Origin: Bernardetiaceae bacterium
GTDB lineage: Bacteria; Bacteroidota; Bacteroidia; Cytophagales; Bernardetiaceae
Reading direction: 5' to 3'
Assembly (NCBI GenBank): GCA_020832465.1
Contig: JAFIER010000158.1
Coordinates: 1 to 54,057, forward strand
Length of the DNA: 54,057 nt
The number at the start of each line of letters is the position of its first letter. The first letter of the stretch is position 1. Below, in pieces: positions 1-54,057 of this stretch. Position numbers and translations under genes: made by a program. Below the pieces are notes generated by a model, which was not told where the DNA came from, searched no databases, and saw nothing but the letters and a program-made list of their open reading frames with translations.

Positions 1-1
1 T

Positions 2-223
2 AATGGCGAAAAGCGTAAAACGATTAAGACGATTATTCGCATGCTCAAGCGTGATATGTTTTCTCATGAGCAGATTGCCATAGCTTTAGATGTCGAAGTT
101 GAAGATATAAATAAAGTGCAAGAGGCTTTGGAAGAAGAGGACAAACGCCTTGCACTCAAGCAAGAACTCCTCGAACAGCAACTTTTTTCAGAAGAGGAGT
201 TTGATGAAATCTTTGGGAGTTAG
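2..223 (+). CDS. C-terminal tail of an Rpn-family (PD-(D/E)XK) nuclease-like protein, 5' end cut off by window edge
   Basis: The reading frame is open from base 2 (Asn-Gly-Glu-Lys-Arg-Lys-Thr-Ile) through the first in-frame ATG at 41 to a stop at 221-223, so only the last 73 residues are visible. The pattern is a basic KxKTI helix, then MLKRDMFSHEQIAIALDV, then a highly charged Glu/Lys coil. It resembles the C-terminal tail of Rpn/YhgA-like or PDDEXK-transposase-family proteins, where a short helix-turn-helix-like segment follows the nuclease core. The catalytic part would lie left of the window. The assignment rests on the tail pattern only; another HTH-tailed protein is possible. Confidence 0.5.
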   Translation, partial: NGEKRKTIKTIIRMLKRDMFSHEQIAIALDVEVEDINKVQEALEEEDKRLALKQELLEQQLFSEEEFDEIFGS

Positions 224-438
224 ATAAGGTTAGAAATAGATATTAGCAGTAACCTTACTCTCGGAGCAGTATTGTTGCTGCTGACTAAATATAAATACCT
301 CCTGAAGCGAAGTCAATTTATAAGCTACTTAGACTTTGTTTAAATACAAAGTGAGTTTTTATTAAACTATTTACTGGTTTTTGGGCTTTTATATTTATCA
401 ATAAGATTGCATAATCAATCTTTCGTTTTATTTTATTC

Positions 439-560
439 CATACTACTATACATTTTTCCATAGTATGAGGTTTGCAAAGCCCACGCTATGAAAAAATAGG
501 CTTAGAAATAACATTTTTCAAAGCAATGCTGTTTCTGTCTGGCGAATGTGTATTATTATG
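439..560 (+). mobile_element. MITE-like element, family 1, copy A (122 bp, perfect 9-bp target duplication)
   Basis: The element begins CATACTACTATACATTTTT and ends with a decayed inverted copy (GAATGTGTATTATTATG). Inside are a first hairpin (CATAGTATGAGGTTTGC paired with GCAAAGCCCACGCTATG) and a second hairpin related to AAATAACATTTCT. The 9 bases ATTTTATTC stand immediately left (430-438) and right (561-569), a perfect direct repeat as expected from transposition. The right end is 31 bp from the ferritin start codon. No coding capacity. Confidence 0.88.
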
Positions 561-591
561 ATTTTATTCAAACTTTGACACAAATTTTATT

Positions 592-1161
592 ATGAAAAAT
601 AACACTGCTTCATTCGTAACCCTAAAAACTTCAGTAGCGCAAGAGACACAAGAAATGCTCAACAAGCAAATCGAACTTGAAGCGCGCTCTTCTGCGGCTT
701 ATTTAGCCGCCGCCTCTTGGTGCGATAAAGAGGGTTATGAAAACTCTGCTAAGTATCTCTATGACCACGCTAACGAGGAGCGTATGCACATGCTTAAGAT
801 ATTCCATTATCTAAACGAAGCTGGTGGCCATGCCTTAGCACCCGAAGTAACGGATATTAAGTATCATTACGATAGCTTACGTCACGTTTTTGAGCAAGCT
901 CTTGAGCACGAAATAAAAGTAACGCACGCGATTAATAACTTAGCTGATTATTGCTTTCGCAATAAAGATTTTGCTACTTTTCACTTCTTGCAATGGTTTG
1001 TCAATGAGCAACGCGAAGAGGAAGTTATTTCACGACGTGCCGTAGAGCTTTTTGATATTATTGGTGAAGAAGGACAAGGTATTTGGATGATTGATGCCGA
1101 GATTGGTAAACTTATCAATGCAGAGGTAGCCACAGCAAGTGGTGGTGCCGCAGGTCAGTAA
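592..1161 (+). CDS. ftnA: Non-heme ferritin (bacterial FtnA type)
   Basis: This is a 189-residue protein that oxidises Fe(II) and stores iron in a 24-subunit shell in the cytoplasm. It aligns by eye with E. coli FtnA throughout. IELEARSSAAYL (27-38) carries the first ferroxidase Glu (E30) and Tyr37, ANEERMHM carries the Glu-x-x-His pair, and EQREEE carries the helix-D glutamates. An N-terminal extension of about 12 residues precedes the usual start. The gene stands alone. A MITE-like insertion ends 31 bp upstream of the ATG, so its promoter region has been rebuilt. A strong bidirectional terminator follows at 1197-1238. Confidence 0.93.
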   Translation: MKNNTASFVTLKTSVAQETQEMLNKQIELEARSSAAYLAAASWCDKEGYENSAKYLYDHANEERMHMLKIFHYLNEAGGHALAPEVTDIKYHYDSLRHVFEQALEHEIKVTHAINNLADYCFRNKDFATFHFLQWFVNEQREEEVISRRAVELFDIIGEEGQGIWMIDAEIGKLINAEVATASGGAAGQ

Positions 1162-1196
1162 ATCCAACTTGATAAAACTCGCCTCTTTACCTAATC

Positions 1197-1238
1197 AAAA
1201 AAGCTACATAACTTTTTAAAAAGTTATGTAGCTTTTTT
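1197..1238. terminator. Bidirectional Rho-independent terminator
   Basis: A perfect 21-bp inverted repeat, AAAAAAGCTACATAACTTTTT with its complement, has A/T runs on both sides. It sits between the converging ferritin gene and the lipoprotein gene ending at 1315, so it can serve both strands. Confidence 0.9.
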
Positions 1239-1314
1239 GATTTTTGAAATTATGAATAGAGGAGCGTCCAAAACAAAGTTTGTTAAAGCAATTATTTTTC
1301 TATTCAATTGATAA

Positions 1315-3372
1315 TCAATTCAAATGTGCTATGAATTGCTCAAGCTCTTTGAGGCTATTGATCTCTTTATAATCGAAATTGGGCGTGTGCACTGAAGAGA
1401 TTTTAATATCTTCTAAGCCTACAAAGAGTCTCCCATTTTCTTTTTTGATAGCCATAAGCGTAGCTTGTCTTCTTTTAGGTACATTATCAAATCGGTTATA
1501 ACCGCCGTAGCTGCTCATGACAGCATTGATATTTTTGAAGATAAGTCTTAGGCTTTCTCCGCTACCAGCTTTGACGATAAGATCAGTCTTGAGCGCAGCG
1601 GGCATTTTCTTGAACCGGTCGCAATTTAGCCAACCGAGTTTTGATGAGGTGATGACGTAATCTAGTGTTTGAGCAACTTGTGCTGTTTTACCTTCTTTCA
1701 AACTATTATCAAGGATTTCGGTGTAAGCCTCTTTGCTATAACAGAGTAGATACGCCGTTTCGCGGAGTGCTTCTTTGGGACGCGCTTCCCAATATTGTTT
1801 TTGTACATCAATGACCATTGTGAGCACAAAAGAGGGGGCATCACCTTCATAAGGTAATATTTCGCCCCAGCCTGTGCGCTGCCTACGCGCTAATCTTCTT
1901 ATCGTCCTGCTCGTGTTAGGGAAGATTTGGTTGAGCAGCGAAGCATCACCCTCTCCGCGTGCGAGATGAGACATATAATTTGCCTGAAAGGTTTTATAGG
2001 GAATATGCTGGTAGAAATACATAGGCATAAGGTTCTGCACCCACGGGGATTTATTAAACTCAATTGCTCTACCTCCCCTCATTGGTGCATAACGCCCCTC
2101 CATTTTATAACTGTATTGTCCAGCAGAAAACTGATATTCTAAAAGCTGCATCGCCTGACTTTCTGTAATGTTAGGGCTATTTAAAAGCCGCATTTCGCCT
2201 CTACTATCGAGCGTAAAAAGCAACTGAACAGTATCGGTCTCGACGGCATCGGCTGACAGCATTTTACTATCGTCAAAGTCTATCTGACGGTATTCCCTTA
2301 TCAAAGAATCCAGACTCGGATTGCCATTCACTCGCCGCACATATCGGTCTTGCGTGTCGCCTATGATACGCGATACCAGTTGGGTTTCTATATGGTCTGG
2401 TTTTTTAGACGCATAGTATTTTTCTAAGGGCTTAAATTTTTTGTAATGAAAATTAGTCTCAAAACGTGTATAACGCAAGGCTACAGCGGGAATAGCGCAT
2501 TGGTAAGCCTGGTCTCCGCCTTTGAGGTCTTCTACGATGGCATTACTGTGCTCTGAGTTGAGTATTTTTTTGTAGATGCCCTTGCGCGCCTTAGGATTTT
2601 TGACTTTTGTACGTTGTGAGGCGGCAGTGTTTTGCGCTTGCAAGGCTTGCCAATTTGTAGCTGGCTGATGGCTTGCATTATTTGAAACAAAAGTCTGCAT
2701 GCCTTCTTCAGATTCTACTTTGGTGTTTTGCTTGGGCATAGCGATTTCTATATTTTTACTGGGCGCAAGCTGTACTTTTTGACCTTCGGCGGTCGCTTCA
2801 ATATAAATCATTCCACCGCTTTCTAAAATCTGATTGTCGGCGTGCGTAGCTAATCCACAGAGAATAATATCACTTTTTTTATAATACTCACGCACCTCAA
2901 CGCTCACTGGAGTACCAGCCGCTACGGGGCTACCATCGGCATAGACAAAAGCCAAAGGCGGAATTGTGATACGTGTACCTTCTTTGCAGCTAATGGTTTG
3001 CTCACTTTCGTCCATCGCTATGCTGAAAGTTTGTACCTCCTTCTTTTTCAGGATAAAATTATTGATATCCTCATCGGTCAGAGTAGCGGCAAAACCTTGT
3101 GCTTGTGGCTCGGGACGGCGTGCTTTATCGCTTGTAGGCTTCGTTTTAACAGGCTTGGTTACGCTTATTTCTGTCTCAATATTTTGATTTTCAAGGGTTT
3201 CTTGGGGCGTAGCGGAAGGCTCGGGCGCAGGCTCAAGAGCTATCTCTTCGGTAGCGGGTTCTTGCTTCGCTTGTTTGTCATTTTCTGGCTGGCAGCCGAA
3301 AGCTACAAATACAAAAGATAAGCACAAGAGCAAGCGAAGGCTCTCTACATAAAAATTTGATTCTTGTTTCAT
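1315..3372 (-). CDS. Large outer-membrane-type lipoprotein, paralogue A
   Basis: 685 residues with a hydrophobic N-terminal segment ending in a lipobox (VFVAFGC, Cys27), then a Pro/Glu/Thr-rich linker to about residue 90. It is homologous along its length to the protein at 4993-6993. Shared blocks are NNFILKKK near 105, ESGGMIYIEATAEG, a GMQTF-x5-N block, PATNWxA, SFVLTMVIDxQKQ, SSxLGWxNCD, LIFKNIN and a C-terminal NSLxELExxxAxLN. The 130-220 block (inflexible Ile-Pro-Pro strand, YADGSPV, GLATHA) looks like a ZU5/Ig-like beta domain. Function is unknown; it is probably an envelope structural or surface lipoprotein. No enzyme motif seen. Confidence 0.75.
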   Translation of the reverse strand: MKQESNFYVESLRLLLCLSFVFVAFGCQPENDKQAKQEPATEEIALEPAPEPSATPQETLENQNIETEISVTKPVKTKPTSDKARRPEPQAQGFAATLTDEDINNFILKKKEVQTFSIAMDESEQTISCKEGTRITIPPLAFVYADGSPVAAGTPVSVEVREYYKKSDIILCGLATHADNQILESGGMIYIEATAEGQKVQLAPSKNIEIAMPKQNTKVESEEGMQTFVSNNASHQPATNWQALQAQNTAASQRTKVKNPKARKGIYKKILNSEHSNAIVEDLKGGDQAYQCAIPAVALRYTRFETNFHYKKFKPLEKYYASKKPDHIETQLVSRIIGDTQDRYVRRVNGNPSLDSLIREYRQIDFDDSKMLSADAVETDTVQLLFTLDSRGEMRLLNSPNITESQAMQLLEYQFSAGQYSYKMEGRYAPMRGGRAIEFNKSPWVQNLMPMYFYQHIPYKTFQANYMSHLARGEGDASLLNQIFPNTSRTIRRLARRQRTGWGEILPYEGDAPSFVLTMVIDVQKQYWEARPKEALRETAYLLCYSKEAYTEILDNSLKEGKTAQVAQTLDYVITSSKLGWLNCDRFKKMPAALKTDLIVKAGSGESLRLIFKNINAVMSSYGGYNRFDNVPKRRQATLMAIKKENGRLFVGLEDIKISSVHTPNFDYKEINSLKELEQFIAHLN

Positions 3373-3768
3373 CGTTTCTGTTTGTTAGATTTGAGAAGGA
3401 TTGTATAAAACATGGTAAAAATTAATAAACCCTAATATTATTTTGAATTTATTGATTTTACAAAAAATAACAAACACAGTGCTAATTATAGAGAAAAGCA
3501 ATTTTCTGGCTGTTTTTTATCACGAACGTTATATTTTTAGCAATGAACGTTACTTTGTGCTCGTATGTAATTGGTATTTAAGCAATAGCATAATATACGA
3601 TACATTTCTCTGAGAAATGCTATTTCTAAGCCTTAATCATGATAATTTTCAATAAAAATTAAATTTTTTTTCAAAAAAAATTAGATTTTATTTGTTTATT
3701 ATTATTATTATTATTATTATTGGGGAGTGCACTACTAAAATCATTTTATAAACTTAAATTTAAAAGTC
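3373..3768. other. Intergenic region between divergent lipoprotein and small exported-protein genes
   Basis: About 400 bp, very AT-rich. It holds a degenerate family-1 repeat remnant near 3589-3640 (GATACATTTCTCTGAGAAATG followed by CTATTTCTAAGCC) and a TTA microsatellite at 3696-3721. Promoters for both divergent genes must lie here, but no clear TTTG / TAnnTTTG pair was identified. Confidence 0.6.
3696..3721. repeat. Trinucleotide microsatellite (TTA)8
   Basis: Eight perfect TTA units plus TT, about 47 bp upstream of the start codon at 3769. It lies outside coding sequence, so slippage would alter promoter or leader spacing, not a reading frame. Confidence 0.9.
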
Positions 3769-4119
3769 ATGGTTAAGTTTAATTTGGTCATTATTTTGTT
3801 ATTTTTTACGTTCTCGGTAGCTCATGCTGATGTTGAAGGTATTTCTAAACCTGTCAGGCATGATACTCAAGAGGTCATTTTAGCACAAGAACAATTTCTT
3901 GTAAAAGAAATTAAAGTACACACTTATAAGGTGTTACAAGACGGAAACGGATACGCTTTTAATTGTACTGTAGTCATAAATAATGAACGGTGGACTGCTC
4001 TTTGGAATGGTTCGGAAGAGCGAGGAGGTAAAGGAATCTTACGCAGCCCTGATGGCTTAACAGAAATAAAAGTAGATTTTTTTCATGCAGATGCCTGTGA
4101 AGACGATATTATTCCATAG
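3769..4119 (+). CDS. Small exported protein of unknown function
   Basis: 116 residues. The N-terminus is a classic Sec signal peptide (MVKFNLVIILLFFTFSVAHA, likely cut after residue 20). The remaining 96 residues form a small beta-rich domain with two cysteines (in FNCTVV and DACEDD) that could form a disulfide. No family recognised. It is followed 48 bp later by the lipoprotein gene at 4168, so the two are probably co-transcribed. The stop codon lies inside a CATAGTAGTATG string resembling the right end of the family-1 repeat, so the C-terminus may have been set by an old insertion. Confidence 0.65.
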   Translation: MVKFNLVIILLFFTFSVAHADVEGISKPVRHDTQEVILAQEQFLVKEIKVHTYKVLQDGNGYAFNCTVVINNERWTALWNGSEERGGKGILRSPDGLTEIKVDFFHADACEDDIIP

Positions 4120-4167
4120 TAGTATGACTTTTTTTAATTATTTTATAAACTCAAAATTCTTTTTATT

Positions 4168-4875
4168 ATGCAAAAATTTAGTTATTCCCCCGTCTTCTTT
4201 TTATTAGTATTTGTAGTACTTTTTTCTTCTTGCCGTCAGCAAGATGCTTTGCAAGAAGAGCTAAGTCAATTGAAATCTAAGAAAAAAGATTTGTCATCAT
4301 TGATTATTCTCTCAGATGCATCAACTGTACGTACCATTGCAAAAAAGCATGCCGAGGTTGTTCCCTATTTACCTATGCCCTGTATTTCATACGAAGGTGC
4401 TTTTGCGTACATTACAGAAGGCAGTAATGATGCAGAATCCTTGGTGCACCGTATCGAGAGTTTTTACGAATCGCATATTCAATGCGTCAATACTGAAATA
4501 AGTGTAAAAGACTATTTAGGTATGGCATTTTTAAATCACTACCTCGCACTCGGGCGTTTTGATGATGCCGCTTTGCGTCAACTTGCCAAAGAGCAGCTTT
4601 TGGTTTTGCAAGAGCTCAACTCACGTGAGATGAGTTTGATGACCGCTACTTACCTTTCTGTATTTGGAGATTTGAACAAGCAAGAACGTCAGCTTTTACA
4701 CCGTTATTTGCGCAGTACCATTACAGAGTTAGAGGTTAAACTCCAAGAGATGGAGGCGAAAACTGAAGCAGCGGAACAGAAAGGAGATTCCTTTGCAGCC
4801 GATTTGTATGGCAAAAGCAGCACACGTATGCGCAAGGATTTGCAAAATGCTACGGCTATGCTCGAGGCGAGATAG
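4168..4875 (+). CDS. Lipoprotein with coiled-coil segments, unknown function
   Basis: 235 residues. The signal peptide ends in a lipobox (VVLFSSC, Cys22), followed by a heptad-like stretch (LQEELSQLKSKKKDLSSL), a central helical domain of about 150 residues, and a C-terminal helix rich in Glu/Lys (ITELEVKLQEMEAKTEAAEQ). It is likely anchored in the envelope. It forms a two-gene plus-strand unit with the exported protein at 3769, held between two paralogous minus-strand lipoproteins. No known family recognised. Confidence 0.7.
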   Translation: MQKFSYSPVFFLLVFVVLFSSCRQQDALQEELSQLKSKKKDLSSLIILSDASTVRTIAKKHAEVVPYLPMPCISYEGAFAYITEGSNDAESLVHRIESFYESHIQCVNTEISVKDYLGMAFLNHYLALGRFDDAALRQLAKEQLLVLQELNSREMSLMTATYLSVFGDLNKQERQLLHRYLRSTITELEVKLQEMEAKTEAAEQKGDSFAADLYGKSSTRMRKDLQNATAMLEAR

Positions 4876-4934
4876 TTCTCTGTATTTTTGACAGTTAAAT
4901 TTGCAAACGTTTGAAAATTTCATAGCTTCAAACA

Positions 4935-4973
4935 AAAAACTCACAGCTTATTGGAATAAACTGTGAGTTTTTC
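4935..4973. terminator. Bidirectional terminator
   Basis: Stem AAAAACTCACAG / CTGTGAGTTTTT around a 14-nt loop with A/T tails on both sides, between the converging genes ending at 4875 and 4993. Confidence 0.85.
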
Positions 4974-4992
4974 TTTGATTATTTTCTACGAA

Positions 4993-6993
4993 TTATCCTT
5001 TGTTCAAAAAGGCTAGTTTTTTCTCAAGTTCTGCAAGGCTATTCACGGGTTTATAATTGAGCGCACCGATAGGCGCATCAGAAATTTGGACTTCCTCTAA
5101 GGCTACCATGAGCTGTCCTTTTTCCCGTTTTACAGCCATGACAAAGGCAGGCTCACCTTTAGGCACACTTGCAAAAGTGCGCATGCCGTCTTTGGCGCTA
5201 CTCTTCATAATAGAGTTGATATTTTTGAAAATAAGCCTTGTCGGTACTTGCTCTTGAACGAGCAAATCCACTTTTCGCTCATTGGGCACGTCCCAAAAGA
5301 CATCGCAATTTATCCAGCCCAAAGAAGTAGAAGATAGCATATAGTCTTCTAAATCAGCGACGTGTCCAGCTTTTAAGCCCACTCTTGCAAGGCGTTCGCG
5401 ATAAGCCTTTTGATTATCCTCTATGTCGTAGATATAATAAGAGGTTTGGAGTTTGTAGCTCGATTGGTCAAACTCCCAATGTTGCTTTTGCCAATCTATA
5501 ACCATAGTTAGTACAAAACTCACATCACTACCTTTATAAGGAATTTGAAAATCCTGTGCTTGGCGTTGCTGATAGGCAAGTTCTCGTTTGGTTCTAAGTG
5601 GTCTAACTGTGTTTGCCGCCTTTTCCCATAGACTACCACTTACAAAAAATGGACGCTCATACCAGCCGTGGCGCTTCTTGTGTGATTTAGAATGTAGTTG
5701 TTTGATTTTATGAAACATTGCTTTCTCGAGTGCTGGTAGTACTTTCATTTGAGTGCCTCCAGTAATCAAAACGGGATTTACCTCCAAAGGATTTTTAGCA
5801 TTTGAACGCATGATTTCATAATGCAAAGCATGCTGACTCTGTCCTACAAAATGAACACCTTGAGCGTGAAAATTCCCATATTTATCCATCGTAAAAAGCA
5901 TTTTCAAAGTATCAGTATATACTAAATCGCTATCACTCGGACCGATATATCTGCTATCATAATTATCAAAGTTCATGGTATAAAACAGTGAATCTGTTTT
6001 GCTTTTGTGCCTGAAATCATGAAGTAGCGAAATACTAGCGTTTGCTGAACGAGTTCTAAAAGAGCTGAGACGCTGTATATCTAATTTTGCTGGTTTTTTC
6101 TTCGCATCGACCTGCGTAATAGGCTCGAAGTCTGACGGAAAATTAGTCTCGAGCTTCGTATAACGCAACTCAGTAGCGAGTACTGTGTGCGATATGAACT
6201 CATTGTCATCTTTACGCTCAATCTCTACAGCTTTATGCTTGGGGTTAATTTCTTTTTGGTAGCGATAGCGCAAAGGGGGCTTACGCACACGCTGCACTTT
6301 AGCCGGCATACCAGTAGCTTCCCAATTCGTAGCGGGGCTTTCAGCGGGGTTGTTTGCCAAGAAAGTTTGCATACCTTTTCGAGAGCGCACTTGGGTTTTT
6401 TCCTTAGGCATTTTTATATCAATTTTTTTTTCCGTGGCGAGCTTGAGCGGCTTGCCCTCTGCCGAAGCAGCGATATGAATCATACCCCCACTTTCTAAAA
6501 AGCGTTCACCAGCGTTCGTAGCTAAGCCACTAAGTATCATATCACTTTTGGTAAAATATTCGCGCAACTCTATACGAACCTCCACACCTGACTCAAGTGG
6601 CGTACCATCGGTATAAACAAAAGACTCTGGTACGATACGCACCGTTGTGCCCTCTTCGCCAAATATAAACTCAGGTTCATTTGTAGGAAGGTACTCATGA
6701 ACTTGTACTTTTTTCTTTTTCAGGATAAAATTGTTAATCTCCTCGTCAGAGATAGAACGTGCAAAGCTTGTAGGATAGCGTGCATTATCGTTATGATTAG
6801 ATGCAATTGTAGGCTCTTCTTCAGAAATAAGAACTACATCATCGTTGTGCTCTGCGAGATTAGTCTCGGTGAGCATTGGTTCTTGTTGGCTGGATTGATC
6901 GCTCTCTGACTGGCATCCCCAAAGCAATAAAAGCACACAAAGGGCAATAAGTCCAATAGGACTGAAGGGATAGAATTTTGATTTTTTGTACAT
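4993..6993 (-). CDS. Large outer-membrane-type lipoprotein, paralogue B
   Basis: 666 residues with a signal peptide and lipobox (LLLLWGC, Cys27), then a Ser/Glu/Asn-rich linker. It is a clear paralogue of the 1315-3372 protein with the same block order: NNFILKKKKVQ, a YTDGTPLE strand, ESGGMIHIAASAEG, GMQTFLANN, PATNWEA, SFVLTMVIDWQKQHWE, SSTSLGWINCD, LIFKNINSIM and a NSLAELE tail. The middle third (about residues 260-480) is poorly conserved between the two. Function unknown. The conservation suggests a duplicated gene kept for a related surface role. Confidence 0.75.
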   Translation of the reverse strand: MYKKSKFYPFSPIGLIALCVLLLLWGCQSESDQSSQQEPMLTETNLAEHNDDVVLISEEEPTIASNHNDNARYPTSFARSISDEEINNFILKKKKVQVHEYLPTNEPEFIFGEEGTTVRIVPESFVYTDGTPLESGVEVRIELREYFTKSDMILSGLATNAGERFLESGGMIHIAASAEGKPLKLATEKKIDIKMPKEKTQVRSRKGMQTFLANNPAESPATNWEATGMPAKVQRVRKPPLRYRYQKEINPKHKAVEIERKDDNEFISHTVLATELRYTKLETNFPSDFEPITQVDAKKKPAKLDIQRLSSFRTRSANASISLLHDFRHKSKTDSLFYTMNFDNYDSRYIGPSDSDLVYTDTLKMLFTMDKYGNFHAQGVHFVGQSQHALHYEIMRSNAKNPLEVNPVLITGGTQMKVLPALEKAMFHKIKQLHSKSHKKRHGWYERPFFVSGSLWEKAANTVRPLRTKRELAYQQRQAQDFQIPYKGSDVSFVLTMVIDWQKQHWEFDQSSYKLQTSYYIYDIEDNQKAYRERLARVGLKAGHVADLEDYMLSSTSLGWINCDVFWDVPNERKVDLLVQEQVPTRLIFKNINSIMKSSAKDGMRTFASVPKGEPAFVMAVKREKGQLMVALEEVQISDAPIGALNYKPVNSLAELEKKLAFLNKG

Positions 6994-7361
6994 AATTTTT
7001 ATTTCTTTTGGATTGAATAATTTGAAATAAGTCCTTTCATCTGATTGTTGTCAAATCTTTTGCTTAATAACGCTGGTGTTGCTAATTTTATTTAAAAAAA
7101 AGTTGTTTTATTTTGTATTATTTTGTTTTGTCTTGTCCTACATTAAATTTAAAAACCTCCTTCTGATTTCAAGTCGCTAAGGCAAATACTAAGTTTCACA
7201 ACATTTGCCTACAAAAAGCTAAAAAAAATGTATTTTTGCTTATTAATGTAGCATAGGATTTGAATCTGTGCACATAAACCCAATAGCAATGATATTTATC
7301 AAAAAAATATTATTGCTAATCCCTAATTTTTGTTTGTTTATGATACCCATAAAAATTCTCA
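6994..7361. other. AT-rich intergenic spacer
   Basis: About 370 bp separating the lipoprotein promoter region from the restriction-modification remnant. No open reading frame, hairpin or repeat-family copy was recognised beyond homopolymer A/T runs. Confidence 0.5.
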
Positions 7362-8036
7362 ATGCACGGCAGGCTTATAAGCAAAACTACAGATTTTTTT
7401 TATAAGGAAATTGCCGCTCCACACCTCGATAAAATTGCGCCCGAGCTCGAAGTGGCGCATTTCAAACTTTCGAATTAAGAAAAAGCCCTCTACGCCAAAA
7501 ATAAGCAAGGCGAAAAACCGCTAATTTCACTTTTTAAAATCCTCTCCCCCGAGCATTTGCTCAAGCTGCCTTTTGCTAACGACAGCAATAGCCTCGACCA
7601 AGAATTTTACGAAGGGCTGCTGCAACTCATGGGACTTACCGAAGTCAGAGAGGACAACCGAAATCTTATCAAGCGCAAGCCCGAGGGCAAGCGTTTTGCT
7701 GGCGCTCTGCTCGAAGATGCCATTTCACAAATCGATAGCTTAGACAAAATCGAGCGGCTGCCCAATCCCAATACTTATGGCGATACGCACGAAGAGCAAC
7801 TTTTTCAAATTGCCCTCGAGCTGATCATTACGTGGATAAACAGAATCCTTTTTCTCAAACTTCTCGAAGCTCAACTCCTTGCCTACCACCAAGGCGATGA
7901 GACTTACGGCTTTTTGAACCTCAAAAAAATAAAAAATTATGACGAGCTAAATAATCTTTTCTTTCAAGTTTTGGCACGCCAGCCAGAAGATAGAAACGAG
8001 ATTGTCTGTGAGAATGGCGCATTTGAGGGTAAGTAG
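7362..8036 (+). pseudogene. Remnant of a type IIG (Eco57I-like) restriction-modification gene
   Basis: Reading from ATG 7362 gives TDFFYKEIAAPHLDKIAPE, an in-frame TAA at 7476-7478, then the same frame resumes: KPLISLFKIL, LLKLPFANDSNSLDQEFYEGLL, QLFQIALELIITWINRILFLKLLEAQLL, YGFLNLKKIKNYDELNNLFFQVLA. This is the segment between the N-terminal nuclease-like domain and the N6-methylase domain of large fused restriction-modification enzymes (about 1000+ residues). Neither the nuclease N-terminus nor any NPPY methylase motif remains. The frame ends at 8036 where unrelated Uma2 sequence begins. The remnant is about 225 codons and cannot be functional. Confidence 0.8.
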
Positions 8037-8451
8037 CCGTCTTTCAAAATATCTTATGAACCACGTAGATGACCACGATTTAGGCTTTGTGGGCATAGAA
8101 AAAATGATAATTACGCTTTCACGCAATTGCTATGAACCTGACATTGTGTTTTACCGAAAGGCAGTAGCCAAGACATTCACCGCAGACTCAAAGCTGTTTC
8201 CTGCCCCCGATTTGGCAGTGAAAATCCTCTCTGAAAGCACCCGAAACAATGATTACGGCATCAAATTTCAAAATTATGCCGCTCACGGCGTAGGAGAATA
8301 TTGGATAGTAGATGCCGAAAATGCCACTGTGGAGCAGTATGTATTGATAGAAGAAAAATTTGAGTTACAAGCACGTTTAGGCAAAACCGACAAACTTGCT
8401 TCGGTCATTGTGCATAAATTGCTGATTGATTTGTCAAAGGTTTTTGAGTGA
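8002..8451 (+). pseudogene. Truncated Uma2-family (DUF820) PD-(D/E)XK nuclease
   Basis: The 149-residue frame matches the C-terminal two thirds of Uma2 proteins: SSRLSKYLMNHV, LGFVGIEKMIITLSRN, EPDIVFY, PAPDLAVKILSEST, YGIKFQNYAAHGVGEYWIVD. The usual first 50-60 residues are missing and are replaced by sequence shared, in another frame, with the type IIG remnant; the first few codons are probably not original. The family normally has Glu in the PDLVVEIL motif; here it is Lys74, so one putative catalytic acid is gone although Asp70 and Lys88 remain. Truncation plus that substitution suggest an inactive remnant. Confidence 0.7.
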
Positions 8452-8455
8452 TTTA

Positions 8456-8528
8456 CATACTGCTACTGCACATTTCCATAGCTAAGGGTTTGCAAGCCTT
8501 TCGCTATAGGAAAAGGTATAGTGGTATG
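8456..8528. mobile_element. MITE-like element, family 1, copy B (short, single-hairpin form)
   Basis: Begins CATACTGCTACTGCACATTT and ends GGTATAGTGGTATG, an inverted copy of the family-1 end. Only the first internal hairpin remains (CCATAGCTAAGGGTTTGC with GCAAGCCTTTCGCTATAGG). It starts four bases after the stop codon of the Uma2 remnant. No target duplication is visible. Confidence 0.7.
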
Positions 8529-8566
8529 CATCTGCCACTACCTAATGCCTCCTTACTTAAGTGATA

Positions 8567-9628
8567 TTATAGAAGCAAAAATTGTAAGATAGCTTTGATA
8601 TCATCAGGATTGGTTTGCTTATTCTTTTTTGCGTAATAAGTAATAGCATCTATCCAAGTTTGAATTTTATGAGTAGGTCTCACAGGTTGCTTCCAATAAA
8701 GCGCAAGTTCTTCGGAATCGGTAGCGTAAATGTAGGGGACAATATTATCAATATTTTCAAAAAGATTGATAAAAATACGAGGTATATTGTGAAATATCTG
8801 TGAATCTTGCTCCCATGAAGCCCTTCCACCTGCTGTAAATAAATCCCTGATATTAGGACATACAACAGATTCTCGTGTAATAAGCCATATAGCTATTGCA
8901 CCAAACTTATCACTACTACTACCAAAAATTTCAGGGAAGTATGCCATAGCTCGATATTTGAGCCGTCTTTTTTCATCTTGAGGCAGATGATTCCACATTT
9001 TGATAATAATACTACTTGCCTTGTCTTCATGCTCGCCCGATAGCCACCAAGTCTCTTCACCGGGCTTGAGTTGTGTTTTGTAATACGAAATAATAGGCTC
9101 TATGGGATTACTTTGTTTGCGCAAGTCATCATAGGGAATATTGATTTTATCGAAAATAGTATTTCCTTCTGTTAGTTCCATGTCTATCAAATAGCGTGGC
9201 GAATGCGTAACCACTACTTCTGAAAGACAGTCTTCATAAGGACGGCTTCTAAACTCAGGTGGTGTAGCAAGTTTAGCAAAAAGCATAAAAATTCGCTCTA
9301 TGCCTTCAACCCTTGTACCTTCCAATACGCTATTTCCTGTCGTTTTCCAATGATTCTGCAAGGTCGTTTTGACTTCTACACCATAAAACTTTTGCGCTAT
9401 AATGTATGGAAATTTTTGCCCACTAATCAGCTCGATAGAATTTTCAAAAGGTGTACCTACTGCCAGTTCGCTCATTAAATCGCTTATATAAGGTTCTATT
9501 TTCCTTCCTGCAAGAGTCGCCATTTGTTGTGGGTTCTGAATAGCAAGTTCGTTAAGCCTCTTGGTGCTTGCCATAAGGAGACTTTCAAACTCTTCTTTTG
9601 GTGCAATTTTATTAGCAGAAATAATCAT
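8567..9628 (-). CDS. Probable type II restriction endonuclease, partner of the adjacent C5-methyltransferase
   Basis: 353 residues. A PD-(D/E)XK-like signature is visible: KFPYIIAQKF (72-81) followed by YGVEVKTT (82-89), with E85 and K87 as the ExK pair after a short strand. The first acid of the canonical PD is not obvious (Pro-Tyr). Other blocks are GTRVEGIERI, VVTHSPRYLIDM and ETWWLSGE. The gene starts 3 bases after the methyltransferase stop codon, which indicates an operon and probable translational coupling, with the protective methylase made first. Recognition sequence unknown. Endonuclease function is inferred from context plus the EVK motif. Confidence 0.75.
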   Translation of the reverse strand: MIISANKIAPKEEFESLLMASTKRLNELAIQNPQQMATLAGRKIEPYISDLMSELAVGTPFENSIELISGQKFPYIIAQKFYGVEVKTTLQNHWKTTGNSVLEGTRVEGIERIFMLFAKLATPPEFRSRPYEDCLSEVVVTHSPRYLIDMELTEGNTIFDKINIPYDDLRKQSNPIEPIISYYKTQLKPGEETWWLSGEHEDKASSIIIKMWNHLPQDEKRRLKYRAMAYFPEIFGSSSDKFGAIAIWLITRESVVCPNIRDLFTAGGRASWEQDSQIFHNIPRIFINLFENIDNIVPYIYATDSEELALYWKQPVRPTHKIQTWIDAITYYAKKNKQTNPDDIKAILQFLLL

Positions 9629-9631
9629 GTG

Positions 9632-10963
9632 TTACTTTTTAAAATATAAGTCCCAAACTTGCGAAATTCTCATTGCCAAATGATAAGCCAAAAGCGGTGG
9701 TACGGCATTGCCAATGACTTTATACGCCTTCGAAGGACTTAATAAAAATGAGCCTTTGCGTCCATTTTTATTAGGTATAACAAATTCATAATCAGGTGGA
9801 AAAGTTTGAATAAGTGCACACTCACGAGGTGTGAGCCGTCGCTCGGAAAGTCCTTTATCGAGCTCTTGCTGAATTTTTCCACCATTTTTTGTAGCGAGTC
9901 TTCTAAACTCAATATTGCCATGATGCTCGGCGCGGATAGTCGGTGCAATGCCTTCGAGTTTAATTTCTATCTGTCCCTGACAATGCTTACCCATAAATTT
10001 TGCCCTAGAATAATGCTGTTGCGAAAGGTCTTGACTCAACTCAGGCTCTTCCAGATGTGCAAAAACTTCTTTGAGACGCACATAAGGCTTGAGTTTTTCG
10101 TGAAATGTAGTGAAAGCATGTGTAGGACTAGGATAAGGGTTATACTGCCATGACACTGGTTTACGCTGCAAGGCTTCTAATGCCTTCGGATTGAGCGCAG
10201 ACTTACGAATCCCAATAAAAATAACACGTTCGCGCGACTGCGGTACGCCATAATCAGCAGCGTGCAGTACTTGTGGTGGCAGTACGATATAGCCATTATC
10301 GCCCGCAGCGGCAAAATCTTTTTGAATAATTTCTTTTACATTAGTCAAATTGACTAAACCCTTTACGTTCTCGGCAACAAATATTTTAGGTTGCGTAATG
10401 GCTATTACTTCTCGCATCCACATATAAAGTTGTCCTCGAGTCTCTATCGAAGGTGCATTATCTTCTATCCGCTCGCCTTTATGATTTTTATGCGAACTAA
10501 AGCCTTTCCGCTTACCCGCAATACTAAAATCTTGACAAGGAAAGCCACCTGTTACAATATCGACCTGTGCTGGAAAGACTTTATCTTGCGATTTATGTTT
10601 TTTAACCAAATCAACTACACTTTCTAAATGGAAAGTCTCGGGTTGATGACCTTTTTCAGTAAAATAATGCGTCCATGCACGTTGTGCTTCTTTCAGTATG
10701 TCATTGGCAAATACTGTTTTAAAACCTGTAGGGGCGAGCTGTACAAAATTATTTTCTAATTTTTGTTTGATAAAATGTGGAGTCAATTGCTCATTTACCG
10801 AAGCGGAAAGCACGGGAAAATCACCCTCAAAGCCTAAATCCATTCCTCCACAACCCGAAAAAAGAGATACTACATTGAGCTGTTCCGCTCTTGGACGAAA
10901 AGATGTAGCTTCTAAGCCTGATGCTATAACCTGCTCCCATTCTAATTCTTTTTGTATGTGCAT
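9632..10963 (-). CDS. DNA (cytosine-5)-methyltransferase of a type II restriction-modification system
   Basis: 443 residues with the ordered C5-MTase motifs: I VSLFSGCGGMDLGF (32-45), IV GGFPCQDFS with catalytic Cys143, VI ENVKG (198-202), VIII QSRERVIFIG (242-251), IX/target-recognition region, and X GNAVPPLLAYHLA near the C-terminus. It transfers a methyl group from AdoMet to cytosine in a specific site and so protects the chromosome from the endonuclease encoded directly downstream. A TAAATTTG -7-like element (11035-11042) and an inverted repeat lie upstream, suggesting regulated expression. Confidence 0.95.
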   Translation of the reverse strand: MHIQKELEWEQVIASGLEATSFRPRAEQLNVVSLFSGCGGMDLGFEGDFPVLSASVNEQLTPHFIKQKLENNFVQLAPTGFKTVFANDILKEAQRAWTHYFTEKGHQPETFHLESVVDLVKKHKSQDKVFPAQVDIVTGGFPCQDFSIAGKRKGFSSHKNHKGERIEDNAPSIETRGQLYMWMREVIAITQPKIFVAENVKGLVNLTNVKEIIQKDFAAAGDNGYIVLPPQVLHAADYGVPQSRERVIFIGIRKSALNPKALEALQRKPVSWQYNPYPSPTHAFTTFHEKLKPYVRLKEVFAHLEEPELSQDLSQQHYSRAKFMGKHCQGQIEIKLEGIAPTIRAEHHGNIEFRRLATKNGGKIQQELDKGLSERRLTPRECALIQTFPPDYEFVIPNKNGRKGSFLLSPSKAYKVIGNAVPPLLAYHLAMRISQVWDLYFKK

Positions 10964-11002
10964 TTTTTGTGTAATTTCGTTCGCCTATGTTATTTTAACT
11001 GC

Positions 11003-11046
11003 ATGCTAAACTTTGCTACAAATAAACGTTACATCAAATTTAGCAT
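11003..11046 (-). promoter_or_regulatory. Inverted repeat and -7-like element upstream of the C5-methyltransferase
   Basis: Left half ATGCTAAACTTTG (11003-11015) is mirrored by CAAATTTAGCAT (11035-11046). On the minus strand the right half contains TAAATTTG (11035-11042), a match to the Bacteroidota -7 consensus TAnnTTTG. The dyad starts 40 bp upstream of the methyltransferase start and could be an operator bound by a dimeric regulator; binding is inference. Confidence 0.45.
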
Positions 11047-11160
11047 ATTTTGTGCAAAATTTGTACTTGTTTCGTTCACAAACTATAAAATTTCTTGTAA
11101 AAACAACCGACTACCTTTACAGTCTCAAAACTTGTTTACCCATTTTACGTAAGTCCATTC

Positions 11161-11198
11161 CTTATTATCAATATTTTTTGTAAATTTGCTTTTAGAAT
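11161..11198 (+). promoter_or_regulatory. Candidate promoter block, copy 1
   Basis: A 38-bp block beginning CTTATTATCAAT, containing TAAATTTG (11181-11188) and ending TTTAGAAT. It is nearly identical to 12023-12061 upstream of leuS. The -7-like element lies 30 bp before the ATG at 11219. No good TTTG -33 element at the proper spacing was seen. Confidence 0.5.
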
Positions 11199-11218
11199 CA
11201 CAACTAAAACAAACAAAT

Positions 11219-11809
11219 ATGACTCCCAAACAAGAAGAGAGAATACGCAATAAAATAGCCAAAATTCGCAAGCAGCTTGCAGCAGATAAAAAACGGGCGG
11301 GCGGTTTTTACGACGACAGTCATGGTCGGCGCTATCTCCCACCCGCTGAATTTATCAAACTCAGAGACTATAAAGGCGGACTGCGCTACTTACGGTGGTT
11401 TGATAGAACATTCCCCAGCGATATTGGCTATCCCATATTTTTGTTTGAATGGACGCTGATACTTTTCAAAACAAAGAATTTTAAAGAAGCCGAAAAAAAA
11501 GTATTGGATACTTTCTTTGGGAATAATTATCTTTTTGATAAGTTTCTTGGCAAAGAACTGCAGCCTACAGGATTTAAAAAAGATTCAAACTGGGAAACCT
11601 TAGAGCTGGCAGAAGAATTAAAATATACAATGCAAGATGCTGAATTTGAAGATTTTGCTGAATGGCTTACAGATTTTCAAAATAGTGAGAAATTTTTAAA
11701 TTTCAAAACCGAACTATTAGATATTGAAATGCGATTAAGCAATGAACCCGTAGGAAAAACACGAAGCGAATTAGTTAAGAAACGGCGTGATTTGATTAAA
11801 AAAGAGTAA
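11219..11809 (+). CDS. Conserved hypothetical protein
   Basis: 196 residues, starting at ATG 11219 (MTPKQEERIRNK); an upstream TTG in frame at 11186 falls on the promoter block and is not credible. The sequence is helical and charged, with a conserved-looking core GGFYDDSHGRRYLPP, IKLRDYKGGLRYLRWFDRTFP, IFLFEWTLILFKTKNFKEAE and TFFGNNYLFDKFLGKEL. It resembles hypothetical proteins common in Bacteroidota; I know no assigned function. The paired-helix part (about 65-100) is vaguely TPR-like. It shares a promoter-like block with leuS but is transcribed separately. Confidence 0.75.
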   Translation: MTPKQEERIRNKIAKIRKQLAADKKRAGGFYDDSHGRRYLPPAEFIKLRDYKGGLRYLRWFDRTFPSDIGYPIFLFEWTLILFKTKNFKEAEKKVLDTFFGNNYLFDKFLGKELQPTGFKKDSNWETLELAEELKYTMQDAEFEDFAEWLTDFQNSEKFLNFKTELLDIEMRLSNEPVGKTRSELVKKRRDLIKKE

Positions 11810-11822
11810 AATTCTTATCTGT

Positions 11823-11936
11823 ATAGGGAGTAAAAAAAGCGAATTTATAGCGGTAACGGCTTACAATGAAGCTGGTACTTCGACACTATCAGGTACACAA
11901 ACATTAAATATCTACACTCATACTACTAGACATTAG
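11823..11936 (+). pseudogene. Possible fibronectin type III domain remnant
   Basis: One frame reads SEFIAVTAYNEAGTSTLSG then TQTLNIYT to a stop at 11934. The pattern V-x-A-Y-N-E-A-G-T-S with a following S-x-x-S is typical of the last strands of an Fn3 domain. It has no start codon or upstream domain, and its end runs into the repeat element at 11919-12017. It looks like the shredded end of a secreted-protein gene, though a 38-codon match can be chance. Confidence 0.4.
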
Positions 11937-12017
11937 TACATAATAGAAATAACAGTTTACCAAAACCTGTTAGTTCTGAAACTACCTACGTCGATTTACT
12001 AACTTGACGTACACCCT
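11919..12017 (-). repeat. Hybrid repeat: family-1 left end joined to family-2 right end
   Basis: The left end is CATACTACTAGACATT (family-1 terminal repeat). The right end is CTTGACGTACACCCT, which in reverse complement is AGGGTGTACGTCAAG, the family-2 end. In between, GTACATAATAGAAATAACAG and CTGTTAGTTCTGAAACTACCTACG match family-2 copies at 35728 and 20460. Confidence 0.65.
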
Positions 12018-12022
12018 ACTTA

Positions 12023-12061
12023 CTTATTATCAATTTTTTTTTGTAAATTTGCCTTTAGAAT
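12023..12061 (+). promoter_or_regulatory. Candidate leuS promoter block, copy 2
   Basis: A 39-bp block starting CTTATTATCAAT with TAAATTTG at 12044-12051 and ending CTTTAGAAT. It differs from 11161-11198 at about three positions (two substitutions, one extra T). It lies 127 bp before the leuS ATG, separated by a large palindrome. Confidence 0.5.
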
Positions 12062-12078
12062 GCAGGTTATCACGTTTC

Positions 12079-12123
12079 AGAATTAGAAATAACATTTCTG
12101 ACAGAAATGTTATTTCTAATTCT
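12079..12123. repeat. Perfect 22-bp-arm palindrome in the leuS leader
   Basis: AGAATTAGAAATAACATTTCTG, one spacer base, then its exact complement. It belongs to the solo-palindrome group (see 29473, 32480, 37171, 47692). It lies between the -7-like element (12044) and the leuS start codon (12178), so a transcript from that promoter would carry the hairpin in its leader. Confidence 0.9.
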
Positions 12124-12177
12124 CACTTTAATAATTGCACTAAAATTCAATCAAAAATTGCAATCCTCGATATACAA

Positions 12178-14937
12178 ATGCAGTACAATCCGAAAGACAT
12201 CGAAGCCAAATGGCAACAAAAATGGGCTGAAGCTCAAATTTATAAAACGCAAAATCATAGCGAAAAACCCAAATTTTATGCCTTAGATATGTTCCCATAC
12301 CCCTCAGGTGCGGGCTTACATATCGGACACCCACTTGGATATATCGCCTCCGATATTGTGGCGCGCTATAAAAGGCTCGAGGGCTTTAATGTATTGCACC
12401 CTATGGGTTTTGATTCCTTCGGACTTCCTGCCGAGCAGTATGCCATCGAAACAGGGCAGCACCCCGAGAAAACAACAAAACAAAATATTGAAAATTTTAA
12501 AAATCAATTAGCAAAACTCGGTTTTTCTTTTGATTGGGAAAGAGAAGTGCAAACCTCCTCACCCGAATATTACCGCTGGACACAATGGATTTTCTTACAA
12601 ATCTTCGATTCTTGGTACGATGAAAAAGCGAAAAAAGCACGCCCCATAAGCGAACTTATCGCTCACTTCGAACAAAAAGGCACAAACGATTTGCAAGCCA
12701 CAAGAGACGAACAAGCACAAGATTTTGAGGCACAAACTTGGAAGCAGTTTTCCGAGAAGAAAAAGCAAGAAATTCTGTTGCAATACCGCCTCACCTACCT
12801 CGCCGATGCGATGGTAAACTGGTGCCCTGCCTTAGGCACGGTGCTTGCCAACGACGAGATTAAAGATGGCGTTTCGGAGCGAGGCGGATACCCCGTCGAA
12901 CGCAAAAAAATGAAGCAATGGATGATGCGCATCACCGCTTATGCCGACCGCCTGCTCGAAGGATTGGAAAACCTCGCCTGGTCTGATGCCATCAAAGAAA
13001 TGCAACGCAATTGGATAAGCAAATCTTACGGTTGCGAATTAGATTTCAAAAAAGACGATGAAGTTTTTACCGTATTTACCACTCGTCCTGATACGATTTT
13101 TGGCGTTACCTACCTCGCTATCGCACCCGAAGACGAGCGCATTGCAGCCCTTTGCACCGACGAACAAAGAGCCGAAGTAGAAGCCTATATCGAGAAAGCA
13201 AAAAACCGCTCTGAGCGCGAAAGGCAAGCCGAAGTAAAAGACGTAACAGGCGTATTTACAGGTGCTTATGCTATCAATCCTATCTCGGGCGAAAAAGTCC
13301 AGATTTGGGTAGCCGATTATGTGCTCGCAGGCTACGGCACAGGAGTCGTCATGGCAGTGCCCGCCTCCGATGAGCGCGATTTTCGTTTTGCTTCGCATTT
13401 TAATTTGCCCATAAAACCCGTCGTAGAGGGTACAAAAATAGAAAACGGCAAAGTTCTCGAGGCTTATACCGAAAAAACAGGAAAAATTATCAATTCGGAC
13501 TTCTTAAACGGACTCGAAGTGCTCGATGCCATTCAAAAAGCCATCGCTTATGCCGAAGAAAAAGGCGTAGGCAAAGGCAAAGTGAATTTTAGATTGCGAG
13601 ATGCCGTATTTAGCCGACAGCGATATTGGGGCGAACCCGTGCCAATTTATTTCAAAGAAGGCGTACCGCAGCCGCTGCCCGAGTCCGAGTTGCCACTCGA
13701 GCTGCCCGCTATTGATGAGTACAAACCCACCGCAGACGGCGACCCGCCGCTCGCACGTGCCAAAGATTGGAAATACAAAGGTGAGTACGAATACGAACAA
13801 ACAACCATGCCGGGCTGGGCTGGCTCTTCTTGGTACTTTTTGCGCTATGCCGACCCTAAAAATCAAGAGGCTTTTGCCGATAAAAAAGCATCTGACTATT
13901 GGAATAGCGTCGACCTTTATATCGGCGGTACGGAGCACGCCGTAGGGCATTTGCTATACGCACGTTTTTGGACAAAACTCCTTTTTGATAGAGGTTTTAT
14001 CAGCTTCGACGAACCCTTTAAAAAACTTGTCAATCAGGGTATGATTCAAGGTAACTCGGCGTTGATGTATAAAGTCAAAGAAGAAAATAAATTCGTATCC
14101 GCAGATTTAGCTTCTGATTATGATACTACGGAGCTCCACGTCGATGTAAATATCGTAGAGGGTGGGGTTTTAGACCTCGAAGCCTTCAAAAAATGGAGAC
14201 CCGAAACGGCTGATTATGAGTTTGTAATCAATAAAAATGGAGAGTTCCGATGTGCAAGCCAAGTAGAAAAAATGTCTAAACGTTGGTACAACGTCATCAA
14301 TCCTGACAAAGTCGTATCGGATTACAGTGCTGATACATTGCGCCTATATGAGATGTTTTTAGGACCGCTCGAGGCATCAAAACCTTGGGATACGAGTGGT
14401 ATTGAGGGTGTGTTTAAGTTTTTGCGTAAGCTATGCCGTTTATACGAAAATATTTCGGATGAGCGAGCGAGCGATGCAGAGCTTAAGGTTTTACACAAAA
14501 CGATTAAAAAAATTCGGGAAGATGTAAGCCGTTTGTCGTTCAATACGTGTGTGAGTGCATTTATGGTTTGTGTCAATGATTTGAGTAAGCTCCAATGCTC
14601 TAAGCGAGAAGTGCTCGAGCCGCTCACGGTTTTGCTTGCGCCTTTTGCGCCACACCTTGCCGAAGAGCTTTGGCAAGTGCAGCTCGGCAAAACAGATTTT
14701 ATTATGAACGCTTCGCTACCCGAGTTTGAAGAAAAATATTTGAAAGAAGCTGCCCATGAGTATCCGATTTCTATCAATGGCAAAGTGCGCACAAAAATAG
14801 CCTTTGCGCTCGACGCAGAAAAAGAAGCCGTAGAAACAGCTGTCCTCGCCGACGAGACAGTACAAAAATGGATAGGTGATAAGCCCTTGAAAAAATTTGT
14901 ATTTGTACCTAAGCGAATTATCAATTTGGTCGTGTAG
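12178..14937 (+). CDS. leuS: Leucine--tRNA ligase
   Basis: 919 residues, a class I aminoacyl-tRNA synthetase charging tRNA-Leu. The start is ATG 12178 (MQYNPKDIEAKWQQKW); the longer in-frame ORF from 12004 runs through a repeat and a palindrome and is not homologous. The HIGH motif lies in SGAGLHIGHPLGY (43-55), the KMSKR motif at 698-702, and the CP1 editing domain shows TTRPDTIFGVTYLA. A charged insertion after residue 150 (RPISELIAHFEQK...) precedes the zinc/editing region, as in other Bacteroidota LeuRS proteins. The tRNA-binding anticodon domain and C-terminal domain are present, so it appears complete. Confidence 0.97.
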   Translation: MQYNPKDIEAKWQQKWAEAQIYKTQNHSEKPKFYALDMFPYPSGAGLHIGHPLGYIASDIVARYKRLEGFNVLHPMGFDSFGLPAEQYAIETGQHPEKTTKQNIENFKNQLAKLGFSFDWEREVQTSSPEYYRWTQWIFLQIFDSWYDEKAKKARPISELIAHFEQKGTNDLQATRDEQAQDFEAQTWKQFSEKKKQEILLQYRLTYLADAMVNWCPALGTVLANDEIKDGVSERGGYPVERKKMKQWMMRITAYADRLLEGLENLAWSDAIKEMQRNWISKSYGCELDFKKDDEVFTVFTTRPDTIFGVTYLAIAPEDERIAALCTDEQRAEVEAYIEKAKNRSERERQAEVKDVTGVFTGAYAINPISGEKVQIWVADYVLAGYGTGVVMAVPASDERDFRFASHFNLPIKPVVEGTKIENGKVLEAYTEKTGKIINSDFLNGLEVLDAIQKAIAYAEEKGVGKGKVNFRLRDAVFSRQRYWGEPVPIYFKEGVPQPLPESELPLELPAIDEYKPTADGDPPLARAKDWKYKGEYEYEQTTMPGWAGSSWYFLRYADPKNQEAFADKKASDYWNSVDLYIGGTEHAVGHLLYARFWTKLLFDRGFISFDEPFKKLVNQGMIQGNSALMYKVKEENKFVSADLASDYDTTELHVDVNIVEGGVLDLEAFKKWRPETADYEFVINKNGEFRCASQVEKMSKRWYNVINPDKVVSDYSADTLRLYEMFLGPLEASKPWDTSGIEGVFKFLRKLCRLYENISDERASDAELKVLHKTIKKIREDVSRLSFNTCVSAFMVCVNDLSKLQCSKREVLEPLTVLLAPFAPHLAEELWQVQLGKTDFIMNASLPEFEEKYLKEAAHEYPISINGKVRTKIAFALDAEKEAVETAVLADETVQKWIGDKPLKKFVFVPKRIINLVV

Positions 14938-14971
14938 TACTATAACAGCATGAGCCGCAAGTTTTATTTTT

Positions 14972-15072
14972 GGGTGTGCGTCAAGTTGGTAAATCGTATT
15001 AGGTAGTTTCAGAACTAACATTTCTGACAGAAATGTTAGTTCTGAGCTAATTTAGCAAGGATGTCGTACACC
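14972..15072 (+). repeat. Family-2 repeat, copy between leuS and aspartokinase
   Basis: About 101 bp: GGGTGTGCGTCAAGTTGGT ... GGTAGTTTCAGAAC, a perfect palindrome core AACATTTCTGACAGAAATGTT, then GAGCTAATTTAGCAAGG ... GTCGTACACC. The ends are imperfect inverted repeats (GGGTGTRCGTCAA versus GGTGTACGACAT). No clear target duplication. Confidence 0.75.
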
Positions 15073-15140
15073 TGTGGTATTTATATGGGCATCTAAGAGG
15101 GTTAAATTATTACGAAATCAAAAAACAAAAAAATTGAATT

Positions 15141-16427
15141 ATGAGAAGTAGTTCGCCAATCAAGGTTTTTAAATTTGGAGGTGCATCGGTTCGTGATGCC
15201 TCTGCGGTACGCAATGTGGTGCGCGTTATCGAGGGTTATGCAAAAGACCCCCGTTGTCGTTTGTTGGTTGTAGTTTCGGCTATGGGAAAGAGTACGAATG
15301 CTTTGGAGGATATTTTGAATGCTTATCGTAAAAACGATAAAATATATGAAAAAATGCTCGAGGAGCTGGAGTCATTTCATTACCATATAACCAAAGATTT
15401 ATTTGAAGACGATACGCATGAAGTTTTTGATTGGCTCAAAAAACGTTTTTTTGATTTACGTCAAGCCTTAATCAATAACCTTGAGGTGGAGTATGAACAG
15501 CATTACGACCAGGTGATTTCATTTGGAGAGCTACTCTCTACAATTATTGTAGCTGCTTATTGCGATAAAATTTATAACAATTGTAAGTGGATTGATGCAC
15601 GCCGTTATATCCAAACGAATACACGCTGGCGCGAGGGCAAAGTAGATTGGAAATGGAGCGAACAGCGCATTCGTGCTGATGTCGAGCCTATGTTAGATAG
15701 TCAGTTTGTGATAACGCAGGGTTTTTTGGGTGGCACTGTGGGTGGACAGACAACAACTCTGGGGCGTGAAGGTTCGGACTATACAGCTGCTATTTTTGCT
15801 TATTGCTTACAAGCCGAGTCTGTTACAATATGGAAAGACGTACCGGGCATTTTGAATGCAGACCCCAAGCGCATCTCAAGCACTTCACTTTTTACGCATA
15901 TTTCTTACACAGAAGCGGCAGAGATGACTTACTATGGGGCATCTGTGATTCACCCCAAGACGATAAAACCGCTGGCTAACCGCAATATTCCGCTTTATGT
16001 ACGTTCATTCATAGATTTTGAAAAAGAAGGTACTGCTATTGGCAACTTCGAGACGCAGCCTAAATTAGCGACTACAATTTTCAAAAAAAATCAATCATTG
16101 ATTACTTTCCTACCTCGTAATTTGGCATCAGTGAATGAGACAAATCTATATCGCATTTTTGATGAGCTCTCTCGTTTGAATTTGAAAATCAATTTAGTGC
16201 AAAGTTCGGCCACTTCTTTTTCTGTATGTACGGATAGCGATGAGCGCAAAATCAATCGTTTAATCAATCATTTTGCTCATGATTTTGAAATTACAGTGCG
16301 CGACCACCTCGAGCTTGTAACGATAAAGCATTACAACTCGGCTATCTTACTCAATTTTTCTAACTTAGGTAATGCTGTTATAGAGCAAAAATCTGGAGAT
16401 ACCTATCAAATTGTAGTAAGTAAATAG
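15141..16427 (+). CDS. lysC: Aspartate kinase (monofunctional)
   Basis: 428 residues. It catalyses phosphorylation of aspartate, the first step toward lysine, threonine and methionine. The kinase signature KFGGASVRDASAV (11-23) is followed by SFGELLST, TTLGREGSDYTAA and KDVPGILNADPK; the C-terminal 120 residues form the paired ACT region expected for feedback control by an end product. Length fits a monofunctional LysC-type enzyme; no homoserine dehydrogenase domain follows. It is preceded by a family-2 repeat and followed by a hairpin. Which amino acid inhibits it cannot be read from sequence. Confidence 0.93.
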   Translation: MRSSSPIKVFKFGGASVRDASAVRNVVRVIEGYAKDPRCRLLVVVSAMGKSTNALEDILNAYRKNDKIYEKMLEELESFHYHITKDLFEDDTHEVFDWLKKRFFDLRQALINNLEVEYEQHYDQVISFGELLSTIIVAAYCDKIYNNCKWIDARRYIQTNTRWREGKVDWKWSEQRIRADVEPMLDSQFVITQGFLGGTVGGQTTTLGREGSDYTAAIFAYCLQAESVTIWKDVPGILNADPKRISSTSLFTHISYTEAAEMTYYGASVIHPKTIKPLANRNIPLYVRSFIDFEKEGTAIGNFETQPKLATTIFKKNQSLITFLPRNLASVNETNLYRIFDELSRLNLKINLVQSSATSFSVCTDSDERKINRLINHFAHDFEITVRDHLELVTIKHYNSAILLNFSNLGNAVIEQKSGDTYQIVVSK

Positions 16428-16447
16428 GCGCAGTTTAGTGCTCAAAA

Positions 16448-16478
16448 CCTTTGACAAAGTTTTGCGCTTTGTCAAAGG
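16448..16478. repeat. Hairpin after aspartokinase
   Basis: CCTTTGACAAAG, 7-nt loop, CTTTGTCAAAGG: a perfect 12-bp stem 20 bp past the stop codon. It has an A run rather than a T run downstream on the plus strand, so it is a weak terminator candidate. Confidence 0.6.
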
Positions 16479-16489
16479 TAAAAAAGCCC

Positions 16490-16575
16490 ATATTGCTATA
16501 TATTTTGCATAGCGTGGGGGTTGCAAAAATGGGCTTAGAGATAACCTGTCTCAAAGCAATGTTATTTCTGGGGAG
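16490..16575. mobile_element. Family-1 MITE-like remnant
   Basis: Contains TTTTGCATAGCGTGGGGGTT and GGGCTTAGAGATAACCTGTC followed by AAAGCAATGTTATTTCT, the two internal parts of family 1 (compare 439-560, which has the same AAAGCAATG variant). Both terminal repeats are lost. Confidence 0.6.
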
Positions 16576-16610
16576 AACAGGGTTCACCTACGATTTTTTA
16601 TACAGATTTT

Positions 16611-16702
16611 TAGCTCCCACGATTAAATTTGTGGTTTTTACTCGATTAAGCCCCACAAATTTATTTGAGGGAAAGCATATTTCCGTATAAAGTTTAGAAG
16701 AA
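16611..16702 (+). repeat. Family-3 double-hairpin repeat, copy 1
   Basis: TAGCTCCCACGATTAAATTTGTGG, a TTTTTACTCGATTAAG linker, CCCCACAAATTTATTTGAGGG, then AAAGCATATTTCCGTATAAAGTTTAGAAGAA. It matches 46686-46772 nearly throughout. It ends 17 bp before the CLC transporter start. Confidence 0.75.
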
Positions 16703-16718
16703 CCAAAACTATTTTACA

Positions 16719-18044
16719 ATGCAAAAAATGGTACAACAGTTTTATAGCATACTTAACGGGTCTTTTAAGCGTGAGTTTTTCCCTGCTTTTTTGTATGTTT
16801 TAAAATGGTTTCTTATTTCGCTTCCTGTGGGCGCTGTCGTAGGTGCGGCATCGGCATTTTTTCTATATAGCCTGCATTGGGTAACAGATTATCGGGAGGC
16901 TAATCTTTGGATTATTGCACTGCTTCCACTTTCGGGTTTGCTTATTGGCTTAGGCTATCACTATTTCGGAGCGCCTATTGCTGGTGGTAACAATCAGATT
17001 ATTGATGAGTATCTCAATCCTCAACAGCGCATTCCTTTTCGCATGATGCCTATGGTACTTATCGGGACTTTACTGACTCATCTTTTTGGTGGCTCGGCGG
17101 GTCGTGAGGGTACGGCAGTGCAGATGGGTGCTTCTTTGGCAGATAGGTTTAGCTATTTTTTTGATGTAAAAAGTTTGGATAGGCGCACGCTTTTGGTTAT
17201 GGGTGTGAGTGCGGGTTTTTCATCGGTCTTTGGTACGCCTTTAGCTGGTGCTGTATTTGCACTTGAGGTGATGCTTGTGGGTCGCATGCGCTATGAAACG
17301 CTTGTACCGAGCTTTTTTGCTGCTGTAGCTGCAAATTATTTTTGTATGCTTTTTCCTATCCATCATACGCATTATAGCATTCCAGAAGTTCCAGATATAA
17401 CGCTTATTACACTTTTTTGGGCATTTGTAGCTGCGATATTTTTTGGTTTGACGGCACGAAGTTTTTCCATTCTCAAGATTTTTTGGAAAAATATTTTTAC
17501 CCGAACAATTAGTTATGCGCCTTTTCGTCCTTTGTTAGGTGGTGCACTTTTAGCATTGATATTTTGGGCAATTGGCACAAGCCGTTATGCGGGCTTGGGT
17601 GTACCTGTAATAGAAGAAGCATTTCTCACTCAAGTGCCTTTATATGACTTTGCAGCTAAGGTACTTTTTACCTCTTTTACTTTGGGTGCTGGCTTTAAGG
17701 GCGGTGAGGTTACACCTTTATTTTTTATGGGTGCAACTTTGGGTAATACGCTTTCTCTGGCGATACCGTTACCTATGGCACTACTGGCAGGTATGGGTTT
17801 TGTGGGCGTATTTTCAGGCGCAACGAATACTCCCATCGCTTGTACGCTCATGGGCATTGAACTTTTCGGTGCGGAGAGTGGGGTTTTTATAGGTATGGCT
17901 TGTGTAGGTGCTTACTTATTCTCGGGGCATACGAGCGTTTATACTTCGCAGTTTGTGGGTAGCCCCAAAACACAAGAGCTAAAATCTGAAAAAGGCAAAT
18001 CTATCGGCGATTTAAACAAAAAAAATAATTCGGAAGCGTCATAA
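16719..18044 (+). CDS. CLC-family transporter of the fluoride/proton antiporter (CLC-F) type
   Basis: 441 residues with about ten or more hydrophobic segments; inner membrane. The CLC fold is clear, but the ion-pore motifs are those I associate with the CLC-F subgroup: AGGNNQIID (88-96) in place of GSGIP, GREGT (128-132) in place of GREGP, and GGEVTP (GxxxP) in place of GxFxP. The gating glutamate E130 is kept, which fits an antiporter. CLC-F proteins export F-, protecting enolase and other enzymes. No fluoride (crcB) riboswitch motif was seen upstream; a family-3 repeat stands there instead. Ordinary chloride transport remains possible. Confidence 0.82.
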   Translation: MQKMVQQFYSILNGSFKREFFPAFLYVLKWFLISLPVGAVVGAASAFFLYSLHWVTDYREANLWIIALLPLSGLLIGLGYHYFGAPIAGGNNQIIDEYLNPQQRIPFRMMPMVLIGTLLTHLFGGSAGREGTAVQMGASLADRFSYFFDVKSLDRRTLLVMGVSAGFSSVFGTPLAGAVFALEVMLVGRMRYETLVPSFFAAVAANYFCMLFPIHHTHYSIPEVPDITLITLFWAFVAAIFFGLTARSFSILKIFWKNIFTRTISYAPFRPLLGGALLALIFWAIGTSRYAGLGVPVIEEAFLTQVPLYDFAAKVLFTSFTLGAGFKGGEVTPLFFMGATLGNTLSLAIPLPMALLAGMGFVGVFSGATNTPIACTLMGIELFGAESGVFIGMACVGAYLFSGHTSVYTSQFVGSPKTQELKSEKGKSIGDLNKKNNSEAS

Positions 18045-18051
18045 TATTGCT

Positions 18052-18121
18052 GGTCGTATGTCAGGTTGGTTTCAGCGCTAAGTTTTTTGAGCCATGTTAT
18101 TTCTGTCTGGCTAATTTACTG
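18052..18121. repeat. Degenerate family-2 repeat
   Basis: GTCGTATGTCAGGTTGGTTTCAGCGCTAAG, then GAGCCATGTTATTTCTGTCTGG and CTAATTTACTGCC. Recognisable as family 2 by the end and the CTAATTTA block; the palindrome is broken. It fills the gap between convergent CLC and PBP2 genes, where no classical terminator is seen. Confidence 0.5.
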
Positions 18122-18122
18122 C

Positions 18123-20195
18123 CTAATATTTTTTACGGTTGTCAGAGGGTAATAGCGGTGCTGCCTTGCTGTTGGGCAATGATAATGGTATCATTGGTCT
18201 TTTATATGGCAATGTATCCATATTTATTTTGAGGTCTTGGACTTGCAATTCTGTAGGGAGTGCCTTTTTTTCTTTTTCTTTCTTGATTTCAGGTTCTTGG
18301 TTTCGATATTTTTGCACTCTTTTTAGGCTATCTCTTACTCTCTTGCGTGCGTCTCTTTCAGCTTTTTGGCGAATAAAGTCCGCTTCTAAGATTCTCTTTT
18401 CTTTGTGTATTTGTGATTTTTCTGAAATTTCACGATTGATATATTTTTCTATCATAAGCGATGCTATGGGTGCAGCCCAAGTGCCACCGAATCCAGAATT
18501 TTCGACAATTACAGCAATTGCAATTTTAGGGTTATCTTTGGGTGCAAATGAAATAAAAATAGAGTGGTCTTCACCGTGAGGATTTTGTACCGTTCCTGTT
18601 TTTCCGCAGACTTCAATACCATCAATTTGTGCACGCCTTGCTGTACCGGCACGTACTACATCAGCCATGCCATTGGCTACTAAGTCAAAATGCTTAGGCG
18701 ATATTTTAGTGTATTGTTTTGTACGGTATAGGCTGTCAATCTCACGTTCTGCAATTCCTTTTATCAAATGTGGCACATAATAATAGCCTCTATTAGCAAT
18801 AATAGCAGCCAAATTAGCTAACTGTAGTGGAACTGTTCCCATTTCGCCCTGCCCTATACTCAAAGAATAGACATTAGATAACTTCCAACCTTGTGGTCTA
18901 TTTTTATATACTTTGTCATAGTAAGCGGGTGAGGGGATGAGTCCAGGCTTTTCATTAGGCAAATCAAGTCCTAATTTTCGTCCTAAGCCTAGTGATTGTG
19001 CATAGTCGTGCCATCTTTGTAACCCTATACGCTCATTTTCTTTAGAGCTACCCGTACCAAAGTCTTGTCTTACAATTTGCATAAACAAACGGTAGTAAAA
19101 CGGGTTACAAGAATGCTGTATAGAGGCTTGCAAATCTAACGGAGATGGGTGTGGGTGGCATCCAATAGGGTCTTGAATACAGGATATTCGTCCTCTTTGG
19201 GGGTCTATAACCCCATCTTCTAATGCCATAAGCGCCTCTGTAACCTTAAAGGTAGAGCCTGGTGGGTGTGTTGATTGTATAGCTCGATTAAAAAGCGGTT
19301 TATTGGGGTCTTGTAGTAGTTTAGCAAAATTTCTTGAGACTTCTAAACCTTCCCCAGCGAGCATATTTGGGTCGTAGGTAGGTGCGGAGATAAGTGCTAA
19401 AATTTCACCTGTGCTAGGTTCTATGGCTACAACAGCACCGATTTTATTTTGCATGAGCTTTTCGCCATAAATTTGTAGTTCGGCATCGATGCTTGCGTGG
19501 AGGTCTCTTCCCATTTCTGGTAGTGTATCATACTCCCCACCTTTATATGCGCCTCTGGCGATTCCTAATCGGTCATACATAATATAATGCACTCCTCGCT
19601 TACCGCGTAAATCTTTTTCATAAGAAGCCTCTAAGCCGCTACGTCCGATAAGGTCTCCTCTTTTATAATAATTGAGCGTATCTTTATCGAGCATAAACTG
19701 ATCTATTTCTTTGACGTACCCCAAACCTGAGGCAAAGCAAGATAGTGGATAAGTACGAATAGTACGAGGTACGGGATAGAGCCCCCTGATATCTGAAAGT
19801 CGGTCTTGTATGCGTGCATAATCTACGGCGGAGAGCTGTTTGATAAAAAGTGTGCGTTTAAAGCGTTGCAAACCGTAGTTTGCCTTACTTAGCTTTTTGT
19901 GCAAATAAGCTGTATCAATAGAAAATAGCTCGCAAAATGCTAATGTATCTTTGATTTCTAATTTGCGCCCGATGATTTCAATATCATATACAGGCTGGTT
20001 GCTTACGAGCAGTTTGCCGGTGCGGTCGTAAATAAGCCCCCTTGTAGGATACTCTGGGATGGCGTGAATAGATATATTTTCAGCACGCAGGCGATGCTCC
20101 TCAGTAAGCACCTGCACTGATAAGAGTTTGATGGCATAAATAATTATACCTATCAAAATCACAAACTGAATAATATATTTTCGCGCTTCGTACAC
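18123..20195 (-). CDS. mrdA: Penicillin-binding protein 2 (elongasome transpeptidase)
   Basis: 690 residues. One N-terminal membrane anchor (about 8-28), then a dimerisation domain beginning PEYPTRGLIYDRTG (48-61), then the transpeptidase with SxxK (S314-T-F-K317), SxN (S362-C-N364) and KTG (K532-T-G534). It crosslinks peptidoglycan during lateral growth with MreB, MreC, MreD and RodA. A basic, Lys/Arg/Glu-rich cytosol-like tail (about 605-690) extends beyond the usual fold. It is the last gene of the mre cluster; rodA, often next, is not here. The 422-bp gap to mreD holds two inserted repeats. Confidence 0.95.
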   Translation of the reverse strand: MYEARKYIIQFVILIGIIIYAIKLLSVQVLTEEHRLRAENISIHAIPEYPTRGLIYDRTGKLLVSNQPVYDIEIIGRKLEIKDTLAFCELFSIDTAYLHKKLSKANYGLQRFKRTLFIKQLSAVDYARIQDRLSDIRGLYPVPRTIRTYPLSCFASGLGYVKEIDQFMLDKDTLNYYKRGDLIGRSGLEASYEKDLRGKRGVHYIMYDRLGIARGAYKGGEYDTLPEMGRDLHASIDAELQIYGEKLMQNKIGAVVAIEPSTGEILALISAPTYDPNMLAGEGLEVSRNFAKLLQDPNKPLFNRAIQSTHPPGSTFKVTEALMALEDGVIDPQRGRISCIQDPIGCHPHPSPLDLQASIQHSCNPFYYRLFMQIVRQDFGTGSSKENERIGLQRWHDYAQSLGLGRKLGLDLPNEKPGLIPSPAYYDKVYKNRPQGWKLSNVYSLSIGQGEMGTVPLQLANLAAIIANRGYYYVPHLIKGIAEREIDSLYRTKQYTKISPKHFDLVANGMADVVRAGTARRAQIDGIEVCGKTGTVQNPHGEDHSIFISFAPKDNPKIAIAVIVENSGFGGTWAAPIASLMIEKYINREISEKSQIHKEKRILEADFIRQKAERDARKRVRDSLKRVQKYRNQEPEIKKEKEKKALPTELQVQDLKINMDTLPYKRPMIPLSLPNSKAAPLLPSDNRKKY

Positions 20196-20342
20196 TTTTT
20201 TTTGTTAATGTTAGTTTAGTTGCTCAACCCTTAGCTACCTTCAAAAATAATGTGTAAGGTATTGTATTTGATAATTATAGCAAATATAATGTAATTTTGT
20301 GCTTTTAGGGCTTTTCAATCAAAAAAATTTTATATTTCAGCT

Positions 20343-20436
20343 CATACTACTATACATTTTCTATCCAGCAATAACATTTCTTTGAGAAATGTTATTGCTA
20401 AGCCCACGACGCTATGCAAAAATTTATAGTAGTATG
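20343..20436 (-). mobile_element. MITE-like element, family 1, copy C (94 bp, 8/9 target duplication)
   Basis: CATACTACTATACATTTTC at one end and AAATTTATAGTAGTATG at the other. The second hairpin is intact (GCAATAACATTTC / GAAATGTTATTGC), the first reduced to GACGCTATGC. Flanks are ATTTCAGCT (20334-20342) and ATTTCAACT (20437-20445), identical at 8 of 9 bases. It lies between mreD and PBP2 within the operon. Confidence 0.82.
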
Positions 20437-20459
20437 ATTTCAACTTTATCAAAAGTTTA

Positions 20460-20565
20460 GGGTGTACGTCAAATTGGTAAATCGGCTTAGGTAGTTTCAG
20501 AACTAACCATTTTTCGCAAACTGTTAGTTCTGAGTTATGGGCACATTTAGCCCTGTTGTTGCCCC
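20460..20565 (+). repeat. Family-2 repeat between PBP2 and mreD
   Basis: GGGTGTACGTCAAATTGGTAA, GGCTTAGGTAGTTTCAGAAC, a broken palindrome (AACTAACC...CTGTTAGTTCTGAG), and a decayed right end ACATTTAGCCCTGTTGTTGC. It sits 23 bp from the family-1 copy at 20343-20436. Confidence 0.65.
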
Positions 20566-20617
20566 TCAGCCTATAACTAATTACCCCTTTTTTTAGGATT
20601 CAAGAAGGCTCAATATA

Positions 20618-21127
20618 CTAAGTTCGATAGAAAAGAATTTGTAAGGAAAATATAGTCAGCAAGCTTACCAACAAACTGGCGAAAATGCGAAGGGTCGTGA
20701 GTAGCCAAATCTCGATACTGCCACTATGAATAAAGAATAGAAGACTATGATGCAAAAATAAAAGAATACCTGCATAAAGAAAAAACCAACGCCACCCCAT
20801 GCTATGCCAAGTAGGACTCATACTCGATTCATATCCACCACTGGGGCGCAAAATATTGATTACGTAAGGACGCATAAACGCCAAAAAAACGCAAGCTGCG
20901 GCGTGCATGCCTATCGTATCGTAAAATAAATCCGTCAGAAAGCCCAATAAAAAGCCCAAAAGCATAAGCAAAAATGGAGGCGTACTGAAAGGTAATACCA
21001 ACAAAAATCCTACATAGAACAGACAAAAAGCAACATCAAAAAGAGCAATATGACGCATAAAAAAGACTTGCAAAAGCCAATAGCTCAAAAAACTCACAAT
21101 TTGTACAATAAGATTTGACTGATTCAT
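20618..21127 (-). CDS. mreD: Rod shape-determining protein MreD
   Basis: 169 residues from ATG 21127 (MNQSNLIVQIVSFLSYWLLQ). The longer ORF start at 21166 would overlap mreC and adds a non-hydrophobic stretch, so it is rejected. About five hydrophobic segments with short polar loops, and LLMLLGFLLGFLTDLFYDTIGMHA in the middle, fit MreD, the small membrane partner of MreC. Identity rests mainly on topology plus position between mreC (28 bp upstream) and PBP2. Confidence 0.85.
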   Translation of the reverse strand: MNQSNLIVQIVSFLSYWLLQVFFMRHIALFDVAFCLFYVGFLLVLPFSTPPFLLMLLGFLLGFLTDLFYDTIGMHAAACVFLAFMRPYVINILRPSGGYESSMSPTWHSMGWRWFFLYAGILLFLHHSLLFFIHSGSIEIWLLTTLRIFASLLVSLLTIFSLQILFYRT

Positions 21128-21155
21128 GATATGACCTCTATAATGAAAACTACAA

Positions 21156-21980
21156 TTACTCGGCAATTTTTTCTACCTGTTCCTCTAAGGCTTTGCGCTC
21201 CTCGTATTTATTGTTTTGAATAACATAAACAAAATGAAGACGGCTATAATCCGTAGATAATTTTAAACGAATTTTACTAAAAGTTTGGTTCTTACTCCGC
21301 TCCACCGATTCTACTGTGCCGATAAGAATCTCAGGGGGAAAAACAGCATTATAAGATGAAGTTACGACGCTATCGCCCTTACGCACATCTATATGGTTTT
21401 GTACTTCTAAAACGGGGGCATACTGGGAGCTTTTTCCGTCCCAGCGGACAGTAGCCAGCTCGCGGTTGCGGCTTATCATTGCCGAGACTGAATAATTGAC
21501 GTTGAGCAGAGAGCGCACTATAGCATAATTCTCGGCGCAGGTCTCGATTTTACCGACTACACCCTGCGATGTTATTACGCCCATATTTTTATGAAGCCCA
21601 TGCTTTTTGCCTTTATCTATAGTGATAAAATTTTGGGTCAGAAATATGGAGTTTTTGACAACCGAAGCGGGTAGCAAATCATACTGTTTCGATAGCGTAG
21701 AATCTTCAAAAGCAGCTATTACGGCTTTTTCATTACTAATTTTAGCTTGCAAACGCGCATTTTCTTCCATCAGTTGGTTATTGATTTCGCGCAAATTGAA
21801 GTAGCTTGTCGTAGAGGCTTGAAAATCTAATACAAGCGTACTTACCCAGCTTGCAGAGCTTAAAAAAGCTACACGCTGATAACGCGAATAACTGATAATC
21901 AATACTAAGCAAAGCCCTTCTAACATCAAAAAGATGATAAAATTGCGATAGCGAAGCAGAATATCTATGAGTAAGCGCAT
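21156..21980 (-). CDS. mreC: Rod shape-determining protein MreC
   Basis: 274 residues. One N-terminal membrane span (about 12-32), a coiled coil (about 60-90, REINNQLMEENARLQAKIS) and the paired beta-barrel domains with NFITIDKGKKHGLHKNMGV and GVVGKIETCAENYAIVRSLL, ending with RLHFVYVIQ. It is the periplasmic scaffold linking MreB filaments to PBP2. It is 238 bp from mreB, an unusually wide gap that contains a MITE-like insertion, and 28 bp from mreD. Confidence 0.93.
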   Translation of the reverse strand: MRLLIDILLRYRNFIIFLMLEGLCLVLIISYSRYQRVAFLSSASWVSTLVLDFQASTTSYFNLREINNQLMEENARLQAKISNEKAVIAAFEDSTLSKQYDLLPASVVKNSIFLTQNFITIDKGKKHGLHKNMGVITSQGVVGKIETCAENYAIVRSLLNVNYSVSAMISRNRELATVRWDGKSSQYAPVLEVQNHIDVRKGDSVVTSSYNAVFPPEILIGTVESVERSKNQTFSKIRLKLSTDYSRLHFVYVIQNNKYEERKALEEQVEKIAE

Positions 21981-22035
21981 AAGCGAAGGGGAGGTCTTTA
22001 TAAGAAATTTACCATTGAAAAGTTAGAAATTAGAA

Positions 22036-22157
22036 CATACTACTAAACATTCACTAGCCAGCAATAACATTTCTCAAAGAAATGTTATTGCTAAGCCCAT
22101 TTTTGCACAGCGTGGGGTTGGCAAACCCCACGCTATGCAAAAATGTATAGCAGTATG
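22036..22157 (-). mobile_element. MITE-like element, family 1, copy D (122 bp, perfect 9-bp target duplication)
   Basis: CATACTACTAAACATTCAC at the left, AAAATGTATAGCAGTATG at the right. The second hairpin (GCAATAACATTTCT / AGAAATGTTATTGC) and the full first hairpin (GCGTGGGGTTGGC / CAAACCCCACGC) are intact. AAATTAGAA occurs at 22027-22035 and again at 22158-22166. It is inserted between mreB and mreC in the operon. Confidence 0.92.
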
Positions 22158-22217
22158 AAATTAGAAGTAAGATTGCTTTGAGCCATCTTACTTCTAATTG
22201 CTATTGCATAAAGACAA

Positions 22218-23243
22218 TTAGTCAAGCAATACGGCTTTAAACTTTTGCGTATCGTTCAAAGCAATTCCTGTTCCACGTACTACGGCACGTAAGGGATCAT
22301 CAGCTATATGAATGGGAAGCTTTGTTTTTAAGGCAAGTCGTTTGTCTAAGCCTCTCAAAAGCGCGCCCCCACCCGTAAGATAGATACCGTGCTCATAAAT
22401 ATCAGCAGCAAGCTCCGGAGGCGTAATTTCAAGGGCTTTTAATACCGCTTCTTCGATTTTAGAAATAGATTTATCAATAGCAAAAGCAATTTCACTATAA
22501 GACACTTTCACAACTTTTGGAATACCTGTCATCAAATCTCGCCCTTTAATTTCAAAATCATCAGGCGGGTTATCAAGCTCTGACATAGCAGCACCGACCT
22601 CCATTTTTACCCGTTCGGCAGAGCGTTCACCTACTAAAAGATTATGCTGACGGCGCATATAATCTAAAATATCACGTGTAAATACATCGCCCGCAGTGCG
22701 TATAGACTGGTCGCAGACAATACCAGAGAGTGCAATAACTGCAATTTCGGTCGTACCGCCACCAATATCCACAATCATAGTACCTATAGGTTGTTCAATA
22801 TCAATACCTATACCGATAGCAGCAGCGATAGGCTCTTTAATCATATAAACTTGCTTAGCACCAGCCTGCTCTGCCGACTCTTTTACAGCCCGTTTTTCCA
22901 CCTCCGTAATTCCCGAGGGAATGCATATTACGATGCGATGCGAAAGGTTCAAAAATTTACTACCTGTATCAATCATCTTGATAAGCCCTTTGATCATTTG
23001 CTGGGCAGCATCAAAGTCTGCAATTACACCATCTCGCAAAGGACGTATTGTTTTTATATCCTCGTGCGTTTTTTCGTGCATCTGCATCGCTTTTCTACCT
23101 ATTGCCATGACTTTGCCCGTTTGTTTGTGCAAAGCTATGATAGATGGCTCATCAACAGCTATTTTGCCTTTATAAATAATTAGCGTATTTGCCGTACCTA
23201 AGTCAATGGCAATATCGCTTGTAAACATATCAAAAAATCCCAT
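22218..23243 (-). CDS. mreB: Rod shape-determining protein MreB (actin homologue)
   Basis: 341 residues. Actin-fold nucleotide signatures: DIAIDLGTANTLIIYKG (10-26), VDIGGGTTEIAVIA (phosphate 2) and LTGGGALLRGLD (adenosine). It polymerises on the inner membrane and guides lateral wall synthesis through MreC/MreD/PBP2. It is the first gene of the minus-strand cluster. A good Bacteroidota promoter lies at 23498-23527, giving a long leader of about 250 nt; a second -7-like TAACTTTG at 23421-23428 is closer. Confidence 0.97.
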   Translation of the reverse strand: MGFFDMFTSDIAIDLGTANTLIIYKGKIAVDEPSIIALHKQTGKVMAIGRKAMQMHEKTHEDIKTIRPLRDGVIADFDAAQQMIKGLIKMIDTGSKFLNLSHRIVICIPSGITEVEKRAVKESAEQAGAKQVYMIKEPIAAAIGIGIDIEQPIGTMIVDIGGGTTEIAVIALSGIVCDQSIRTAGDVFTRDILDYMRRQHNLLVGERSAERVKMEVGAAMSELDNPPDDFEIKGRDLMTGIPKVVKVSYSEIAFAIDKSISKIEEAVLKALEITPPELAADIYEHGIYLTGGGALLRGLDKRLALKTKLPIHIADDPLRAVVRGTGIALNDTQKFKAVLLD

Positions 23244-23420
23244 GGATATCGTTTTTATAAAACTAAGTTGTTTGTGTACTGATTTTTTACCTCACTTTTT
23301 TTGCAACTTTGATTCAAATTCAAAAATTTGCTAAGAAAGCAGAGGCTCTAACCCCAAAATGCTAATTTGGGTTGAGTGGCAAGCACTATGCTATATTTAG
23401 ACATTACAACGCTTGTTTTG

Positions 23421-23428
23421 CAAAGTTA
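23421..23428 (-). promoter_or_regulatory. Alternative mreB -7-like element
   Basis: TAACTTTG on the minus strand matches TAnnTTTG. No TTTG -33 element at standard spacing was found. Confidence 0.3.
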
Positions 23429-23497
23429 CGACTAAGCATTCTGCCAGAGCTGTTAGTCATAACTCCTAAGCGTAATAATCTTTTATTATATAGAAGG

Positions 23498-23527
23498 CAA
23501 AATTACATAAAAAACATGTAAATCAAA
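23498..23527 (-). promoter_or_regulatory. mreB operon promoter candidate
   Basis: Minus strand: TTTG (23524-23527), 18 bases, TAATTTTG (23498-23505). This agrees with the Bacteroidota sigma factor consensus of -33 TTTG and -7 TAnnTTTG at about 19-base spacing. Confidence 0.5.
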
Positions 23528-23636
23528 GTGTTTCGTGCTTTCCTTTTTAGGAATTTTGAAATAAATATTTTTTCTTGCATAATATAAAGACAAAATTTAT
23601 ATCAAACCACGCCTATATACTATTTTTTTATACATT

Positions 23637-24041
23637 ATGAAACCATTAGTACGCTATACCCAAAGCCTTTTTATTTGTTTTATTTTGAGTTTTACCGTGC
23701 CTTTCTTGCTCTCGGAAACTTTTTTTCCTTTTTTTTATTTTGGTATGTATAGCCAACCTCCTAAAAATCAAACACCCCAAGAGCAATTTTTAGTCCTTTA
23801 TTATCAAAACCCACAAGCCACTCCCGAAGTGTTACAAGCAAAAAACTTGTATTTAGGTACACAGCATTTTCAAAACTTAATGCGAAAATATCATTACTTA
23901 AATAACCACACCACTTTTTTAACTCATTTACAAACCGTTTTAGAAAATAAAAATATAAGCTATCACCACCTCGAGTGGCTTCGTATTGAGCAGCAAGATA
24001 CCACAAAACTCGGCGAAGCCTTCACACCAAAACCCCAATAA
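23637..24041 (+). CDS. Small membrane-anchored protein preceding an HTTM-like gene
   Basis: 134 residues. One hydrophobic N-terminal segment (about 10-30, SLFICFILSFTVPFLLSETFF), then a polar, probably extracytoplasmic domain (QTPQEQFLVLYYQNP onward) rich in Gln/Asn/His. No family recognised. The next gene starts 2 bases after the stop codon, so the two are almost certainly co-translated and likely act together. Confidence 0.65.
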   Translation: MKPLVRYTQSLFICFILSFTVPFLLSETFFPFFYFGMYSQPPKNQTPQEQFLVLYYQNPQATPEVLQAKNLYLGTQHFQNLMRKYHYLNNHTTFLTHLQTVLENKNISYHHLEWLRIEQQDTTKLGEAFTPKPQ

Positions 24042-24043
24042 AC

Positions 24044-25141
24044 GTGAAAAAGCATGAAGTTTTGTTTTTTATCAGTACGGCTCTCATCGCTTCTATACTC
24101 TTCATTGGCATACTTCTACCCCAAGCTGAAGCCTATTTTAAAGGAGAAGCCTCCATATACTTCACCTCAATAGTAGAATGGCTATACCCCCGATTAACCA
24201 TTGAAAAAGAACGCTTCGATGCCACCATTTTTTTGGGAAGAGCAAAACAGATTTTCTTTAAATTTATTTTGCTCTGGATACTGCTCGCCATATTGCGATA
24301 CAGTATGCACAAATACCCCAAATTTCGCATAGCAATCTTACGCCCTTTTAAGATAGCGCTATCCACCTATCAAGAAAATAATTTGCGTTATTTGTTCGCT
24401 TTTTTAAGCCTACTTTATACACTAAGTTGGTACGAAATGCTACAATCTTATGCACATCTTCTCCCATTTTATGAACCTATAGGAATCCTCAAACTACTAC
24501 AAATACCATATCCAAATACGCTTGGGATTGCTATTTTCTGCTCGCTAATCTGGGGTAGCTGTCTATGGTTATTTTTAGGATTAGCCTATCGGGCGGGGGC
24601 AGCAGCGATTATTTCCTTACTTTTTATTCTCGGACAGGCTTGGCTTTATAGTTTTGGCAAGCTCAATCATACCTACAGTACTTGGCAATATTTGCTCATG
24701 ATTTTTGTATTTGTTTTGTGGAGCAGTAAGCCACATCATAAAGCCTTTTATTGGGCATTGATGCGACTCTCGCTTATGCTCGCTTATACCTTAGCAGGCT
24801 TAGAAAAACTATGGGTCTCGCATGGCATGTGGGCGCATAATGGCACACTCCAAGCGGCCTTAGAGGCTGCCAGCACACCCATAAGCCTTTGGCTAAGTAC
24901 ACAAAATTGGCTTTGCATTGTTATATCTTGGATTGTTTTGCTTTTTGAACTCTTTTTTGTTATAGCTTTTTGGAAAGAAAAGTGCTTACCTTTTTTTGTT
25001 TTGATGGCTATAAGTTTTCATCTTGCTATATATTTTGTTATGGATATTGGGCATTATAGTAGCCCTTGGATTGCTTCCCATTTGATATGGGTTGTCTATG
25101 CCTTCCAAAATAAACCGCATTTTATAAAAAATAATGGCTAA
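24044..25141 (+). CDS. Multipass membrane protein, HTTM / vitamin-K carboxylase-like
   Basis: 365 residues starting at GTG 24044; the nearby ATG at 24054 is out of frame. About eight or nine hydrophobic spans. The pattern AYTLAGLEKLWVSHGMWAHN followed by FELFFVIAFW and SFHLAIYFVMDIGHYSSPW resembles HTTM-domain proteins (horizontally transferred transmembrane, related to vitamin-K-dependent gamma-carboxylase), in which a Glu-Lys pair and a late His in a G-x-H/F-S motif are conserved. Substrate unknown. It is tightly coupled to the small anchored protein upstream. The HTTM label is by motif and topology, so moderate. Confidence 0.6.
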   Translation: MKKHEVLFFISTALIASILFIGILLPQAEAYFKGEASIYFTSIVEWLYPRLTIEKERFDATIFLGRAKQIFFKFILLWILLAILRYSMHKYPKFRIAILRPFKIALSTYQENNLRYLFAFLSLLYTLSWYEMLQSYAHLLPFYEPIGILKLLQIPYPNTLGIAIFCSLIWGSCLWLFLGLAYRAGAAAIISLLFILGQAWLYSFGKLNHTYSTWQYLLMIFVFVLWSSKPHHKAFYWALMRLSLMLAYTLAGLEKLWVSHGMWAHNGTLQAALEAASTPISLWLSTQNWLCIVISWIVLLFELFFVIAFWKEKCLPFFVLMAISFHLAIYFVMDIGHYSSPWIASHLIWVVYAFQNKPHFIKNNG

Positions 25142-25639
25142 TTTTAACCCCTACATAATGCTTTAATCCTAGGAATCCTGATTCAAAAAACGCAGTGGCT
25201 TGAAAGAGCAAACCAGCCCACTCTTATCAAAAAAGCGAATATGCTATAATTTATTAACACCCCCTAAAAAAAACAAATAAAGCGTTTTAATGCCAACCTT
25301 TAACCTCTTTTTTACGTATAAATATCAGTAAAAAATAGCATTACATCAAACAATTAGGCATTGTTGCTTACAAAGTTGCAAGCGCATAGCAATATTGCTG
25401 TAATGGATTTTTGTATCTGCATTTTGAGTTTTAATTTTATTTTATCAAAAAATAAGCCTTAATATTTGCTTTTCTTATCAAAAGTGCTTACTTTTTGGCT
25501 TATAAAAGATAAATAGTTGCAAACTGCAATCAGAAACTTGGTGCTTTGAGCACACTTAATGCAGCATCTAATTCAAAATTTTTTATTGGATTTTTATTTC
25601 TATATTTTATAAATACCTAACTTAAACCTTTTTGAACGT
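25142..25639. other. AT-rich intergenic spacer
   Basis: About 500 bp without a credible gene or a copy of the three repeat families. It contains only A/T runs and a few weak dyads. Promoter elements for the downstream YbjN-like gene are presumably in the last 100 bp but none fit the consensus well. Confidence 0.5.
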
Positions 25640-26050
25640 ATGAAAGATCACTTTCAAGTCGTTAAAGATTATCTGCTCGAGCTCGGCTACGACATTACAG
25701 CCGAAGATCCCGAAGAAGAGATTTTTATTGTAAATGACGAAGACGAAGGTATTCGAAATCTAGTTATCGATTGCGAAGACCCTATTCTTATCCTCGAGCA
25801 ACAACTCGTAGAGATCGCCTCTCCGTCAGTGGCTATACTTACAAATCTAATGCAAAAAAATCGTGATATTGTACACGGTGCTTTTGCCTTAGACGAAAGT
25901 GGTACGCGACTGCTCGTGAGAGATACACTGCAAATAGAAAACCTTGACCTCAACGAACTTGAAGGCTCGCTCAACTCTTTCAAACTATTGATTGCAGAGT
26001 TTTCAGAAGAGTTGCTCAAATTTGCAAAGGGCGAAGCCGCTACCGTATAA
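25640..26050 (+). CDS. YbjN-like (type III chaperone fold) acidic protein
   Basis: 136 residues, strongly acidic. The alternating pattern MKDHFQVVKDYLLELGYDIT, IFIVNDEDEGIRNLVIDCED, ILILEQQLVEI, LTNLMQKNRDIVHGAFALDE and a C-terminal helix fits the small alpha/beta YbjN domain. No catalytic motif. It lies 140 bp upstream of the PspA homologue in the same direction; such YbjN-PspA pairings are familiar in Bacteroidota and suggest a shared envelope-stress role, which is inference. Confidence 0.65.
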   Translation: MKDHFQVVKDYLLELGYDITAEDPEEEIFIVNDEDEGIRNLVIDCEDPILILEQQLVEIASPSVAILTNLMQKNRDIVHGAFALDESGTRLLVRDTLQIENLDLNELEGSLNSFKLLIAEFSEELLKFAKGEAATV

Positions 26051-26190
26051 AAAGCATAACTTTGCCTATTTGTACCGTAGTAATTTAAACTTATTTCAAT
26101 AAAAACAAACCAAAAAACTGTTTTTATGTTGTAAGTAAAAAGCTATCAATTTTATTTTGTCATACTATATCACTTTTTAATACATAAATT

Positions 26191-26970
26191 ATGAGCATTT
26201 TTAAAAGACTTTTCAACGTAGGAAAAGCGGAGGCTAATAGTGCCATAGATAAGCTCGAAGACCCTATCAAAATGACAGAACAGGGTATCCGCGACCTCAA
26301 AAGTGACCTTACTAGCAGTTTGCAAGGTCTTGCTGAACTTAAGGCACTGGCTATTCGAGCAAAAAGAGACCATCAAACATTTCTTGCAGAAGCTAAAAAT
26401 TCTGAACAAAAAGCCGTTGCACTCTTACAGCGTGCACAAGCAGGACAGCTCGACCCCGCAGAAGCTGATAGGCTCGCTTCTGAAATGTTAAGAAAAAAAG
26501 AAGAAGCCCAGAAAAATGCAGACCGCACAGCCAAAGAAGCGGCTATGCACGAGCAAAGTGTAGCGAAAATGAATCAAAATATTCAATCGCTTAAATCTAA
26601 AGTAAGCACTTACGAAAACGAGCTACGCACACTAAAAGCACGCTCAAAAGTAAGCTCTGCTTCTAAAAAAATAAACAAAACCTTATCACAAGTCGACTCA
26701 AGCGGAACAGTAGCTATGCTTGAAAGAATGAAAGAAAAGGTAGAACAAGATGAAGCTCTTGCCGAATCTTATTCTGAAATTGCACTATCTAATAAAAGTG
26801 TAGAAGACGAAGTAGAAAATATTTTGGGTAGCTCTACTACTGCAAGCGATTCGCTCCTCGAGCTCAAAGCTAAAATGGGGCTCGCTCAAAATGCAGGTCC
26901 ATCATCTGATGCAAGCGAACCTAAGCAAGATACACCACCAACACCACCACCTGCCGGAGGCGGTGCATAA
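26191..26970 (+). CDS. pspA: PspA/IM30 (ESCRT-III-like) membrane-stress protein
   Basis: 259 residues. The opening MSIFKRLFNVGKAEANSAIDKLEDPIKMTEQGIRDL is typical of PspA/Vipp1 proteins, followed by a long helical hairpin and coiled coil (about 30-200). These proteins polymerise on stressed membranes and keep them sealed. The tail is a low-complexity Asp/Ser/Pro/Gly segment ending PPTPPPAGGGA, unlike E. coli PspA. No PspF or PspB/C gene is near. A strong terminator follows at 27008. Confidence 0.9.
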   Translation: MSIFKRLFNVGKAEANSAIDKLEDPIKMTEQGIRDLKSDLTSSLQGLAELKALAIRAKRDHQTFLAEAKNSEQKAVALLQRAQAGQLDPAEADRLASEMLRKKEEAQKNADRTAKEAAMHEQSVAKMNQNIQSLKSKVSTYENELRTLKARSKVSSASKKINKTLSQVDSSGTVAMLERMKEKVEQDEALAESYSEIALSNKSVEDEVENILGSSTTASDSLLELKAKMGLAQNAGPSSDASEPKQDTPPTPPPAGGGA

Positions 26971-27007
26971 ATGGCTCAAAACTTTGTTTTTCTGTTGCCC
27001 TTATGTG

Positions 27008-27055
27008 AAAAAAGCCCGATATTCATTCTAATAAATTGAATATCAGGCTTTTTTT
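27008..27055 (+). terminator. Rho-independent terminator after pspA
   Basis: AAAAAAGCCCGATATTCA / TGAATATCAGGCTTTTTTT around an 11-nt loop, one mismatch, T-run on the plus strand. Confidence 0.9.
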
Positions 27056-27207
27056 CTATCAATACTCAAACGAATATTGCCCAAATATTTGTAAATTAAA
27101 ACTAAACTTAGGAGTAATATTGCTCAAAAAAATGTTATTTTTAGGACGCTTTATTCAGTAAGATAAGCTATTTTAGCGCAAGCAATTACTGTTTTTTAGT
27201 TGTACAT

Positions 27208-27300
27208 CATACTACTATACATTCGTTAGCCAAAAATAATATTTCTCAAAGAAATGTCTTTTCTAAGCCCATTTTTTATGGAAAAATGTATAGTGGTATG
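27208..27300 (-). mobile_element. MITE-like element, family 1, copy E (93 bp, perfect 9-bp target duplication)
   Basis: CATACTACTATACATTCG at the left and AAAATGTATAGTGGTATG at the right. The second hairpin is present (AATATTTCTC...GAGAAATGTCTTTT, partly decayed); the first is mostly deleted. GTTGTACAT is present at 27199-27207 and at 27301-27309. It lies 49 bp upstream of the gene at 27350. Confidence 0.92.
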
Positions 27301-27349
27301 GTTGTACATATAAGGCATTACTTTTATACTTGGTTTTTAGTCCGAATAT

Positions 27350-28390
27350 ATGCAAGCAAAATCTTCCTTATGGCGATGCAATTGGATTGTGAGTCCCAGA
27401 TATGACCTCTTGTATTTTATAGGGAGCTGCGTCGTTACGCTCTTTTTTCTCGCTATCTATTTGCTATTAGATACCTATAACCTTGCGCCTCGTGGTGAGA
27501 CGGTGCTTGTTACTTATTTTATTTTTACAGCCATATTTGATCACCCTCATATTTTTCAAATGTTTTCGCGTACGCATTACGATAAGGAAGAGCGCGCACG
27601 CCGTCCGTTTTTATACTCTTGGGGGATTGTGCTTTTTATTGTTATAGGGCTAATTTGCATGTTCTTCGGTTTGGAAAGCGAACTTATCGTATTGGCTGCA
27701 TTTTTTGGTAGCTGGCACGTCATTCGCCAGCATTCAGGTTTTCTAAAAGCCTATAAAGGAATCAATAAAGACTACTTAAAAATTGATAAATACTTAGATA
27801 ACTGCTTGTTTTATACGGGTATGTTTGCCTGCTTTTTTCGTGATTATACGGACATAAAAAGCCCCATAGAGGTATATAAAAACTTACAAGCTCATTTTCC
27901 CTATTTGCCCGTAGAAATTGCACAATGGCTATGGAGCATTTTTTTAGTTTGTTTGGTGCTCTTTGTTTTTCGGCAAATTTGGCATATCTACAAAGGGCAT
28001 GGTATAAACCTACCCAAGATATTATTTCTAACGGCTGCCTTAGGTACGCATTATTTTGTGTTTTTCTGGACTGCAGTGCCGTTTTTGATAGCAGAGGCTT
28101 TAGAAACAGCTTATCACAACATTCAGTATCAAGGCTTTATGATGCACTATCAGCGAAGGCGTTTTCCAAAAGTAAAAAAAATAGCTACCAAATGGTTTGC
28201 AGTAGCTATGCTTTATGGCTTATTAGTAGGCGTTATTGAGGTAATTAGCCTCATGAATCACGATAATATGCTAAAATTCTTATTCGTACCATTTTCTATG
28301 TTAGTGCTTTACCATTACTACGTCGACGGACTAATTTGGAAATTTGGGAAAGACCCCGAGCTAAGGCAGGCAATTTTTGATAAAAAATGA
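27350..28390 (+). CDS. Histidine-rich multipass membrane protein of unknown function
   Basis: 346 residues with about eight hydrophobic spans. Histidines sit at span edges in conserved-looking motifs: IFDHPHIF (62-69), SWHVIRQHSGF (121-131), YHNIQYQG (255-262) and YHYYVDGLIWK (321-331). This arrangement recalls integral-membrane metal enzymes or haem-binding proteins, but it does not match the AlkB/desaturase eight-histidine pattern, nor clearly the Brp/Blh dioxygenases. The last bases overlap the next gene's start (ATGA), so the lipoprotein at 28387 is translationally coupled. Function unassigned. Confidence 0.75.
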   Translation: MQAKSSLWRCNWIVSPRYDLLYFIGSCVVTLFFLAIYLLLDTYNLAPRGETVLVTYFIFTAIFDHPHIFQMFSRTHYDKEERARRPFLYSWGIVLFIVIGLICMFFGLESELIVLAAFFGSWHVIRQHSGFLKAYKGINKDYLKIDKYLDNCLFYTGMFACFFRDYTDIKSPIEVYKNLQAHFPYLPVEIAQWLWSIFLVCLVLFVFRQIWHIYKGHGINLPKILFLTAALGTHYFVFFWTAVPFLIAEALETAYHNIQYQGFMMHYQRRRFPKVKKIATKWFAVAMLYGLLVGVIEVISLMNHDNMLKFLFVPFSMLVLYHYYVDGLIWKFGKDPELRQAIFDKK

Positions 28391-29445
28391 TATATAAAAA
28401 CACAAATCTATCCCGATTCAAGCCTATATACAAAACTTTGCATACAGCAGGCTTACTCTACAGCTTGCTTGCTTTTTGGGCACTTGCATGCACACCTGAA
28501 AATACCGAAAATCCTACCGATATTTACTCTTCATGGGAAAGTATGCCCGACTCGATGCGCCTTTTTTTCCCATCTACACCTGATAGCCTTACGCCCGAAT
28601 CGCTTTTTTTTGTACAAAAACAAGAAAAAACACCGCTATATGCCGCCCTACACCGCTTATCGCAAACCGACACTGCGACTTACCTACTTGGCATTAAGCA
28701 ACAGCACAACCCACAATTCTTGCGCATAGAGTACCGAGTCTGGAGGCAAAGTCTAAACGGTTGGTTTGATATTTCAAAGGCTGCCTTTCCGCAGCGAGAT
28801 TCGCTTATAGCATTTGCGCTGCAAGAGTACAGTCTGCAGCTTTTTGCACCAGAAGCCACACCGCACGCTATGACATGGCACAATAACAAATTGCAAGTAT
28901 CTGCTACTTATAGTAGCTTTCAACACCATAAACACCATATTGTAGCATGCTTTGCTTGGGATAGCCAGCGCAATCAATTCATAACCGATACTTTTTTTAC
29001 AAATCAAAAACTCGATGCACCACCTTATCAAGATGATATAAGCGACGTTATAGAAACTCATTTTTTATTAGAAAAAATCAATGACTACGACCTCGATGGT
29101 GATAGACAAAAAGATTTAATTTTGATATACGACCGAAACCAATCAAATGGTGCATTTGATAGCATTGCTATATTGCTTTCGGACGGTAGGCAATTTCACT
29201 ATACGAATGCACAAGAGGGCTGGCGCAATTTTTCCGAAACGCTAAAATTTTGGGGAGATGAAAGCTATGCTTTCGCACAAGTTCTCGAAATTGAACCCCA
29301 AACCATAGGCATTTTTCTCGAAAGAGCGGGTAGCGCAGGCACAGATGTAATCTACATAAGCCATAAAAATGTTGCAAAAAATCATTATCCTTACTATATT
29401 GAAAAAATAACAGACAAGTATAACAACGGGTTTTTGAGTTGGTAA
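28387..29445 (+). CDS. Lipoprotein with a calcium-loop-like repeat, coupled to the membrane protein upstream
   Basis: 352 residues. An extended N-terminus (KNTNLSRFKPIYKTLHTA) precedes the hydrophobic segment and lipobox FWALAC (Cys35). The mature part is soluble; NDYDLDGDRQKDLILIYD near 235 is a DxDxDGxxD loop of the FG-GAP/VCBS or dockerin kind that usually binds Ca2+. The start ATG overlaps the upstream stop (ATGA), implying coupled expression. No enzyme motif seen. Followed by a solo palindrome at 29473-29509. Confidence 0.7.
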   Translation: MIYKNTNLSRFKPIYKTLHTAGLLYSLLAFWALACTPENTENPTDIYSSWESMPDSMRLFFPSTPDSLTPESLFFVQKQEKTPLYAALHRLSQTDTATYLLGIKQQHNPQFLRIEYRVWRQSLNGWFDISKAAFPQRDSLIAFALQEYSLQLFAPEATPHAMTWHNNKLQVSATYSSFQHHKHHIVACFAWDSQRNQFITDTFFTNQKLDAPPYQDDISDVIETHFLLEKINDYDLDGDRQKDLILIYDRNQSNGAFDSIAILLSDGRQFHYTNAQEGWRNFSETLKFWGDESYAFAQVLEIEPQTIGIFLERAGSAGTDVIYISHKNVAKNHYPYYIEKITDKYNNGFLSW

Positions 29446-29472
29446 ACACTACGAAGCTGGAGTTTCAGAATC

Positions 29473-29509
29473 ATAGAACTAACATTTCTGCCAGAAATGT
29501 TAGTTCTAT
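29473..29509. repeat. Solo palindrome, 18-bp perfect arms
   Basis: ATAGAACTAACATTTCTG, one base, exact complement. It differs from the 12079 and 32480 palindromes by AACTAA versus AAATAA, changed in both arms. Confidence 0.9.
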
Positions 29510-29551
29510 AATTTCTATAATTCAAATCATCACCAAAACATCATCATACAC

Positions 29552-32455
29552 ATGAGAAAATTACTACTTCTGATTTCAATTTTATTGGTAGGTGCGTCAG
29601 CATCGCTACAAGCGCAAGAGGTCTCACCTACAGCCTCAGCCCTACGGCTCGAGGCTTTTGAAAAACAACAAAAAAAACCGAGTTACTTCAAAGGCATAGC
29701 TTTTCGAAATGTCGGCCCTACAGTTACAGGTGGCAGGGTCGTAGATTTGGAAGCCAATCCCGAGCGGGCGCATGAGTTTTATGCTGCTTTTGCCTCAGGC
29801 GGTTTATGGCATACAACAAATAACGGCGCATCTTTTACGCCTATATTTGATAATCAAGCTACGATAACTATAGGTGATATTGCCATAGATTGGCAACGCA
29901 AGCATATATGGATCGGCACGGGCGAAAATAACTCCAGCCGCTCTTCTTATGCAGGCACGGGTATTTATTTTTCCGATGACAACGGACAAACTTGGCAACA
30001 CAAAGGACTTACTGAAACCCAGCACATCGGACGAGTACTACTACACCCCCAAAAAACAAATACGCTATGGGTCGCTGCAATGGGAAACCTATATGCCGAT
30101 AACCCCGAAAGAGGTGTGTACAAATCCGAAGACGGTGGCACTACGTGGCAAAAAACACTTTTTATAGATGATAAAACAGGAGTAATTGATTTAGTCATCG
30201 ACCCAGAAAATCCAGAAATACTCTACGCCTCCACATGGCAACGCTTACGCAAAGCATGGAACTTCGAAGAGGCTGGCGAAGGCTCGGCAATTTATAAATC
30301 CGAAGACGGTGGAAACAAGTGGCAGAAAATATCAGGCAAAGCAAGCGGTTTCCCCGAAGGCGAATCCGTAGGAAGAATTGGTTTGGCAATAAGCCCCTCC
30401 GCACCGCAAACCCTATACGCCCTTTTAGATGACCAAAGCCGCCGTGAAGATAGCAAAGACCCCAAAGATGACCCACTTGCCCGAGAGAAACTCCTTGAGA
30501 TGTCTAACACTGAATTGCTCAAAATAGAAGACGAAAAGCTCAATACCTACCTCAAAAAAAATTATTTCCCACAAAAATACAACGCTACTACTGTAAAGAC
30601 AATGATAAAAAGTGAGGAAATCAAACCCGCAGACTTAGTTTACTTTCAAGAAGATGCCAATCGCGAACTCTTCGATACGCCCGTCAAAGGGGCGATGCTT
30701 TATCGCTCTGATGACGGCGGGAGGAGCTGGACGCTCACACATGAGGGTTACATCGATGATGTTTACTACTCTTACGGATACTATTTTGGCGAAGTCAGAG
30801 TAGATGCTAAGGATAGCGATAAAGTGTATATTTTGGGTGTGCCGATTTTGCGCTCCGACGACGGAGGCAAAAACTGGATAAGTATAGGTAGTGATAACGT
30901 ACACGTGGATCATCACGCCCTTTGGTTGCACCCCGAAATTTCGGGCTATATCATCAATGGCAATGACGGCGGGATAAATATTTCTTACGACGACGGCGCA
31001 CATTGGCATAAATGCAACCGCATTCCAGTAGCACAATTTTATACCGTTTGGTATGATATGCAAGAGCCTTACAACGTCTATGGCGGCACACAAGACAATG
31101 GTGTTTGGTATGGAAGCAGTGCCTATCGCCACAGCACACAATGGGAGCAAGAAGGCGAGTATCCCTACAAGCGATTGATGGGAGGCGACGGCATGCAAGT
31201 GCGTGTGGATATGCGCGATAATCAAACAATTTATACGGGTTATCAATTCGGTAATTATTACCGAATTAGCCCCAAAGGGCGTAAAAAAATACAACCGATG
31301 CACAAACTCGGCGAGCGTCCGTTGCGATTTAATTGGCAGACGCCGATTTGGCTCTCTACGCACAACCCCGATGTGCTTTATTTTGGTTCTAATAAATTTC
31401 ACCGCTCACTCGATAAAGGCAACACTTGGGATTATAGCTCTGAAGACCTCACACGAGGGGGCAAAAAAGGCGATGTACCATATAGCACACTGACAAGCAT
31501 TCACGAGTCGCCCCTGCGTTTCGGTTTAATTTATGTGGGTAGCGATGATGGACTTGTTCATAAAAGCCAAGATGGCGGTTATACGTGGGAACGTTTGATG
31601 TTGCCTGAAGCCTATCAGGATTTTTGGGTGAGCCGTGTGCAGGCATCTGCCCATGCGCTTGGACGCGTATATGTGAGCCTCAATGGTTACAGATTTGATA
31701 ATTTTGAATCCTTAGTATTCGTATCAGAGGACTTTGGGCAGTCTTGGCAGCGCATCGCCAGCGAACTACCTTTTGAGCCTGTTAATGTTGTAATTGAAGA
31801 CCCCCAAAATGCTAATTTGATTTATATCGGTACGGACAACGGGCTTTATGTCTCTTTGGATAAGGGCGAGCATTGCATGCCACTCGGCAATCTGCCAAGG
31901 GTAGCTGTGCATGATTTGGCATTGCAACCGCGAGCGCAAGATTTGATTGTAGGCACGCATGGGCGTTCGATTTATATCGGCAATATGCGCCATTTAGCAT
32001 CGCTCAATGAGGAGGTTTTAGCTCAAACAATTCATATTTTTCCGAACGATAATAACGAAATCAAGCACAATCCCAAATGGGGTAAACCCTATTGGAGTCG
32101 CTGGTCGGATTTTAATGAACCCACTTACGAACTAAACTATTGGCTCGGCAGTGCAGCAGAAGTTGAAATCGCCGTATATCAAGAGGGGAATAACAAGGCA
32201 ATTTTTAGCGAAAAGCAAAACCTTGAAAAGGGTATGCATGCCTTTACCTACAAGCTAAACATACAAGCCGACAAACTCAAAGCACTACAAAGCAAAACAC
32301 CCCCTTCAATAGCAGATAATGAAAAATACTATCTGCCGATAGGCAAATACAATATTCAGGTTAGTATAGGCAAGGAACAGAGAAAAATCCCCCTTGAAAT
32401 CAAAGAGGCAGAAGCAATGCCTATATTACCAAAGCCACGTACTAAAGGTCCGTAA
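29552..32455 (+). CDS. Secreted BNR/VPS10-type beta-propeller protein
   Basis: 967 residues with a Sec signal peptide (LLLISILLVGASASLQAQ). At least eight Asp-box/BNR motifs of the S-x-D-x-G-x-x-W kind are visible: SDDNGQTW, SEDGGTTW, SEDGGNKW, SDDGGRSW, SDDGGKNW, SYDDGAHW, SQDGGYTW, SEDFGQSW. FRNVGPTVTGGRVVDLEANP at the N-terminus is typical of a Bacteroidota family annotated as glycosyl hydrolase or VPS10-domain protein. Asp-boxes are structural, so hydrolase activity is not shown. A small C-terminal beta domain (about 830-967) follows. No T9SS sorting domain was seen. Confidence 0.85.
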   Translation: MRKLLLLISILLVGASASLQAQEVSPTASALRLEAFEKQQKKPSYFKGIAFRNVGPTVTGGRVVDLEANPERAHEFYAAFASGGLWHTTNNGASFTPIFDNQATITIGDIAIDWQRKHIWIGTGENNSSRSSYAGTGIYFSDDNGQTWQHKGLTETQHIGRVLLHPQKTNTLWVAAMGNLYADNPERGVYKSEDGGTTWQKTLFIDDKTGVIDLVIDPENPEILYASTWQRLRKAWNFEEAGEGSAIYKSEDGGNKWQKISGKASGFPEGESVGRIGLAISPSAPQTLYALLDDQSRREDSKDPKDDPLAREKLLEMSNTELLKIEDEKLNTYLKKNYFPQKYNATTVKTMIKSEEIKPADLVYFQEDANRELFDTPVKGAMLYRSDDGGRSWTLTHEGYIDDVYYSYGYYFGEVRVDAKDSDKVYILGVPILRSDDGGKNWISIGSDNVHVDHHALWLHPEISGYIINGNDGGINISYDDGAHWHKCNRIPVAQFYTVWYDMQEPYNVYGGTQDNGVWYGSSAYRHSTQWEQEGEYPYKRLMGGDGMQVRVDMRDNQTIYTGYQFGNYYRISPKGRKKIQPMHKLGERPLRFNWQTPIWLSTHNPDVLYFGSNKFHRSLDKGNTWDYSSEDLTRGGKKGDVPYSTLTSIHESPLRFGLIYVGSDDGLVHKSQDGGYTWERLMLPEAYQDFWVSRVQASAHALGRVYVSLNGYRFDNFESLVFVSEDFGQSWQRIASELPFEPVNVVIEDPQNANLIYIGTDNGLYVSLDKGEHCMPLGNLPRVAVHDLALQPRAQDLIVGTHGRSIYIGNMRHLASLNEEVLAQTIHIFPNDNNEIKHNPKWGKPYWSRWSDFNEPTYELNYWLGSAAEVEIAVYQEGNNKAIFSEKQNLEKGMHAFTYKLNIQADKLKALQSKTPPSIADNEKYYLPIGKYNIQVSIGKEQRKIPLEIKEAEAMPILPKPRTKGP

Positions 32456-32479
32456 AAAGGGGGAGCGGAGAAATAAAAA

Positions 32480-32520
32480 AATTAGAAATAACATTTCTGA
32501 CAGAAATGTTATTTCTAATT
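32480..32520. repeat. Solo palindrome, 20-bp perfect arms
   Basis: AATTAGAAATAACATTTCTG, one base, exact complement. It lies between the convergent genes ending at 32455 and 32545, where no other terminator exists, so it may act as one despite a weak T run. Confidence 0.9.
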
Positions 32521-32544
32521 CCTAAAAGATGATAATACCTAATT

Positions 32545-33861
32545 TTACTGCTCTTCGATAAGCGTATAAAACATCTTGATTCTGAAAGGATTTTGATTGA
32601 TAGGTGAAGGGGCTTCAAAAATGAGGCGGTTCACGCTGTTTGCATTCCCTAAAGGCGCAACAATCAAACCTTTATTGGGCTCTATGCCATTGATAACGTC
32701 TTGAATATACTCTGTAACACGCAAGTCTGTATAATCGATTCCACCTGCGATATAATCCATTTGTGCATTGTCGTTACTACCCAATCCACGTGTAAGCAAA
32801 CGCTGGCTTCCATCACTTTTGTACTGCACACCGTTGCCATCAGCATACAAAAATACAAGACCATTGGGCGGGCGGCGATTATCACGCACGGTATGCACAA
32901 CAGGCGAAAGCGAAAGGCTTGCGCGGTTGATAAGGATTCGATTACCAGCCGCAAACTTGTCCAAATAAGGAAATGCGAGCTTAGTAGCGACCCCCGTACC
33001 TGCTTGCAAAAAACCTTGATCGTCGAGCATTTCCGTAGGAATAGCATGTTCTTTGGTAAGTAGTTCAAGAGGCGTACCGCTTCTATCAGCTTTAATATTT
33101 AGAAATCTTCGTCCAAAAACAAAGTCAAAATTATCAACGGTCATTGTATCGAGCTGGCGATAGCTATAATAAAGTGCCAAACGACCAGGGGCTTCAGAGA
33201 GCGATAAGCCTAATATAGCACCGTCCTCACCACTTCCACGAATCGCAATACCTGCTACTGCGGCTTGCAAAGCATCATCATCGGGGAGGTTTCCACCCAA
33301 GCGAAATAGCTCTCGCCCAAACTCATTGCTCAATCTTATACGAAAAAATCCGCGTGAGCGATCTACGTTTTGAGGATAAAACCCCGAGCCTAATACAGAT
33401 GCAGATATACGCACACTGTCGTTGCTAAAATAAGGAAGCGAATCTTCCATAGGCTCAGCAAAGCGGTGTACGAAAATACGCTGGCTCACTGTCGTATCAC
33501 CGTAGGTATAATTGATAGGAAGCTCTAAGATTAAGGAATCAAAAGTAGCAATCTCTTCTGCCGGACCTTGAAAGCGTACATTACGTGCATTGCCCAAGCT
33601 CAAGCGCATATAACTTGTTGTTTCTATTTTACCAAAAAATGGATCCATAGTATTCCCAAATAAAAGGCGAGGCGAGTTTGTTGTATTGATAGAATCTAAA
33701 AGCACTACAGAACTGCGCACCGTAATTGTGTCGGTAAAGTCTGTACGCAATGATTGCTCATCGTTTTGTAAGTCCAAACCCAAATCCTCGGGGTCTTGAC
33801 AAGCTGTAAAGCAGGGCAAAAGTGCAAAAATAATCAATATAAAGCGAAAGTAATAACTCAT
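32545..33861 (-). CDS. DUF4270-family lipoprotein
   Basis: 438 residues with signal peptide and lipobox FTAC (Cys21). Then the DUF4270 opening QDPEDLGLDLQND, DTITVRSSVVLLDSI, LLFGNTMDPFFGKIETTSYM, and later LALYYSY, LFLYADG and a SVNRLIFEAPS close. The family is widespread in Bacteroidota as predicted outer-membrane lipoproteins; its role is not established. Monocistronic here. Confidence 0.85.
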   Translation of the reverse strand: MSYYFRFILIIFALLPCFTACQDPEDLGLDLQNDEQSLRTDFTDTITVRSSVVLLDSINTTNSPRLLFGNTMDPFFGKIETTSYMRLSLGNARNVRFQGPAEEIATFDSLILELPINYTYGDTTVSQRIFVHRFAEPMEDSLPYFSNDSVRISASVLGSGFYPQNVDRSRGFFRIRLSNEFGRELFRLGGNLPDDDALQAAVAGIAIRGSGEDGAILGLSLSEAPGRLALYYSYRQLDTMTVDNFDFVFGRRFLNIKADRSGTPLELLTKEHAIPTEMLDDQGFLQAGTGVATKLAFPYLDKFAAGNRILINRASLSLSPVVHTVRDNRRPPNGLVFLYADGNGVQYKSDGSQRLLTRGLGSNDNAQMDYIAGGIDYTDLRVTEYIQDVINGIEPNKGLIVAPLGNANSVNRLIFEAPSPINQNPFRIKMFYTLIEEQ

Positions 33862-34175
33862 ATATGTAATTTTGGATAATGATAAAAAACAGTCTTGATA
33901 CTCAAATCAATCCGCTCCTATTAGATTTGAAAATTAGTGTTTGTGTGTATGTATGCTTTACGCAAAAAACTATTTTTTTGCAGCGCAAATTTTGAGTATA
34001 TATCAAAGCAGCTACAAAGCTATAAAAAACATGACGCTTTTGATACAGTTGGGCTTTTAATTTATCTAAAAAACAAAAGATTTGCTAGGCTTTTCGTGAA
34101 TAGATTTATTTTCTACCGCAAATTCTATTATCTTTGTAGTTTCAAAATTACACCTCATTCAACATAGATTTTCAG
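33862..34175. other. Divergent intergenic region between the DUF4270 gene and tkt
   Basis: AT-rich, with a short spurious ORF only. It carries a TATCTTTG -7-like element on the plus strand (34129-34136), 40 bp before the transketolase start. Confidence 0.5.
34129..34136 (+). promoter_or_regulatory. -7 promoter element for the transketolase subunit gene
   Basis: TATCTTTG matches TAnnTTTG and is 40 bp from the ATG; the -33 position is only T-rich. Confidence 0.4.
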
Positions 34176-35129
34176 ATGAAATATACCTATACGGAAAAAA
34201 AAGATACTCGCTCTGGTTTTGGAGATGGATTGCACGAACTCGGCAAAACGAATCCTAAAGTAGTAGCACTTTGTGCTGATCTTACAGGTTCGCTCAAAAT
34301 GAACGATTTTGAAAATGACTTTCCCGAGCGTTTTTTTCAAGTCGGTATTGCTGAAGCGAATATGATGGGACTCGCTGCTGGCTTAGCTACACAAGGTAAA
34401 ATTCCTTTTACAGGCACTTTTGCTAACTTTTCAACAGGTAGAGTGTATGATCAAATCCGTCAATCTATTGCCTACTCTGGTAAAAATGTAAAAATATGCG
34501 CTTCACACGCTGGGCTTACTTTGGGTGAAGATGGTGCAACCCATCAAATCCTCGAAGACCTCGGTATGATGAAGATGCTTCCTCACATGTGCGTCATCAA
34601 TCCCTGCGATTATAATCAAACAAAAGCCGCTACTATAGCTATTGCAGATTATCAAGGCGCTGTATATTTGCGTTTCGGTCGTCCGAAAGTACCTGTTTTT
34701 ATTCCCGAGGATATGCCTTTTGAAATTGGCAAAGCTATTGTGTTGCAAGAAGGCACAGATGTAAGCATTTTTGCTACGGGGCATTTGGTATGGGAAGCCC
34801 TTGTCGCTGCCGATAAACTTGCCGAGCAGGGTATCTCTGCAGAAGTAGTAAACATTCATACCATCAAACCTCTTGATGAGCAAGCCATTATTAACTCCGT
34901 GGCAAAAACAGGCTGTGCCGTCTCGGCAGAAGAGCATCAAATGGCTGGTGGATTAGGCGATAGCGTAGCACAAGTATTACTTAAAAATAACCCCGTACCG
35001 ATGGAATGGGTCGCTGTAAATGATAGCTTTGGCGAAAGCGGTACGCCAGAAGAGCTTATGATAAAATACGGCATCAAAGCCGATAATATCATAGAAAAAG
35101 CAATAAAAGCCTATAAGCGCAAAGCCTAA
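34176..35129 (+). CDS. tktB: Transketolase, C-terminal subunit (split form)
   Basis: 317 residues covering the pyrimidine-binding and C-terminal domains: VVALCADLTGSLKMNDF, FFQVGIAEANMMGLAAGLA (E60 is the thiamine-activating Glu), HAGLTLGEDGATHQ, VYLRFGRPKVP, AEEHQMAGGLGDSVAQ. The N-terminal subunit with the thiamine-diphosphate GDG motif is required for activity and is not in this window. The pair would work in the pentose phosphate pathway. Single gene with its own -7 element and terminator. Confidence 0.93.
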   Translation: MKYTYTEKKDTRSGFGDGLHELGKTNPKVVALCADLTGSLKMNDFENDFPERFFQVGIAEANMMGLAAGLATQGKIPFTGTFANFSTGRVYDQIRQSIAYSGKNVKICASHAGLTLGEDGATHQILEDLGMMKMLPHMCVINPCDYNQTKAATIAIADYQGAVYLRFGRPKVPVFIPEDMPFEIGKAIVLQEGTDVSIFATGHLVWEALVAADKLAEQGISAEVVNIHTIKPLDEQAIINSVAKTGCAVSAEEHQMAGGLGDSVAQVLLKNNPVPMEWVAVNDSFGESGTPEELMIKYGIKADNIIEKAIKAYKRKA

Positions 35130-35162
35130 AAAATTCATAGTGCTGAAAAATATTTCAAGAAT

Positions 35163-35270
35163 TATACTACTATATCTTTTTGCATAGCGTGGGGTTTGAA
35201 AACCCCATGCTATGCAAAAAGGGGCTTAGAAATAACATTTCAGGCCGAAATGTTATTTCTAAAATTCGGT
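35163..35270 (+). mobile_element. MITE-like element, family 1, copy F (right end decayed)
   Basis: TATACTACTATATCTTTTTGC, full first hairpin (GCATAGCGTGGGGTTT / AAACCCCATGCTATGC), GGGGCTTAGAAATAACATTTC, palindrome right arm GAAATGTTATTTCTAA. The right terminal repeat is not recognisable and no duplication was found. Confidence 0.7.
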
Positions 35271-35358
35271 ACTCAATATCTATTATAGCCGTGTTTGGTG
35301 TCCTCACTAAACACAAACTAAGTCTCCAAGACCTGAGTAGTTACGAAAAATTGAAAGT

Positions 35359-35396
35359 AAAAAAAGGGATAGTGGAAGATACGCTATCCCTTTTTT
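35359..35396 (+). terminator. Rho-independent terminator downstream of the transketolase gene
   Basis: AAAAAAGGGATAG / CTATCCCTTTTTT with an 11-nt loop. It is about 230 bp after the stop, beyond the inserted repeat, so the insertion probably pushed it away from the gene. Confidence 0.85.
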
Positions 35397-35463
35397 ATGC
35401 CTTATGAAATGAAAGCCATTTCAAAACCGCCTCATTAGTGTTTTGGTAGCAAAAACGGCGAGG

Positions 35464-35612
35464 TTTCAGCACTAACAGTTTGCTAAATACTGTGAGTGCT
35501 GAAATTTCATACGACTATACATTAACCTGCTAAACATCACACTTCTCGGTGTAAGGTAATTTCTGGACTAATTTAGCAAAGCTGTCCTGCGCCCAGTCAA
35601 TCTGAAATGTAC
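35464..35612. repeat. Mosaic of repeat-family pieces
   Basis: A 15-bp stem (TTTCAGCACTAACAG / CTGTGAGTGCTGAAA, 35464-35504), then a family-1 left end CATACGACTATACATT (35508), then a family-2 right end CTAATTTAGCAAAGCTGTCC ending near 35612. Boundaries are approximate. Confidence 0.5.
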
Positions 35613-35727
35613 CATATAGAATATTCATAAAATGCAATTTTTTTAAGGTTACTAACACTCAAAAGTTTATAACTTAGGGAACAAATCTACTTGTATCTAC
35701 TGTTAAATAACACACAACTTAACACCA

Positions 35728-35881
35728 GGGTGTACGTCAAGTTGGTAAATCGACTTAGGTAGTTTCAGAACTAACAGTTTTTCGAAAACTCTTAGTTTTT
35801 GATGCTTAGTACATTATAGAAATAACATTTCTCAAAGAAATGTTATTTCTGGACTTAATTAGCCAAGTTTTCGTACACCCC
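35728..35881 (+). repeat. Family-2 repeat upstream of alkB, long form (about 154 bp)
   Basis: Left end GGGTGTACGTCAAGTTGG, right end CGTACACCC (9-bp exact inverted termini). It contains two palindromes: a decayed AGAACTAACAG/CTCTTAGTTTTT and an intact AGAAATAACATTTCT/AGAAATGTTATTTCT. AACACCA stands on both sides (35721-35727 and 35882-35888), a possible 7-bp target duplication. Confidence 0.7.
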
Positions 35882-35920
35882 AACACCATATCAACAACAC
35901 AAAACAAAACTGCTGTAATC

Positions 35921-37015
35921 ATGAATCGAATCATTCAAAAAATTGGTTTTTTCTCGGCTTTTATATTGCCCTTGCTACTTGTTACGGGCTTCTATGCAGG
36001 CGGAGCTTGGAATTTTCTTACCGTAGCCTTTGTCTTCATAGGTATTCCTTTGTTAGATTATCTACTCGGAGAGGATAAGCAGAACCCCGCGAAAACAGAA
36101 GAGCAAACACTTACCCAAGATGCTTACTACCGTTTTGTCAATTATACTTGGGTATTTGTGCAATGGGGTCTTTTGCTTTGGGCATCTTATATGTTTGCGG
36201 TGAGCGATTTATCTACTGTTGCACAAATAGGTTTTGTGTTGAGTTTGGCACTTATTACGGGCGGCATCGGGATTACAGTAGCTCACGAACTGGGGCACAA
36301 ACAAGGCTGGTGGCAGCGTTTTTATGCTAAGATTCTTCTCTCAAGTGTGTGGTATATGCACTTTTATATCGAGCATAATTTGGGACACCATGTCCATGTC
36401 AGTACGCCTAAAGATTCGGCTACAAGCCGTGAAAATGAAAGTTTTTATGCTTTTTGGTGGCGCTCAGTATCGGGCGGTTATCGCAGTGCGTGGCAGATAG
36501 AAAAACAACGCATGCAAAGACAAGGCAAACCTGCTTATGCGCTATCTAATCGTATGTGGCTTTATAGTTTTCTGCCGCCGTTTTTAATCCTACTTATCGT
36601 GCTTGCTGTTTCTTGGATAGTAGGATTTTTTGCTTGGCAGGTAGGTGTGATGCTTTTAATACAAAGCGTGCTTGGATTTTCATTGTTAGAAGCCGTAAAC
36701 TACTTAGAACATTACGGTTTGATGCGCCGAGAAATTAGCCCAGGGCGCTATGAGCGTGTAAATCATTTACACTCTTGGAACAACAGCCATTTGCTGAGTA
36801 ACTTTTTCCTATTTCAACTTCAACGCCATTCAGACCATCACGCTTTTGCCGTGCGTCCTTATCAAATTTTGAGACATCACGAAGAGAGTCCACAACTCCC
36901 CGCAGGCTACCCTACGATGATACTGCTGGCTCTCGTTCCGCCGCTTTGGTTTCGAGTAATGAACCCAAGATTGCAAGCTTGGAAAAAACAAGTCAGTAGG
37001 CAGGCCGCCGCTTAA
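35921..37015 (+). CDS. alkB: Alkane 1-monooxygenase (AlkB-type integral-membrane di-iron hydroxylase)
   Basis: 364 residues from ATG 35921; the longer ORF from 35840 starts inside the family-2 repeat. About six hydrophobic spans. All histidine boxes are present: HELGHK (122-127), EHNLGHH (151-157), NYLEHYGL (260-267) and LQRHSDHHA (300-308). These bind two irons and oxidise the terminal carbon of alkanes or related chains, with electrons from rubredoxin. No rubredoxin or reductase gene is adjacent. A shorter C-terminus than Pseudomonas AlkB is normal for this clade. The substrate may be another long-chain lipid. Confidence 0.93.
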   Translation: MNRIIQKIGFFSAFILPLLLVTGFYAGGAWNFLTVAFVFIGIPLLDYLLGEDKQNPAKTEEQTLTQDAYYRFVNYTWVFVQWGLLLWASYMFAVSDLSTVAQIGFVLSLALITGGIGITVAHELGHKQGWWQRFYAKILLSSVWYMHFYIEHNLGHHVHVSTPKDSATSRENESFYAFWWRSVSGGYRSAWQIEKQRMQRQGKPAYALSNRMWLYSFLPPFLILLIVLAVSWIVGFFAWQVGVMLLIQSVLGFSLLEAVNYLEHYGLMRREISPGRYERVNHLHSWNNSHLLSNFFLFQLQRHSDHHAFAVRPYQILRHHEESPQLPAGYPTMILLALVPPLWFRVMNPRLQAWKKQVSRQAAA

Positions 37016-37170
37016 TCTTCAGATACAGATTAGCCTATGACACAGAAGCCGTTTAAAAAATAATCTGAAAACCAACTAAATACTTATAAGTATTTGCATA
37101 AGTTTAGTTTGCATTACTTATGTGTTTGGTGGGGACAGCAAACACGACGATAGGAGCTGTCTATGGCTGA

Positions 37171-37213
37171 CTTTTAGAACTAACAGTTCTGGCAGAACTG
37201 TTAGTTATAAAAG
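37171..37213. repeat. Solo palindrome with AGTTCT core
   Basis: CTTTTAGAACTAACAGTTCTG, one base, CAGAACTGTTAGTTATAAAAG, one mismatch pair. It has the G/C-swapped core (CAGTTCTG / CAGAACTG) also seen at 47692-47732. Confidence 0.85.
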
Positions 37214-37321
37214 TCCTCTCGTTTTCAAGGAGAAGCTGGGAGTGGTTGAAAAGCGCATCTACGCCATTTAAAGGCTAACTTTATTGCATTTTAAGAAACG
37301 TTTTTAAGTAGCCTCACAAAC

Positions 37322-37363
37322 AAAAAACGGCGAGCACACTACAAAGTGCACTCGCCGTTTTTT
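37322..37363. terminator. Bidirectional terminator between alkB and the T9SS cargo gene
   Basis: AAAAAACGGCGAG continuing to CACT, loop ACAA, and the complementary AGTGCACTCGCCGTTTTTT; strong GC stem with A/T tails on both sides. Confidence 0.92.
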
Positions 37364-37423
37364 GTTTGATAACAAGCCCAAACTCACATTTCTTTGAGAA
37401 ATATGAGTCTTGAACTTATCTAT

Positions 37424-40400
37424 TTATTTTGTAATGCTAATTTTTTGCTGATAGGTATGCGTATCTGATTCTACTTTTAAGATGTAGAGACCGCTAGCTA
37501 CATTTTGCAAATCAATTTCAGCATCGAGCATACTGCCCGTAGCTTTTACGCTTTGCTTATGTATAACCTGTCCAGCTGCATTCACAATCGTTACTTTGAA
37601 AGATTCAGTTGCGGCATGGTCGAGTTGCAAACGGAAACGCCCTTCGTTCGGATTAGGGAATACTTTAAGTGTATTCGCTGCATTTTCGGCTTCATTAGCC
37701 AATACTATAGAAGGATATACCGTTACCACATTAGACCTTGCACCTGGTACATAAGGATTTCTACCCTCAGTACGCAAGATTGGACGTACAGCAAAATCGT
37801 ACTTAATGCCATTGAGCAAGGCATTTACTGTAAACTTATTGTCTTCTGTTTCACCGACTTTGGTAGAGAGGTAGCGTACATCAAATCCGTAGATTTCGAA
37901 ATAAGCCACGTTATCCTCTTCTTCGGGTGCATTCCAAGTCAAATAAGCCTCACCACTACCTGGCTCGCCTACTAAACGAACACGATATGGCGGACGTGCA
38001 TCTCCCTCGCCTGGTACGCCTGTCGTATCGCAAACAATCTTAAAGTCATACATAAATGTACAGCCAAAACGATCTATTTGCAACGAGTAGTCGCCCGGTA
38101 CGATAAAGGTAGCCTGCGGTCCTGTGCTATATACAACAGGGAAAGCATCAGCCTTATACCAAGTATAACCTGTAATATCACTTGCTACGCCATCAGTAAG
38201 CGTGGCATCAAGCTCGACTACACCACAATCCTCAATAAGAGCGGGGATAGGCATAGGTGGCTCTAAGCAACCTACCGTAAATGGCAAAGTAGCCGGGCAA
38301 CCCGCACGCTCCACTTCCAACACATACTCACCGATTTCTTGAATCAAAATTGTGCGCTCCGTGCCGATAGGCGTAGTCAAATCGTCTGCTTTGTACCATG
38401 CGTACTCAATCACATCACCTGGATTTTCATTGAAGAGGTTTGCCTCTAAAGTAGCATCTGCACTAATCACTGTATCCAAAGGCTGCGGAATCGGCGCAAG
38501 GTGATACGTAACATTGATTGTATCGCGGCGCACACAACCTTCAGCATTTGTAGCACGAACGACATACTGGTTTGTAATCGGTGCATCAGTTGTATCAGCA
38601 GTAAGTTCACGGCTCAATAAAGCACCGCCAGGGATAGCCTCACCATTTTCGAACCATTGGAACGTAATAGGACCATCTTGCAATGGATTAGTAGCGTCTA
38701 ACTGCAAAGTAAACTCACGCTCACAAAACTCTAAGTCAGGACCTAAGTCTAAGAACGGACCTGCCGCTGCTTGCGTAAGCACAATCGTAGCCGTCTCATT
38801 AGGAAGAGAAGCCACACCAGCAGGGAATACGTAGTTTACGCGGTAAAGATACGTCTGACCAGGAAGTACATCATTATCTTGGATAGAAGTTGTATTAGCT
38901 GGTAGCACACCACCACCTACAACTACCCAGCCCGTAGCACCAGTTAAATCCAAAGTACGCTGTACAAGGAATCCCGTTTCTACATCAGAGTCATCAATCC
39001 ACTCTACAAGTACACCTTCACAAGAGACTTCTGTGAGCGTAACTTCCATAGTCGGTACTCCCAAAGGAATACAACCAATAGACCAAGCGTCAATAGCCCA
39101 GCCTTCATTTTCGATTACGTTTGTAGAGTAATAAGGAAGTCGGAATCTTACAGAAGGCTGCCCAGCAAATCCTACAAGTTCGCGCTCTACATAAGTCCAA
39201 TCTGGATAACCAGGACCGGCACCATTGCCTCCTCCCCATGTAAGAGGGGGAACTGTATTGCCAAGTGAGTGGTCAGTGTTAGCTGTACGACCGCCAATAG
39301 TTGCACCAAGTACTGAGGCTACTGGTGGTTGATTGTACCAGTTAATAGAGCCTGGTATCTGGTCTAAATATTCCCACGTTGTACCTCCATCAAAAGAATA
39401 TTCTACCCAAAGTATATCCCAGTTATTTGAACGGAAAGCCAATTCAAAACTTAAAACTGGATCAAGAACTAAATCAGAGAAGTCATACATAGGAGAGGTC
39501 AAACGAGAAGTACCATTTCCAGGTAATGAACCAGGTACTGCTGCTGTACTTCCTAATGGGGGGAAATCCCCTGTTAAGTTAGTAACCCAAGCATTAGGCG
39601 GAATAGGAGCTGGCGAAACGCCATTAAAAGCAGGCAAAGCTGAAGCTGCATCATTAGGCACACCTAATTCCCAGCTTGTAGCTGCAACAGGGATAAAATC
39701 ATCATTAGGTGTCCAGCCATTAAAGGCACCAGTAACCCAGCCTTCTGGCTCCTCTAAGTCTGGCTCGCAGCTATCGCTGAGGTCTAAAGGTGCATGGATA
39801 AGATTAATTGTAAACGAGTTGTTTGCAATATTAGCCTCACCCGGTATTTCAGTAGCTACTACTGTGAGCGTATAGTTACCTAACACTAAAAACTCAGCAG
39901 GCGTTGCAAAAGTATAAGTGGCTGTCTCGAGCGGTCCCATAGTAACCCCAGTAGCAATTTCTGTATGTGTGGTAGGGCCTGATGCACCATCTACGATATA
40001 ACTAAGCTCGGGATTTGTAATCGTACCTGCCCCTATATTTTGTAAGACAACCGTAACGGGTACTGGATCTACTAAATCCACAACCGAGCTACCGTCCACG
40101 GGGTTTGTGATATCAATTACAGCGATATCAGGAGTTGTTGTAAGTCCAAAGTCATCAATAGCCCAGCCTTCATTGTTAAAGGTCAAACTTGTGCTTGTAT
40201 TTTGAAGTACAAATCGGAATCTTACGTCAGCTTGCCCAGTCAAAGCAGCAGGAAGGAAAATTACCGATTGTAACCACTCTCCACCAGAGTTTCCGACCCA
40301 TACGTCAGTAGCGTTATTGTACCAGTTGAGTCCGTCACCGAATTCGCCCAAACGTTCCCAAGTCGTGCCACCATCGGTAGAGTAATCTACACTCAAGTTA

Positions 40401-42583
40401 TTCGTACCAGGGAATGTACTCGCCATTTGCCAGATATTTCTAAACTGCATAACCGGGAGCTGCTCGGGCAGTACAAAGGTAGAAAAGTTAAAAGTAGGCG
40501 TAAAAAGTTCGTAGAATGCCGAAGGCTGATAGTTAGCATCTAACAGAGTTACCCAAGCATTAGGTGGTGAGAACGCCGAGTTGATAATTGTTGTAGAAGG
40601 CGTGCCATACTCCCAGCCTCTATCGAGGTTGCTTTCAGGATACCAGCCACCAGGGCTATCATCAAAATTTTCAAAGTAAGGGAATTCTGAAACAAGTAGA
40701 AGATGCGCCGCAAGTCCATTAATACTATTATTATTAGGATTTAAATCTGTTGGCGGATCTATGATTGTAGCAACAACGTTGTAAGTACCAGGCGTAGAAA
40801 AGTCAAAAGTTGTGTTGAGCAATACTGATGTTCCAGAGCCAAGTCCTAATCCGGTGTAAGTCTCTGTAAAAGTTGTCGTACCATCAGGACCAGCAATATC
40901 AAACTGAATTGTGACTTCCTCGGCAGTAGCGCCGATAAGATTACTAAGCTCTACCTCAATATTTTCCACACCCAAACCAGTGGCAGGTTCAGGTAAGTTA
41001 ATGGCAGTAAGAGCTAAGTCCCTTGGCAGCTCGTCAGTAATTATCACATCATCAATAGCAGCGCCTGGACGGACTGTAAAGGCATTTGAGTTTAGAAAGT
41101 AACGAAAAAGTACCGTAGAAGATGCCATGGCATCAGGCGGTATGGGGTGCGCTACGAAAGCCCAGTTAAGTGTCGTAGCTGGGTCATTATTATCAGACCA
41201 ACCTGCCGAAATGCTTGGATCTAAAACCGCCGTAGGGTTATCGTTATTAAACCAATTAAATCCAGTACCTACATCGCCAAGTTGCGTCCAAGTGTCGCCA
41301 CCATCACTACTATACTGCACCGTCAAAATATCAAAAGCTACAGGTGCAGCCCCCGCACCGTTCTGAATATCATAAGCTAGATAAAAGCCAAAATCAGCCG
41401 CTGTATAGCCTGAGCCAGCCATATCAAAAATAGGCGACATCAAAATATAGCGACCGTTATCGACATAGTTTCCAGTAAGATTAGTTACCCAGCAATTTGC
41501 GCCTGAAAAAGGTGCAATAGCAGGGACGGTAGGGTCGCCGAGCTGCCAATCATGCAGATCAGTATTGATCCAGCCCCCAGGACCGTCTTCAAAATCCTCT
41601 TCGTAAGGAAATGAAGTTACCAAAAACGTATTGATTACGTTTCTCGTTCTTGTATTGTTACTCGCATCAATATCTCCAGCAAGATTAACTTCTGCAGTTA
41701 TTAGATATATACCATTCGCTGATAAGTCTGCACCAGCAGTAAAAGTATAAGTAGTCGCACTACAAGGCGGTAGTGGAGCTGAAAGCGTAAGCACTTCATT
41801 GACGGGTGCGCCAGCATCTACTTGAAAAGATACAGGAACGTTCTCGCCCGCAGCAAGCGTTGTAGCACCAGTGTTTGTTATCGTAATTGTAACTGGCTCA
41901 CTGGCCGTAAGTCCAGTTCCAGATATTGGCGATGATATACTAGTAAGAGATAAATCTACGCCTACCGCTTCGCCAACGCCGAAGTCATCAATAGCCATAT
42001 CGCTATTAAAACCACCTCCTGTTTCACCACGGATACGAAACCTTACAGAAGTTTCTCCAACATAATCGCAAAGCGTAACGTTTCGCAACTGCCAGAGATC
42101 TATATCATCTGTCCAAGAAGGGAATACATCTAAATCCCAAGTAGCACCATCATCGGCAGACACATCAAAGTGCATTGTACCCATGGTGTTACCACGCATG
42201 TGATACCAAAAGCTCACCTGCGGCGTAGTGAGTGAACTCAAATCAAACTCCGGAGATATGAGTAATGCTGTAGCATTCTGACAAGCCGCTCCACTTGTTT
42301 CAGTGTATAAATAATTACCTACAGCTGTACCAGTGGTATGGTCTGTAAAAGGTCCTGTGCTAAATGATGAGGGTGTTGGCCCCGATCTTACAGTCCAATC
42401 TAAGTCATCGTCTGTACTATTTATCCAATTTACGGGAGAAACATCACAAACATTACCACAAATAGTACCACACCCCGCCAGTGCGTCAAAATTCTCAAAA
42501 TAGGGATAAGTCGTAATGGCTTGCGCCCAGGCACTGCTGGCGGGCAGCAGGAGCAGAAGCAATAGCCAAGTATATTTTTTCAT
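37424..42583 (-). CDS. Giant modular surface/secreted protein with T9SS C-terminal sorting domain
   Basis: 1719 residues from ATG 42583 (MKKYTWLLLLLLLPASSAWAQ, signal peptide). Four repeats of a jelly-roll/MAM-like unit follow, marked by FPYFENFDxxxGGW, Y-x-x-DGGTTWE, WYNN and (N/E)GWAIDDFG, three of them each followed by a CARDB-like beta domain (DLALTAINLPEPATG; TNPVDGSSVV). Then come an Fn3-like unit (about 1225-1310), Ig/PKD-like units (about 1315-1510), a final Fn3 (about 1540-1630) and a Por-type sorting tail (VFPNPNEGRFRLQL ... GLYILKV). The tail directs export by T9SS. No catalytic domain recognised; probably adhesive or matrix-binding. Confidence 0.9.
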   Translation of the reverse strand: MKKYTWLLLLLLLPASSAWAQAITTYPYFENFDALAGCGTICGNVCDVSPVNWINSTDDDLDWTVRSGPTPSSFSTGPFTDHTTGTAVGNYLYTETSGAACQNATALLISPEFDLSSLTTPQVSFWYHMRGNTMGTMHFDVSADDGATWDLDVFPSWTDDIDLWQLRNVTLCDYVGETSVRFRIRGETGGGFNSDMAIDDFGVGEAVGVDLSLTSISSPISGTGLTASEPVTITITNTGATTLAAGENVPVSFQVDAGAPVNEVLTLSAPLPPCSATTYTFTAGADLSANGIYLITAEVNLAGDIDASNNTRTRNVINTFLVTSFPYEEDFEDGPGGWINTDLHDWQLGDPTVPAIAPFSGANCWVTNLTGNYVDNGRYILMSPIFDMAGSGYTAADFGFYLAYDIQNGAGAAPVAFDILTVQYSSDGGDTWTQLGDVGTGFNWFNNDNPTAVLDPSISAGWSDNNDPATTLNWAFVAHPIPPDAMASSTVLFRYFLNSNAFTVRPGAAIDDVIITDELPRDLALTAINLPEPATGLGVENIEVELSNLIGATAEEVTIQFDIAGPDGTTTFTETYTGLGLGSGTSVLLNTTFDFSTPGTYNVVATIIDPPTDLNPNNNSINGLAAHLLLVSEFPYFENFDDSPGGWYPESNLDRGWEYGTPSTTIINSAFSPPNAWVTLLDANYQPSAFYELFTPTFNFSTFVLPEQLPVMQFRNIWQMASTFPGTNNLSVDYSTDGGTTWERLGEFGDGLNWYNNATDVWVGNSGGEWLQSVIFLPAALTGQADVRFRFVLQNTSTSLTFNNEGWAIDDFGLTTTPDIAVIDITNPVDGSSVVDLVDPVPVTVVLQNIGAGTITNPELSYIVDGASGPTTHTEIATGVTMGPLETATYTFATPAEFLVLGNYTLTVVATEIPGEANIANNSFTINLIHAPLDLSDSCEPDLEEPEGWVTGAFNGWTPNDDFIPVAATSWELGVPNDAASALPAFNGVSPAPIPPNAWVTNLTGDFPPLGSTAAVPGSLPGNGTSRLTSPMYDFSDLVLDPVLSFELAFRSNNWDILWVEYSFDGGTTWEYLDQIPGSINWYNQPPVASVLGATIGGRTANTDHSLGNTVPPLTWGGGNGAGPGYPDWTYVERELVGFAGQPSVRFRLPYYSTNVIENEGWAIDAWSIGCIPLGVPTMEVTLTEVSCEGVLVEWIDDSDVETGFLVQRTLDLTGATGWVVVGGGVLPANTTSIQDNDVLPGQTYLYRVNYVFPAGVASLPNETATIVLTQAAAGPFLDLGPDLEFCEREFTLQLDATNPLQDGPITFQWFENGEAIPGGALLSRELTADTTDAPITNQYVVRATNAEGCVRRDTINVTYHLAPIPQPLDTVISADATLEANLFNENPGDVIEYAWYKADDLTTPIGTERTILIQEIGEYVLEVERAGCPATLPFTVGCLEPPMPIPALIEDCGVVELDATLTDGVASDITGYTWYKADAFPVVYSTGPQATFIVPGDYSLQIDRFGCTFMYDFKIVCDTTGVPGEGDARPPYRVRLVGEPGSGEAYLTWNAPEEEDNVAYFEIYGFDVRYLSTKVGETEDNKFTVNALLNGIKYDFAVRPILRTEGRNPYVPGARSNVVTVYPSIVLANEAENAANTLKVFPNPNEGRFRLQLDHAATESFKVTIVNAAGQVIHKQSVKATGSMLDAEIDLQNVASGLYILKVESDTHTYQQKISITK

Positions 42584-42651
42584 AATAATATGAATTTTAA
42601 TAGGGTTTTGATGAAAATACAAAAAAGTATATAATATAAGTTTTGATTTGA

Positions 42652-43071
42652 TTAGTTATAAAGTAGCCCCTCTATCAAATCTGTTACGATAGAATGCCTT
42701 CTCAAAATACGCAGTTGCTCTTGCGTAATGTGATTCAAGATATTGCGTTCGGCTTCGGTTCCGTATCGGGCGATTTGTTTTTCCCAAAACTTTTTGGCTT
42801 CAGCTTCGCTGCCATAAGTTTCTTCTGAAGCACCAATAGCGGGTAGTTCTGCAATTTTGTCATAAAAGCTCATCATTTCATTGACAATTTCGATTTCGGC
42901 AGTAGCCGATGCGCCGTAATCTGTGCGCATAGCTTGTGCAAGCTCTTCTATTTGCGCTTTAAAATCTTCACGTGCGATAGGCAAATCAGGTATAGTTGCC
43001 GTTTGTGCCCAGCCCATAGTAAGACTTATGAGGCTTATACACAGGGCTACAAAAAAAGTTTTAAAATTCAT
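42652..43071 (-). CDS. Small secreted protein upstream of the T9SS cargo gene
   Basis: 139 residues from ATG 43071; the longer frame from 43122 adds an unlikely N-terminus before the signal peptide MNFKTFFVALCISLISLTMGWAQ. The mature part (about 115 residues) is helical and acidic (DFKAQIEELAQAMRTDYGAS, EIVNEMMSFYDKIAEL). No family recognised. It lies 68 bp upstream of the T9SS gene and has a textbook promoter, so it heads a two-gene unit. Confidence 0.7.
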   Translation of the reverse strand: MNFKTFFVALCISLISLTMGWAQTATIPDLPIAREDFKAQIEELAQAMRTDYGASATAEIEIVNEMMSFYDKIAELPAIGASEETYGSEAEAKKFWEKQIARYGTEAERNILNHITQEQLRILRRHSIVTDLIEGLLYN

Positions 43072-43135
43072 ACATATAAAGGGGTTAAAAAAATAAAAAC
43101 TATAAAATTCGTTTTTAAACAAACTCTTTCACTTG

Positions 43136-43166
43136 CAAAGGTACTAAGTATAAACCAAAACCCAAA
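43136..43166 (-). promoter_or_regulatory. Promoter for the small secreted protein and T9SS cargo gene
   Basis: Minus strand TTTG (43163-43166), 19 bases, TACCTTTG (43136-43143): exact consensus for Bacteroidota vegetative promoters, 65 bp upstream of the ATG. Confidence 0.65.
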
Positions 43167-43222
43167 ATCTAAGTAAAGCTATCTTTGCGTTTTGTTTTTT
43201 TAAGCATAGCTATATAGTATCC

Positions 43223-45577
43223 CTACTCGGGTTTACTTAACGCAAAGTAGTATTTTATGATGTGTATATCAGTATAAGGCGTAGGCGCAGGCATGCAATC
43301 GTTTTTTCGCGCTCTGTATTGCGGTTGCCAAACCTCTTCTAAGCCATTTTTAAGCTCCCATATTTGAGTTTGCAAAAGAGAATCCTCTGGCGCGAGCCAA
43401 AAACCAAACACGGCACCCGAATCAGGAAGTGCAAATATATTCAAATGAGTAAGTGCCAAACTATCCGCAGTGCGCTCATAGACAGTAGAATCGTTGATAG
43501 TCAATCGCTGAATGCTATTCTCTGGCGAAAATGCACAAAAAATACGCTCTGCCATGCGAGGAGAAAAAATCCGATAACTCGTAAAATAAAAATCATCTCG
43601 CATCGAATCAGTTAAATGTGTAATCGTGAGCGGGCTTATTTCTTGCAAGCTATCCACAGGGCGATACAAAAACGTGCGGCTCGTGTTTGCCCAAAAATAA
43701 TCTATTAGAGAATCAGATTCAGGGTTTCTTCCTAAAAACTGCCCTGTAAAATCATCAACTTTATGGTCGAAAGTAGCCCATACTGCCGTAGAATCTTGCA
43801 TATTCGTAGCATAAAATAAAGTATTAGGGCGTTTACGGTTTTCGTCAAAGCGAGAGTTAAAGCTCGAGTAGAGCAAAAAGACTAAGCCTGTAATCAAAAG
43901 CAAAGTCGGAAAAGTATAGCGAAACCCTTGCAAAATCAAATGAATAAAAGGAATCGCCAGCCCACATACCCACGCCAAGAGTAGTGCCGTTACCGCACCC
44001 CAGTAAATCGTAATATTACTCACTTTGAGCAGTGGCAGTGCAATTTGTTCAAAATAAATAACCGTCTGCCATATATAAATCAAGACAAAAAACGCAGCGG
44101 AGACAATAATAGCATCAAAAAATTGAAAATAGGGTAGGGATTTGCGTGCCAGCATATAAATCCAAGCTAAAAGCATCGTAAGTAGCGGGATTCCAAAAAT
44201 ATAACTCAAACTCGGCATATAGTAAGCCGAGAGCGTAAATGCCAAAAACCACCATAACATCACACCCGATACAGCCTCTACAGCTTGTAATTTTTGCATA
44301 ACAAAGGCGTAGAGTAAGCTAAATAAGCCCGTAAAAAGTCCACTAAAAGCTAATAGATACCAAAAATGGTTGTAGTTTGTGCCTTGATACATCCACATGT
44401 AAGCAGGGTGTGCCCATAATATAATTTGCCATAACCACTGCCCAAGCAGTGCAAAGACCACGAGGAGCACACCAAAAGTCAAGAAAAAACCAAAAACACG
44501 CCCCATGCGCACACGTTTGCCCGCAATAAGCAAAATAATCAAAAAGAAAATGCTACTACCTACAGCCACAAGCAACGAAAAATGCGAAGGAAAAACAAGG
44601 AGTTTGCCACTTGGTTCATTGAAATACGTAGCATTTGTGCTACGTTCTATGTTTTCGGCAATGTCGCTACGGGCAAAGTGCTTGGTTAGCTCGTACATAT
44701 ACTCGCCGTGGTGTTGCATAGAACGAAAGTCAAGTTCGTTTTTGTTGTCTAATGCGGTATGATAATGCGTGTATTTATCGAGAAAAGCAAAATTTAGACA
44801 AGGAATATCTTTCGCTTTGATAACTGAAAGGTCAGTTTCGTTCGGCATGCGCTTATAGATTTCGTAAGCCATAGAAGAGGCTAAAGGGTGTGCTACGGTT
44901 TTCGAAAACTCCGACAAGAGCCAAGAATTTTTCTCGCTACTCTCAAAAAGAATAGAAGCCCCCCCTGCGCCACGCGCTTCAAAATTTAAAAGTAAGGCAA
45001 CGTCATCAAACCACTCGTGCGCTGTAAAGGCTTGCATACCGAAAAGTCCCTTTTCCTCACCATCAGAAATCAAGAAAATAATATCGTTTTTAAAATCTTT
45101 GACATTGCGCAAAAGCGAAAGCGTCTCGATCATTGCCGCCACGGCAGCCGCATCATCGCCCGCACCAGGTCCGCCTTCTACAGAATCATAATGCCCTGCA
45201 ATGAGCACCGCTGGGCGTTTTATGTCCGTAGTATCGGCTTTTATACGCACCAAAATATTGTGTACAAAGCCTATATTTACAGCATTTTTATATTTGCGCG
45301 TTGCATCTGCCATAGGCGTAATAGCAGTTTGCACCTCTACTTCATAGCCCAGCTCCTCGATAGTGCGAATCAAATAATTGCGCACACGGGCATGCTCCTG
45401 CGTTCCCATAGGGTGAGGCTTGTGCGCTATAGAATCTAAGACATCAGAAGCTCTATCGGCTGAAAAGCTACCTACGCTATCCCGAAGTTTTAAATGGGGC
45501 GGCGTAATGGGTAGCGATGACCAGTATAAACTAATCAAAAGCACAATAAAACCAAAAAAGGCAGCAAACTTTCTCAT
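43223..45577 (-). CDS. M28-family zinc metallopeptidase with C-terminal membrane domain
   Basis: 784 residues. N-terminal anchor (about 5-23), then the M28 aminopeptidase domain with metal ligands H129 and D131 (AGHYDSV), bridging D141 (GAGDDAAA), catalytic E174/E175 (SDGEEKG), E200 (NFEARG) and H273 (THYHTALD). About residues 325-590 hold eight or so membrane spans, and a beta-rich extracytoplasmic region follows. This matches the ER-aminopeptidase (ERMP1/Fxna)-like architecture known also from Bacteroidota. It probably trims peptides outside the inner membrane. Single gene. Confidence 0.88.
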   Translation of the reverse strand: MRKFAAFFGFIVLLISLYWSSLPITPPHLKLRDSVGSFSADRASDVLDSIAHKPHPMGTQEHARVRNYLIRTIEELGYEVEVQTAITPMADATRKYKNAVNIGFVHNILVRIKADTTDIKRPAVLIAGHYDSVEGGPGAGDDAAAVAAMIETLSLLRNVKDFKNDIIFLISDGEEKGLFGMQAFTAHEWFDDVALLLNFEARGAGGASILFESSEKNSWLLSEFSKTVAHPLASSMAYEIYKRMPNETDLSVIKAKDIPCLNFAFLDKYTHYHTALDNKNELDFRSMQHHGEYMYELTKHFARSDIAENIERSTNATYFNEPSGKLLVFPSHFSLLVAVGSSIFFLIILLIAGKRVRMGRVFGFFLTFGVLLVVFALLGQWLWQIILWAHPAYMWMYQGTNYNHFWYLLAFSGLFTGLFSLLYAFVMQKLQAVEAVSGVMLWWFLAFTLSAYYMPSLSYIFGIPLLTMLLAWIYMLARKSLPYFQFFDAIIVSAAFFVLIYIWQTVIYFEQIALPLLKVSNITIYWGAVTALLLAWVCGLAIPFIHLILQGFRYTFPTLLLITGLVFLLYSSFNSRFDENRKRPNTLFYATNMQDSTAVWATFDHKVDDFTGQFLGRNPESDSLIDYFWANTSRTFLYRPVDSLQEISPLTITHLTDSMRDDFYFTSYRIFSPRMAERIFCAFSPENSIQRLTINDSTVYERTADSLALTHLNIFALPDSGAVFGFWLAPEDSLLQTQIWELKNGLEEVWQPQYRARKNDCMPAPTPYTDIHIIKYYFALSKPE

Positions 45578-46292
45578 ATTTTTATGATAGGGATTTTATA
45601 TAATATGTAAGCATAGCTTAGAACTAAGAACTATATTTTGATGCAAAATACAAAAAAAAATTAAGAATACAAGTAAAATAAAACCCACGTGTTTACATCA
45701 GGCTTAATTATAGAAATAATATTTCTGACAGAAATGTTATTTATAGGCTAATTTAGCAAAGCTCTCGTGCACCCGCGATAAACTTTGGGCAACATATTTC
45801 TTGGATGCTACCTAAGTCGATTTATCAAAAGCAAGCATTCAAACGGTTTAAAAAAAACACAACAAGTATTTGATTTGAGAAACCGACACTACCTAAATCA
45901 AGCCTACCCTAAAAATCCTGCATAATGTAGCAGTGTAGAACTTGCAGTCTGTGCCTTTCATACCAGAACAGACTAAAGTCTATTCTACAGAAATCTCGCC
46001 AATCATTATCTCGAAAACCCTTATTGACTTTTTACAACAACAATTATATAACAATATCTATATATATTGAATAAATGCATATACAATTTAGTATGATATA
46101 GGCTTAAATCTGTAAAAATAAATCATAAATCTGTATATTTATTACTTGATATAAACTGGTCTGATATTGTATTAGAATCGACCTCAAGTGGTCTTTTTAA
46201 ATAAATAACATTTTATTTATTTATACAAACACTTGATTATCAATTTATTATTTTTTTTAATGGTTTTTTAAGTCTAAAAAAGCACTTATTTT
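45578..46292. other. Long AT-rich intergenic region
   Basis: About 700 bp. It holds the family-2 copy at 45689-45774, a fragment GCTACCTAAGTCGATTTATC (45819-45838) that matches the inner left arm of family 2 in reverse, and long A/T-rich stretches without coding potential. Confidence 0.55.
45689..45774. repeat. Family-2 repeat, short form
   Basis: GTTTACATCAGGCTTAATTATAG, palindrome AGAAATAATATTTCTGACAGAAATGTTATTT, GGCTAATTTAGCAAAGC, end TCTCGTGCACCC. Same layout as 50521-50608. Confidence 0.7.
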
Positions 46293-46324
46293 TTTGAATT
46301 TCTATATAGCTTTTTATACCTTTG
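46293..46324 (+). promoter_or_regulatory. Consensus promoter for the small secreted peptide gene
   Basis: TTTG (46293-46296), 20 bases, TACCTTTG (46317-46324), 60 bp before the ATG. Confidence 0.65.
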
Positions 46325-46383
46325 TATTGACTTATTTAGTCATTCTTTTAATCATTTTATTTACTTCTAAATTATTATTTATT

Positions 46384-46626
46384 ATGAAGCAATTTATTTT
46401 ATCGTTCGCATTCGCTGCTATTTTCTTAGTGGCAGGATTAGGTACTGCAAATGCAGCCACAGAAAGTAAGGAGGTTAAGGCAGATACTGAAGAAGCTGCC
46501 AAAACGCAAAACGGAGATGATGAGGGGGATCCTATTATAATAATTATTCATCCAGGCGGTGGTGTCACAATCTTATTTCCTGACCCTACTTGCTACGATG
46601 AGAATGGCAATGTAATTGATTGTTAG
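46384..46626 (+). CDS. Small secreted peptide (80 residues), unknown function
   Basis: ATG 46384 gives a clear signal peptide (MKQFILSFAFAAIFLVAGLG, cleavage near TANA-A). The upstream in-frame start at 46294 overlaps the promoter and is rejected. The mature part is about 55 residues: an acidic Glu/Lys/Asp linker, a run of five Ile (IIIII) before HPGGGV, and a C-terminus with two cysteines in PTCYDENGNVIDC, which could form a disulfide loop. It is a compact unit with its own promoter and a strong terminator. No family recognised; a GLPGLI/TonB pair follows. Confidence 0.7.
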   Translation: MKQFILSFAFAAIFLVAGLGTANAATESKEVKADTEEAAKTQNGDDEGDPIIIIIHPGGGVTILFPDPTCYDENGNVIDC

Positions 46627-46634
46627 TTTTTTAT

Positions 46635-46675
46635 AAGGCATGCGCATAAGTTTTGGCACTTCATGCGCATGCCTT
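46635..46675 (+). terminator. Terminator after the small secreted peptide
   Basis: AAGGCATGCGCAT / ATGCGCATGCCTT, 13-bp perfect GC-rich stem, followed by GTTTT. Confidence 0.85.
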
Positions 46676-46685
46676 GTTTTATTAA

Positions 46686-46772
46686 GTTCTCCACGATTAA
46701 AATCGTGGGTTTTATTCGATTAAGCCCACAAATTTATTTGTGGGAAAGCATTCGTATAAATTTTAGAAGAAA
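46686..46772 (+). repeat. Family-3 double-hairpin repeat, copy 2
   Basis: TCTCCACGATTAAAATCGTGG, TTTTATTCGATTAAG linker, CCCACAAATTTATTTGTGGG, then AAAGCATTCGTATAAATTTTAGAAGAAA. Two perfect stems. It ends 24 bp before the GLPGLI gene start. Confidence 0.8.
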
Positions 46773-46796
46773 CATCAGAGTTAAATTATTTGCATT

Positions 46797-47609
46797 ATGT
46801 TAGTAAAACAAATTACATATAGCCTTACCTATTGTCTTTTACTTCTCGCATTTTTAGCCCCCCCACTACAAGCCCAAATCGCACAGGGTACGATTGTGTA
46901 TGAAGAGCATAATGATAGAAGAACTAAAGAAGAACGTGCAAAAAGCCTAAAAACCACTCGTGAGGCACTCATGGCACATTACAAAAATGACGAGGCTGTT
47001 GATAAAGCAATGGAAGCGCTAAAAAAAGCGCAGGATATAACTATTACTCGTGAGTTGATTTTTGTGGACTCGGTATCTGTTTTTCGAGCTGTTGATCCCA
47101 AGGATTATCAAACGCAAATGCAACAAGGAAAAAGGCAAAAAGGACCTACGGTTATTCAGGAAGGGTTATCCAACCACTCTTATCAAAACTTGCGCACCAA
47201 TGAGTTTGTAGCGATACGTCATAATTTAGAAATTCCTTTCAGAATCGAAGAGGAACTTCCTACTTACAATTGGGAAATTCAAGATTCTACCGCTACTATT
47301 GCTCCTTTCAAAGTGCGTTTGGCGACAACCACAAAAGACGGAAAGCACATCAGTGCGTGGTTTACCGAAGAGATTCCTTTGTCTATGGGTCCTGATGAGT
47401 ATTGCGGTCTACCCGGTATGATTCTTAGAGTGGAGGAAGATGGAGTAATACACTACAATTTTGTCAATTTTAATGCCTCTATACCCGATGCCAAAGAGTT
47501 TGAAAAACCCAAAAAAGGCAAAAAAATAACGAGAGAAGAATTTGAAAAAGATACCAAAGAAAAAAGAGAAGCATTGCAGCAGCATACTAATGACAATATA
47601 AAACGCTAA
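46797..47609 (+). CDS. GLPGLI-family secreted protein
   Basis: 270 residues with signal peptide (LLLLAFLAPPLQAQ). The family signature YCGLPGMILRVE is present near 205, along with GTIVYEEHND at the N-terminus, AWFTEEIPLSMGPDEY, and a Lys/Glu-rich tail. GLPGLI proteins are Bacteroidota-specific and often encoded next to TonB-dependent-receptor-like barrels, as here (gene at 47777). Their biochemical role is not known; periplasmic or surface partnership with the barrel is inferred. Confidence 0.88.
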   Translation: MLVKQITYSLTYCLLLLAFLAPPLQAQIAQGTIVYEEHNDRRTKEERAKSLKTTREALMAHYKNDEAVDKAMEALKKAQDITITRELIFVDSVSVFRAVDPKDYQTQMQQGKRQKGPTVIQEGLSNHSYQNLRTNEFVAIRHNLEIPFRIEEELPTYNWEIQDSTATIAPFKVRLATTTKDGKHISAWFTEEIPLSMGPDEYCGLPGMILRVEEDGVIHYNFVNFNASIPDAKEFEKPKKGKKITREEFEKDTKEKREALQQHTNDNIKR

Positions 47610-47656
47610 AGAATATCAAGAGTTGTACGGACTGTTTTTTTTGTTCGCCCACTTTT

Positions 47657-47690
47657 TAGCTCCACGATTAAAGTCGTGGGTTTTGCTTCG
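47657..47690 (+). repeat. Family-3 repeat, first hairpin only (copy 3)
   Basis: TTAGCTCCACGATTAAAGTCGTGGGTTTT; then TGCTTCGG leads directly into the palindrome at 47692. The second hairpin is missing. Confidence 0.65.
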
Positions 47691-47691
47691 G

Positions 47692-47732
47692 AATTAGAAC
47701 TAACAGTTCTGCCAGAACTGTTAGTTCTAATT
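47692..47732. repeat. Solo palindrome, 20-bp perfect arms, AGTTCT core
   Basis: AATTAGAACTAACAGTTCTG, one base, exact complement. Versus 32480-32520 it differs at two positions per arm, each matched by the complementary change in the other arm. It lies 44 bp before the TonB-receptor-like gene. Confidence 0.9.
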
Positions 47733-47776
47733 TCTACAAGCACTAATCAAATCTAAAAAAAATCAAATTAAAAAAA

Positions 47777-50479
47777 ATGCGCTATATCGTATTTTTACAA
47801 CTATCACTTTTTTTTCTTTTATTTTTAACATCAAGCGAGCTATACGCTCAAGAAAAAACTTATGATTTGACGGGTTCTGTTTCGGATACCACAGGCTGGG
47901 GTATGGAGGGTACTCAAATTATTCTACGCAAGCTACCCGATTCGTCATTGCAGGCTTTTACAACGGCTAATATTCGGGGTGAGTTTCTGGTTGCTGCTCC
48001 TGAGGGTGAGTTTGTATTGGAGTTGCGTATGATAGGGTATTATACACAACGGCATAAAATTTCGGTAGCGCATAAGACTTATAAAAAGTTAGAATTAGAT
48101 TTTGTGATGGACGAAGACCCTGAGGTATTACAAGAGATTGTGATAGAAGACCGTCAGCTGCCTGTCGTTCAAAAAGAAGATACGCTGGAGTTTGTTTCCG
48201 ATTATTTCAAAGGTGTTGGCGACGATAAAATTATCGATGTGTTGAAAAAAATTCCGGGTGTTGAGGTCATGAACGACGGGAGTATCTTTTATAAGAACAA
48301 AAAAATACAAGATATTTTAGTCGATGGCGAAAGTTTGTTCAAACAAAGTCCAGAAACTATCGCACGGGCTTTTCCCTCTGATGCCGTAGATAAGATACAA
48401 ATTTTAGAAAACTACGCCGAGTTTGGCAGCCGTGCGAACCCCTTTGGCGATGAAAAAGCCATTAATTTGACTATCAAAGACGAGAAAAAAAATGTAATTT
48501 TTGGCGATGTTTCCGCAGGCAGCGGTGTGGGTAAGAATGCCAAAAACAGCGATGTATTGCGCTATCGCATACATGGCAATTTGTTTTGGCTCAAGAAAAA
48601 GTTTAAATCTATGTGGATTTCTGATTTTAATAATGTCGGCAAGCATACTTTTGATATGAAAACCTATCGCGGTTTTGCAGGCTCTATGCGCAGCAGTATC
48701 AGCCGAGAAGATGCCCCCGTCAGTCAGGCTCAAACCGAGCTTCCACCGCAGGTTCATACTTATTTTTCGGCACTTTCACTCAACTACAAATTTTCGGATA
48801 AATTGCGCTGGCAGAACAATCTTTTTTTCAATCAGCGTTCGAGTTTGAACATACGCGAAATCAATCGTTTTTATACGAGCGATGAGTTTGATACGCCGTA
48901 CCGAGAAGCGAGCGAAGCGGAGCGTAGTAGTTTTGTTTTGGCTTGGCGTTCGATGCTTACGTATGTACCCAATGGCAAACACAGCCTTAAAACTACACTC
49001 AATTTTAATCCGCAACATCACCAAAACAATAGCCGCAATCGGATTTCGTTTCTAAGGCTCGATAGCCGCAACGAAGAGCAAAGCACCTTTAGCCAATACC
49101 GCAGCCGTTTGGCACTCGAGCATCTTTTTACCATCAACAGCAGTCATCATGTAGATACGGATTTGAGTATAGATTATCAGCCCGCTACCGATAGATTAGC
49201 CTTACTTTCGGACGAGGACGTATTTTCTTCATTACTTCCAGCCGATATTTGGGAAGGCGATACTTTAGCATTAGCCGATATCTCACAGCGCAGTCGGCTC
49301 GCCCGTTTTGAGGCACAAGCCAAAACAACATACGCTTTTTATATCAACAAAAAACTAACGTGGCGCAATATCATTGGCAATCGCTATTTGAGCGAAAACG
49401 ATGATTTTGACTGGGAACAAAATCAAGCCTTACCCACAGCTTTAGATATAAGCTATCGCTACCGACTTAATCGACTTTTTTATGGGTCTTATTTATATCT
49501 AACTCAAGGTCCTTTTGAGTGGCGTGTAGGCTCTGATTTTGCTGTTTATCATTTACACTTTCGAGGTACACAAAACAGCGAAAATATCAGCTCTTGGCAA
49601 GCAGAACCCGCCACACGTTTGCGAATCCACCTGCCAGGCGTACAGCATCTTACATTCAACTACAAGCGCAGCAATAACTTACCGACAAGCGGCAATCTGA
49701 ACGAAAGTTATGCCATTGCCGACTTCCGAAGGCTTAGACAAGGGGAAAGCGATTTGCAAATTATGCCTACCAATAATTACAATCTGGCATACTCACTCTC
49801 GCATCTGTATGCGCGTACGTTTGTATTTTTATATGCCAATTATAGCCAAAGCCCAAGGAGCATAAGCCAAACACAATTGGTAACGGCAGGTGCTGATGTA
49901 AGCCGTGCAATTCAGGTGAGCAGGGATATGTATCAATTGGTCGGTAGTATCAATAAATCTTTCGAAAAGCCTTTTCCCTTTAGCTTGCGCGGACAAGCCA
50001 GCCTCTCGCAATTTATGTCGGAAAATATACTCAACGAACGACTCAATAATTTTAGTAATTTTACACAAAACTACAACGCCTCTTTTGATACCCGTTTCAA
50101 AGAGCATTTTAATGTCAGCCTGAGCTGGCGCAACACACGATACCGCAATCGCTCCGACCTCAATCCCATAGACTTACGCAGTCAGATGCATTATTTTAAA
50201 GGCGAATTAGTTATTGATATACTTCAAAAAATACAATTCAAACCACAAGCAGAACTTGTGTATTTTATAAGAGCAGACGAACCCGCACGTAATTTTTTCT
50301 TTCTCAATGCTACCCTCGAGTATCGCATAAACAAAAAATACAGACTACTTTTTGAGAGCTTTAATGCGCTCAATACGCAGCAGGTAAGTAATGTAAGCAT
50401 CACTCCTTTTTATGAGCAAACCCGTGATAAAACTATTTTTAGTCGTTTTATTTTGCTTTCTATGAGGAGAGATTTTTGA
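47777..50479 (+). CDS. TonB-dependent-receptor-like outer-membrane beta-barrel protein
   Basis: 900 residues. Signal peptide (FFLLFLTSSELYAQ), then a carboxypeptidase-regulatory-like domain (YDLTGSVSDTTGWGMEGTQI, about 25-110), a plug-like domain (DTLEFVSDYFKGVGDDKIIDVLKKIPGVEV, VDGESLF, DAVDKIQILENYAE) and a long beta-barrel with aromatic-girdle strands ending LLSMRRDF. No clear TonB box seen. Such proteins move large substrates or act as surface receptors. It is linked to the GLPGLI gene 168 bp upstream; both have hairpin repeats in their leaders. Confidence 0.87.
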   Translation: MRYIVFLQLSLFFLLFLTSSELYAQEKTYDLTGSVSDTTGWGMEGTQIILRKLPDSSLQAFTTANIRGEFLVAAPEGEFVLELRMIGYYTQRHKISVAHKTYKKLELDFVMDEDPEVLQEIVIEDRQLPVVQKEDTLEFVSDYFKGVGDDKIIDVLKKIPGVEVMNDGSIFYKNKKIQDILVDGESLFKQSPETIARAFPSDAVDKIQILENYAEFGSRANPFGDEKAINLTIKDEKKNVIFGDVSAGSGVGKNAKNSDVLRYRIHGNLFWLKKKFKSMWISDFNNVGKHTFDMKTYRGFAGSMRSSISREDAPVSQAQTELPPQVHTYFSALSLNYKFSDKLRWQNNLFFNQRSSLNIREINRFYTSDEFDTPYREASEAERSSFVLAWRSMLTYVPNGKHSLKTTLNFNPQHHQNNSRNRISFLRLDSRNEEQSTFSQYRSRLALEHLFTINSSHHVDTDLSIDYQPATDRLALLSDEDVFSSLLPADIWEGDTLALADISQRSRLARFEAQAKTTYAFYINKKLTWRNIIGNRYLSENDDFDWEQNQALPTALDISYRYRLNRLFYGSYLYLTQGPFEWRVGSDFAVYHLHFRGTQNSENISSWQAEPATRLRIHLPGVQHLTFNYKRSNNLPTSGNLNESYAIADFRRLRQGESDLQIMPTNNYNLAYSLSHLYARTFVFLYANYSQSPRSISQTQLVTAGADVSRAIQVSRDMYQLVGSINKSFEKPFPFSLRGQASLSQFMSENILNERLNNFSNFTQNYNASFDTRFKEHFNVSLSWRNTRYRNRSDLNPIDLRSQMHYFKGELVIDILQKIQFKPQAELVYFIRADEPARNFFFLNATLEYRINKKYRLLFESFNALNTQQVSNVSITPFYEQTRDKTIFSRFILLSMRRDF

Positions 50480-50520
50480 TATTTCGAACTACTAGCTTGG
50501 AAATTACGAATGATTTAAAT

Positions 50521-50608
50521 TGTACGTCAGACTTAATCATAGAAATAACATTTCTCTGAGAAATGTATGTTATTTTTAGGCTAATTTAGCAAAGTTGTCG
50601 TGCACCCC
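50521..50608. repeat. Family-2 repeat, short form
   Basis: TGTACGTCAGACTTAATCATAG, palindrome AGAAATAACATTTCTCTGAGAAATG, TTATTTTTAGGCTAATTTAGC, end GTTGTCGTGCACCCCC. It fills the gap between convergent genes ending at 50479 and 50612. Confidence 0.72.
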
Positions 50609-50611
50609 CAA

Positions 50612-51208
50612 TCATATAAAAATTCCAGTTTGTGTATAAATTTCTTGTTGTGAAATTTCTCTCCATTCGCTTGGCAATAAACCTTCTATAGTCAGATTAC
50701 CCACAGCATAACGCACAAGGCGCAAAGTCGGAAAACCTACAGCAGCCGTCATGCGGCGCACCTGCCTATTTTTACCTTCATGAATGCTCAACTTAAGCCA
50801 CGAAGTAGGTACAGATTTACGAAAACGCACGGGCGGATTACGCTCGGGCAGGGCGGGCGTAGCGATGCGCTCGGCTTGTGCGGGCAGGCTTTTATATTCC
50901 TTTTTTTTGATGCGAAAATGTACCCCTTTTCTCAAATTGACAAGTGCTTCGTCGCTTATTTCGCCTTCTACTTGCACCAAATAAGTTTTTTGTTTTTCTG
51001 AATCAGGAAGTAATAACCTGTTTTTCAAATGGTTGTCATTTGTCAGAATCAAAAGCCCTTCGCTATCCTTATCCAAACGCCCTACGGGATAAATGTCCTT
51101 AGCCCACCCCGCCTCGAGGTCTGCTAAAGTAGGATTATCGCCCTCCGGCGAAAATTGCGAAAGCATATTGTAAGGTTTGTAGAGGTAATAATAACTAAAA
51201 GATGGCAT
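50612..51208 (-). CDS. rluE: RsuA/RluE-family rRNA pseudouridine synthase
   Basis: 198 residues from ATG 51208 (MPSFSYYYLYKPYNML); the longer frame from 51265 starts inside a repeat remnant. The synthase signature PVGRLDKDSEGLLILTND (41-58) contains catalytic Asp46; SIHEGKNRQVRRMTAAVGFPTLRLVR follows. No N-terminal S4 domain, which fits RluE (23S rRNA helix 89 modification) better than RsuA or RluB. Exact target position inferred only from the subfamily. Confidence 0.88.
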   Translation of the reverse strand: MPSFSYYYLYKPYNMLSQFSPEGDNPTLADLEAGWAKDIYPVGRLDKDSEGLLILTNDNHLKNRLLLPDSEKQKTYLVQVEGEISDEALVNLRKGVHFRIKKKEYKSLPAQAERIATPALPERNPPVRFRKSVPTSWLKLSIHEGKNRQVRRMTAAVGFPTLRLVRYAVGNLTIEGLLPSEWREISQQEIYTQTGIFI

Positions 51209-51239
51209 AAGAAAAAATGGTAATTGAGTATAAATGAGC

Positions 51240-51298
51240 TTATAAATGACATTTCTCTGAGCCATGTTATTTCTGGCCGTCGAATGTATAGTAGTATG
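51240..51298 (-). mobile_element. Family-1 MITE-like remnant, copy G
   Basis: ACATTTCTCTGAGCCATGTTATTTCTGG, then CGTCGAATGTATAGTAGTATG, a perfect terminal repeat. The other half is lost. It lies just upstream of the pseudouridine synthase gene. Confidence 0.7.
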
Positions 51299-51586
51299 AC
51301 TTACTCTTAATAAAAAGCACGGCTAAGTTCGCAAAAGAAATGGAAATAACAAAAAACTTATTACATTCCAGAATTATCAACAATATTTTTCAAAAAAATC
51401 TTATTGATAATTCTGCAAAGGTTGAATAATGCCTTTTTCCCTTCTATTCTACGTACCATATTCAAAAATATGAACAAAAATATAAATAATTCAGAAATTT
51501 GGAACGCTACTTGCAACGTTTTCATGCGGTTAAGGGTCATAAAAATAACCGAAACAAAATACCAACTTTATCAAAAGCCTTGCATC

Positions 51587-51691
51587 ATGACACGTACATT
51601 TACCATATTAAAACGATTTATCTTAATACTCTTACTTCAAATACTACTTGTAAGTTTGGGAGTAACTCTTATTGATTGGCTTTTTTTCTAA
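51587..51691 (+). CDS. Possible 34-residue single-span membrane peptide
   Basis: ATG 51587 opens MTRTFTILKRFILILLLQIL and a hydrophobic tail to WLFF. A longer frame from a TTG at 51404 exists but has no coding character. Convergent with the next gene, 4 bp between stops. Could be chance. Confidence 0.22.
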   Translation: MTRTFTILKRFILILLLQILLVSLGVTLIDWLFF

Positions 51692-51695
51692 CCTG

Positions 51696-54056
51696 CTAAT
51701 TTACAAAACTTTCTAACCAATTTTGAATCAATTGAAAGCGACTCTCTGGTTGCGTATCGAGCTTCTGTAACGACTCTTTGTACGTCTTTTCAAATCCCTT
51801 GTCTTGCAAATGTGCTATAAAAGCATTCTTCAAATTTACAGCCTCTGGGCTTACTGTAAATGCCTGCTCCTGCGAAATTGCATAAAATAAATATTCAGCT
51901 GCTTCTTTGACCCATTTATGTTCAAAAAGTTGCGTTTTTTGACAAAAACCTCCAATATGTTCGGCAATATCAGCCATCAAATGCTCAAAATTACGTGCAT
52001 TAGGAAAAGCCTGCAAAATAAAATGCACACCTTTAAGTCTGTTATGCAAATTTTCTTTTGTATTTTTTTCTATGAATGCGTCCCAAAAAGTTTGTGCACA
52101 AGCGCGCGCTTCGGTGCTATAACGTAGCAATCCGATTTTACGGTGCAGATTAAGCAAAGCACGTAAAATAAGCAAGGCATCGTGGTCATGCACGCCCTTT
52201 GTATAGCCTTCATCATAACGATTACTCATAAATTTTTGTATCTCGAGTAGCAATTCTGCATCAGATTTTAGTGCTACGTCCTCAAGGGAGCGATTAGTGG
52301 CTGATTGCCAGGCCTCGAAAATGCTAAAAGCCAAATACTCCGCTCTATATACTTGTTTATTTTCGGATACAAAATCTTGCTCCCAGACTTCTTTAGTAGC
52401 CATGAGGTCTTCTTCCGCTACTTTTTCAAAAAAGTTTGTACCAGTGAGGTGGTAGAACAAACTGCCCTCCCTCAAAATCATTGTAAGCTCGAGGTTTTGA
52501 TTATTTACCGAAAAAAGATGCTGCCCAAAACGAATAATATCATCACCTTCTTGAAACAATTCTTGCTTATCTTTGAGTTGCCTTACGGCACTCTCTTGTG
52601 CGGTTTTGAGTCTAGTCTCGATTTCATCGGCTTTGACAGAGTCTCCGATTTCGCGCAGTTGGCGCACAAGGTCTCGGGTTTTATCAATCATTAAATCGGA
52701 GGCGAAATAACCATTAATTTGCGCTACGGTCTCAAGTTTTTTGAGCCGTCCGGCTACACCTTTTAAGATTCTCTGTGCAGCATTTTGCAAAGCAAGTGCA
52801 CGCTGATTGCGCCGTTCTACGAGTTGCAATTTACGCGACTCGAAGGCTTGATAAATCTCATCACGCTTTTCGCTAAGCTGTGCAATATATTCATCAAACT
52901 CACCAAAACGCCCCTCGATTTCTTCGACTTGCACCATCAGTTTTGTCAAGTAAGACTCCGTAGCCTCAGGCGTATCGCAAAGGTCGATGTAGTTGATAAC
53001 GGCTTGGTCTAATAACCTAAATTGCGCAGCAAACTCTCCCCTACTTTCCGCCTCACGTAGCGCATTACGCCGATTGCGAAGTTGAGAACGGGTGCGGTTA
53101 AGTTTTGAAAAAACATCTGAAATTCGCTCTACAATAGCTGTAGCTTCTGTAGCGTCGTCGATGCGCAAGTTCGAGACTGTATCTATCAAAATCTGTAAAT
53201 CCTGAGCAAGCGTATTGACTTTTTCTAAAAGCGCATCGGCTTCACTGACGCGCTCTATTTTCGTTACTTGGCTATCATACTCGGTTTGACGCTCCTGATA
53301 AGCATCAAGCGAGTTGGGCGCTAAAAGAAAATTAACGCATTTTTGCGAAAGCGATTCACTTTCTTTCTTGAGTTGCTCCTCAAACTCTTCTAAGGTTTCG
53401 ACATCTATATAAGGTAGTTTTTTTAACCCAATAATCTCACCACGCAATCCACGCAACTCGGTAAGCTGTTTGACAAAGTCATCAGTAGTTTCGTAGCGTC
53501 CTCTTTTAGCAAAATTGAGTGCTTTCTGTGCTTTGCCTGATATATTTTGAAATTGTGTTTTTGTATTTTCTTTGATGCGCAATACCTTATCAAACTCATC
53601 AATCGCTTCTGAAGCCGTAATTTGAATTTGCTTTAAAATTTCATCGAGGTTAAAGCAATCTTCGGCATCTAAAAAATGGTAAGCATCTCGCAGTTTTTCT
53701 GTTTTTCGCAAAATATCGATATAAATCTGCTCGTAAGCCTCGTCTTTTTGGACTAAGGTCATGACTTCATAGCATTCAGCCATAGCTCTCACGAGTGGTT
53801 TATTACCTATTTTATACAAAAAACTATCTGTCTTATCCGACGGAATTTCGTAGTTGAGGCTGATATAAGGAGTTTGCCAAATTTGTATTAAATGATTTTT
53901 GCTCGCTTCGGATTCAGATCTAAAATACAGCAATTTACCATTTTCAAAAATCGAATAGCCATTGCAAAGAATAGGTGTAGCGACTTTCTGCTCAATGATA
54001 TTATAAGAGAGCAATACATAATCGCCAGAGTTTAGGTTATGAAAAAGAAAAAGAAA
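51696..54056 (-). CDS. DUF3686 / 'DNA repair ATPase'-type protein, start beyond right window edge
   Basis: The frame is open through the right edge (HNLNSGDYV before LLSYNIIEQK); the TTG at 54014 is internal. About 786 residues are visible. LLSYNIIEQKVATPILCNGY and GKLLYFRSESE with HLIQIWQTPY match the DUF3686 (PF12458) region; a long coiled coil (about 85-480) follows, then LTGTNFFEKVAEEDL and NRYDEGYTKGVHDHDALL. In the homologues I recall, an AAA ATPase module follows this point; here the protein stops at LESFVN with no Walker A motif. Function is not established; the repair label is an inherited annotation. Confidence 0.75.
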   Translation of the reverse strand, partial: FLFLFHNLNSGDYVLLSYNIIEQKVATPILCNGYSIFENGKLLYFRSESEASKNHLIQIWQTPYISLNYEIPSDKTDSFLYKIGNKPLVRAMAECYEVMTLVQKDEAYEQIYIDILRKTEKLRDAYHFLDAEDCFNLDEILKQIQITASEAIDEFDKVLRIKENTKTQFQNISGKAQKALNFAKRGRYETTDDFVKQLTELRGLRGEIIGLKKLPYIDVETLEEFEEQLKKESESLSQKCVNFLLAPNSLDAYQERQTEYDSQVTKIERVSEADALLEKVNTLAQDLQILIDTVSNLRIDDATEATAIVERISDVFSKLNRTRSQLRNRRNALREAESRGEFAAQFRLLDQAVINYIDLCDTPEATESYLTKLMVQVEEIEGRFGEFDEYIAQLSEKRDEIYQAFESRKLQLVERRNQRALALQNAAQRILKGVAGRLKKLETVAQINGYFASDLMIDKTRDLVRQLREIGDSVKADEIETRLKTAQESAVRQLKDKQELFQEGDDIIRFGQHLFSVNNQNLELTMILREGSLFYHLTGTNFFEKVAEEDLMATKEVWEQDFVSENKQVYRAEYLAFSIFEAWQSATNRSLEDVALKSDAELLLEIQKFMSNRYDEGYTKGVHDHDALLILRALLNLHRKIGLLRYSTEARACAQTFWDAFIEKNTKENLHNRLKGVHFILQAFPNARNFEHLMADIAEHIGGFCQKTQLFEHKWVKEAAEYLFYAISQEQAFTVSPEAVNLKNAFIAHLQDKGFEKTYKESLQKLDTQPESRFQLIQNWLESFVN

Positions 54057-54057
54057 A

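Follow-up and report, generated by a model that had tools for sequence, protein, structure and literature searches.

The arms of P, a 33-nt palindromic hairpin made of two 15-bp arms and a 3-nt loop, change in concert from copy to copy, and the main cause of this covariation, if not a complete account of it, is probably template switching between the tightly spaced arms. This reading is favoured because the loops occur in both orientations, because E2, one of the MITE families carrying P, keeps its own loop class, because an unrelated hairpin (Q) covaries while the arms of TIRs do not, and because no clear preference for G.T pairs is seen. Mechanistically, DNA synthesis through the tight hairpin would sometimes switch template to the opposite arm. 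A fold-back switch would copy one arm onto the other, homogenising the arms and perhaps extending the symmetry into the flanks, while a switch to the opposite strand would invert the loop; the arms would thereby keep their complementarity while their sequence changes. Part of the copy number of P, at least, would then come about as a by-product when MITEs transpose. The covariation can be explained with no role of P as a host signal, and selection on a conserved core may act besides. A functional hairpin is usually proven by compensatory base changes. In P, however, loops occur inverted, a G.T bias is not clear, and an unrelated hairpin behaves alike, so that copying alone may produce the covariation. 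If this most likely reading holds, P is a natural record of a template-switch copying error. Since its copies number hundreds per genome and many are oriented by their flanks, it would then become possible to measure in a bacterium how often template switching happens and how long its tracts are.

The P hairpin and the covariation of its arms

The pattern AGAANTAACANTTCTGNCAGAANTGTTANTTCT, with at most three mismatches, has nine matches in the window, i.e., the whole stretch of 54,057 nucleotides that was analysed, against none in 100 dinucleotide shuffles. The whole genome (4.60 Mb) contains 619 matches and none to the reversed pattern. A 937-kb sample, consisting of the window and the non-overlapping stretches L019-L078 (20% of the genome, partly picked from contigs with P matches), yielded 147 copies at up to three mismatches and 316 at up to eight, while the reversed control gave none up to eight. 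When folded as single-stranded DNA, six window copies each form a single hairpin (z -7.7 to -11.1). A search of the window against Rfam gave no match over the gathering score.

The five palindromes of the original prediction are all present where it had placed them, and all are stand-alone copies; this term designates copies with no TIR of the MITE families E1, E2, or E3 found nearby (n = 143 in the sample), some of which sit in E8 or other repeats or resemble E2 remnants. The perfect 45-nt palindrome at 12079-12123 (P 12085-12117, loop GAC) has its stem extended by 6 bp (AGAATT/AATTCT), adjoins the upstream side of a likely LeuRS start and reaches -18.2 kcal/mol in the DNA fold (z -11.1). Two copies have a GCC loop, namely those at 29473-29509 (P 29475-29507, arms AGAACTAACATTTCT) and 47692-47732 (P 47696-47728, arms AGAACTAACAGTTCT). 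Convergent ORFs lie on either side of the remaining two, at 32480-32520 (P 32484-32516, loop GAC) and at 37169-37215 (P 37176-37208), the latter with one broken pair inside P and a 7-bp stem extension (GACTTTT/AAAAGTC).

The compensatory nature of the arm changes, first proposed from these few copies, is confirmed by column-pair covariation in three copy sets. Among the 143 stand-alone copies, stem partners make up the top four of 1081 column pairs, and flank pairs -5 to 0 rank 10-17. Stem partners also occupy the top four ranks in 104 distinct copies from four genomes of other families, where each of the four Watson-Crick pairs is represented at position 5 of P. For 153 distinct MITE-embedded copies, stem pairs are found at ranks 1, 2, 5, and 8, and strong subfamily linkage is seen too (5-23, 23-29, 5-11). 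As copies of P are not independent, such scores overstate the number of events, and non-stem pairs (e.g., 5-11) also score high.

Symmetric two-sided changes amount to 364 in 316 copies of P versus 104 after shuffling, and to 63 versus 10.7 within the A5/T11 subfamily. The same is observed for hairpin Q, with 30 symmetric changes in 40 copies versus 9.2 shuffled. In contrast, the TIR arms of 38 E2 elements, a median of 90 bp apart, show three versus 6.0 shuffled, and the E3 TIRs (outer 9 nt, 20 pairs) none versus 0.4. The complementary change had been said to occur always; it does occur, but one-sided changes outnumber symmetric ones, with 371.9 versus 27.6 between nearest-neighbour arm types (180 distinct arm pairs), and most recent change in the arms is one-sided decay. 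Regarding single positions, other Watson-Crick pairs are found in 22, 25, 56, and 43 of the 143 stand-alone copies at positions 2, 3, 5, and 11, respectively, and in 0-3 copies each at positions 1, 4, 6, 8, 10, 12, 13, and 15; unpaired cases exist at every stem position (6-23 copies each). Because symmetric changes cluster at few positions and unpaired cases are found everywhere, the core of P may be under constraint as well, or may have arisen recently from a common source.

MITE families carrying P and the orientation of their loops

P lies inside at least three TIR-bounded families with differing TIRs, and the claim that it forms the core of further repeat families holds for E2 and E3, as well as for E1 and some copies of E8. 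E1 (~90 bp) has the ends GGTAGT...ACTACC and 8-bp target duplications in 18 of 22 copies (shuffled 1.2), E2 has the TIR CATACTACTATACATT and 9-bp duplications in 18 of 38 (shuffled 0.6), and E3 has the imperfect TIR GGGTGTACG and 8-bp duplications in 14 of 28 (shuffled 0.5), one mismatch being allowed in all three counts. TIRs together with a target duplication of fixed length identify these P-carrying families as MITEs, so that one hairpin module is common to several of them. Since their ends and target duplications differ, these putative non-autonomous TIR elements imply different DDE-type transposases. E8 (GGGTGCAATTCA...) exists both with and without P. An E1, E2, or E3 TIR lies near 173 of the 316 copies of P in the sample, and 77 of these have one on either side. 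The sample's 24 listed copies of E1 are short or broken off at contig ends. Loci fetched from genomes G085, G124, G147, and G156 comprise 19 stretches bounded by E1-type ends; 16 hold P, all of them in G085 and G124, and the other three look like chance end pairs. Of 17 such stretches in G085 and G124, 8 have 8-bp duplications.

Regarding the window, an E3 element lies on the plus strand at 14972-15073 (P 15011-15043) and a long one with two hairpins, also on the plus strand, at 35728-35880 (P2 35767-35799, P 35818-35850), while a minus-strand P at 45712-45744 stands beside an E3 end sequence read on that strand from 45774. E2 elements are found on the plus strand at 439-560 (with Q; P 504-536, E2-sense loop CAA) and on the minus strand at 20343-20436 (P 20367-20399, E2-sense arms AGCAATAACATTTCT, loop CAA), 22036-22157 (with Q; P 22060-22092, arms as at 20367, E2-sense loop TTG, i.e., inverted) and 27208-27300 (degenerate P 27232-27264, E2-sense loop TTG). 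The left part of another, with TIR, Q (~35177-35220), and P (35228-35260), lies on the plus strand at 35164-35260, and degenerate copies in E2 flanks occur on the same strand at 16537-16569 (loop CAA) and 51242-51274 (loop CTG). The copies starting at 15011, 20367, 22060, 35228, 35818, and 45712 come in addition to those of the original prediction. Q (TTTTTGCATAGCGTGGGG...), the second hairpin held by E2, is unrelated to P in sequence and shows paired changes in both arms (window 453-496, 22098-22145, and 35177-35220).

As flanks give the E2 copies an orientation (anchor GGGCTT[P]GGC; two positions reading on both strands dropped), their loops can be read in a common sense: CAA occurs in 18, TTG in 15, CTG in 6, CAG in 3, and others in 6 (n = 48). 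In E1 of G085 and G124 (n = 39, one dropped), TTG is found in 15, CAA in 11, TTA and TAA in 3 each, and others in 7, while a strict anchor leaving out E2 copies gives for E3 (n = 27, two dropped) GTC 6, GAC 3, TAA 3, TTA 3, GGC 3, GCC 2, and others 7. In the near-identical E1 family of the window's own genome (G000), the loop is TTG in 23 of 23. The two window elements at 20343-20436 and 22036-22157 have the same arms with opposite loops. Between flank-nearest neighbours, positions read on both strands being left out, the loop is the same in 16 cases and flipped in 24 for E2 (20.0 same expected), 18 and 16 for E1 of G085 and G124 (17.1 expected), and 9 and 13 for E3 (11.2 expected). Loop orientation is independent of flank similarity, with agreement about random. 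Loop class is another matter: GNC loops are present in 1 of 48 E2 copies versus 79 of 268 other copies (Fisher p 7e-6).

E1, E2, and E3 resemble bacterial MITEs such as RUP, NEMIS, ERIC, and Nezha (named in PMC3733652) and MITECca01 of Cardinium (~240 bp, derived from IS982 and present in 169 copies), in that they are short, have TIRs but no coding sequence, make target duplications, and occur at high copy number, mostly between genes. Unlike in these known elements, one hairpin module is common to several families with differing TIRs and duplications and also exists outside them. BOX elements of pneumococcus, modular boxA-boxB-boxC repeats, vary in how many internal hairpins they contain. They are comparable as modular short repeats of varying hairpin number (cf. 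E3 with P and P2), although P, unlike BOX, is common to TIR families with different ends.

Several individual elements can be mentioned besides. At L198:7369-7510 (G085), one E1 has inserted into the P hairpin of a second E1, and an 8-bp repeat resembling ACAATGTT lies on either side. An E1-like element of the same genome (L174:6963-7043) pairs perfectly over 79 bp, loop aside, while E1 arms normally differ; it looks like whole-arm copying. An E3 copy at L042:4254-4362 has three consecutive P arm units, as expected of slippage between short direct repeats within P. Another dispersed palindrome, CGAAGCTGGAGCTTCG, is found at L022:1404, L032:16253, L046:16706, and elsewhere, often as inverted pairs and inside E3-type elements. 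The window also contains two minus-strand ORFs, 1315-3372 (685 aa) and 4993-6993 (666 aa), without a Pfam match; they have repeated stretches in common and look like paralogues.

Template switching as the probable cause, and its alternatives

Copying through a hairpin, one of the two causes put forward in the original prediction, is supported by the loop inversions. Spacer inversion and arm homogenisation, which characterise template switching, are found here in closely spaced arms and are absent in distant ones; single events are not observable in these data. According to published work, template switching homogenises arms and inverts spacers (PMC8604942) and both makes and maintains hairpins (PMC8794818). 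Template-switch (quasipalindrome) mutagenesis, as covered in these papers and in PMC7202029, involves arm homogenisation, spacer inversion, and stem creation as in P. What differs here is the setting: template switching is inferred over hundreds of copies of one repeat within a single bacterial genome, where flipped and unflipped loops are counted. The flank symmetry of stand-alone copies (see below) and the E1-like element at L174:6963, perfectly paired over 79 bp, speak for template switching as well. A search of the open-access literature returned no paper combining "repetitive extragenic palindromic" with "template switching". Some observations fit less well: pure neutral template switching would not predict symmetric changes to be so uneven across stem positions, and the mostly one-sided neighbour differences, the few extended stems in MITE copies, and the gene-3'-end bias (see below) are further misfits.

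Such misfits bring in selection, the other cause put forward, which would preserve either a hairpin or a dyad recognised by a protein, be it a terminator, a stabiliser of mRNA 3' ends, or the site of a DNA-binding protein, while compensatory mutations restore pairing one by one. As an explanation of the covariation it is unlikely. In its favour, symmetric changes are clustered at few positions, a few single copies look like terminators (see below), the core TAACATTTCT/AGAAATGTTA is common to families f1 and f3, and copies with extended stems are enriched at gene 3' ends. In 59 of the 143 stand-alone copies, the stem is extended by 4-11 bp of complementary flanking bases (symmetry run of at least 4; shuffled 7.0), versus 20 of 172 MITE-embedded copies (shuffled ~15). 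These extensions partly have the common form AAATTTT[P]AAAATTT and are partly locus-specific, and GNC loops are found in 33 of 59 extended versus 13 of 63 unextended stand-alone copies. By gene calls made as a simple longest-ORF choice, the 54 intergenic extended copies comprise 20 between convergent, 30 between tandem, and 4 between divergent genes, compared with 14, 39, and 17 for the remaining stand-alone copies (by subtraction), 27, 88, and 34 for MITE-embedded copies, and 449, 1478, and 987 for random intergenic points. The bias of extended stand-alone copies to gene 3' ends therefore suggests selection or target choice.

However, a clear excess of G.T on the sense strand is missing, with GT/TG mismatches numbering 19 versus 20 AC/CA in stand-alone copies at tandem genes and 33 versus 25 in MITEs. 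No T-tract follows the 59 extended stems on average (mean T fraction 0.27-0.46 versus 0.342 for intergenic DNA) and, while a few single copies resemble A-stem-T terminators (L033:3629, L035:6559, and L059:17396), it is many non-P hairpins between convergent ORFs that have the ordinary A-tract/stem/T-tract look instead. Moreover, inverting a loop takes two or three base changes for no gain in pairing, and the unrelated hairpin Q covaries too. An identity of P as intrinsic terminator was rejected for the lack of an average T-tract, and an RNA terminator or other RNA-level selection for this and for the lack of a clear G.T bias.

Ectopic gene conversion, in which a palindromic donor would replace a copy in either orientation so that both arms change and the loop flips, is an improbable source of the covariation. 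It would go along with the hundreds of near-identical copies and with arm variants common to several element families, but it would also mix the loop classes, and replacement by other copies is disfavoured because E2 kept its own (GNC 1/48 versus 79/268 elsewhere) while orientation is randomised. It leaves the locus-specific symmetric flanks unexplained, and 33 nt is short for homologous recombination. Gene conversion alone, named in the original prediction as a competing explanation, is thus disfavoured.

There is also little probability that P is an independent hairpin parasite, spreading by template switching of nascent DNA with neither a transposase of its own nor target duplications. Such a parasite would invade unrelated MITE families and terminator-like sites, and its insertion signature would be inverted, not direct, flank copies. 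P had been proposed as a possible original mobile unit; it is indeed the core of several families, but neither a clean empty site nor a fixed-length duplication was found that would show independent mobility. Around the 143 stand-alone copies (boundary shifts 0-12; lengths 5, 6, and 8), there is no fixed-length target duplication, the best signal being 6 copies at length 6 versus 0.72 shuffled. The search of the sample for flanks joined without P gave 214 junction-spanning matches, 11 of them for stand-alone P, with no clean empty site among the matches listed; those inspected, among 40 listed of the 214, are other repeat copies with or without the hairpin. Between E8 copies with and without P, the difference spans more than P itself. 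Nine matched locus pairs of G124 and G085 offer one comparable P beside a matched gene, present in G124 and absent from G085, at a gene end that cannot be aligned outside the gene.

A site-specific invertase or a cruciform-cutting recombination, flipping P in place with arm symmetry as a side effect, is very improbable. Loop flips would be expected of it too, and both loop orientations do occur at one site of oriented elements; yet flipping alone neither homogenises arms nor extends symmetry into the flanks, and Q, of unrelated sequence, has the same arm behaviour. Two further identities of P were rejected: fused ends of a larger IS (eight half-P sites, with no opposed pair within 4 kb) and a single motif resembling an uptake sequence, the 10-mer AGAAATGTTA being found outside P 15 times versus 2.5 expected, an excess that is small beside 316 copies of P.

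Distribution across genomes and comparison with REP systems

With up to two mismatches, AATAACATTTCTNNNAGAAATGTTATT matches 9 of 390 genomes of the order, with 625 matches in the window's own genome, 70 in G085, 28 in G124, 24 in G147, 22 in G156, and 1-2 in each of four others; P recurs in Cytophagales MAGs of other families. Within the window's own family, none of the other ten genomes has a AATAACATTTCTNNNAGAAATGTTATT match, except G008 with two; a search of G008 with a shorter core gave four matches and one for the reversed control. In a phylum sample of 395 genomes, to which G085, G124, G147, and G156 do not belong, the core with at most one mismatch is found only in the window's own genome. 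No exact match to P was found in IMG/VR viral contigs and none to a 61-base query in plasmids, and a search for related loci using a neighbouring protein as query found nothing. Among Cytophagales-type bacteria, the short repeats to which P belongs have a patchy distribution.

A reading of P as the REP of some Y1/RAYT tyrosine transposase, moving as REP or REPIN, is the least credible of the explanations considered and has hardly any probability. The likeness to REP, BIME, and REPIN repeats, which depend on the enzyme of another element, lies in the very high copy number of short intergenic palindromes; stand-alone copies without target duplications, three Y1_Tnp genes in the window's own genome, one of them over the REP-transposase cut-off, and some Y1 gene in all five P-rich genomes would agree with it as well. 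However, a REP is defined by a GTAG (or CGTC) tetranucleotide at the foot of the palindrome, according to PMC3733652, while the feet of P are AGAA-type, variable between loci and without a fixed GTAG or CGTC. P lies away from the RAYT gene and is carried by MITEs making 8-9-bp target duplications. The protein over the NCBIfam REP-transposase cut-off, encoded on contig C105 (88.3 versus 80 bits; 86.2 in a six-frame search), is flanked by two copies of another palindrome, ACCCTTTAGGGT (L062:1083 and L062:1788), and the 4.8-kb contig contains no P. The stretches fetched beside the three Y1 genes (0.2-1.5 kb) contain no P at up to six mismatches either. Among 24 genomes, REP_Tyr_transpos matches (E at most 0.001) occur in 5 of 5 P-rich genomes but also in 15 of 19 others, with up to 33 in G001, which lacks P; matches over the REP cut-off are found in three of the five P-rich genomes (not G085 and G124) and in eight of the 19 others. 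Because the C105 RAYT gene is flanked by ACCCTTTAGGGT and not by P, P is not classed as a REP, a disfavoured assignment in spite of its being a high-copy intergenic palindrome like REPs. The comparison with REP sequences and TnpA-REP made in the original prediction is therefore not upheld: P lacks the GTAG/CGTC feet, and the sole protein over the cut-off is flanked by another palindrome.

The C105 gene itself lies between two ORFs that appear, from their translations, restriction-modification-like, in a small REPtron-like arrangement unrelated to P. Behind another of the Y1 genes, the IS200-like one on contig C51, a 33-nt repeat of CCTCGGTAGTGGTCGAAGACCCTCCCGATGG type is found (L059:4243-4277), which recurs in L040, L046, and L025 and is a candidate REP of the C51 enzyme.
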